A DNA stretch of 36,836 bases from an uncultured Erysipelotrichaceae bacterium (GTDB lineage: Bacteria > Bacillota_I > Bacilli_A > Erysipelotrichales > Coprobacillaceae), in assembly GCA_947074115.1 (NCBI GenBank), contig CAMTOK010000010.1, positions 1-36,836 on the forward strand. Direction: 5' to 3'. Both the position numbers and the translations under genes were made by a program. Numbering within the stretch: position 1 is the first letter of the stretch; every line of letters begins with the position of its first letter. Below, piece by piece: positions 1 to 36,836 of this stretch. Below the pieces are notes generated by a model. The model did not search any database. It worked only from the letters and a program-made list of their open reading frames with translations, and was not told the origin of the DNA.

Positions 1-512
1 TCAATAAAATAAAGATGAGGATGATTGATCATTGATGTAAATTCATGAGAAGCAAGAGAGATAATAAAGTCTTCATCTTTAAAATAATTATAGAGTTCTG
101 TATACCAATAATCATAAAGATGTATAGAATTAGGTTTCATTGTCATATCTAATCTATAGGGTTGAATATTTGTGTTGTATTTTAAGACACCATGAAGTGC
201 ACACAAAATATGGACATGGTCCTCTAAGTATTCAAGATCTTTAATATCATATTCTTCAATAATCATTTGCTTAAAGACTGTTCCTGAAAAGAAGCCTAAT
301 GCTGGATAAGCATCATGGTCATTTTGGAAGTAATCATAAACAATTTGTGATTGTTTTGAAGATATTTTCATCAATTGACATAGTTCTTCATCGTTGTATT
401 GTTTTAATATATCACGAAGATATTGTGTTTGTTTTGGAAAGATCAATTCACTTGAACTCCACTTAACTTTTCGTGGTTTCAATGTTTTGCTTGGAGCGAT
501 TATGATTTTCAT
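1..512 (-). CDS. yaaA: YaaA/UPF0246 family peroxide-stress protein, 3' part cut by window edge
   Basis: The gene starts at ATG 512-510, behind a GAGGTG ribosome site, and runs off the left edge after 170 codons; the family is usually about 240-250 residues, so the C-terminal third is missing. The start MKIIIAPSKT matches the family N-terminus (ISPAKTL in E. coli YaaA). Further family blocks are FFSGTVFKQM, ILCALHGVL, NIQPYRLDM, LYDYWYTEL and SLASHEF. E. coli YaaA lowers damage from hydrogen peroxide by limiting free iron, and members bind DNA; that role is known for the family and not shown here. It is divergent from the NA37 gene at 591, with 78 bp between them. Confidence 0.9.
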   Translation of the reverse strand, partial: MKIIIAPSKTLKPRKVKWSSSELIFPKQTQYLRDILKQYNDEELCQLMKISSKQSQIVYDYFQNDHDAYPALGFFSGTVFKQMIIEEYDIKDLEYLEDHVHILCALHGVLKYNTNIQPYRLDMTMKPNSIHLYDYWYTELYNYFKDEDFIISLASHEFTSMINHPHLYFI

Positions 513-590
513 GTTTTCACCTCACTTTATTATAAAGTATTTATTACGGTATTGGAAGTTTTATGATATACTCAAGTTAAGGAGAGTTTT

Positions 591-1577
591 ATGAATACAC
601 TAATTATTAACAAATTAATCTTACATATGTTAGACTTTGAACATGGAGAAATTCATTATTCAGATGAGCTAACAAATATTACAGATACAAATACAGACTA
701 TTTTCATACAAAATTAGAAAAAGCTTATTTAGCAACGAACAGAAAGAAAGTTGTTGTTGGCTCTTTACATGATATGATGTTAAGAGGAGATAAGATGATT
801 GAGAGTGATGAAGAGTTTATTGCTCAATCCAAAGATATTGCACAAAAACTTTATTCATTAGGTCGTGCAATAGAAGATATGCCTAACAGTAATGTTATTT
901 TTGCAGAGTGCTTTATTGATGGTGTGAGATACATATTAATCTTAAAGTTAAATTACAGACATATACCAATGACTGTTATTGAAGAGGGACTTGTGAGAAT
1001 CACAAGACGCCAAGTTATGCCATTAAAAGGATCACCTGTGGATGAAGCCATTTTAATAGATATGGATGAGAAAGAGATGTCATTAATCGAAAAGAAATAT
1101 ACGATTGATGGGAAAATGGATTTCTATTTGAATGCACAATGGATCAAAGGAGAAGAATCTTTAACTGATAAACAAAAATTCTCTTCTATGAAACGTGTCA
1201 TTACTAAGTTAGATGATATTTACAATGTCAATGAAGGTAAAGCTCTACCTTTAATGAAACAAGAATTGTTTACAAAGTGTGAAAATAATGAAACGATAAA
1301 ACCATTAGAGGTTGTAAGAAAGGTTTTAGAGAAAGATTATCAAGCACAAGAAGAAAGTGAAATCATGATGAAAGATTTGGGGATTGATGAAAATGCTGAA
1401 ATGTCAGCACTCGCTTTTGGAAATGTGGCAACTTGTAAACTTGTTTTGGACAATGATATAGAAGTGGTTGTTCCAGTAACTGAATATCTTGCGGGAAATG
1501 TAATTGAAAAGGTAATTCAGGCAGATGGAAAAACACAAATCGTGATAAAAGACATTAGTGAAATTATAGTGAAGTAA
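591..1577 (+). CDS. Nucleoid-associated protein, NA37 (NdpA/YejK-like) family
   Basis: This 328-residue protein begins MNTLIINKLILHMLDFE, the typical opening of Gram-positive NA37 proteins, and has the usual length. It is soluble, acidic and rich in Lys and Glu, without signal peptide or membrane segment. The E. coli relative YejK associates with the nucleoid; its exact job is unclear and the same holds here. The start is fixed by AAGGAGAG just upstream (579-586). The gene stands alone between divergent yaaA and the glycogen operon, with 59 bp before glgB and no clear terminator, so read-through into glgB is possible. Confidence 0.82.
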   Translation: MNTLIINKLILHMLDFEHGEIHYSDELTNITDTNTDYFHTKLEKAYLATNRKKVVVGSLHDMMLRGDKMIESDEEFIAQSKDIAQKLYSLGRAIEDMPNSNVIFAECFIDGVRYILILKLNYRHIPMTVIEEGLVRITRRQVMPLKGSPVDEAILIDMDEKEMSLIEKKYTIDGKMDFYLNAQWIKGEESLTDKQKFSSMKRVITKLDDIYNVNEGKALPLMKQELFTKCENNETIKPLEVVRKVLEKDYQAQEESEIMMKDLGIDENAEMSALAFGNVATCKLVLDNDIEVVVPVTEYLAGNVIEKVIQADGKTQIVIKDISEIIVK

Positions 1578-1636
1578 CAGTTTTTAATTGTATTACAATG
1601 TTATTAGTTTTCATCTTAATACAAGGGGGAAGAAAT

Positions 1637-3469
1637 ATGTTAGATGAATTTTTACTGCATTTGTTTTATCAAGGAAATTGTATTGAAGCTTATAAATTGT
1701 TTGGGGCACATGTTGAAAAAGATGGGGTACGTTTTACTGTATACGCACCGCATGCTTTAAGCGTGCAAGTTGTTGGGGATTTTAACGCTTGGGGAGAAAA
1801 CAAAATTTACTTAGATAAGATTAAAGATGATATCTTTAGTCTTTTTGTGCCTGGTTTAGAGGCTGGTCATTTGTATAAGTATCGTATTGAAACACAACAC
1901 GGGACACATGTTGATAAATCAGATCCTTATGCATTCTTTAGTGAATTAAGACCAAACACTGCAAGTCGTCTTTATGATTTAGATGGATTTAAATGGGATG
2001 ACCAAGAATGGATGGAAAAGAGAACAGCGTGTTATCATGATGTTTTAAATATCTATGAAGTTCAAGCAGGTTCTTGGAAAATGAAGAAAGAATTCACAGA
2101 TGAAGAAGATGGTGAATATTATACATACGATGAGTTAATTGACATGATTATACCGTATGTGAAGGAACGTGGATTCTCTCACATTGAATTTATGCCACTC
2201 AATGAATTCCCTTTTGATGGGTCTTGGGGCTATCAAGCAACAGGATATATGAGTGCAACAAGTCGTTATGGAACACCACATCAATTAATGGCATTAATCA
2301 ATGCCTGTCACAAAGCAGATCTAGGTGTTATTTTAGATTTTGTACCAACACACTTTGTTAAAGATGCACATGGTCTTGCTTGTTTTGATGGTGGGTATGT
2401 TTATGAATATCCACAAGATGAGTTAAGAGAAACAGAATGGGGAAGTTGTTACTTCGATGTGGGACGCAATGAAGTCAGAAGTTTCTTAATGTCTGCTGTT
2501 CATATTTGGATTGATTATTATCATATAGATGGAATTCGTTTTGACGCTGTCAGTCATTTGATCTATTGGAAAGGTCAAGAAGATAGAGGTGTTAATGATG
2601 GTGGTATCGAATTTACAAAGAAGATGAACCATCAATTGAAAAGAAGATACCCAGATGTGATGTTAATTGCAGAAGATTCTTCAAGTTTTCCACAAGTCAC
2701 GCATAGTATAGAACATGGCGGTTTGGGATTTGATTATAAATGGGACCTAGGGTGGATGAATGATACCCTTGCTTATTTTAAAAAAGACCCAGTCATGAGA
2801 CAAAGTCAAGACATACATTATAAATTAACATTTTCTATGATGTATTTTTATAGAGAAAATTATATTTTACCATTCTCACATGATGAGGTTGTGCACAGTA
2901 AGGGAACAATTCTGGATAAAATTTGGGGTAATCATGACCAGAAAATTGCACAATGTCGATCACTTTATATGTATATGATGACGCATCCTGGTAAAAAATT
3001 AAACTTTATGGGAAATGAGTTTGCGGAATATAAAGAGTGGGATGAGAAAAAGGCAATTGGGTGGTCAATATTAGAATATGGTCACCATAAAGACTTTTTC
3101 GATTATTTAACAAGACTTAATCATTTGGTGAAAAGCACACCCGCATTATATGAGTGTGACTTTGAATTTAATGGTTTTGAATGGTTAGTTGCTGATGACA
3201 ATTTACAAAGTATATATGCATATACACGTTATGACCGTGTTGGTAACGCTGTTGTGACCATCCTTAATTTTATAGGGAATAAACATCAGGGCTACCGTAT
3301 ACCGGTAAGTCATCCAGGGAAATATGAATTAATTATGAGTACACAAGATCATAGGGAAACATTTGTTTGCGAAACTATAGAAGGGCAAACGTTAAATAAG
3401 GCACAATATTTATCAGTAGATATTGATCCTTTTGAGAGCTTGATGTTGGTGTACAAAAGAGAGGGATAG
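1637..3469 (+). CDS. glgB: 1,4-alpha-glucan (glycogen) branching enzyme
   Basis: GlgB cuts an alpha-1,4 glucan chain and rejoins it by an alpha-1,6 bond, making glycogen branches in the cytoplasm. I start it at ATG 1637, behind AAGGGGGA at 1622-1629. The frame is open 13 codons further upstream from 1598, but no ribosome site precedes that start. The 610-residue protein has an N-terminal CBM48 domain (FTVYAPHA, VVGDFNAWG, about residues 20-110), a GH13 barrel and a C-terminal beta domain. Catalytic blocks are visible: DFVPTHF, DGIRFDAV (nucleophile D303), IAEDSS (acid/base E346) and FSHDEVVHSKG (D416). It is shorter than enterobacterial GlgB because the extra N1 domain is absent. The stop is followed after 5 bp by glgP. 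Confidence 0.95.
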   Translation: MLDEFLLHLFYQGNCIEAYKLFGAHVEKDGVRFTVYAPHALSVQVVGDFNAWGENKIYLDKIKDDIFSLFVPGLEAGHLYKYRIETQHGTHVDKSDPYAFFSELRPNTASRLYDLDGFKWDDQEWMEKRTACYHDVLNIYEVQAGSWKMKKEFTDEEDGEYYTYDELIDMIIPYVKERGFSHIEFMPLNEFPFDGSWGYQATGYMSATSRYGTPHQLMALINACHKADLGVILDFVPTHFVKDAHGLACFDGGYVYEYPQDELRETEWGSCYFDVGRNEVRSFLMSAVHIWIDYYHIDGIRFDAVSHLIYWKGQEDRGVNDGGIEFTKKMNHQLKRRYPDVMLIAEDSSSFPQVTHSIEHGGLGFDYKWDLGWMNDTLAYFKKDPVMRQSQDIHYKLTFSMMYFYRENYILPFSHDEVVHSKGTILDKIWGNHDQKIAQCRSLYMYMMTHPGKKLNFMGNEFAEYKEWDEKKAIGWSILEYGHHKDFFDYLTRLNHLVKSTPALYECDFEFNGFEWLVADDNLQSIYAYTRYDRVGNAVVTILNFIGNKHQGYRIPVSHPGKYELIMSTQDHRETFVCETIEGQTLNKAQYLSVDIDPFESLMLVYKREG

Positions 3470-3474
3470 GTATT

Positions 3475-5868
3475 ATGTTTAAATCAAAAGATAATTTTAA
3501 GTACGAGTTTTCAAAGAGAATTATAGAGTCATATGGAAGAACTGCTGAGGAAGCTCATATTAGTGAGAAATTTATGACATTGGAAACAATGATAAGAGAT
3601 TATGCATCTATTAATTGGACAATGTCAAAGTTAAATGTAAAATTAAATGAATGCAAACAGGTTCACTATTTTTCAATGGAATTCTTAATGGGAAGACTAT
3701 TGTCAAATAACTTAAGAAACCTTGGTATATATGATGTCGTTAAAGATGGTTTATTAGATTATGGTATTAATATTGATTCACTTGAAAAATTAGAAAGTGA
3801 TGCAGGTTTAGGTAATGGAGGGCTAGGGCGTCTTGCAGCATGCTTTATGGATTCATTATCATCACTTTCTTATCCTGCCTTTGGACATACAATTCGTTAC
3901 GAATACGGATTCTTTAAACAAAAGATTGTTGATGGTTATCAAGTTGAAGTTCCAGATCAATGGATGAAATTAGGGAATCTATGGGAAGTTAGAAAACCAA
4001 AACATGCGATTGATGTTCAATATTATGGACATGTTCATTGGGATGAAGAAAATAAGAAATGGTTACATGTGAATGCAGAAAATGTATTGGCTGTACCATA
4101 CGATGTCCCTATCATTGGATATCATACAAATACAACAAATACTCTAAGATTATGGCAGTCAGAAGTTTCTGAACATATTCCAGCGAATAAGGACTTTAGA
4201 GCCTATTTACAAGAAGTAAGAGATATATGTCAAAACTTATATCCTGATGATTCAACAGTATCAGGGAAAATCTTACGTCTAAAACAACAATATTTCTTTG
4301 TTGCTGCAGGAGTAGGTTCTATCGTGAAAGCTCATATGAGAACGTATGGAGATATATCTAATTTCCATGAAAAAAATGTCATCCAAATTAATGACACGCA
4401 TCCAGCACTTGTCGTGCCAGAACTTATGCGTATTTTGATTGATCAATTTGAAATGGAGTGGGATGACGCATGGGAAATCGTATCACATACATGTGCATAT
4501 ACAAACCATACAATATTAAGTGAAGCATTGGAAAAATGGCCTATTCATTTAATTCAACCATTACTTCCACGTATTTATCAAATTATTGAAGAAATTCATA
4601 GACGATTTATTAAAGAAGTTAAACAATCTGATGTCTATAGTGAAGAATTATTGAACAAAGTGTATATCTTAAAAGATGGACAAGTTCATATGGCTCATCT
4701 AGCGATTGTTGGTAGCTTCAGTGTAAATGGTGTCGCAAGACTTCATAGTGATATTTTAATGACACAAGAAATGAAAGAATTCAATCAGTTATTCCCAACT
4801 AAGTTTAATAACAAAACGAACGGTGTCACACACCGTCGTTGGTTAATTTATTCTAATCCACAATTAACAAGTTTATTAAATGAAACAATTGGTGAAGAAT
4901 GGATTAAAAATCCATCACAACTAGATAAACTTTTAGATTATGTTAATGATGAAGCTGTTCAAGACAAGTTCTATCTTGTTAAGCAAGAAAGAAAGAAAAT
5001 CTTAGCTGATTATATCAAAGAACATAATGGTATAGATGTAGATGTTAATAGTATCTTTGATATTCAAGTCAAAAGGTTACATGCCTATAAACGACAATTA
5101 TTAAATGTGCTTCATATCATTTATTTATATTTCCAAATCAAAGACAATCCACAATATGATGTCTATCCTAGAACATTTATATTTGGGGCAAAAGCAGCAC
5201 CATCATATTATTTTGCAAAGAAGATTATTAAACTGATCAATTCAATTGCAGATGTGATTAATAATGATCCTATTGTATCTAAAAAAATTAAAGTTGTCTT
5301 TTTAGAAAATTATGATGTCTCTCTTGCAGAATTAATTATGCCAGCAGCTGATGTATCAGAACAAATTTCTACTGCAGGTAAAGAAGCAAGTGGAACTGGA
5401 AATATGAAGTTTATGATGAATGGTGCAGTTACATTAGGAACTCATGATGGGGCTAATATAGAAATTCATGAATGTGTTGGTGATGATAATATTATCTTAT
5501 TTGGATTAAAAACAGATGAGGTATTAAAATACTACGCAAGTGGAGAAGAACATGCATGGGCAGATTATTATAACAACCCTTCATTAAAACGTGCAGTAGA
5601 TTCTTTAGTGGATGGAACATTTATTTCAAATAATGAAGAATTTGCAATGATCTTTAATGAATTGTTAAATAAAAATGATGAATATTTTGTCTTTAAGGAC
5701 TTTGCTGATTATGTAAAAGCACAAAGATCAATTAATGAATTGTATCAAGATCGTAAAACATGGAGCAAAATGTGTTTAATGAATATTGCGACTTCAGGTC
5801 AGTTCTCATCAGACCGTACAATTGAAGATTACGTTAAAGATATCTGGAAAATAGAAAAACTAAAATAG
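3475..5868 (+). CDS. glgP: Glycogen/maltodextrin phosphorylase
   Basis: GlgP releases glucose-1-phosphate from the non-reducing ends of glycogen or maltodextrin with inorganic phosphate, using pyridoxal phosphate. The 797 residues match the usual bacterial length. The family signature EASGTGNMKFMMNG is present, with the PLP-binding lysine at K645, followed by GAVTLGTHDGANIEI. N-terminal blocks such as YFSMEFLMGR, DAGLGNGGLGRLAACF and HTIRYEYGFF are intact. The gene starts 5 bp after glgB and is followed after 16 bp by pulA, so synthesis-branching and breakdown genes share a transcript. Whether it prefers glycogen or maltodextrin cannot be read from the sequence. Confidence 0.96.
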   Translation: MFKSKDNFKYEFSKRIIESYGRTAEEAHISEKFMTLETMIRDYASINWTMSKLNVKLNECKQVHYFSMEFLMGRLLSNNLRNLGIYDVVKDGLLDYGINIDSLEKLESDAGLGNGGLGRLAACFMDSLSSLSYPAFGHTIRYEYGFFKQKIVDGYQVEVPDQWMKLGNLWEVRKPKHAIDVQYYGHVHWDEENKKWLHVNAENVLAVPYDVPIIGYHTNTTNTLRLWQSEVSEHIPANKDFRAYLQEVRDICQNLYPDDSTVSGKILRLKQQYFFVAAGVGSIVKAHMRTYGDISNFHEKNVIQINDTHPALVVPELMRILIDQFEMEWDDAWEIVSHTCAYTNHTILSEALEKWPIHLIQPLLPRIYQIIEEIHRRFIKEVKQSDVYSEELLNKVYILKDGQVHMAHLAIVGSFSVNGVARLHSDILMTQEMKEFNQLFPTKFNNKTNGVTHRRWLIYSNPQLTSLLNETIGEEWIKNPSQLDKLLDYVNDEAVQDKFYLVKQERKKILADYIKEHNGIDVDVNSIFDIQVKRLHAYKRQLLNVLHIIYLYFQIKDNPQYDVYPRTFIFGAKAAPSYYFAKKIIKLINSIADVINNDPIVSKKIKVVFLENYDVSLAELIMPAADVSEQISTAGKEASGTGNMKFMMNGAVTLGTHDGANIEIHECVGDDNIILFGLKTDEVLKYYASGEEHAWADYYNNPSLKRAVDSLVDGTFISNNEEFAMIFNELLNKNDEYFVFKDFADYVKAQRSINELYQDRKTWSKMCLMNIATSGQFSSDRTIEDYVKDIWKIEKLK

Positions 5869-5884
5869 AAGCGGGTGTAACGAT

Positions 5885-7987
5885 ATGCAAAATAAACATA
5901 TCAGAATGAAAGCTCTCACGTATGACTTCGACCAAATAACAGTTTTAATGACTAAAAATTATTATTCTGGGAGAAGTCCTCACTTCTACGTGAAAGATGT
6001 CAAATACAATGAAAATAGTAAGATTGATAATCTAGAAATGGTGATCAATGAATTAAGCGATGATATGGAATATAAATTTTCATATCATTTTCGCGTTGGA
6101 GATGTCTATGAAATAAGAGATGCGTACGGATTGTGTACAACTCTTGATTTTTCATACTTAGCGTTATGTGATCGCTTTGAAGAAAAATATTATACTGATG
6201 TTGAATTAGGAAGTTTCTATTCAAAGTATCACACCTTATTTAAAGTTTGGGCGCCAACTGCAACGGTCGTATACGTTCGTTATATAAAAGATAATCGTGA
6301 ATTTATAGAAGTGATGGAAAGATCTCAAAACGGCGTATTTGTTAAAGAGGTACAGGGTGATTTAGATGGATGTCCATATGTTTATATGTACAAACATGGA
6401 AATAGAATTGAAGAGGGATTAGATCCTTATGCGTATTCTTCAACAGCGAATTCAAGAATGAGCGTTGTCATTGATATTCAAAAAACAATGGTAACGAAAT
6501 ATACTCTAGAAAAGATGGCGAAGAAAACGGACGCGATTATTTATGAAATAAGTGTTAGGGATATGACAATACAAGAAGAAAGTGGTATCCAACATAAAGG
6601 GAATTATTTAGGACTAAGTGAATGTCATACAAAAAGCCCTAACGGGTATAGCACAGGTCTTGATTATATTGCTTCGCTAGGTGTGACTCATGTCCAAATT
6701 ATGCCGATTACTGACTTTGCGACAGTCGATGATGAAGGTGAAAATCTTCTTTATAACTGGGGATATGATCCTTTACAATTTGGTGTGCTGGAAGGTAGCT
6801 ATAGCGAAGATGTCTACGATCCATATTCTCGTATTATAGAAGCAAAAAAGATGATTCAAGCATTTCATCAAAAAGGCATTCGTGTTAATCTTGATGTTGT
6901 TTTTAATCATCTCTATGATGTTTTCAACAATCCTTTTGAGAAGAGTGTCCCAAGATACTTTTTAAGACGTCGTCATGATGGAACGTTATCAAATGGATCG
7001 TGGTGTGGTAATGACTTTAATACAACAGCCAAAATGTGCCAAAGATACGTTTTAGATATGTGTCAAAGGTTACAAATGTTTTATGGTGTCGATGGCTTTA
7101 GATTTGATCTCATGGGATTATTAGATATAGATACAATGAATCGCGTTGCGCAAACTTGTAGTGATCGTGATCCTTCATTTATGGTTTATGGAGAAGGATG
7201 GGATATGGACACAGCGCTTCCATATGAGAAAAAGACGATTATTGCGAATCAACATTTGACACCACACGTTGGTTATTTTAATGATGCATTTAGGAACATC
7301 ATGCGTGGAGATAACGATATGTATTCACGTGGGTTTATTTCTCATCGTCGCGAAAATATTGATGGCGCAATGAAGGCGATAATGGGGAGTGATCATTTTA
7401 AATCTCCATCTCAAGTGATTCAATATACTGAATGCCATGACAATACAACATGTTTTGATAAACTGTGTATGAGCAATTCTGAAGAAGATGAAATTCGTAG
7501 AGAGAGACGTGCACAAATGATGCTAGGAAGTGTTCTACTCGCACAAGGTGTTCCGTTTATTCATTCTGGACAAGAGTTCTTACGTACGAAAAGTGGTGTG
7601 GAAAACTCTTATTGTTCACCAGATAATATTAATCAAATTGATTATATAAGACGTGAAAAGTACAATTCTATGGTTGAGTTTGTCAGGTTCCTCATCTCGT
7701 TAAGAAAGAATAACCCTTGTTTTCGTTATCCAAGTTATGATATGATTCATTCACATAATAAAATTGAAAGAATTAATGATCAGGTCATTAAGTATCATTT
7801 GTCTCAAGAACGTCAAGATTATTCAGATTTCTATGTTTATTTTAATCCGACTCTTGATGAAATTAGAGTGGGCGTTGAAGAAGGGGTAGAGGTTCTCTAT
7901 CATCCTGATAAAGAAGATGTTCATCATAATGAGATTAAGCTGACTCCAGTGAGCTTGGTGATACTCGCAAGGAAAGAGGAAAAATGA
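5885..7987 (+). CDS. pulA: Type I pullulanase / glycogen debranching enzyme (GH13)
   Basis: This enzyme hydrolyses alpha-1,6 branch points. The 700-residue protein has no signal peptide, so it should act in the cytoplasm on glycogen limit dextrins alongside the phosphorylase upstream. An N-terminal region of about 100 residues precedes a CBM48 domain (LFKVWAPTATVVYVRY). The type I pullulanase signature YNWGYDP lies at 290-296. Barrel motifs are DVVFNHLYD, DGFRFDLMG (nucleophile D408), YGEGWDMD (acid/base E437) and TECHDNTT (D519). Its stop overlaps the pth start by 4 bases (ATGA at 7984-7987), which points to coupled translation. The ribosome site (GCGGGTG) is weaker than those of its neighbours. 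Confidence 0.93.
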   Translation: MQNKHIRMKALTYDFDQITVLMTKNYYSGRSPHFYVKDVKYNENSKIDNLEMVINELSDDMEYKFSYHFRVGDVYEIRDAYGLCTTLDFSYLALCDRFEEKYYTDVELGSFYSKYHTLFKVWAPTATVVYVRYIKDNREFIEVMERSQNGVFVKEVQGDLDGCPYVYMYKHGNRIEEGLDPYAYSSTANSRMSVVIDIQKTMVTKYTLEKMAKKTDAIIYEISVRDMTIQEESGIQHKGNYLGLSECHTKSPNGYSTGLDYIASLGVTHVQIMPITDFATVDDEGENLLYNWGYDPLQFGVLEGSYSEDVYDPYSRIIEAKKMIQAFHQKGIRVNLDVVFNHLYDVFNNPFEKSVPRYFLRRRHDGTLSNGSWCGNDFNTTAKMCQRYVLDMCQRLQMFYGVDGFRFDLMGLLDIDTMNRVAQTCSDRDPSFMVYGEGWDMDTALPYEKKTIIANQHLTPHVGYFNDAFRNIMRGDNDMYSRGFISHRRENIDGAMKAIMGSDHFKSPSQVIQYTECHDNTTCFDKLCMSNSEEDEIRRERRAQMMLGSVLLAQGVPFIHSGQEFLRTKSGVENSYCSPDNINQIDYIRREKYNSMVEFVRFLISLRKNNPCFRYPSYDMIHSHNKIERINDQVIKYHLSQERQDYSDFYVYFNPTLDEIRVGVEEGVEVLYHPDKEDVHHNEIKLTPVSLVILARKEEK

Positions 7988-8538
7988 AAATTATCGTTGG
8001 CTTAGGGAATCCTACAAAAGAATATGAAAACACGAGACATAATGTTGGTTTTATGGTGATTGATGAACTTATGAACAAATGGTCAACACCATCAATGAAA
8101 CAACAATTTAAAGGCGAAGTGGTAAAAGTAAAGAGAAATGGTGAAGATATTATTCTTTTAAAACCATTGACATATATGAATCTATCAGGAGAAAGTTTGA
8201 TACAAGTGATGAACTTTTATAAAGTTCCAGTCGAAGATGTTTTAGTCATTTATGATGATTTAGACATCCCAACTGGAAAATTAAGATTAAGACAAAGCGG
8301 AAGCGCTGGTGGTCATAATGGTATTAAAAGTATTATCCAACATGTTCAAACACAAAATTTCCAACGTTTGAGAGTTGGTATAGATCGTGATTCAAGAATA
8401 CCTGTTGTGAATTATGTTTTAGGAAAATTCACAAAAGAAGAAAAACCATTGATTGATGAGGGTATACTTCAAGCAACTCAAGCGATAGACGTATTCATTG
8501 ACAAGGGATTTACTGCAGCCATGAATCAGTTTAATTAG
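7984..8538 (+). CDS. pth: Peptidyl-tRNA hydrolase
   Basis: Pth frees tRNA from peptidyl-tRNA dropped by stalled ribosomes and is normally essential. The 184 residues match the family. Seen: KIIVGLGNPTKEYENTRHNVGF, with catalytic H19 (H20 in E. coli numbering) and N9; KPLTYMNLSGE; and YDDLDIPTGKLRLRQSGSAGGHNGIKSI with the conserved Asp and Asn. The GAGGAAAA ribosome site lies inside the end of pulA and the start overlaps its stop. mfd follows after 8 bp. The pth-mfd pair is common in Bacillota; its position behind glycogen genes is less expected. Confidence 0.97.
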   Translation: MKIIVGLGNPTKEYENTRHNVGFMVIDELMNKWSTPSMKQQFKGEVVKVKRNGEDIILLKPLTYMNLSGESLIQVMNFYKVPVEDVLVIYDDLDIPTGKLRLRQSGSAGGHNGIKSIIQHVQTQNFQRLRVGIDRDSRIPVVNYVLGKFTKEEKPLIDEGILQATQAIDVFIDKGFTAAMNQFN

Positions 8539-8546
8539 GAGGATCT

Positions 8547-11500
8547 ATGAAGAAAATTCTCTCTATCATAAAAGATAATCCAGCTTTTCTTAAAACATTA
8601 AGCGGTAAAGGAGAAGTTGTTGCGTTTAACGCTAGTGATGAGGCATTACTCATCGCTAGTGCTTTTTGCGTTCATAAGCAATCAATGTTGATTGTAAAAG
8701 AAAATCAATATCAAGCGCAAATTTTATACCAAGAATTAAAAGGTTTGTTGCATAATCAAGTTTCGTACTTTGGTTGTGATGAGTCATTACGAATTGAAGC
8801 GTTAGCGTATTCGTTAGAAATGGTTGGTGAAAGAATATCATCAATGCATGCAATGGTAGAAGGTATACCACAAGTTGTGATCTGCCATGTCCATTCATTA
8901 ATACGTTACATGCCTGAAAAGTCATTATTTATTGAAAGAACGCTAAATCTTAAAGTCGGTGATATTGTTGATCCTAAACAATTACAACTGAGATTAATAG
9001 AAAATGGTTATAAAAATATTCAAAGAGTTGATGAACCATTTTATTATTCTAAACGTGGTGGGGTCATAGATGTTTATTCCATTCAATATGATCATCCCAT
9101 ACGTATTGAATTCTTTGATGATGAAATAGAAAGTATGAGGTTTTATGATCATCAAGACCAAAGATCGTTTGAATCAATTCAAGAAGCAACGATATTACCA
9201 GCAAGTGATTTGATATTCCCAATTGAGGAAAGAGATCATGTTATTCATCAAATCTTAGACTTGAAGGCTGAACAAACAACTGAATTCGTAGAAACATTGG
9301 ATGAAGATATTGCATTGGATATAGAATCCTTAAGAGCATATGATTATACACCGAGATTATATCAATATATGGGTATGTTTAGTCATTGTTCACTAAGAGA
9401 TTATTTTAATGGTGAATTTATCTTTACATCTCATTATGCAAGTATGGTGAATTTATATAACCGTTTTGTAGAAGAGAATCATTTCTATGAAAGAGAATTG
9501 ATTGGCTTAGGTAAAATGATGAAGGGATTGTCACTATTCTATACATTAGATGAGTGTTTAAAGGGTCGTGGTTTAAACTTTGTTGAATTTGCAACGAAAG
9601 AAACACAAGTTGTTTTTGAATGTCGGCCTGTCACAATACCAAAATTAAATGAAATACAATTAATAACTCAATTAAAAGAAATGTTAATTCACAATCAAAT
9701 ACTTATTTGTTTAGAAAATTCCCATCAAATGAAGATGATGATAGAACTCTTTGATAACAATCATATGTCATATACCCTCGTTGGTAATGAGGACCATTTA
9801 TATCCTGGCATTAACATGTATGTTGGTGAATTGAATATAGGATGTGAACTGTATAGAGAACATGTAATTGTTTTAACAGAAAGTGAATTGTTTAAAGGTG
9901 AAGTTAAACAAAAGAGTTATGTTAAATACAAAGATGCTAAGATTATAAAAGACTATAATGAATTAAATGTTGGAGATTATGTTGTCCATGACGCTAATGG
10001 AATTGGGCAATTCTTAGGGATCAAAACGATTGAAACAAGAGGAATCAGTCGTGATTATTTATATATAGCTTATCGTGGAAACGATACGCTCTATATCCCT
10101 GTGGAAAACTTTAGATTGGTAAGAAAATATTCATCACGTGATGGAAAGGCACCAAAAGTCCATGCGTTAAATAGTACTGAATGGCAAAAAACAAAACAAC
10201 GTGTTAGAAATAAAGTCGATGACCTTGCGGACAAACTCATCGCCCTCTATTCGAAGCGTATGAAACAAGAGGGGTTTGCATATCAACAAGATGATGAGTA
10301 TCAACTTCAATTTGAAGAGTGTTTTGGATATGAATTAACACCTGATCAAAAATCAGCAGTTGATGAAATCAAGCAAGATATGATGTTATCAAGACCGATG
10401 GACCGATTGCTTTGTGGAGATGTAGGGTTTGGAAAAACAGAGGTCGCTCTTCGTGCAAGCTTTAAAGCTGTTTTAGGACATAAACAAGTTGCATTCTTAT
10501 GTCCAACAACAATATTGTCTTCACAGCATTTTAAGACGATGACGAAACGTTTTGCGGATTTTCCTGTTAATATAGCGTTACTAAATCGTTTTACATCAAC
10601 AAAACAAAGACGTCAAATTTTAGAAGATCTAAAAGAAGGTAAAATTGATATATTGGTAGGGACACATAGAATTTTATCTAAAGACGTTGAATTTAAAGAT
10701 TTAGGATTGTTATGTATAGATGAAGAACAACGTTTTGGTGTAAAACAAAAAGAAATGATTAAAGAATATAGAGAAACAATTGATGTGTTAACATTAACTG
10801 CAACACCTATTCCAAGAACACTACAAATGTCATTGATGGGAATAAGGGGACTCTCTCAAATAGAGACACCACCATTAAATAGACAACCTGTTCAAACATA
10901 TGTTATGGAAAAAAATGAACAATTGATCAAACAAGTGATTGAAAGAGAACTCGCAAGAGGCGGTCAAGTCTTCTATTTATATAATAAAACATCTAATATT
11001 GTCTCAGTAGCGAATCAAATCGCCAGAATGATCCCTGACGCTAAAGTTGGTGTTGGTCATGGTAAGATGACAAAAGATCAATTAGAAGATGTTATGGAAG
11101 CATTTCAGGACAAGGAATATAATGTCCTCGTCTGTACAACGATTATTGAAACAGGGATAGATATTCCAAATGCAAATACAATTATTATTGAAGATGCTGA
11201 TAAATTTGGACTTGCTCAATTGTACCAAATCAAGGGGCGTGTAGGTCGTAGTGAAAGAATGGCATATGCTTATTTATTGTATGCTAAAAATAAACAAATG
11301 AATGAAGAAGCAGGTAAACGTTTAAAAGCCATTAAAGAATTTGCTGAATTAGGAAGTGGATATAAAATTGCGATGCGTGATTTAAGTATTCGAGGGTCAG
11401 GCGATATTCTAGGAGGAGAACAAGCAGGATTTATCGATAGTGTTGGATTTGATATGTATATGAAAATCTTACAAGAAGCAATCGATGAAAAGATGGGAGA

Positions 11501-11978
11501 AGTCACAGAAGAAGAGGACATCCCAGTACAAAATGTTCAAGTGAATGGTTATATTCCACAAGACTATATTGAGAGTGATATGGAAAAAATCACATTATAC
11601 CAAAAGATATATCAAGCTCAACATATGGTTCAAATGGAGTCTATAGAAAAAGAACTTAGAGATTTATATGGTCGTTTACCAAGAGAAGTTAAAAATATTG
11701 TTCAAAAGAGAAAGTATGAAATTTTATGTTGTGAACCTTATATTGATGAAGTTAAAGATATAAATGGTAATATTCATATTATGTTTACACAAGATTTCTC
11801 TTCACATGTTCAAGGTGATAAGCTATTTGAACTTGTTAATCAGTATTTTGAAAAACCACAACTTCGTTATATAAAGAATGAAATTGTGATTATTATATCA
11901 ACCAAAAAGAAATGGTTAGATCAAACGGTAGATTTCTTATTTGCGGTGAGAGATCTTTATGAACAAACAAAGAGATAA
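8547..11978 (+). CDS. mfd: Transcription-repair coupling factor (superfamily 2 translocase)
   Basis: Mfd pushes stalled RNA polymerase off DNA lesions and recruits UvrA. All parts are visible in the 1143-residue protein: a UvrB-like N-terminal region (about 1-450, e.g. RGGVIDVYS), a CarD-like RNA-polymerase interaction domain (about 475-560, NVGDYVVHDANGIGQFLG), a helicase core with Walker A GFGKTEVA (K630), a DEEQ box at 725-728 and TATPIPRTLQMSL. Further on are the second RecA lobe (TTIIETGIDIPNANTIII, QIKGRVGRS), the translocation region RDLSIRGSGDILGGEQAGFI, and a C-terminal UvrA-masking domain. An AGGAGG site precedes the ATG. The TAA stop sits inside a terminator stem. Confidence 0.97.
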   Translation: MKKILSIIKDNPAFLKTLSGKGEVVAFNASDEALLIASAFCVHKQSMLIVKENQYQAQILYQELKGLLHNQVSYFGCDESLRIEALAYSLEMVGERISSMHAMVEGIPQVVICHVHSLIRYMPEKSLFIERTLNLKVGDIVDPKQLQLRLIENGYKNIQRVDEPFYYSKRGGVIDVYSIQYDHPIRIEFFDDEIESMRFYDHQDQRSFESIQEATILPASDLIFPIEERDHVIHQILDLKAEQTTEFVETLDEDIALDIESLRAYDYTPRLYQYMGMFSHCSLRDYFNGEFIFTSHYASMVNLYNRFVEENHFYERELIGLGKMMKGLSLFYTLDECLKGRGLNFVEFATKETQVVFECRPVTIPKLNEIQLITQLKEMLIHNQILICLENSHQMKMMIELFDNNHMSYTLVGNEDHLYPGINMYVGELNIGCELYREHVIVLTESELFKGEVKQKSYVKYKDAKIIKDYNELNVGDYVVHDANGIGQFLGIKTIETRGISRDYLYIAYRGNDTLYIPVENFRLVRKYSSRDGKAPKVHALNSTEWQKTKQRVRNKVDDLADKLIALYSKRMKQEGFAYQQDDEYQLQFEECFGYELTPDQKSAVDEIKQDMMLSRPMDRLLCGDVGFGKTEVALRASFKAVLGHKQVAFLCPTTILSSQHFKTMTKRFADFPVNIALLNRFTSTKQRRQILEDLKEGKIDILVGTHRILSKDVEFKDLGLLCIDEEQRFGVKQKEMIKEYRETIDVLTLTATPIPRTLQMSLMGIRGLSQIETPPLNRQPVQTYVMEKNEQLIKQVIERELARGGQVFYLYNKTSNIVSVANQIARMIPDAKVGVGHGKMTKDQLEDVMEAFQDKEYNVLVCTTIIETGIDIPNANTIIIEDADKFGLAQLYQIKGRVGRSERMAYAYLLYAKNKQMNEEAGKRLKAIKEFAELGSGYKIAMRDLSIRGSGDILGGEQAGFIDSVGFDMYMKILQEAIDEKMGEVTEEEDIPVQNVQVNGYIPQDYIESDMEKITLYQKIYQAQHMVQMESIEKELRDLYGRLPREVKNIVQKRKYEILCCEPYIDEVKDINGNIHIMFTQDFSSHVQGDKLFELVNQYFEKPQLRYIKNEIVIIISTKKKWLDQTVDFLFAVRDLYEQTKR

Positions 11979-11997
11979 GCATAGCTTATCTCTTTTT
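11968..11997. terminator. Two-way intrinsic terminator between mfd and mntP
   Basis: A perfect 10-bp stem, AGAGATAAGC (11971-11980) and GCTTATCTCT (11984-11993), with a 3-base loop, is followed by T residues and preceded by A residues. It can therefore end mfd on the plus strand and mntP on the minus strand. The mfd stop codon lies in the left arm. Confidence 0.88.
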
Positions 11998-12565
11998 ACA
12001 TCATAAATATTCCTAAATGTTCAAGTAATATTTTTAATCCTATCAGGATTAAAATCACACCACCAGCTATTTCAGCTTTTGATTTATATTTCAGTCCAAA
12101 TATATGGCCAATCTTAACACCACCCATAGAAATGAGGAATGTTGTTATTCCAATGACCAGAATTGCGTACCAAATATTAACACTTAAAAAGGCAAATGTC
12201 ACACCTATAGCGAGAGCGTCAATTGATGTCGCTATTGCGAGAGGGAACATAGCTTTAAATGAAAAATCAGCATCACATTCTTCCTCTTCTTCTTTAGAAA
12301 ATGCTTCTTTTAACATATTGAGTCCAATTAATGATAATAAAATAAAAGCAATCCAATGATCAACGCTTTCTATTTTATCTTTAAATTGAACACCAAGAAT
12401 ATATCCAATAAGAGGCATTAAACCTTGGAAAAAACCAAAATAACCACCACAAATTAATGTATGTTTTAATTTTACACGTTGTGTGGATAATCCTTTACAT
12501 ATACTGACTGCAAATGCATCCATTGATAATCCAATACCGATTAATACTATTTCTACAAATCCCAT
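11996..12565 (-). CDS. mntP: Manganese efflux pump MntP
   Basis: MntP exports Mn(II) and protects against manganese overload. The 189-residue protein has six predicted membrane helices in two related halves (inverted DUF204 repeats). Each half carries an acidic motif in a helix: [14 protein letters not shown] near residue 16 and [10 protein letters not shown] near residue 113. A soluble acidic loop with EEEEECDAD lies in the middle. The start ATG follows GAGAGGATG. An unusual leader precedes the gene (see 12566-12692), with its own near-perfect promoter overlapping the end of yigZ. Metal control through that leader would fit but is inference. Confidence 0.92.
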
Positions 12566-12692
12566 AATTTCATCCTCTCATTAAAAAAAGACGTGGCTGT
12601 GATCAGCACAGTCAAGTCTCATTATTACAAATCGTGCGAGATATAAGATCCCTATAAACACGATGACATTTAGTGCTATCGACATTCTCGTT
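12566..12692 (-). ncRNA. Structured 5' leader of mntP, candidate attenuator or riboswitch
   Basis: From the predicted start point near 12692 the transcript runs about 127 nt before the mntP ATG. It contains a two-part hairpin: outer arms ATCGTG/CACGAT (12659-12664 with 12631-12636) and inner pairing GGGAT/ATCTC. A second, terminator-like hairpin at 12589-12619 is followed by seven U. It does not match the yybP-ykoY manganese riboswitch: the conserved GGGGAGUAG-type core is not seen. A 34-codon frame (12685-12581) also runs through the leader. Confidence 0.5.
12583..12619 (-). terminator. Terminator-like hairpin upstream of mntP
   Basis: On the minus strand, AGACTTGACTGTG (12619-12607) pairs with CACAGCCACGTCT (12601-12589) at 11 of 13 positions around a 5-base loop, then TTTTTTT (12589-12583). 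It lies after the mntP promoter and just before its ribosome site, so it could attenuate mntP; alternatively it simply ends yigZ transcripts. Confidence 0.65.
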
Positions 12693-12698
12693 TTATCA

Positions 12699-12726
12699 AT
12701 TATAACATTCGCTATATGATTGTCAA
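12699..12726 (-). promoter_or_regulatory. Sigma-A type promoter of mntP
   Basis: A perfect TTGACA (12726-12721) and a perfect TATAAT (12704-12699) lie 16 bp apart on the minus strand. The -35 box overlaps the TGA stop codon of yigZ. Confidence 0.85.
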
Positions 12727-13319
12727 TCTTGTTTCTCTATATAATCTTGACGAATTAATTCATAGCGATACTGATTACGAGTTAAGTCTTGTAAATAGGA
12801 AAGAAGTGAATCGTTCCTTAAATAACATAAATATGAGACATTTTCATTATATTCTTGATCTATACACAATATGTTGTTTTGTTTAATGAAATGTTCAACT
12901 TGTCGTGTATAAGAGTAATCTACCCATATTTTATATAAATCGACAAGTTCTGATTCAATGACCTCTGCCTCATTTAATGCTTCTACTACAGCTTGTGTAT
13001 ATGCACGAGTTAATCCTCCGGCACCTAGCTTGATCCCACCGAAATAACGCGTCACCAAAGCGATGACATGATCTATACCGTTCATTCTTAATACATTTAA
13101 CATAGGCATACCTGCTGTTTGAGATGGTTCACCGTCATCAACAGCCTTTTCGTGTTGGCCAATGATATAGGCATAACAATTATGAGTCGCTGTGAAATCA
13201 CTGTATGATTTTAGCATTTCTTGTGCATCATCAATATGAGAACAGGGAATAAGATGTGCGACAAATTCTGACTTCTTTATAAATATTGAATGTTTTGTAT
13301 ATGCTTTTATGGTTTTCAT
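12723..13319 (-). CDS. yigZ: YigZ/IMPACT family protein
   Basis: This 198-residue protein carries the YigZ/IMPACT (UPF0029) signature DGEPSQTAGMPMLNVL, RYFGGIKLGAGGLTRAYTQAV and a C-terminal ferredoxin-like domain. Bacterial members resemble the N-terminal domain of eukaryotic IMPACT, and some structures suggest nucleic-acid or ribosome-related binding; the function is not settled. The start ATG follows AGAGGTG. It is divergent from degV, and its last codons hold the mntP -35 box. Confidence 0.9.
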   Translation of the reverse strand: MKTIKAYTKHSIFIKKSEFVAHLIPCSHIDDAQEMLKSYSDFTATHNCYAYIIGQHEKAVDDGEPSQTAGMPMLNVLRMNGIDHVIALVTRYFGGIKLGAGGLTRAYTQAVVEALNEAEVIESELVDLYKIWVDYSYTRQVEHFIKQNNILCIDQEYNENVSYLCYLRNDSLLSYLQDLTRNQYRYELIRQDYIEKQD

Positions 13320-13363
13320 ACGTTCACCTCTTGTTATTCTTTATTATATATGAATTGAATTTA

Positions 13364-13392
13364 TTGTCAAAACTGTTTTCTTGTTTTATAAT
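13364..13392 (+). promoter_or_regulatory. Sigma-A type promoter of the degV gene
   Basis: TTGTCA (13364-13369), a 17-bp spacer and TATAAT (13387-13392). The open frame of the gene extends back to a TTG at 13381 inside this promoter, which rules that start out. Confidence 0.75.
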
Positions 13393-13419
13393 AGGGGTAC
13401 GTATATGGAGGTACACATA

Positions 13420-14283
13420 ATGAATAAAATAGCGATTTTGGTAGATAGTGGTAGTCAGTTGGAAATTGGAAAAGACGAAGATCAAGGATTGTTTGTTGTT
13501 CCTTTATGCATTACCATGAAAGACAAAACCTATCTAGATCAAATCGATGTATCAAGTATCGAAGTTTTTGAAAAAATGGAAGCTGAAGATCTGATCGTGA
13601 TGACATCACAGCCAGCAACAGGTGAGTTGGTTAAGGTATTAGAAAGAATTAAAGAAAAAGGTTATGAACATGTTATTGGATTGCCAATTGCGACAGGACT
13701 ATCATCAACAATGAACGGGATGAGAGTTGCAAGTGAAATGGTTGGTCTCGACATATCATTAATAGATACAAAAGCGACTGCAGGAAATCAAAGATATTTA
13801 GCAAAAATAACGAAACAGTTAATTGATGAAGGTAAAGATGTTGATAGTATTATGAAAATCATTGAAACTCTTATTGATGATTCAGGAACGATTATCTTAG
13901 CACCTAATCTTGATCATCTTAAAAAAGGTGGACGTATTACGCCAGCTGTTGCCTTACTTGCAGGTATGTTAAAGATTGTCCCTGTTATGGAATTGAATTA
14001 TAAATTAGGTGGAAAGATAGATTCATTAGCGAAAGTACGTACACTTTCTAAAGCAAAAGCAACATTGGTTAATCGTTTGATTGAGCTTGGTGTTAATGCA
14101 CAAGATTATATCGTGACAATTGAACATGTCCTGTGTGAAGAATCAGCATATGATGTGAAGAAAATGATTTTTGATAAAATAGGTGAAGTTGAATACGAAT
14201 TAAGAGAATTACCAGCAGTAGTTGGGGCACATATGGGTGTTGGTGGTTTAGGAATTCAATTTATTAGAAAATACATGGGGTAG
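13420..14283 (+). CDS. DegV family fatty-acid-binding protein
   Basis: DegV proteins bind fatty acids; several act as FakB, presenting the lipid to kinase FakA for use in phospholipids. The 287-residue product starts at ATG 13420 behind GGAGGT (13407-13412). Family blocks seen are KIAILVDSGSQ near the N-terminus, TSQPATGELV, LPIATGLSSTMNGM, SLIDTKATAG and LDHLKKGGRITPA. It is two residues shorter in several loops than typical FakB, but within range. No fakA is in the window, so the FakB role is inference. A small coiled-coil gene follows after 9 bp and probably shares its transcript. Confidence 0.87.
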   Translation: MNKIAILVDSGSQLEIGKDEDQGLFVVPLCITMKDKTYLDQIDVSSIEVFEKMEAEDLIVMTSQPATGELVKVLERIKEKGYEHVIGLPIATGLSSTMNGMRVASEMVGLDISLIDTKATAGNQRYLAKITKQLIDEGKDVDSIMKIIETLIDDSGTIILAPNLDHLKKGGRITPAVALLAGMLKIVPVMELNYKLGGKIDSLAKVRTLSKAKATLVNRLIELGVNAQDYIVTIEHVLCEESAYDVKKMIFDKIGEVEYELRELPAVVGAHMGVGGLGIQFIRKYMG

Positions 14284-14292
14284 GTGATAAAG

Positions 14293-14574
14293 ATGGCATT
14301 ATTTGATGATTTTACAAAAAAAGCTGCAAAGTTTACTGAAGACGCAATCGATAAAACACAAGAGTTTGCGGGAACAACAAAAATCAAATTGAAAATTAAA
14401 AACATAGAATCAGAACGTGATGATGTTTATAGAGAATTAGGAAGACATTATTATCATTTGATTAAAGATGAAAACAGTGTAGATGATTTGGTATATGATT
14501 TAAGACAAAAAGTTGATGATTATGAAACACAAATCATGGCTTTAAGAGCAGAAATTGAGGATCTCCAAGAATAG
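14293..14574 (+). CDS. Small coiled-coil protein of unknown function
   Basis: The 93-residue protein starts MALFDDFTKKAAKF at ATG 14293, with AGGTG six bases upstream; a GTG at 14284 in the same frame abuts the degV stop and is less likely. After an amphipathic N-terminal helix the sequence is a long charged coiled coil with heptad-like spacing, ending MALRAEIEDLQE. It resembles the coiled-coil part of Bacillota proteins that often end in a zinc ribbon, but the zinc ribbon is absent here. No catalytic motif is seen. Co-transcription with degV is likely, and a terminator overlaps its end. Confidence 0.75.
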   Translation: MALFDDFTKKAAKFTEDAIDKTQEFAGTTKIKLKIKNIESERDDVYRELGRHYYHLIKDENSVDDLVYDLRQKVDDYETQIMALRAEIEDLQE

Positions 14575-14588
14575 GAGATTCTTTTTTT
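14558..14588 (+). terminator. Intrinsic terminator after the degV unit
   Basis: AGGATCTCC (14558-14566) pairs with GGAGATTCT (14574-14582), including one G-U pair, around a 7-base loop, followed by a T run to 14588. The TAG stop of the coiled-coil gene spans the end of the loop and the first base of the right arm. Confidence 0.82.
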
Positions 14589-14600
14589 GCTTTCTATTTA

Positions 14601-14680
14601 AACACCGTTAAAAAGGTGTTATTATATAAGGGTAAAGATCTCCTCATTATCAAAAGGACTATAATGGTTTTAAAGGAGAT
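14601..14680 (+). promoter_or_regulatory. Control region of the 193-residue unknown and WYL regulator
   Basis: An inverted repeat AACACC (14601-14606) and GGTGTT (14615-14620) lies next to a TATATAAG-type -10 element (14623-14630) and looks like an operator. Further down, ATCTCCT (14638-14644) is fully complementary to AGGAGAT (14674-14680), the ribosome site of the next gene, so the leader could hide it. TATAAT at 14660-14665 is a second possible -10 that would leave out the anti-SD segment. Confidence 0.45.
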
Positions 14681-14686
14681 GATCAT

Positions 14687-15268
14687 ATGCGTTATTCATT
14701 TAAAGAAGTATCACTTATAGAGGTTTTAGATATAGTTGGGTTTATTATGATGATTGATGTATCAGACGATAGAAAGAGGGACTTTTCTCTTTGTACATCA
14801 ACTCTAAAATGCCAATTAGAGGTTGAACGTCACTATTTTGAATATTATGCTGGGGCAGTTAAGTTTGTTAGAGAGAGCCAAAATTTTGATGATTTAGAAC
14901 GTTATATCATCATCATGAACAAACTATTTTATCATGAGGATTATAGATTGTTAAAACTTGAGTTAAAAGAGAAGCTCTTATTTAAAAACTTTTCAATAGA
15001 TCGTTATCGTGTTTATCGTCATTTAATTGATTACAAAAGATTAGGACTTCAACAAGTTGTTGAAACCCTACAAGAAGATCATCATATATCAGATCTTGAA
15101 TGTGCAAAAATCTGTTTACTAGAAAATGACAGCACTTTAGCGACGTATTATTTAAAGAAGGTGAATTTTGATATTGATGAAAATATGTTATCATTATTAA
15201 AGTTAAAAGATATTATGTCATTAATGTATTATCAACGAAAACAAGTGAAATCATTGGCATTAGCTTAG
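14687..15268 (+). CDS. Uncharacterised 193-residue protein upstream of a WYL regulator
   Basis: I do not recognise this protein. It starts MRYSFKEVSLIEVL at ATG 14687 with AAAGGAGATGATC upstream. It is soluble and mostly helical in composition, rich in Leu, Lys, Asp and Tyr, without signal peptide, membrane segment or Cys cluster. Repeated pairs of short helices (e.g. LERYIIIMNKLF, ECAKICLLENDSTLATYYLKKV) recall TPR-like helical hairpins, but I see no clear repeat consensus. The stop is 11 bp before the WYL gene, so the two form an operon. A role with the regulator, such as partner or sensor, is inference. Confidence 0.7.
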   Translation: MRYSFKEVSLIEVLDIVGFIMMIDVSDDRKRDFSLCTSTLKCQLEVERHYFEYYAGAVKFVRESQNFDDLERYIIIMNKLFYHEDYRLLKLELKEKLLFKNFSIDRYRVYRHLIDYKRLGLQQVVETLQEDHHISDLECAKICLLENDSTLATYYLKKVNFDIDENMLSLLKLKDIMSLMYYQRKQVKSLALA

Positions 15269-15279
15269 GAGGAAAAGAT

Positions 15280-16266
15280 ATGGGGAAAAGGTTATATTTA
15301 GTATTAACAATTATCTTATCTGCTCAAGGTGAAGCAATCACCGCAAAAGAAATCAAAGCAGAATTAGAAACAATGGAAATATCTTTAGATATTAAAACTG
15401 TTTATCGTTGTATTGAAACAATTAATGAATTCTTCACATGTTTAACAGGGAAAGCACTGATTATAAGTGTAAGGAAAAAGGGTGTATTTATAGAAAATGA
15501 ATTTTATAGTGATGGACAAGTTCAATTTTTAATTGATAGTATTATCTTTAATAAAGACTTGAATTACGAAGAAAAAGAAGATTTGTTAGATCGTGTTCTT
15601 AAATTGAGTTCGTTTCATCAAAGAGATCGTCTTATTTACTCTGATGTTGATAACAAACAAAATAACTTTTCATTACTTTTAAATTTATCTACAATAATGA
15701 AAGCAATAGAACAACAAAAGAGTGTTTCTTTTCAATATGTACAATACGATGTTGATAAAAACAAAATAAAAGAAATCCCTTCAATGAATGGAAATCTTGA
15801 AAGTTTGTATATCTTCTCTCCTTATAAAATGATTCAACAAAATAACCATTATTATGTTATTGGGTACAATGATAAATATAAAGAAAGATTAACGATATAT
15901 CGTATTGATCGTATGAGACAGGTTCAAACATCTCGTATTAAGTTTATTGATGTTCTTGATCAGTATGATTTAGATGAAGAAGTGATTAAGATGACAAATA
16001 TGTTTATGTCTGATTTAAAAGCTGATTTGGTTATAGAGTTTGATCATTCAATTATGAGAGAAGTCATTTCACAATTTGGTAGTGATATAATCGTTAAAAA
16101 AGGATTAGAATCTCGTTATATAGCAACGATTCCTGAACTCTCTATTTCTAATGGATTAAAGGGATGGATATTAATGATGCAAGATCAAGTTAAAGTGATT
16201 CAACCATTATCACTACGTGATGATATTATAAAAATTATTAAATCTATTTATAAAACGTATAATTAG
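15280..16266 (+). CDS. HTH-WYL domain transcriptional regulator
   Basis: The 328-residue protein has an N-terminal winged helix (about residues 1-70, with AKEIKAEL and IDIKTVYRCIE-like helices), a central WYL domain (about 140-210) and a C-terminal WCX-like extension. In the WYL domain, YIFSPYKMIQQNNHYYVIGY followed by LTIYRIDRM fits the family pattern; the W-Y-L triplet itself is replaced by HYYVIGY, as in many members. WYL regulators sense ligands, often nucleic acids or nucleotides, and control DNA repair, metabolism or defence genes. Its target here is probably its own operon, judged by the palindrome upstream. AGGAGG precedes the ATG. Confidence 0.85.
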   Translation: MGKRLYLVLTIILSAQGEAITAKEIKAELETMEISLDIKTVYRCIETINEFFTCLTGKALIISVRKKGVFIENEFYSDGQVQFLIDSIIFNKDLNYEEKEDLLDRVLKLSSFHQRDRLIYSDVDNKQNNFSLLLNLSTIMKAIEQQKSVSFQYVQYDVDKNKIKEIPSMNGNLESLYIFSPYKMIQQNNHYYVIGYNDKYKERLTIYRIDRMRQVQTSRIKFIDVLDQYDLDEEVIKMTNMFMSDLKADLVIEFDHSIMREVISQFGSDIIVKKGLESRYIATIPELSISNGLKGWILMMQDQVKVIQPLSLRDDIIKIIKSIYKTYN

Positions 16267-16285
16267 GAGCGAAACGCTCCTTTTT
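16265..16285 (+). terminator. Intrinsic terminator of the WYL operon
   Basis: GGAGCG (16266-16271), loop AAA and CGCTCC (16275-16280) are followed by TTTTT. The TAG stop of the WYL gene overlaps the stem base. Confidence 0.9.
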
Positions 16286-16290
16286 ATAAT

Positions 16291-16312
16291 AAAAAAATCA
16301 CCTAAGTGATTT
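16291..16312 (-). terminator. Intrinsic terminator after asd
   Basis: On the minus strand, AAATCAC, a 4-base loop and GTGATTT (16312-16295) are followed by more T (16294-16291). It converges with the WYL terminator just to its left. Confidence 0.8.
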
Positions 16313-16322
16313 CTTTAAAGGA

Positions 16323-17357
16323 TTATAATAATCCCATTTCGATCATTTTTAATCCGATATCAACTGAATTATAGGCTGCACCTTTCATTAATTGGTCAGC
16401 AACAACCCATAAACTTAAACCATGATCATTATCTAAATCTTTTCTCACTCGTCCAACATGAACAAGTTCATCTCCAATGAATAAGTTTGCCATTGGATAG
16501 ATTTGGTCTGTGACATCATCATATAAATCTACACCATGAGAGTTTTGTAATAATTCAAATACTTTATCAATGTCGATTGGTTTTTTAGTTTCAATATAAA
16601 CAGATTCACTGTGTCCTCTTAAAACAGGAACACGAACACATGTTGCATTGACTTTAATATCTTTATTAAAGATTTTCTTTGTTTCATTAACCATTTTCAT
16701 TTCTTCTTTTGTATAATGGTTATCTAAATCAAATTTGTCTACCTGTGGTATACAGTTAAAAGCGATTGGATAATGTTTTTTATCACTTCCACAAGGTAAT
16801 GTTTTCGCAACAGGTTCTTCACCTTTAAGAACTTCTTCAGATTGTCTATAAAGTTCTTCCATACCCGCTACCCCTGCACCAGAAACAGCTTGATAAGTTG
16901 AAACAACGATTCTTTCAATATCAAAGTATTCATTTAAACGGTTTAATGCACTTACCATTTGAATCGTTGTACAGTTTGGGTTTGCGATGATTCCTTTGTG
17001 GTCTCTTAAAGCTTCGCCATTCACTTCAGGAACTACTAATGGAACATCCTTGTCCATTCTAAAGTGTGATGTGTTGTCAATGTTGATACATCCAGCTTGT
17101 ACAGCGAAAGGTACGTATTTTTCAGAAATGCTCCCTCCAGCACTCCAGAATGCGACATCAACACCTTCAAAAGAGTTTTCAGTTAATTCTTCGACAACAA
17201 AAGTTTGTCCTTCATATTCAATTTCTGAACCTGCAGAACGTGCAGATGCTAATAATTTTAAATTTTCAACTGGAAAATTAAATTGGAAGATACATCTGAT
17301 CATTTCTCTTCCTACTGCTCCTGTTGCCCCTACGACAGCGACATTGTATTTTTTCAT
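16323..17357 (-). CDS. asd: Aspartate-semialdehyde dehydrogenase
   Basis: Asd reduces aspartyl phosphate to aspartate semialdehyde with NADPH, the branch point to lysine/diaminopimelate and homoserine. The 344-residue protein has the nucleotide-binding loop VVGATGAVGREM, SAGGSISEKY, the active-site NPNCTTIQ with nucleophile C129, and YQAVSGAGVAGMEEL. Its length is typical of the Gram-positive type. It is last in hom-lysC-asd, 12 bp after lysC, with GAGGAAG as ribosome site. No dapA or thrB follows; the pathway splits elsewhere on the chromosome. Confidence 0.96.
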   Translation of the reverse strand: MKKYNVAVVGATGAVGREMIRCIFQFNFPVENLKLLASARSAGSEIEYEGQTFVVEELTENSFEGVDVAFWSAGGSISEKYVPFAVQAGCINIDNTSHFRMDKDVPLVVPEVNGEALRDHKGIIANPNCTTIQMVSALNRLNEYFDIERIVVSTYQAVSGAGVAGMEELYRQSEEVLKGEEPVAKTLPCGSDKKHYPIAFNCIPQVDKFDLDNHYTKEEMKMVNETKKIFNKDIKVNATCVRVPVLRGHSESVYIETKKPIDIDKVFELLQNSHGVDLYDDVTDQIYPMANLFIGDELVHVGRVRKDLDNDHGLSLWVVADQLMKGAAYNSVDIGLKMIEMGLL

Positions 17358-17369
17358 ATTTCTTCCTCC

Positions 17370-18599
17370 CTATCCTAAAAATGCTTCGTGTAATAATACT
17401 TGTGCTTTTTTAACATCTTGGCTATCAATAAAACAAGATATATTGATTTCACTACAAGATATCATTTCTATATTAATATCATTGTTCATTAAAGTGTTAT
17501 ACACTTTTTGGAACATCCCTTTATTGTTTTTAATACCGACACCAATAACGGCTACTTTTCCAATGTTCCCACGAACAATTGTTTTAGATGGTTTTAAAAC
17601 AGATTTCATATCATTAATAACATCAACAACACGATTAATATCCTTGTCATTAATAATTAAAGATATATCCATATGGCCACCACCGACAAGTGCTTGATTA
17701 TAGATATTGACGTTTACGCCTGCTTCTGAGATCTTTTCAAATAGATCACCAGCTGCATTTGTTTTAGCATCAACACCGACAAGTGTAATTCTCGCTTCAT
17801 TTTGAGAACCGGTAATACCAGATATTAATAATTGATCCAAGTGCTCTTTCATAATTATCTCATCTCCTAAAACATATGTCCCGATACTGTTATCAAAGGA
17901 ACTTCTTGCGTGTATTTTAATTCCGTTAGTGGCAGCAAGCTGCACACATCTGTGATTTAAAACTTTAGCGCCGTTTCTTGATAATTCTAACATCTCACTA
18001 TAACTAATATAGTCTAATTTAATAGCCTCTGGTACGATACGCGGATCGGCTGTATAGATACCATTGACATCGCTATAAATCTCGACTTCATCAGCATCGA
18101 TGGCAACGCCAATAGCGACAGCTGATAAGTCACTTCCTCCTCTACCCAATGTGGTGATTTTCCCATTTTGGGAATACCCTTGGAATCCTGGACAGATGAC
18201 TATATCTGATTCAAGTAGTTTGTTTAAGATGTGATGACCTTCGACAGATGTCACAGTCGCATCTTGATGCGTTGAATCAGTCATAATTCCTAGTTCACGG
18301 TTTGTCACCGTATCAACTTTATATCCTTGTGCACTTAATTCACTTTTGACGACCAAAGTAGAAATCGTTTCTCCAATACTAGACAAACGATCAATTTCTT
18401 CATCAGTCAGCAAATCGGTTTGAACGATGGATAAAAGTGTATCTGTTGCATATGGATCATCAAAACGACCCATAGCACTGACAACAGCGACAATTTTGTT
18501 TCCCTTAGAAACTTCACGAATAATGTTTTTATACATATTTTCGCGTGTTTCCACATTGCGTGTAGAGGTTCCTCCAAACTTCTGCACAATAACTTGCAT
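17370..18599 (-). CDS. lysC: Aspartate kinase
   Basis: Aspartate kinase phosphorylates aspartate, the first step of the lysine, threonine and methionine family. The 409-residue protein opens with VQKFGGTS (K7) and has GRGGSDLSAVAIG plus DVNGIYTADPRIV in the kinase domain (about 1-250). The C-terminal third holds two ACT regulatory domains (ITLVGVDA and KVAVIGVGIKNNKGM), so feedback control by lysine and/or threonine is likely; which one is not readable here. It begins one base after the hom stop, with GAGGGG as ribosome site inside hom, indicating tight coupling. Confidence 0.96.
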   Translation of the reverse strand: MQVIVQKFGGTSTRNVETRENMYKNIIREVSKGNKIVAVVSAMGRFDDPYATDTLLSIVQTDLLTDEEIDRLSSIGETISTLVVKSELSAQGYKVDTVTNRELGIMTDSTHQDATVTSVEGHHILNKLLESDIVICPGFQGYSQNGKITTLGRGGSDLSAVAIGVAIDADEVEIYSDVNGIYTADPRIVPEAIKLDYISYSEMLELSRNGAKVLNHRCVQLAATNGIKIHARSSFDNSIGTYVLGDEIIMKEHLDQLLISGITGSQNEARITLVGVDAKTNAAGDLFEKISEAGVNVNIYNQALVGGGHMDISLIINDKDINRVVDVINDMKSVLKPSKTIVRGNIGKVAVIGVGIKNNKGMFQKVYNTLMNNDINIEMISCSEINISCFIDSQDVKKAQVLLHEAFLG

Positions 18600-18600
18600 T

Positions 18601-19755
18601 TTAACCCCTCACTTTAAATAAGTTAGTTGTGTAACCTTTTAATTGCTCTTCTAATTCACTATATTCAATTTCATTAGTAATATAAATGTGATCTTTACCT
18701 TGAGAATAATAAGTATCATAATCAATATCGAGTGGTTGATCACATCTTACATAATAACGAGAGAATGTAATTGGATAGATAGCGTCAGTCTCGTTATAAT
18801 CATGAGACCAAACAGCTTGTTCATGAGTTTTCATAATATCACTCACAACAGCACTCGCAGTCACATAACGGCCAGCGCCTTTACCATAGAAAATAACGTT
18901 TTCTAAATAATTACATGAAATCTCTACGACATTATATGCTTGATTCACATTAGCGACTATGTCTTTTGTCCCGATTAATGTAGGCGAAACATCAATTCCA
19001 ATACCATTTTCTAGTTTTTTAGCCTGTGCAATTAATTTTATGCGGTAACCTAATGCTTTAGCATAGTCCATATCTAATTTAGTCACTTTTCTAATACCAG
19101 TTGCTTGTATTTTCTTATAATCAAAGAAGACTTCAAATGCATTCATAGCAAGAATTTGAATCTTGTGTGCAGCGTCAATCCCATCAAGATCTAAGCTTGC
19201 ATCAGCTTCAACAAATCCTAAACCATCAGCAATTGTTAATGCTTCATCAAAATCTAAATTATCTGTTTCCATTAATGTTAAGATAAAGTTTGTTGTACCA
19301 TTTAAGATACCCTCTATCTTTTTAATTTCATTTGCGATTAAGTTTTCTTTTGCAGGGGCAACAACAGGAATTCCACCACCAACTGCAGCTTCATAATAGA
19401 TTTTTGCATTATTTAAAGCTGCCACTTTAAATATTTCTTGTCCATCATGAGCAATTAATGCTTTGTTAGCAGTGACAACATTCTTACCACGTTTAAGGGC
19501 TTCAAGAATGATTGTTTTTGCGATTGTTGTGCCACCGATCAATTCTACAACAGTATCAACTTCATCATCATTGATAATGTCTTTATAATCTGCTGTATAA
19601 ATGATGCCTTCTGGTAAATCCATGTCGTCTAATGAACAACCATATTTAATAACGACTTCTTCACCAATTGTTTTCTCTAATCTTTCTTTTTGTTCTGTAA
19701 GAATTTCAACAACACCATATCCTACAGTACCTAGTCCAATAATACCTATCTTCAT
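18601..19755 (-). CDS. hom: Homoserine dehydrogenase
   Basis: Hom reduces aspartate semialdehyde to homoserine. I start it at ATG 19755 (MKIGIIGLGTVGYG) behind AAGGGGGA; an upstream in-frame extension of 10 codons would overlap the attenuator and has no ribosome site. The 384-residue protein shows the Rossmann loop GLGTVGYG, NVVTANKALIA, YEAAVGGGIPVV and ILNGTTNFILT, followed by the catalytic region with GFVEADASLDLDGIDAAHK. A C-terminal region of about 60 residues after KGAGRYVTASAVVSDI is shorter than a full ACT domain, so it may be insensitive to threonine feedback. It leads the hom-lysC-asd operon. Confidence 0.95.
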   Translation of the reverse strand: MKIGIIGLGTVGYGVVEILTEQKERLEKTIGEEVVIKYGCSLDDMDLPEGIIYTADYKDIINDDEVDTVVELIGGTTIAKTIILEALKRGKNVVTANKALIAHDGQEIFKVAALNNAKIYYEAAVGGGIPVVAPAKENLIANEIKKIEGILNGTTNFILTLMETDNLDFDEALTIADGLGFVEADASLDLDGIDAAHKIQILAMNAFEVFFDYKKIQATGIRKVTKLDMDYAKALGYRIKLIAQAKKLENGIGIDVSPTLIGTKDIVANVNQAYNVVEISCNYLENVIFYGKGAGRYVTASAVVSDIMKTHEQAVWSHDYNETDAIYPITFSRYYVRCDQPLDIDYDTYYSQGKDHIYITNEIEYSELEEQLKGYTTNLFKVRG

Positions 19756-19885
19756 TCTAATCCCCCTTAATATAAAAAACCTCATTTTTAATGAGGTCTT
19801 CTTTATGACATAAACAAGACATTCTCTTTTTTTAGTTGTTAATATATCTAACTCTATTAATCGAAGAAATGTCCTCCTTTATTTT
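19756..19885 (-). ncRNA. Attenuator-type leader of hom-lysC-asd
   Basis: About 130 nt lie between the predicted start point and the hom ATG. The leader opens with a strong AAAGGAGGA that is not followed by ATG, GTG or TTG. GACATT (19873-19868) can pair with AATGTC (19823-19818), while the latter GTCTT can instead pair with AAGAC further on. Just before the hom ribosome site stands a terminator. No T-box (AGGGTGG core) or lysine riboswitch consensus is seen. Confidence 0.5.
19774..19797 (-). terminator. Terminator hairpin in the hom leader
   Basis: On the minus strand, ACCTCATT (19797-19790), a 3-base loop and AATGAGGT (19786-19779) form a perfect 8-bp stem followed by a T run (to 19774). It lies between promoter and hom, as attenuators do. 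Confidence 0.85.
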
Positions 19886-19891
19886 GGAAAG

Positions 19892-19920
19892 ATAATAGCA
19901 TTTTTGTATACATTTGTCAA
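19892..19920 (-). promoter_or_regulatory. Sigma-A type promoter of hom-lysC-asd
   Basis: A perfect TTGACA (19920-19915), a 17-bp spacer and TATTAT (19897-19892) on the minus strand. The start point should fall near 19885. Confidence 0.85.
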
Positions 19921-19978
19921 ATTATTCTATGATTATTTTGTGAAAATATGAATCTGATATTTCTTATTTGTGAATATC

Positions 19979-20746
19979 TTAAATATCGCAGGAATATTCA
20001 TTGTTTATTATATGAATAGCGTCTGATAAATGCTCCACAATATGACATGCTTTTGATTGAACTTCTAAAGGAGAATAATCAAATGTAAATCCAGTGTGAA
20101 CTTCATTTAACATCGGAAGGTCGTTATAGGTATCTCCAATACCAAAAACTGCTTCATTTTTGAGATGGAAATGATCTCTAATAATCTTAATACCTTCACC
20201 CTTTGAACACCCGATAGGCGCTATATCTATATGTTGATTATTATGAAAGGCAGTAATCACATGACCAAATTTTTTATTAATAGCTTCACTATCATGTTTT
20301 GCTTGTTCAATATTCTCTATTGAATAATGAAATGAAAGGGCACTCACATGAGAGACGTTAAGGTCATCGAATGATTCGATGTGAATACCACCGAAATCTT
20401 TAATTTTCTTTTTATATAATTTATAGCGTTCATCATTTACGACAACTGACATATCTTGTTGGTGATTAAAGGTATAAATATCTTTAACAAGATCATATGA
20501 GATTAATGATTCATATAAAACATGAAAATCACGATCTAATATCAGTGCGCCACTTAATAATATATAGAAGTCATATGTGAGTTGATAGGGAAGACTTGGT
20601 TCTAAAACGCCTTTTAAACTTCTTCCTGTACATAATCCAAATAGATTTCCTTCTTTTTGAAAGGATTTAATAGATTCTACATCCTTGATTTTCATTTTTG
20701 ACTCAAACAAAAGTGTTTGATCAAAATCACTAGCTAGTAACTTCAT
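19979..20746 (-). CDS. HAD-superfamily (Cof-like, class IIB) phosphatase
   Basis: The 255-residue protein starts at ATG 20746 (MKLLASDFDQTLL). GGAGGC lies 7 bases upstream of this ATG but only 1 base from the next ATG upstream, which excludes the longer start. Motif I is DFDQT, with nucleophile D7 and D9; motif IV is GIGDTYNDLPML. The cap domain between them is of the Cof type. Such enzymes dephosphorylate sugar phosphates, flavin or PLP-type phosphates; the substrate cannot be told. It has its own promoter (20774-20801), divergent from the FNT channel gene, and no clear terminator before the hom promoter. Confidence 0.87.
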   Translation of the reverse strand: MKLLASDFDQTLLFESKMKIKDVESIKSFQKEGNLFGLCTGRSLKGVLEPSLPYQLTYDFYILLSGALILDRDFHVLYESLISYDLVKDIYTFNHQQDMSVVVNDERYKLYKKKIKDFGGIHIESFDDLNVSHVSALSFHYSIENIEQAKHDSEAINKKFGHVITAFHNNQHIDIAPIGCSKGEGIKIIRDHFHLKNEAVFGIGDTYNDLPMLNEVHTGFTFDYSPLEVQSKACHIVEHLSDAIHIINNEYSCDI

Positions 20747-20773
20747 TTTCATAGCCTCCAATCTATTATAACT

Positions 20774-20801
20774 ATTATATAATATTTCCATTCAATGTCA
20801 T
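20774..20801 (-). promoter_or_regulatory. Promoter of the HAD phosphatase gene
   Basis: ATGACA (20801-20796), a 16-bp spacer and TATAAT (20779-20774) on the minus strand. Confidence 0.6.
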
Positions 20802-20837
20802 CTTTTTTTCTAAAACGTAAAACATATAAAAAAAATC

Positions 20838-20866
20838 TTTTCAAGAGAGACATTTTTATATATAAT
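20838..20866 (+). promoter_or_regulatory. Promoter of the formate/nitrite channel gene
   Basis: TTTTCA (20838-20843), a 17-bp spacer and a perfect TATAAT (20861-20866). Confidence 0.6.
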
Positions 20867-20891
20867 GACAACGTTATTAAGGAGAATGATT

Positions 20892-21659
20892 ATGTTTAAT
20901 GATATTGAAGTATTAAGTAATATTGGGTACAAAAAGTATAAACAATCAAAGGACGATCCATTTCGTTTCTTTATGAAAGCAGTGGTAGCGGGTGGTTATT
21001 TAGGAGCAGCTGCTATTCTTTCGTACACATTAGGGGCAATGTTCCAAGACAATATGATGGTGTCTAAAGTTTTAATTTCATCTACATTTGGTATTGGGCT
21101 TGTCGCAATTATGTTCTTAGGGGCAGAATTATTTACTGGAAACTGTTTTACAACAATGTTCCCTGTTTTTCAAAAGCAAGTTAAGTTTAGACAAATTTTA
21201 CGTACATGGGCAATCTGTTATGTAGGGAATGCGATTGGTATGTCTATCGTATGTTTTATCTTTATTAAGAGTGGGGCTCAATCAGGAATTATTGGATCTT
21301 ATTTGGAGTATTTAATGCATTCTAAATTAGAGTTCGATGTTATGGAATTGTTCTATAAAGCAATTCTATGTAACTTTATTGTTTGTATTGCATCTTATTC
21401 AGGATATAGAATTCAAGATGATACTGCTAAGTTAATTGTTATTATGGGATTTGTTATGGCATTCGTATTACCAGGTTTTGAACACTGTATAGCTAATGCT
21501 GGAATCTTTACTATGGGAATCACACGTTTAGGAAGCAGTATTTCATGGACTGCATTACCTTGGCAAATGTTAATTGCAACAATTGGAAATATTATTGGAG
21601 GACTATCTTTAGCTATACCTGTATACTTTGTTATAAGACCAGCTAAGGAGGAAAACTAA
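20892..21659 (+). CDS. Formate/nitrite transporter (FNT) family channel
   Basis: FNT proteins are pentameric channels for small anions: formate (FocA), nitrite (NirC), hydrosulfide or lactate/acetate. The 255-residue product starts at ATG 20892, six bases after AAGGAGA; upstream in-frame ATGs at 20865 and 20886 lie in the -10 box or too close to the ribosome site. Six hydrophobic helices are visible, with the family motif FLGAELFTGNCFT and a second half containing the AILCNFIVCIA-type motif (N and C at the usual place of CNxLVCLA). The substrate cannot be fixed; formate export suits a fermenter. A GNAT gene starts directly after the stop. Confidence 0.88.
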   Translation: MFNDIEVLSNIGYKKYKQSKDDPFRFFMKAVVAGGYLGAAAILSYTLGAMFQDNMMVSKVLISSTFGIGLVAIMFLGAELFTGNCFTTMFPVFQKQVKFRQILRTWAICYVGNAIGMSIVCFIFIKSGAQSGIIGSYLEYLMHSKLEFDVMELFYKAILCNFIVCIASYSGYRIQDDTAKLIVIMGFVMAFVLPGFEHCIANAGIFTMGITRLGSSISWTALPWQMLIATIGNIIGGLSLAIPVYFVIRPAKEEN

Positions 21660-22178
21660 TTGGAAACTGAGCGTTTGATTATTAGAAAAGCACAGCAATC
21701 AGATGTAAATGAGTTTTTAAAAATACATAATAGCGAGTTTGTATTAAAATATAATGCATGTCGTCCTTATGGAGAAGAAGAAGCACCACACATCTTAAAA
21801 ACATATGAAGAAGATGAAGGGACTTTCTTTATTGAATATAAAAAGAATCATCAATTTATAGGATCAATTTCAGTTGAATCAGATTCACTAAGACATGGTG
21901 TGAATTCTGTTTGTCTCTCTTATTTCTTAGGGGAAGATTACACAAGACTTGGTCTTATGAAGGAAGCACTAAATCAAATTATTGAGTATTGTTTCAATAC
22001 ACAAAATGTTGATATCATATCAGCAAGAGTTTTCTCTTTGAATATAGCTTCACAAAAATTATTAGAGTCATTAAACTTTCAATTAGAGGGATGTATTAGA
22101 CAATGTGTAAAAGGTCATCACGACATAATCTATGATGATTGTATTTATTCATTGTTAAAATGCGAATATAAAATATAA
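21660..22178 (+). CDS. GNAT acetyltransferase, RimJ/RimL-like
   Basis: The 172-residue protein starts at TTG 21660 (METERLIIRKA), directly after the FNT stop. AAGGAGG at 21645-21651, 8 bases upstream, supports this start, and the METERLIIR opening is typical of the RimJ/RimL branch. The acetyl-CoA loop region is LGEDYTRLGLMKEAL, followed by NIASQKLLESLNFQLEG. The canonical Q/R-x-x-G-x-G/A appears degenerate as Y-T-R-L-G-L-M. The target (ribosomal protein N-terminus, small molecule or other) is unknown. A terminator follows. Confidence 0.87.
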   Translation: METERLIIRKAQQSDVNEFLKIHNSEFVLKYNACRPYGEEEAPHILKTYEEDEGTFFIEYKKNHQFIGSISVESDSLRHGVNSVCLSYFLGEDYTRLGLMKEALNQIIEYCFNTQNVDIISARVFSLNIASQKLLESLNFQLEGCIRQCVKGHHDIIYDDCIYSLLKCEYKI

Positions 22179-22184
22179 TAATGA

Positions 22185-22216
22185 AGTTCTAAACATAAAG
22201 TTTGGAACTTTTTTTA
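22185..22216 (+). terminator. Intrinsic terminator after FNT-GNAT
   Basis: AGTTCTAAAC (22185-22194) and GTTTGGAACT (22200-22209), one G-U pair among ten, 5-base loop, then seven T. Confidence 0.88.
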
Positions 22217-22233
22217 TTTCATGTTTGAAAATA

Positions 22234-22263
22234 TTGGAAGTCATATAAAAAGTCAATTATACT
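22234..22263 (+). promoter_or_regulatory. Probable promoter of the second GNAT gene
   Basis: TTGGAA (22234-22239), an 18-bp spacer and TATACT (22258-22263), 18 bases before the ATG at 22282. Confidence 0.5.
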
Positions 22264-22281
22264 AAAAGGAGAGGTGAATAT

Positions 22282-22824
22282 ATGGAGGACAAAGGATCTA
22301 TTATATTAAAAGGTAAGAGAATAACATTAAGACCATTAAAACAAGGTGACGAAGTCGCCATGTATAAGAACTGGGTCACAAGTGATCAAGTGACAAAGTA
22401 TCTCACATGGACGCCACATACAACAATCAAAAAGACAATTTGGTTATTAAATATGTGGATAGAAGAGTATCAAGATTTATCAACATATCGATATGGTATT
22501 GTGTTAGACAATGATGAGGTTATTGGTATGATTGATGTTGTAAGACGTGATGATGAAAATAAAAAAGTAGAAATAGGATATTGTTTAGGTGAGGCATTTT
22601 GGAACCAAGGAATTATGAGTGAGGCTTTAGATTTAATGATTAAGCATTTATTCGATTGTGGGTATGAACTCATTGAGTCATGTCATCATGTTGACAATCC
22701 AGCGTCTGGTAAAGTTATGAAAAAATGCAAAATGATTTATCAAGGCGTTGTTAAAGGTGAACACTTCAATAATCAAGGACAACCAGTTGATGTTGATGTT
22801 TACGCGATAAGAAGAGAGTTATAA
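22282..22824 (+). CDS. GNAT acetyltransferase, RimJ/RimL-like
   Basis: The 180-residue protein has a RimJ/RimL-like opening (LKGKRITLRPLKQGDE), central strands EVIGMIDVVRRDDENKKVEIGY and the acetyl-CoA region CLGEAFWNQGIMSEAL, followed by NPASGKVMKKCKMIYQG. Like its upstream neighbour at 21660 it belongs to the N-terminal/small-molecule acetyltransferase branch, but it is separated from it by a terminator and has its own promoter, so the two are not one operon. The ribosome site AAAGGAGAGGTG is strong. Substrate unknown. Confidence 0.86.
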   Translation: MEDKGSIILKGKRITLRPLKQGDEVAMYKNWVTSDQVTKYLTWTPHTTIKKTIWLLNMWIEEYQDLSTYRYGIVLDNDEVIGMIDVVRRDDENKKVEIGYCLGEAFWNQGIMSEALDLMIKHLFDCGYELIESCHHVDNPASGKVMKKCKMIYQGVVKGEHFNNQGQPVDVDVYAIRREL

Positions 22825-22850
22825 ATTGTCAAATTATTATGATGAAATGG

Positions 22851-22880
22851 GGGAATATTAAAGATAATATTTCTCTTTTT
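22851..22880 (+). terminator. Weak terminator after the second GNAT gene
   Basis: GGGAATATTA (22851-22860) and TAATATTTCT (22865-22874) can pair with wobble pairs around a 4-base loop, then a CTTTTTC run. The stem is mostly A-T, so efficiency is doubtful. Confidence 0.45.
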
Positions 22881-22936
22881 CTTTGTTAATATTTTATCAA
22901 GAAAAAACTAAAAAACAATGATTAACTGCGCATAAA

Positions 22937-22989
22937 ATTAATTATGTGAATTAATGGAATTTCTTTATTTTTATAAGGGAGTTTCCCTT
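22937..22989. promoter_or_regulatory. Inverted repeats upstream of the V-ATPase operon
   Basis: Two perfect inverted repeats stand in the gene-free stretch 22825-23048: ATTAATT-5 bases-AATTAAT (22937-22955) and AAGGGA-GTT-TCCCTT (22975-22989). The last two bases of the second are the first two of the -35 box, as expected of an operator. The rest of the stretch is AT-rich, with no gene seen. Confidence 0.45.
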
Positions 22990-23016
22990 GAAATAGTGGA
23001 AGAATAGGAGTACACT
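22988..23016 (+). promoter_or_regulatory. Probable promoter of the V-ATPase operon
   Basis: TTGAAA (22988-22993), a 17-bp spacer and TACACT (23011-23016), about 33 bases before the first gene. Confidence 0.55.
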
Positions 23017-23048
23017 AAGTAAGAAAATTAGATAAGTTGGGAGGGGTC

Positions 23049-23363
23049 ATGTTGGATAAAGTGATTCGAGATATTGTCGAAATTGATTTAGATTGTTCAA
23101 ATCAAGTTGAACAAGCCAAACAAAAAAGACAAGATTTACAGATGAATATGAGTGAAATGAAAAAAGCAATTTATGATTCATTTGTAAAAGAATATCAAGA
23201 TAAAGTGGATGAACATAAAAAACATTTAGAACAAACCATTTTAGAAACGAAACAAAGAAATGATCAAGAATATAGAGAATCACTCAATCAACTCTCAGAT
23301 CTTTGCGAAAAGAACAAGGATGAATGGGTTTTGTCTATTGTATCTCGCAGTAAAGAAATATAA
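23049..23363 (+). CDS. ntpF: V-type ATPase peripheral stalk subunit (G/H-like)
   Basis: The 104-residue protein is a charged, almost continuous coiled coil (QAKQKRQDLQMNMSEMKKAI onwards), as expected for the G/H subunit that pairs with subunit E to form the peripheral stalk. I start it at ATG 23049, next to GGGAGGGG; the frame is open from TTG 23037, which overlaps the ribosome site, and TTG 23052 is another possibility. It heads a nine-gene operon, and position as well as composition support the call; the sequence itself is low in specific motifs. Confidence 0.75.
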   Translation: MLDKVIRDIVEIDLDCSNQVEQAKQKRQDLQMNMSEMKKAIYDSFVKEYQDKVDEHKKHLEQTILETKQRNDQEYRESLNQLSDLCEKNKDEWVLSIVSRSKEI

Positions 23364-23376
23364 GGAGAGGTGACTT

Positions 23377-24414
23377 ATGAGTTCATTTTCATCAAATGCA
23401 ATTCTTGCGAAAGCCAGATCAATGTATTCGAAACGATTAACTGATTATGATTACGAAGAATTGTTGAAAAAGAGAAATGTAAATGAAGTGGTTTCATATT
23501 TAAAAAGTGAAACAGCATATAGTGATGTCTTAACAGATATCAAAGAAAACAATGTCCACCGTGGACAATTAGAAGGCTTATTAAATAAGGAAGTCTTTAT
23601 TCGTTTAAATCGTTTAATGAGATTTGCTTCTAAAAAAGAATTGGCATTTTATCGTTTAGGGATTACTGAGTTAGAAATTCATTTTATATTAACGAAGATT
23701 AGATTATTAAATTCTAATTATTATTCTGGATATGAAATCAATATTCCGAGCTATTTAACAAAGTATGCAAGCTTTCCTTTATATGGATTGATTACTGCAA
23801 ACGATTATGATAGTTTGCTTAGTTTGTTAAAGGGTACAAAATACTATGATGTTGTTCTTGAATATCTTCCTAAAGATGGGGAACCTATTGATACCAATCT
23901 ATTAGAGTTAGAATTCAAACATATTTCTTATACTGAATACATTGATACAGTTAAGAAATTATTTAAAGGAAAAACAAGAAAAGATCTTTTAACGATGTTA
24001 TATACATCTATAGAATTACAAAACATTACTAAGATCTATCGTTTAAAGAAATTCTTTAATGCAACACCAGAACAAATTGAAAGAGTGTTATTCTTGGAAC
24101 ACAGTCGTATACCAAGAACGATGATGCAAGATTTTATACATGCAAGTAGTGCTGAAGTACTATTAAAAATGTTAGCTGATTCTCCGTATAAGTTATATGT
24201 AGATGATAGTGAGTATGTATTCATTGAATACTATACTGAAAAAATAAAATACTATTTGGCAAAGCGTTATATGAGATTTTCAACAAGTAGTGCACTCGTT
24301 TATATGACATATAAAATTGTGCTACAAATTGAAGTTGATAACTTAAAACATATTATTGAAGGTTTACGTTATGGTGAATCACCAAGTCAAATTAATGCTA
24401 TGTTGATTTATTAA
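23377..24414 (+). CDS. ntpC: V-type ATPase subunit C (central stalk adaptor, d/AC39 type)
   Basis: This 345-residue helical protein matches subunit C (called d or AC39 in eukaryotes), the funnel-shaped adaptor that links the rotating D-F axle to the membrane c-ring. It opens with NAILAKARSMYSKRLTDYDYEELL, a typical start with the conserved R and L positions, and ends KHIIEGLRYGESPSQINAMLIY, where the I-x-E-G-x-R-Y motif is characteristic. Spacing is 13 bp after the stalk gene, with AGGAGAGGTG as ribosome site. In the Enterococcus operon this gene follows ntpE; here it precedes ntpI. Confidence 0.88.
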   Translation: MSSFSSNAILAKARSMYSKRLTDYDYEELLKKRNVNEVVSYLKSETAYSDVLTDIKENNVHRGQLEGLLNKEVFIRLNRLMRFASKKELAFYRLGITELEIHFILTKIRLLNSNYYSGYEINIPSYLTKYASFPLYGLITANDYDSLLSLLKGTKYYDVVLEYLPKDGEPIDTNLLELEFKHISYTEYIDTVKKLFKGKTRKDLLTMLYTSIELQNITKIYRLKKFFNATPEQIERVLFLEHSRIPRTMMQDFIHASSAEVLLKMLADSPYKLYVDDSEYVFIEYYTEKIKYYLAKRYMRFSTSSALVYMTYKIVLQIEVDNLKHIIEGLRYGESPSQINAMLIY

Positions 24415-24445
24415 TTGTGTTAACACAATAAAGAAAGGAGAATAT

Positions 24446-26341
24446 ATGGCAGTAGCGAAACTTAATTTAGTAGAAGTACAGTTTCTACAAGAACAATATG
24501 ATTCTGTTTTAATGAAACTGATCGATATGAAAGGTTTTCATCCTGAAATCGCATCTCAGTTTGCAGATTCAGTTCAAGGGCTGTCAGTATTGAATAGAGA
24601 AAATCCATATACTGATATTATTCATCGTATGGAAGAGGTACGTGATAAATACAAACTTGGTATTGCTTATCAAGAGGAAAGTGATTATCACTTAAATGTT
24701 ATTCAATCAGATACATTCTTCTGCGATATCGTGGAAGAGGTTAACCGTATAGAAAAGGTTAAAGAAGAATTACAAGTCATGAAACATGAAAATGAAGCAA
24801 CAATTTCTCAATTAGAGCACATGATAAACTCTGGTTTAGATTTTGATAGATTATTTGCATGTCATTACTTACAAATTAGATTTGGACGCTTACCAGTTAA
24901 AAATCTAGAGAAATTACAATACTATGGGATTCAAGAGTTTTTCTTTAAAACATTCCATCAAGACGCTAAAGAAGCGTATTGTATGTATTTAACAACAGAA
25001 ATGAAAGCACCTGAAATAGATAATATCTTTTCATCGCTTTATTTTGAAAGAATTAGAATTCCTGAATTCGTTCATGGAACACCTGATCAAGCATTACAAG
25101 AGTTGATTGCTGAAAATCAAACAGCAGATCAATACTTAGTTGCATTAGATAATAGAATTATGGAATTGTTTAATGATAACTTAGCTGAATTAAATCACAT
25201 CTATTCAAAAGCAAAACGTTTAGATGCAACATATGAAGCACAAAAATATGTCGTGATCTTTGGTGATACATCAGCAGTTTATGGGTTCTGTGAAGTGAAA
25301 GATGCAGAACGTATCAAAGCTTCATTTGAAGAGATTGAAGATGTTCATGTGGAAATACAAGCACCATTTGATGATGCACGTTTAACACCACCAACAAAAT
25401 TAAAGAATTCATGGTTTATTAGACCATTCTCTATGTTTGTTGAAATGTATGGTGTTCCTTCATATACGGACTTCGATCCTACAGGTCTTGTTGCATTAAG
25501 TTACATCTTCTTATTTGGGATGATGTTTGGAGATGTTGGACAAGGGATTGTTTTATCAATCGTTGGTTATTTAGCTTATAAACTAAAAGGTATGAAATTA
25601 GGAGAAATCGGTATTAGACTTGGTATTTCAAGTACAATATTCGGATTTATCTATGGTTCATATTTTGGATATGAAGAATTTACAACACCATTGTTCCACG
25701 TTATGGATTCTAACAATGTTATGACATTACTTGGAGCAGCAATTGGTATTGGTATTGTATTAATCTTAATCTCAATCGGATGCAATATCTTCTTAAATAT
25801 TAAACATAAACACTATGCAGAACTGATTTGTTCTCATAATGGTATTGCAGGATTAATTTTCTATATTGCTGTTTTAGCATTAGTCGGAAATATGATGTTA
25901 GGATTAAACTTACCAGTTGGTGGGACATTCTATATCTTAGCATTAATTGTTGTCCCTGTTGTGCTTATATTCCTTAAGGAACCAATTGAGCATGCAGTAG
26001 AAGGAAAAGCACTATTCCCACATGGATTTGGTGGATTCTTTACAACAGCATTCTTTGAAATGTTTGAAATTATTTTAACATTTGTCGCAAATACAATGTC
26101 ATTCTTACGTGTTGGTGGGTTCGTCTTATCACATGCTGGTATGATGTTAGTTGTTTATACAATGGCAGGTATGACGGGAGTTGGTTCAATCTGGTACTTC
26201 GTTATATTAGTCTTTGGAAATATATTTGTTATGTGTTTAGAAGGAATGATCGTAGGTATTCAGGTATTACGTCTTGAGTTCTATGAAATGTTCAGTCGTT
26301 ACTATGAAGGAAAGGGAAGACCATTCCAAGAAATTAATTAG
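24446..26341 (+). CDS. ntpI: V-type ATPase subunit I (membrane a-subunit)
   Basis: Subunit I forms the ion half-channels beside the c-ring. The 631 residues split into a cytosolic, partly coiled-coil arm (about 1-340) that ties to the peripheral stalks, and a membrane domain with seven or eight helices (about 345-630). The hydrophobic region begins after SYTDFDPTGLVALSYIFLFGMMFGDVGQG, a strongly conserved family block. The block SFLRVGGFVLSHAGMML carries the essential arginine, R555. The ribosome site AAAGGAGA is clear. The next gene is the c-ring subunit, 18 bp on. Confidence 0.95.
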   Translation: MAVAKLNLVEVQFLQEQYDSVLMKLIDMKGFHPEIASQFADSVQGLSVLNRENPYTDIIHRMEEVRDKYKLGIAYQEESDYHLNVIQSDTFFCDIVEEVNRIEKVKEELQVMKHENEATISQLEHMINSGLDFDRLFACHYLQIRFGRLPVKNLEKLQYYGIQEFFFKTFHQDAKEAYCMYLTTEMKAPEIDNIFSSLYFERIRIPEFVHGTPDQALQELIAENQTADQYLVALDNRIMELFNDNLAELNHIYSKAKRLDATYEAQKYVVIFGDTSAVYGFCEVKDAERIKASFEEIEDVHVEIQAPFDDARLTPPTKLKNSWFIRPFSMFVEMYGVPSYTDFDPTGLVALSYIFLFGMMFGDVGQGIVLSIVGYLAYKLKGMKLGEIGIRLGISSTIFGFIYGSYFGYEEFTTPLFHVMDSNNVMTLLGAAIGIGIVLILISIGCNIFLNIKHKHYAELICSHNGIAGLIFYIAVLALVGNMMLGLNLPVGGTFYILALIVVPVVLIFLKEPIEHAVEGKALFPHGFGGFFTTAFFEMFEIILTFVANTMSFLRVGGFVLSHAGMMLVVYTMAGMTGVGSIWYFVILVFGNIFVMCLEGMIVGIQVLRLEFYEMFSRYYEGKGRPFQEIN

Positions 26342-26359
26342 GTCACTAGGAGGAATATT

Positions 26360-26788
26360 ATGATGATCACATTTATTTTACCGCTTATAGCAGTTGTTTT
26401 ATTAACATTACCATTAGTTAAAGTATTTACTACAAAATTAGAAAAAAGAAGTGTTAAAATGCGTTTAGCAACTCACGTTGCTGGGTTCTTTGGAGCAATC
26501 GCTTTAACATTATGTTTAACAATGACGCCAGCATTCGCAAGTGAAGCAACAGTTTCACCAATTGCTGGAACAGTCGCACAAGGTATGGGATTCTTAGCCG
26601 CAGCGTTAGCGACAGGAATGTCAGCATTAGGTGCAGGTATTGCCGTTGCAGCAGCAGCTCCAGCAGCAATCGGTGCTTTCTCAGAAAACGAAAATAACTT
26701 CGGTAAAGCCTTAATCTTCGTTGCCTTAGGTGAAGGGGTTGCCATTTACGGGTTATTAATTTCTATCTTAATTGTTAACGCATTATAA
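26360..26788 (+). CDS. ntpK: V-type ATPase subunit K (c-ring), with N-terminal extension
   Basis: Subunit K forms the rotating ion-binding ring. The C-terminal 70 or so residues are a two-helix hairpin: GFLAAALATGMSALGAGIAV, the polar loop FSENENNFGKAL, then VALGEGVAIYGLLISILIV with the ion-binding glutamate E125. Ahead of this stands an extension with one hydrophobic segment (residues 2-24), a basic stretch (KLEKRSVKMR) and a second hydrophobic stretch ending TPAFASEA, which looks like a signal-peptidase site. The glutamine found in the third helix of the sodium-binding Enterococcus NtpK is replaced by valine (GAGIAVAAA). AGGAGG lies six bases before the ATG. Confidence 0.92.
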   Translation: MMITFILPLIAVVLLTLPLVKVFTTKLEKRSVKMRLATHVAGFFGAIALTLCLTMTPAFASEATVSPIAGTVAQGMGFLAAALATGMSALGAGIAVAAAAPAAIGAFSENENNFGKALIFVALGEGVAIYGLLISILIVNAL

Positions 26789-26800
26789 TAGGTGCACACA

Positions 26801-27109
26801 ATGAAGTTCTTCTTAATCAGTGATAATGTCGATACATTAATGGGATTAAGACTTGTAGGAGTTGAAGGCGAGGTTGTGCATACACGACAAGGATTTTTAA
26901 CAACTCTTCAAGACAAGATGAAAGACGAGAGTATCGGTGTGATTTTGGTCACAACGAAACTCGTCGATATGTGTCCAGATATTATTTCTGAGATTAAATT
27001 AAAACAATTAAAGCCATTGATCACTGAAATACCAGATAGACATGGTGAATCTAAGATTGGTGAAACAATCGATAGATACGTTTCAGAGGCAATTGGTATT
27101 AAACTATAG
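26801..27109 (+). CDS. ntpG: V-type ATPase subunit F (central stalk)
   Basis: Subunit F binds subunit D in the rotating central stalk. The 102-residue protein has the Rossmann-like fold pattern of the family: MKFFLISDNVDTLMGLRLVG at the start, IGVILVTTKLVDMCPDII in the middle and PLITEIPDRHG near the end. I start it at ATG 26801, with AGGTG six bases upstream; the frame is open from GTG 26792, which is part of that ribosome site. It lies 12 bp after the c-ring gene and 11 bp before subunit E. Confidence 0.88.
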   Translation: MKFFLISDNVDTLMGLRLVGVEGEVVHTRQGFLTTLQDKMKDESIGVILVTTKLVDMCPDIISEIKLKQLKPLITEIPDRHGESKIGETIDRYVSEAIGIKL

Positions 27110-27120
27110 GAGAAATGCTT

Positions 27121-27717
27121 ATGCAGAGTATAGAACAAGTATTCAACTATATGAAAAATGAGATAGAAAGAAAAGCTAAGGCTGAAGAACAAGCTATTTT
27201 AGATGAAGTCAAAGCGTTAGAAGATGAAGCTGTTGATTCAATGCGTAAAGAAGCAAAATTAGATGCGGATTTAAAATTGAAACAAGATGTAGAAGAAATG
27301 ACTTCTCTTGCAGCTTCAGAAATATCTCAAAGTCATATTGAGAGAACAAGAAAGTTAATCGAAAAAAGAGATACTTTTGTTAAAGACATCTTTGGTCAAG
27401 CAAGACAACAATTGGTTGACTTTACAAACCAAGATGACTATAAAACTTTTTTAATTGAAAAGATGAAAAAGGTAAATACTATCGCAAGTTTCCCAAATTC
27501 AACACTTTATATTAATAAAAAAGATGAAAAATATAAAGATGATTTAGTAAAATGCTTTGATCATGAATTGATGATTGAAATCACACCATCAATTCACATT
27601 GGAGGATTTATATTAGAAAATAAGGAACGTTCAGTAGTATTAGATGAAACCTTAGATAATGCATTAACTGCTCAAAAAGAGTGGTTCCATAAAAACTCAG
27701 GTTTAATGATTAAATAA
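27121..27717 (+). CDS. ntpE: V-type ATPase subunit E (peripheral stalk)
   Basis: Subunit E joins the G/H coiled coil to make the peripheral stalk. The 198-residue protein has a long charged coiled coil (about 10-100) and a globular C-terminal part (NTIASFPNSTLYINKKDE, IHIGGFILENKERSVVLDETLDN), the typical pattern in which the latter G-G-F/L block contacts the A/B heads. The start is ATG 27121: AGGAG at 27108-27112 is 8 bases from it and only 2 from the ATG at 27115. Confidence 0.88.
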   Translation: MQSIEQVFNYMKNEIERKAKAEEQAILDEVKALEDEAVDSMRKEAKLDADLKLKQDVEEMTSLAASEISQSHIERTRKLIEKRDTFVKDIFGQARQQLVDFTNQDDYKTFLIEKMKKVNTIASFPNSTLYINKKDEKYKDDLVKCFDHELMIEITPSIHIGGFILENKERSVVLDETLDNALTAQKEWFHKNSGLMIK

Positions 27718-27732
27718 CAAGGGGGTACAATT

Positions 27733-29484
27733 GTGAAAGAAAATGTCATTTACTCAATCAATGGTCCCGTTGTCACAGTAAAAGATACAGATGCTTTCTC
27801 TATGTTAGAGATGGTTTATGTTGGAGAAGATAAATTAATAGGAGAAGTTATTGCGATTAATAAAGCTGCAACAACAATCCAAGTTTATGAAACAACGACT
27901 GGTCTAAAACCTGGTGAACCAGTATATCCTACTGGTCAACCAATTTCGGTGACATTAGGTCCGGGGATTTTAAGAAATATTTTTGACGGGATTGAAAGAC
28001 CCCTAGAAGAAATCGCAAAACAATCAGGAGCGTTTATTCCAACAGGTAGTGCTGTTGATCCTTTAGATAAAGAAAAACTTTGGGATGTGACAGTGTGTGT
28101 AAAAGTTGGAGATGAACTTGTAGGTGGAGATATCTACGCTACTGTTCCTGAAACAGAATTAATTACACATAAATGTATGGTTTCACCATACATCAAGGGT
28201 AAAGTTGTTGAAGTGAAAGAAAATGGACAATATCGTATTGATGATACAGTTGTTATTTTAGAAGATGAGGACGGAAATAAAATCAATTGTACATTAATTC
28301 AAAAATGGCCAATTAAACAACCTCGTCCAGTCACAAAACGTTTACCAATATCAATGCCTTTAGTAACAGGGCAAAGAGTTATAGATACTCTATTCCCAAT
28401 TGCTAAGGGAGGAACTGCCGCAATTCCTGGAGGATTTGGGACAGGAAAAACAATGACTCAACACCAATTAGCGAAATGGTGTGATGCTGATATTATTGTT
28501 TATGTTGGTTGTGGAGAACGTGGAAACGAAATGACTCAAGTTCTTGAAGAATTTAGAGAGTTAATCGATCCAAAGTCTAACAAACCATTAACGGATAGAA
28601 CTGTTTTGATCGCTAACACATCTAACATGCCAGTTGCAGCACGTGAAGCTTCAATTTATACAGGAGTTACATTGGCTGAATATTACCGTGACATGGGATA
28701 CCATGTTGCTATAATGGCAGACTCAACATCTCGTTGGGCAGAAGCGTTACGTGAAATCTCAGGTCGTTTAGAAGAAATGCCTGCAGAAGAAGGGTTCCCT
28801 GCATACTTACCTTCACGTTTATCACAATTCTATGAACGTGCTGGTTACATGGATAATCTTAATGGAACGAAAGGTTCTGTGACAATTATCGGAGCAGTTT
28901 CACCACAAGGTGCAGATTTCTCTGAACCAGTAACACAAAATACAAAACGTTTCGTAAGAACATTTTGGGCACTTGATAAAGCATTAGCTTATGCAAGACA
29001 TTATTTTGCGATCAACTGGACATTAAGTTACAGTGAATATATTCCAGATTTGGAAAGATGGTTCAATAAAAATGTTGATCCAAAATTCTTAAGATATAGA
29101 CAAACATTATCGTCTTTATTAGCAGAAGAAACAAAATTAAATGAAATCGTTAAATTAATGGGAACTGATGTCTTACCAGATGACCAAAAATTAACGATTG
29201 AAATAGCGAAAGTTATTCGTGTTGGATATTTACAACAAAATGCTTTCCATAAAGATGACACTTACGTGCCATTAAATAAACAATTAAAAATGATGGAAGT
29301 GATTGTCTATCTCTATAAAAGAGCACAAGATGTTGTGTCTTCTGGAAAACCAATTCGATTGATCTTAGAAACAGGTATTTTTGATAAAGTTATTAAAATG
29401 AAATACGATGTTCCTAATGATAATATTGATTTGTTGGATGATTATTTCCAAATGATAGATGAAGCAGTCGCTTCGTTAGATTAA
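27733..29484 (+). CDS. ntpA: V-type ATPase catalytic subunit A
   Basis: Subunit A holds the catalytic nucleotide sites. The 583-residue protein starts at GTG 27733 behind AAGGGGG. It has the Walker A loop GGFGTGKT (K239), CGERGNEM, the Walker B region around [27 protein letters not shown], and the roughly 90-residue insertion (about residues 115-185) that distinguishes A subunits from F-type beta subunits. All key residues are present, so an active enzyme is expected. The direction (ATP-driven pumping or synthesis) cannot be read, though fermenters usually pump. Confidence 0.97.
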
Positions 29485-29495
29485 GGAGGAACGAT

Positions 29496-30941
29496 ATGAG
29501 TCTACAATATTTAGGGTTAAATGAAATTAATGGACCATTGGTTGTCTTAGATCATGTCAAAGATGCTTCTTATGATGAAATGGTTGAAATCATGTGCCAA
29601 GATGGTTCAAAACGTCTTGGACGTATCGTTCAAATTGAAGGTGAACGTGTTGTTGTTCAGGTTTTTGAAGGAACAAATACTTTATCTTTATCAAATACGA
29701 AAACGCGTTTATTGGGTCATCCAATGGAATTGCCTGTTTCAAGAGAAATCTTAGGACGTGTATTCTCTGGTGCTGGTAAACCAATCGATGGATTAGGGGA
29801 TATATATGCAACGAAATCTATGGATATTAATGGGCAACCATTAAATCCAGTATCTCGTGTTTATCCAAGAAACTATATTAATACAGGTATTTCTTCAATC
29901 GATTGTTTAACAACGTTAATTAGAGGACAAAAATTACCGATCTTTTCTGGATCAGGATTACCTCATAATCAATTAGCAGTTCAAATTGTTAAACAAGCAA
30001 AAGTCGCTGATGATGAAGGAAAAGGATTCGGTGTTGTTTTTGCCGCTATGGGTGTTACAAATGACGTCGCTGATTACTTCAAGCGTTCATTTGAAGAAGC
30101 TGGAGTTATGGAACGTGTTGTTATGTTCTTAAACTTATCAAACGATCCAATTATCGAACGTATCTTAACGCCTCGTTGTGCGTTAACTGCAGCCGAATAC
30201 CTTGCGTATGAACAAGATATGCACGTCTTAGTCATCTATACAGATGTCACATCGTATTGTGAAGCGTTACGTGAATTCTCTTCTAGTAAGGGAGAAATTC
30301 CAGGACGTAAAGGATATCCAGGATATTTATATTCAGATTTAGCATCTCTTTATGAAAGAGCGGGAATGATCAAAGACGCAAATGGGTCTGTGACTCAAAT
30401 CCCAATCTTAACAATGCCAAATAATGATATTACTCACCCGGTTCCTGACTTAACTGGATATATCACAGAAGGACAAATTACACTTGATCCTGAACTGAAC
30501 AGTATGGGAATTTATCCTCCTGTAAGTGTTTTACCATCATTATCACGTTTAATGAAAGATGGTATCGGTGAAGGATTTACAAGAGCAGACCATTCATCTG
30601 TGTCTAACCAATTGTTTGCGGCTTACGCACATGTACAAGATGTTCGTTCACTTACATCGGTTATTGGTGAAGATGAATTATCAGATATTGATAAAAAATA
30701 TATGCAATTTGGTAGATTGTTTGAAGAACATTTCTTAAATCAAGGTTTTGAAACAAATCGTTCTATAGAAGAAACGCTTGATTTAGGGTGGTTATTGTTA
30801 TCAGTATTACCTAAGAGCGAACTTGATAGAATTGATAACGCTGTACTTGATGTATACTATAATCATGATAAAGCATTACAAATCTTTAATATCATTGAAG
30901 ACAGTATTGTTGAGTTAGAACAGGCGATCCACAATGGCTAA
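29496..30941 (+). CDS. ntpB: V-type ATPase non-catalytic subunit B
   Basis: Subunit B alternates with A in the head and carries non-catalytic sites. In the 481-residue protein the P-loop position reads [12 protein letters not shown] with no Walker lysine, as is normal for B. Other blocks: [65 protein letters not shown] and [22 protein letters not shown] precedes the ATG. Its last 8 bases overlap the start of subunit D. Confidence 0.97.
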
Positions 30942-31563
30942 GCAAGTCTTTCCGACAAAGGGAAACCTTATAGCGACTAAAAAATCTTTAGAACTCGCAA
31001 AATTAGGTTTTGATTTAATGGATAAAAAAAGAAATGTTCTCATAAAAGAAATGATGGCTTTATTAGATGATGTTAAGATGATCCGTGATGAAATCACGGA
31101 ATCATATGAACTTGCCTACTTTGCATTACAAGAGGCAAATATGTCATTAGGTATTATTACTGATATTGTTGAAGCAGTTCCTATAGATGAAGGGATATCG
31201 ATTAGTTATCGCAGTGTTATGGGTGTTGAGATACCAACTGTTGAATATACAAAAACACCAATGCGTTTAGGATATGGTTTCGAACGTGCCAATTCTAAAG
31301 TTGATAATGCTTATCGTTGTTTCTACCATGTTAAAGAACTAACTGTTAAACTTGCGGAAGTAGAAAACGCAGTTTATCGCTTAGCGAATGCAATACGTAA
31401 AACACAAAAGCGTGCCAATGCCTTAAAGAATATCTCTATTCCTGAATTTGAAGCAACAGTTAAATTTATAACGGAAGCATTAGAAGAAAAAGAAAGAGAA
31501 GAATTCACTAGACAAAAAGTTATTAAAGCAAATAAAGATAAATTAAAGCAGAGTCTCTCATAA
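30934..31563 (+). CDS. ntpD: V-type ATPase subunit D (central rotor shaft)
   Basis: Subunit D is the coiled-coil axle inside the A3B3 head. The 209 residues begin with the conserved [31 protein letters not shown] and end in a second long helix ([11 protein letters not shown]-type block, here [24 protein letters not shown]). The start ATG lies within the last codons of subunit B with only a weak ribosome site (CAGGCGA), which suggests translational coupling. It is the last gene of the operon; the stop lies in the loop of a terminator. Confidence 0.95.
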
Positions 31564-31580
31564 AGGGTCTCTGCTTTTTT
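31545..31580 (+). terminator. Intrinsic terminator of the V-ATPase operon
   Basis: AAGCAGAG (31546-31553) pairs with CTCTGC and following T (31569-31576), with possible inner pairing, then a T run. It marks the end of the nine-gene unit. Confidence 0.85.
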
Positions 31581-31659
31581 AATTCTTTCGATTATCTTTT
31601 ATTTCTTTGACACATTTCTTACATAATTATCTTATATAATACAAAAAGAGGTGAAGAAT

Positions 31660-32187
31660 ATGGAGATTTTATTTATTATTTTATTCATAATAGGAATATT
31701 TTTATATACTAAAAAAGAAATGTTACTCATTGAAAAAAACATTCCAATGATCGCTTTGACGATTTTATATATCATATTTTTAATAAGCTTTAGTATGAAT
31801 TTAAATTCTACATTCTTTTTAGATAAACCACTTGTCTATATGAATGGACTTCCGTTGTTTTATGGAGGTTCATTAATAAATGGAACATTTGTTACACATT
31901 ACTTAACTTATTTCTTATTATTTATCCCTATTGGGTTAATGATTCCTTTTTATATTTATAAACATTATTCTATTTTAACCAAATTTGTAGTGAGTACATG
32001 TTTGTGTTTACTCCTTCAAGCTGTTCTATCAATATCAAGTGCACTTGTTCCTATGTTGGATGTCAATATGTATATCTCAACAATGTGTGGGATTTACTTT
32101 TCATACGCATTTATCGCGTTAATCAAACCAATATTAAAAAAAGGACAAGTTCATCACTTGTCCGAAAATTCCAATTCAATGTTATAA
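31660..32187 (+). CDS. Uncharacterised membrane protein, about five helices
   Basis: I do not recognise this 175-residue protein. It has about five hydrophobic helices: residues near 2-17, 28-46, 80-100, 108-130 and 135-155. Between helices two and three lies an outside-type loop (NSTFFLDKPLVYMNGLPLFYGGS). The segment THYLTYFLLFIPIGLMIPF resembles VanZ-like proteins, but the match is slight. The start is ATG 31660, six bases after AGAGGTG; the frame extends 3 codons further to a GTG within that site. TTGACA and TATAAT occur upstream (31607 and 31635), but 22 bp apart. Its 3' end overlaps asnB (opposite strand) by 34 bp. Confidence 0.65.
   Translation: MEILFIILFIIGIFLYTKKEMLLIEKNIPMIALTILYIIFLISFSMNLNSTFFLDKPLVYMNGLPLFYGGSLINGTFVTHYLTYFLLFIPIGLMIPFYIYKHYSILTKFVVSTCLCLLLQAVLSISSALVPMLDVNMYISTMCGIYFSYAFIALIKPILKKGQVHHLSENSNSML
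32136..32163 (-). terminator. Intrinsic terminator of asnB
   Basis: On the minus strand, GGACAAG (32163-32157), a 7-base loop holding the TGA stop, and CTTGTCC (32149-32143) are followed by seven T (32142-32136). It lies inside the coding end of the converging membrane-protein gene. Confidence 0.85.
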
Positions 32188-33959
32188 ATTTTTCCCCATA
32201 AATAAATTTGGTAGAAGTAAGCCATAAGTTGAGGTCCAGTCATTAATTGACCATACCATGGTGCACTAAAACTTGCCCCTTTTGACTCTATGAATTCATA
32301 GAGTTTTTCTCTATCAAAGAATGAATATAAAATATTTGTTTCATCTGATAAAGAATCTTTGAGTTTTTGTTGAATCAAATCAGTATAGATTGGATTGTGT
32401 GTTTTAGGGTAAGGATTTTTCTTTCTGTGCGTAATGCTATAAGGTAAATAGTCTTCAAAGGCACGGCGAAGAATTCCTTTTTCTTCATTACCTGCAAAGA
32501 TAAATTCTTCAGGCATATTGTATAAATATTGAAGAATTTTAGTAGAAGCAAATGGAACACGGACTTCTATAGAAGAACGCATCGTTTGACTATCCGCTCT
32601 AGCGAGTAATGTTTGCATAAACCATTGAACATTTAAATATATCATACGTTTAATATGATCAGTTGTATCTATTTCATCTAATGTTTCTTGATATCTTTGC
32701 AAGATATAATCTTTCACATTTAACTTTTTAATATCATCGTGTAATAAATCTATTTTAGCGTCTAAATCTCTCATCCAAGGGAAATAGGGTTGTGAATAAA
32801 GTTCTTCTTTATAAAACCATGGGTAACCTCCAAATATTTCATCAGCACATTCTCCAGACAAGCACACTTTATGTGTTTTTCTTATTTCTCCAGAGAAGAG
32901 TAAAAAGCTTGAATCAATATCTGCCATTGCAGGCATATCCCTTGCACGCATTGATTCCTCTAAGTTTTCTATAAGATCAACGAGTTTCAATTCAACTTCA
33001 TGATGACTTGTTGGATATGTGTCACACATATCTTTAATATAAACATCATCCATTGTTGTTTGATAATCATAAGCTTTAAAGTATTTCTTTTGATCTTCAT
33101 AAGTTATAGAGAATGTTGATAGTGGTTGAATAAATTGACTCGCTATTGCAGTAATAATACTTGAATCGAGTCCTCCAGATAACATTGTAGAAACAGGAAC
33201 ATCAGATAACAATTGTCTTTGAATACTATCGACAACGAGTTCTTTAACCTTAATGATTGTTTCTTCAAGGTTTTCTTTATGTTCTTGGTTTTCTAATTTC
33301 CAATAACAATGAATATCTTCTTTATCTTTAAAATACATATAATGAGCAGGTCGTAATGATTTGATACCTTTATAGATAGTATGACCAGGTGTTACGCTAG
33401 GTCCTAACCCAAGCAACTCCTTCATACCTTCTTCATCAACAACAGCTTTACCCATATATTTTAATATACATTTCATTTCGCTCGCGACAATGAGGTTATG
33501 GTCATCTATATGGTAGTAAAGAGGTTTAACACCAAGTTGATCTCTAGCGACAAATGCTTTTTCACCATCATCAATTATAAATGCAAAAATACCTTCAAAT
33601 CTTTCGACACATTTTTCTTGGTAAGCTATATAGCTCGCTAGAATGACTTCAGTATCACACATAGTTGTAAAAGAAAAACCTAATGTAATTAAGTCTTTTT
33701 TAATGAAATTCATATTATAAATTTCACCGTTATAAGCAATTCTATATGTCTTACCTTTATAAGTATAAGACATTGGTTGTAACCCGTTTTGAACGTCTAA
33801 TATAGCGAGACGTCTATGTCCAAGAAGACAATGTTCAGTACTTAAATAGCCTTCACTGTCGGGTCCTCTATATTTTAATAAACGATTCATATCATTTAAT
33901 AAATCTTGTTTATTAGTTATATCTTGATTGTAATTCGCAATTCCAACAAATCCACACAT
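32154..33959 (-). CDS. asnB: Asparagine synthase (glutamine-hydrolysing)
   Basis: AsnB makes asparagine from aspartate, ATP and glutamine. The 601-residue protein begins MCGFVGIANYN; Cys2 becomes the N-terminal nucleophile of the class II glutaminase domain after Met removal. The glutaminase domain (about 1-210) includes YRGPDSEGY, GHRRLAILD and YNGEIYNM. The synthetase domain holds the PP-loop SGGLDSS (261-267), SGECADEIFGGYPWF and EVRVPFAS. Ribosome site GAGGAGG is strong. The alkyltransferase-like gene lies 68 bp upstream on the same strand without a clear terminator between, so they may be co-transcribed. Confidence 0.95.
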   Translation of the reverse strand: MCGFVGIANYNQDITNKQDLLNDMNRLLKYRGPDSEGYLSTEHCLLGHRRLAILDVQNGLQPMSYTYKGKTYRIAYNGEIYNMNFIKKDLITLGFSFTTMCDTEVILASYIAYQEKCVERFEGIFAFIIDDGEKAFVARDQLGVKPLYYHIDDHNLIVASEMKCILKYMGKAVVDEEGMKELLGLGPSVTPGHTIYKGIKSLRPAHYMYFKDKEDIHCYWKLENQEHKENLEETIIKVKELVVDSIQRQLLSDVPVSTMLSGGLDSSIITAIASQFIQPLSTFSITYEDQKKYFKAYDYQTTMDDVYIKDMCDTYPTSHHEVELKLVDLIENLEESMRARDMPAMADIDSSFLLFSGEIRKTHKVCLSGECADEIFGGYPWFYKEELYSQPYFPWMRDLDAKIDLLHDDIKKLNVKDYILQRYQETLDEIDTTDHIKRMIYLNVQWFMQTLLARADSQTMRSSIEVRVPFASTKILQYLYNMPEEFIFAGNEEKGILRRAFEDYLPYSITHRKKNPYPKTHNPIYTDLIQQKLKDSLSDETNILYSFFDREKLYEFIESKGASFSAPWYGQLMTGPQLMAYFYQIYLWGKIYNIELEFSDK

Positions 33960-34027
33960 AATATTCCTCCTCTTACAAAGTATATGAAGAAGGTAGGAAA
34001 AATGTACCGGAAAATAAGGAAATGTGT

Positions 34028-34324
34028 CTATATTTTGTATTGATAACGTTTTAAGTCAATTGAATCATTTGAGACTTCTATCCCATCATTCTCTAACCTT
34101 TGTATTTGACCCCTAAGGCCTCCAAAGGCAAAAGATGAAGATAATTTCCCTTTAGCGTTAACGACTTTATAACAAGGAATTTCATTGGGATTAGGGTTGT
34201 TGTGGAGTGCATTACCGACGTATCTTGCCAGATTCTTATTTCCTAATAAAGAGGCAATTTGTCCATAAGTCATTACATATCCTTTAGGAATTGCCTTGAC
34301 GATTGTATATATGTCTTCCTTCAT
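34028..34324 (-). CDS. MGMT/alkyltransferase-like DNA-binding protein, variant active site
   Basis: The 98-residue protein covers only the C-terminal DNA-binding domain of O6-alkylguanine-DNA alkyltransferases (IPKGYVMTYGQIASLLG, ARYVGNALHNNP). The active-site motif PCHRV reads PCYKV: Cys51 is kept, while the usual His and Arg are Tyr and Lys. The Glu of the later E-G motif seems to be Asp (LENDGI). In alkyltransferase-like proteins the Cys itself is lost, so this one is between the two groups; repair activity is uncertain. The start is ATG 34324; in-frame TTG and GTG lie just upstream, the GTG within the ribosome site. It is divergent from marR. Confidence 0.85.
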   Translation of the reverse strand: MKEDIYTIVKAIPKGYVMTYGQIASLLGNKNLARYVGNALHNNPNPNEIPCYKVVNAKGKLSSSFAFGGLRGQIQRLENDGIEVSNDSIDLKRYQYKI

Positions 34325-34340
34325 TTTTATCACCAATACA

Positions 34341-34349
34341 ATTATAACA
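34341..34349 (-). promoter_or_regulatory. Extended -10 promoter of the alkyltransferase-like gene
   Basis: TGTTATAAT on the minus strand (34349 to 34341) is an extended -10 element with a perfect TATAAT; no good -35 is seen. It sits back to back with the marR -35 box. Confidence 0.55.
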
Positions 34350-34351
34350 TA

Positions 34352-34400
34352 TTGACTTCAAAGTTATCGAGCGTATAATAGTTGATATAAGCAACTATTA
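34352..34400 (+). promoter_or_regulatory. marR promoter with palindromic operator
   Basis: TTGACT (34352-34357), a 16-bp spacer and TATAAT (34374-34379). A perfect palindrome, TAATAGTTG (34376-34384) and CAACTATTA (34392-34400) around 7 bases, overlaps the -10 box and the start point. Such a site fits autorepression by the MarR protein encoded next, and perhaps control of the divergent gene. Confidence 0.75.
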
Positions 34401-34410
34401 AGGAGGCTTT

Positions 34411-34839
34411 ATGAATATTGAAAATATAAGAGAGTTTAATAGATATTATGCAAGAATACTAGGATTGTTTAATCAAAGGGCTTATGGATTAAAATACAGT
34501 TTTAGTGAGGCAAGAATAATCGAAGAGATTGGTATGAAGCCAGGATGTCATTCTCAATATCTTGTTGATTATCTTAAACTAGATAAAGGATATTTAAGCC
34601 GTATTATAAGCAAACTTGAACAAGATGAAGTTCTTTATAGAGAAACAAATAAATGTGATTCTAGAATAAAATCATTATATTTAACAGAAAAGGGTGAATC
34701 TATCTTTAATGAAATTAACGGTGTGACAAATAAATATCTTAATCATTTATTAAAAGATATAAGTGAACAAGACAGTAAAGAATTAATAAAAGCAATGACA
34801 AGTATAAAAACGATAATTGGAGATCAATATGAAAAATAA
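34411..34839 (+). CDS. MarR family transcriptional regulator
   Basis: The 142-residue protein has the MarR winged-helix layout: an N-terminal dimer helix (NIREFNRYYARILGLF), the recognition region CHSQYLVDYLKLDKGYLSRIISKLEQDEVLYRE, the wing NKCDSRIKSLYLTEKG with the conserved D-x-R, and C-terminal dimer helices. The wing and recognition helix are intact, so DNA binding is expected. AAGGAGG precedes the start. The downstream GNAT gene overlaps its end by 11 bp; many MarR-GNAT pairs or fusions exist. The inducer is unknown. Confidence 0.9.
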   Translation: MNIENIREFNRYYARILGLFNQRAYGLKYSFSEARIIEEIGMKPGCHSQYLVDYLKLDKGYLSRIISKLEQDEVLYRETNKCDSRIKSLYLTEKGESIFNEINGVTNKYLNHLLKDISEQDSKELIKAMTSIKTIIGDQYEK

Positions 34840-35308
34840 CGTAGAACTAAAACTTATAGATAAAGAATACGAAGATGTAAAGATGTTGTTTCAGAAGTAC
34901 TTTCACTACTTAGGAGAAGACTTAAGTTTTCAAGATTATCAACAAGAATTGATGAACTTACCTGGTAAATATGCAAGTCCAAAAGGAAGGCTATACGTTG
35001 CGTATGTTGATGATAAGCCTGCTGGATGTATTGCATTACGTCCAATTTTTGATCACGACTGTGAAATCAAAAGATTGTATGTGGATGAAACGTTTAGAGG
35101 ACATGGATTAGGAAGGTTGTTGGTTGAACAAATCATAAAAGACGCTCAAAGCATAGGTTATCATAATGCCTATTTTGATACTCTAGAAAGACTATCAAGT
35201 GCGATCTCCTTATATGAAAAATTTAATGCGGTAAAAATACCAGCATATTATGACAATCCACTTGATCATGTTGTTTATTATAAAATTAATTTAAAGACAC
35301 AAGGATAA
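34829..35308 (+). CDS. GNAT acetyltransferase in operon with MarR
   Basis: The 159-residue protein shows a full GNAT core: VAYVDDKPAGCIALRPI, CEIKRLYVDETFRGHGLGRLLVEQII with the acetyl-CoA loop R-G-H-G-L-G, and FDTLERLSSAISLYEKFNAVKI. It resembles the acetyltransferase half of MarR-GNAT fusion proteins. I start it at ATG 34829, with GGAGAT 4 bases upstream; the frame is open from TTG 34817, which overlaps the ribosome site. The 11-bp overlap with marR indicates coupled translation and likely control by the palindrome at 34376. Substrate unknown. Confidence 0.88.
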   Translation: MKNNVELKLIDKEYEDVKMLFQKYFHYLGEDLSFQDYQQELMNLPGKYASPKGRLYVAYVDDKPAGCIALRPIFDHDCEIKRLYVDETFRGHGLGRLLVEQIIKDAQSIGYHNAYFDTLERLSSAISLYEKFNAVKIPAYYDNPLDHVVYYKINLKTQG

Positions 35309-35321
35309 ATTGTGTTTTTTT
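35297..35321 (+). terminator. Short intrinsic terminator after marR-GNAT
   Basis: ACACAA (35297-35302) and TTGTGT (35310-35315) with a 7-base loop, then a T run. The stem has only six pairs. Confidence 0.6.
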
Positions 35322-35341
35322 AATATGTATTGTAGAAAGTA

Positions 35342-35370
35342 TTGATAATAGGATAACCCTTTAGTAATAT
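35342..35370 (+). promoter_or_regulatory. Probable promoter of the TetR gene
   Basis: TTGATA (35342-35347), a 17-bp spacer and TAATAT (35365-35370), about 37 bases before the ATG. Confidence 0.55.
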
Positions 35371-35407
35371 AAAATAAGGAAAACAAATAAAACATGTGGG
35401 GTAATGT

Positions 35408-35992
35408 ATGAATCCGTATAAGAATCAGTTGTGTCAAGCTGTAGAGTATGTAGGTATTCAAAAGAATATTTGTGATGCCTTTGTAGAATTATATAAATCA
35501 AAAGAATTTGATTCAATCACAATAAAAGAACTTTGTGAGCGTGTACCTATCGCAAGAACAACTTTTTATAGTTATTTTAATAATACATGGGAAGTGAAAG
35601 AAATGATTGAATCCCATTTTGTATTAGGGCTATTGAATTCAAGTTATGGTTTAATTTTCTTTTCTTTTGATGAGCATTATGATGAATATTTGAAAAGAAC
35701 ACTTCAATTTTTAAATGAAAATTATGAACTCTTCAAATTGTTACTTGTCACAAGATCTTCACAATCATTTCTAAAAAAATATAAAACAAGTATAAAATAT
35801 CATTACTATCAGATTTGTCATGGACATGAGGCAAGTTTAGAAATAGTCTCTGGTTATTTGATATCTGTATTTACTTATTATTTAGAGAATAATATCAGCG
35901 TATCAAATGAAGCTTTAGAACAATACTCAGTTGTATTAATGAATTTGTTATCAACATTAGAAAAGACACTACACGTAGGGGTTGCTGTGTAG
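35408..35992 (+). CDS. TetR/AcrR family transcriptional regulator
   Basis: The 194-residue protein has the TetR helix-turn-helix at about residues 20-65 (ICDAFVELYKSKEFDSITIKELCERVPIARTTFYSYFNNTWEV; the motif TTFYSYF is characteristic). The rest is a helical ligand/dimer domain of the TetR_C type seen in DhaS-like regulators, with many aromatic residues. The ribosome site is weak (TGGGG). A SDR oxidoreductase gene follows after 50 bp, behind a terminator, and may be its target; that is inference from position. Confidence 0.87.
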   Translation: MNPYKNQLCQAVEYVGIQKNICDAFVELYKSKEFDSITIKELCERVPIARTTFYSYFNNTWEVKEMIESHFVLGLLNSSYGLIFFSFDEHYDEYLKRTLQFLNENYELFKLLLVTRSSQSFLKKYKTSIKYHYYQICHGHEASLEIVSGYLISVFTYYLENNISVSNEALEQYSVVLMNLLSTLEKTLHVGVAV

Positions 35993-36001
35993 TGTTTTTT
36001 T
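35966..36001 (+). terminator. Intrinsic terminator of the TetR gene
   Basis: ACACTACAC (35966-35974) and GTGTAGTGT (35987-35995) form a perfect 9-bp stem around a 12-base loop, then a T run. The TAG stop of the TetR gene is in the right arm. Confidence 0.88.
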
Positions 36002-36042
36002 AGTGTTGTCTCTTTTATACTCATAGTAAAGGAGGAATTTAT

Positions 36043-36816
36043 ATGGAAAACATGAATAAGAAAGTCGCTATTGTTACTGGCGGTGGGAAAGGTATTGGTG
36101 AAGCAATTGTAAGACAATTGGTGTTAGATGGAATGTGTGTTGCGATTGCTGAAATTGATTTAGATTGTGCAAAAAAACTGGCTGATGAATTAGGAGAACA
36201 AGTCAAAGCGTATCAGGTTGATGTTGCTGATTTTGAAGGTATGACTAAGTTTGTTGATCAAGTTGTAACAGACTTTGGTCGTTTGGATGTTATGATCAAT
36301 AATGCTGGATTATCAAAAGAATATGATTTAATTGATATGACAGGTGATCAAATGGATCAACTTTATAATGTAAATATTAAGGGTGTTTTATATGGTATTC
36401 AACTTGCTGCTAAACAATATATAAAACAAGGAACGAGTGGAAAAATAATTAATGCCTCTTCTATTGGAGGATATAGAGTTCAACCGAAACATGCAGGATA
36501 TTCAGCAACGAAATTTGCAGTTCGATCATTAACTCAAGCTGCTGCAAGAGAATTAGGGCAATATGGCATTACAACAAATTGTTATTGTCCAGGATATGTT
36601 ATGACACCAATGATGGAAAGTATAATAGAAAATATGTGTCAACAAATGAATATTACTAAAGAACAACTTATCGCGTCTAGAGCGAGTGAAGTTGCATTAG
36701 GAAGACCCGCATATCCAGAGGATATCGCAAATGTTGTGTCATTTATGGCGAGTGATAAATCAGATTATATGAATGGACAAGCTATTATTGTTGATGGTGG
36801 AACAGTTTATAAATAA
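36043..36816 (+). CDS. Short-chain dehydrogenase, acetoin/diacetyl reductase-like
   Basis: The 257-residue SDR has the cofactor loop TGGGKGIGEAI, NNAG, an active-site Ser in INASSIGGYRV, and YSATK (Tyr and Lys of the catalytic set). The C-terminal part, TTNCYCPGYVMTPM and DYMNGQAIIVDGGTVY, resembles BudC/ButA-type diacetyl/acetoin reductases, which reduce diacetyl to acetoin and acetoin to butanediol with NADH. The presence of an acidic residue after the second strand (AEIDLD) supports NADH. Other substrates such as polyols remain possible. Ribosome site AAAGGAGGA is strong. The last 20 bases of the window, with an AGGTGA, may precede another gene. Confidence 0.85.
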   Translation: MENMNKKVAIVTGGGKGIGEAIVRQLVLDGMCVAIAEIDLDCAKKLADELGEQVKAYQVDVADFEGMTKFVDQVVTDFGRLDVMINNAGLSKEYDLIDMTGDQMDQLYNVNIKGVLYGIQLAAKQYIKQGTSGKIINASSIGGYRVQPKHAGYSATKFAVRSLTQAAARELGQYGITTNCYCPGYVMTPMMESIIENMCQQMNITKEQLIASRASEVALGRPAYPEDIANVVSFMASDKSDYMNGQAIIVDGGTVYK

Positions 36817-36836
36817 GAAAAGAAGTATAGGTGAAG

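Follow-up and report, generated by a model that had tools for sequence, protein, structure and literature searches.

A start-less copy of a family-wide transcription attenuator probably precedes hom in an uncultured Erysipelotrichaceae bacterium

The stretch directly upstream of the hom-lysC-asd operon in an uncultured Erysipelotrichaceae bacterium is, in our reading, its species' start-less copy of a transcription attenuator that stands before hom across a bacterial family; we give this reading, which rests on the comparison of sequences, a probability of about 0.72. The copy lies within the 36,836-nucleotide stretch of DNA analysed as a whole, hereafter the window. It retains the promoter, the Shine-Dalgarno sequence (SD), three pairing regions and the terminator, whereas the canonical start codon and the Thr and Met codons have been lost.

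In most relatives, a ribosome would bind the SD and translate a short peptide rich in Thr, Ile and Met. Were the ribosome to run through, region 1, which holds the SD and start, would pair with region 2, the terminator would form and hom would be off. An early stall on a Thr, Ile or Met codon would leave the ribosome covering region 1, whereupon region 2 would capture region 3, the 5′ arm of the terminator, and hom would be read. We infer these steps of stalling and read-through; the leader open reading frames (ORFs), codon bias, pairings, terminator and covariation described below were computed.

Results

The operon and its leader

Homoserine leads to Thr, Ile and Met, and the pathway to Lys splits off earlier. 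Pfam searches agreed with the gene calls of a first-pass annotation made from the sequence alone, which had named hom, lysC and asd. The operon and the leader elements are as follows.

18601-19755, minus strand: hom, homoserine dehydrogenase, first gene of the operon (Pfam; ATG at 19755)
17370-18599, minus strand: lysC, aspartate kinase with ACT domains (Pfam)
16323-17357, minus strand: asd, aspartate-semialdehyde dehydrogenase (Pfam)
19892-19920, minus strand: sigma-70-type promoter TTGACA-17-TATTAT (-35 at 19920-19915, -10 at 19897-19892; direct reading)
19872-19880, minus strand: orphan SD AAAGGAGGA; many relatives have an identical or nearly identical sequence as the SD of a leader ORF
19863-19879, minus strand: region 1, the SD and the next bases, pairing with region 2 (pairing tests, alignment)
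19810-19826, minus strand: region 2, GAGAATGTCTTGTTTAT, partner of region 1 or region 3 (pairing and switch tests)
19793-19806, minus strand: region 3, overlapping the terminator 5′ arm (pairing tests)
19774-19802, minus strand: intrinsic terminator (core CCTCATT-AAA-AATGAGG at 19796-19780; T tract 19779-19774)

Reading of the minus strand found TTGACA-17-TATTAT where the first-pass annotation had put it, together with the perfect 8-bp terminator that it had described just before hom, a ACCTCATT/AATGAGGT hairpin (19797-19779) that runs into a T tract. Its two competing short pairings were also found, namely GACATT at 19873-19868 with AATGTC at 19823-19818, and GTCTT at 19820-19816 with AAGAC at 19800-19796. 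Reading and a scan of the 4-13 nt after GGAGG bore out its remark that AAAGGAGGA is followed by no usual start codon: ATG, GTG and TTG are absent from this span, and the first of them to appear further on is the ATG at 19822. The leader fold had a z score of -2.1, a value equalled by 6 of 200 dinucleotide shuffles. Region 3 resembles the SD side (AAAGAAGAC versus AAAGGAGGAC in the window); in several leaders it could pass for a duplicate of that side, as with AGGACC, read twice in G062.

The leader matches no known RNA class

A search of the hom leader against the Rfam covariance models, including Thr_leader, T-box (RF00230), lysine and SAM riboswitches, gave nothing at the gathering cut-off and five matches up to E = 10, all at chance level (best E 0.19) and neither Thr_leader nor T-box among them. 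This agrees with the earlier remark that neither a T-box nor a lysine riboswitch core is visible. T-boxes are a usual means by which Firmicutes couple amino-acid genes to tRNA charging, and RF00230, absent from the hom leader, has 22 matches in the same genome, all on contigs other than that of the window. A structured intergenic stretch before a biosynthetic operon might suggest a new riboswitch binding a ligand or tRNA; we consider this very improbable, given the lack of an Rfam match, an alignment that has no conserved unpaired core outside the SD and the pairing arms, and the leader peptide that relatives have instead.

Relatives carry leader ORFs rich in Thr, Ile and Met codons

Our own placement suggests that the genomes compared form a Coprobacillaceae-like family, to which Faecalibacillus intestinalis and a strain of [Clostridium] spiroforme appear to belong. 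An alignment scan of hom in named genomes yielded mostly distant hom genes, with 3 of 80 loci close. DNA matches to hom plus leader came from 30 of 60 genomes, and from 32 of the 43 family genomes (the window's own included), a set that holds a single genome from the window's genus; the hom protein was present in 40 of these 43, again counting our own. Leaders were scored in 32 of the 40 genomes with hom, the leaders and their SD anchors being chosen by eye; in one genome, G062, the hom match is broken. The eight unscored leaders are those of G026, G017, G014, G010, G015, G008, G004 and G019, and in the last six of these hom was seen by eye to follow shortly after its promoter, without such a leader. 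Upstream of hom in G026 and G017 (L132, L133) stands a different hairpin, AGAAGC...GCTTCTTTTT followed by a T tract and with a short frame inside, which is perhaps another attenuator.

In 25 of the 32 scored leaders, an ATG or TTG lies 6-11 nt past the SD core and opens an ORF of 7-44 codons; examples of the encoded peptides are MMTIITIIDAFNK, MMITINISKTIMCFLNC, MLSMGISLTITITSNSIITPIK and MIIHMTV. Thr, Ile and Met together account for 173 of the 375 codons in these 25 leaders, against 77 ± 7.5 expected from stop-free shuffles of the same bases, a count that 0 of 2000 shuffles reached. The excess persisted with one leader per genus (n = 10; 61 of 138 codons versus 28.6 expected), and the two alternative frames of these leader sequences contained 40 of 313 and 34 of 346 such codons. 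Neither Lys (27 versus 26.7 expected) nor Asn (18 versus 28.4) was enriched among the 375 codons.

These data bear on the earlier proposal of an unclassified attenuator that senses an amino acid of the aspartate family or the corresponding tRNA. For the lineage, its core stands: ahead of hom, relatives combine a leader peptide rich in Thr, Ile and Met with alternative pairing and a terminator, which points to an aspartate-family attenuator. An unclassified sensor and the sensing of Lys do not fare as well, the mechanism indicated being the known ribosome-mediated one and Lys codons not being enriched.

Among the relatives, G030 (L129) has a Thr-rich leader frame, MITTTMTR..., whose 42 codons run through the terminator and overlap the hom start, so that translation of this leader could be coupled to that of hom.

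The remaining seven leaders lack the combination of SD and canonical start. Four of the 32 have the SD only (the window, G022, G028 and G032) and three (G034, G025 and G060) have lost the SD core and kept the 1:2 helix. The leaders form a natural gradation from intact copies, Thr-rich and opened by AUG, to start-less ones, on which one may test if an attenuator survives the loss of its peptide and, if so, what it senses.

Exclusive pairings, a predicted switch and covariation

Pairing was assessed with region 1 taken as the 24 nt from the SD and with 300 shuffles of the middle region; the resulting p values stand per leader, relatives not being independent. The 1:2 pairing reached p up to 0.05 in 15 of the 32 leaders (window, 0.027). 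The 2:3 pairing was weaker, reaching that level in just 4 of 32 (window, 0.007), and in the leaders of genus g8 it was at shuffle level (p 0.26-0.48). In 27 of 32 leaders the best 1:2 pairing and the best 2:3 pairing overlap in the middle region; in the other 5 they have no base in common.

For the switch test, the transcript was folded up to the terminator loop with the first 34 nt masked, as by a ribosome at the leader start. Averaged over the 32 leaders, the predicted pairing between the terminator 5′ arm and upstream sequence was 0.39 with region 1 free and rose to 0.73 with it masked. In 21 of them, at most 5 of 100 middle shuffles reached the observed rise, and 11 do not stand out. The rise stood out in five of the seven leaders without SD plus canonical start, the window among them (0 of 100 shuffles). 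A 44-nt mask abolished the switch in G025 and G060; the window's rise was independent of mask length between 18 and 46 nt. The window's predicted switch is small, from 0.52 to 0.68, since its 2:3 hairpin (GAG/CTC, GTCTT/AAGAC, TTTAT/ATAAA) is already half formed while region 1 is free. When the full window leader was folded, the terminator state came to -25.1 kcal/mol, compared with -16.0 kcal/mol with 2:3 forced; since the terminator state is favoured, antitermination would need a kinetic basis, as in known attenuators.

Comparative folding of related hom leaders, which the first-pass annotation had proposed as a check, indicated that the 1:2 pairing and the terminator covary. The alignment comprised 14 of the 15 leaders of the clade, G021 being omitted for an upstream region that is partly unreadable. 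Across these 14 leaders, 88.3% of cells in the 1:2 helix and terminator pair, falling to 40-54% when the arms are slid by 1-3 columns. Two-sided changes occur in 5 of 19 pairs, two in helix 1:2 and three in the terminator, a count reached by 8 of 500 shuffles.

The window copy has lost the leader start

In the window, mutually exclusive 1:2 and 2:3 pairings and an intrinsic terminator before the first gene are present; an ORF with SD and canonical start, and leader codons enriched for the end products, are not. With the canonical leader ORF and the regulatory codons gone, we file the window copy as a derived variant and not as a full ribosome-mediated attenuator. Two frames were considered in the leader.

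19832-19861, minus strand: putative AUU-started frame of 9 codons plus TAA, its AUU 11 nt after GGAGG
19757-19822, minus strand: 21-codon frame reported by the first-pass annotation, ending one base before the hom ATG

The 21-codon frame crosses the terminator and ends one base short of hom, exactly as had been reported. As a leader peptide it was rejected: it has no good SD, its ATG lies within region 2 and aligned relatives do not share it, and for these reasons it is most likely a coincidence.

The AUU frame occupies the site of the relatives' leader ORF, and among the eight codons that follow its AUU a single one encodes Thr, Ile or Met. The idea that the window copy itself senses an amino acid is therefore not upheld, as it has no canonical leader start and this codon content. 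Conceivably, translation of the leader ORF persists with the AUU at 19861 as its start, leaving a ribosome-mediated attenuator whose translation is weak and limited by initiation. The AUU sits at the same site as the relatives' start codons behind a strong SD; G022, G028 and G032 have an AUU 7 nt after GGAGG; and excerpts of a study of Staphylococcus aureus cvfC1 provide a precedent in a mapped AUU start behind an extended SD (PMC13009471). The window's spacing of 11 is nevertheless long, although SD-to-start spacings of 10-11 are found in some relatives, and by a rough estimate DNA this rich in A and T would carry an AUU by chance in about 3 of 10 spans of 6 nt. Moreover, the frames are not rich in Thr, Ile or Met in the window, G022 and G032, and their codons vary between lineages. 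On these grounds, translation from the AUU seems unlikely to explain the copy.

An assembly artefact might also account for the missing start. The genome is a draft of 177 contigs and a single base change turns AUU into AUG; start loss, however, recurs in other genomes and the AUU frame lacks Thr codons as well, so that a start codon concealed by an assembly error is scarcely probable.

On a tree of hom from 20 genomes, the start-less label needs five changes, at least three of them forced by well-supported branches; the window genome is not firmly placed within its clade on this tree. The start-less leaders of G022 and G032 are identical at 117 of 125 positions (94%), and fourfold-degenerate hom sites at 73 of 123 (59%). 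In 40-nt bins, identity between these two is 0.93-0.97 from -140 to -21 and 0.65-0.97 elsewhere. The contrast is less marked between G022 and G028 (leader 101 of 129 with gaps; fourfold sites 66 of 126). Leader identity so far above that of fourfold hom sites in G022 and G032 argues against mere decay of the start-less copies. Compared with the leaders of G005 and G018, that of the window is identical at 50-52% of positions when gaps are counted and at 62-65% without them, beside 50% at fourfold sites; these being the closest genomes compared, we make no claim of constraint for the window copy.

It is a real possibility, if somewhat short of an even chance, that the window copy is a relic that has lost its peptide and no longer switches, its terminator merely holding read-through into hom at a constant partial level. 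The absent start codon, an AUU frame without Thr or Met codons, the low identity to G005 and G018 with gaps counted, the small predicted switch amplitude and the repeated loss of the start all agree with a relic. Regions 1-3 of the window, however, pair better than shuffles, and the start-less leaders of another genus are strongly constrained.

Alternatively, the orphan SD could itself be the sensor, start-independent 30S binding masking region 1 and preventing termination, so that hom would track ribosome availability. The SD is intact in the window genome (G000), G022, G028 and G032 despite the absence of a canonical start, and in the window model masking the first 18 nt alone suffices. Helix 1:2 also needs the SD bases, though, which would be enough by itself to keep them, and G034, G025 and G060 have lost the SD core yet kept the helix; we regard this sensor as decidedly unlikely.

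Under the preferred reading, that of a start-less copy of the family attenuator, the window copy most likely continues to end a fraction of the transcripts ahead of hom. SD occupancy, by 30S binding or by weak AUU initiation at 19861, would be its sole remaining ribosome input, and its amino-acid specificity is for that reason probably weakened or gone. That start-less switches still work, with SD binding or AUU initiation and not codon stalling deciding between terminator and antiterminator, is a tentative and rather doubtful suggestion.

Comparison with known attenuators

Leader-peptide attenuators are familiar in Proteobacteria and less documented in Firmicutes. In Escherichia coli, thrL is the leader of a homoserine dehydrogenase operon, with Thr and Ile codons and mutual exclusion of terminator and antiterminator. 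The relatives' leaders resemble it in the operon they precede, in their Thr and Ile codons and in their exclusive structures. They differ in that their ORFs are also rich in Met and that the SD and start themselves form region 1; the window copy differs further in lacking a canonical start, and it has no match to the Thr_leader covariance model.

Among Firmicutes, his leader-peptide attenuators have been predicted, in six Erysipelotrichales species among others, according to excerpts of PMC9413887, and the hisS and hisZ leaders of bacilli are likewise predicted attenuators in excerpts of PMC2965389. Both sets, one of them in Erysipelotrichales, share amino-acid-specific leader peptides with the present family. 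As far as those excerpts go, they concern another amino acid and other genes, and have a run of one codon where the leaders here mix Thr, Ile and Met. The S. aureus ilvD attenuator, in excerpts of PMC5794164, is a further Firmicute combination of leader peptide, terminator and alternative structure, backed by suppressor mutants. Its peptide is leucine-rich, and its proposed antiterminator pairs with the terminator U tract and leaves the stem intact, unlike the 2:3 pairing here.

In the open-access literature that we searched, no leader peptide for hom or for threonine was seen described from Firmicutes. The present leaders would add a leader-peptide attenuator of the Thr/Met/Ile branch across a Firmicute family, in which the window genome also has its 22 T-box matches.

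A palindrome in the promoter spacer

The promoter contains one further element.

19905-19912, minus strand: palindrome TGTATACA inside the promoter spacer (19912-19905; sequence reading)

Of the 40 family genomes, 21, the window genome among them, have TGTATACA upstream of hom; it sits within the promoter spacer of the window and of the relatives inspected by eye. An automatic promoter caller had put several promoters in the wrong place. A protein-based second control of hom through this palindrome is possible. A spacer operator as sole regulator was rejected: TTGTATACAA is at control frequency genome-wide, being no commoner than its reversed control in seven of eight genomes and counting 14 versus 12 in the eighth, which argues against a genome-wide regulon.

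Relatives in g4 and g12, L143 among them, carry TGTATACA, several in the form ATTGTATACAAT. In G011, a second copy of TGTATACA faces a divergent thrC. In the window's own genome, the 500 bases upstream of thrC, read by eye, hold no leader comparable to that of hom.

In the sister family f2, where 61 genomes had a hom match, inspection by eye upstream of hom in 20 of them revealed no such leader. In 17 of these 20 upstream regions (L163-L182), ACAAGTGT(A/T)T directly follows the hom -10 element. The motif is part of a palindrome-like ACAAGTGTTTTTnnnAAAGACA, unlike the palindrome of the window's family, and in at least 14 of the 20 a divergent frame resembles the start of threonine synthase. The f2 palindrome is probably a repressor operator common to thrC and hom.
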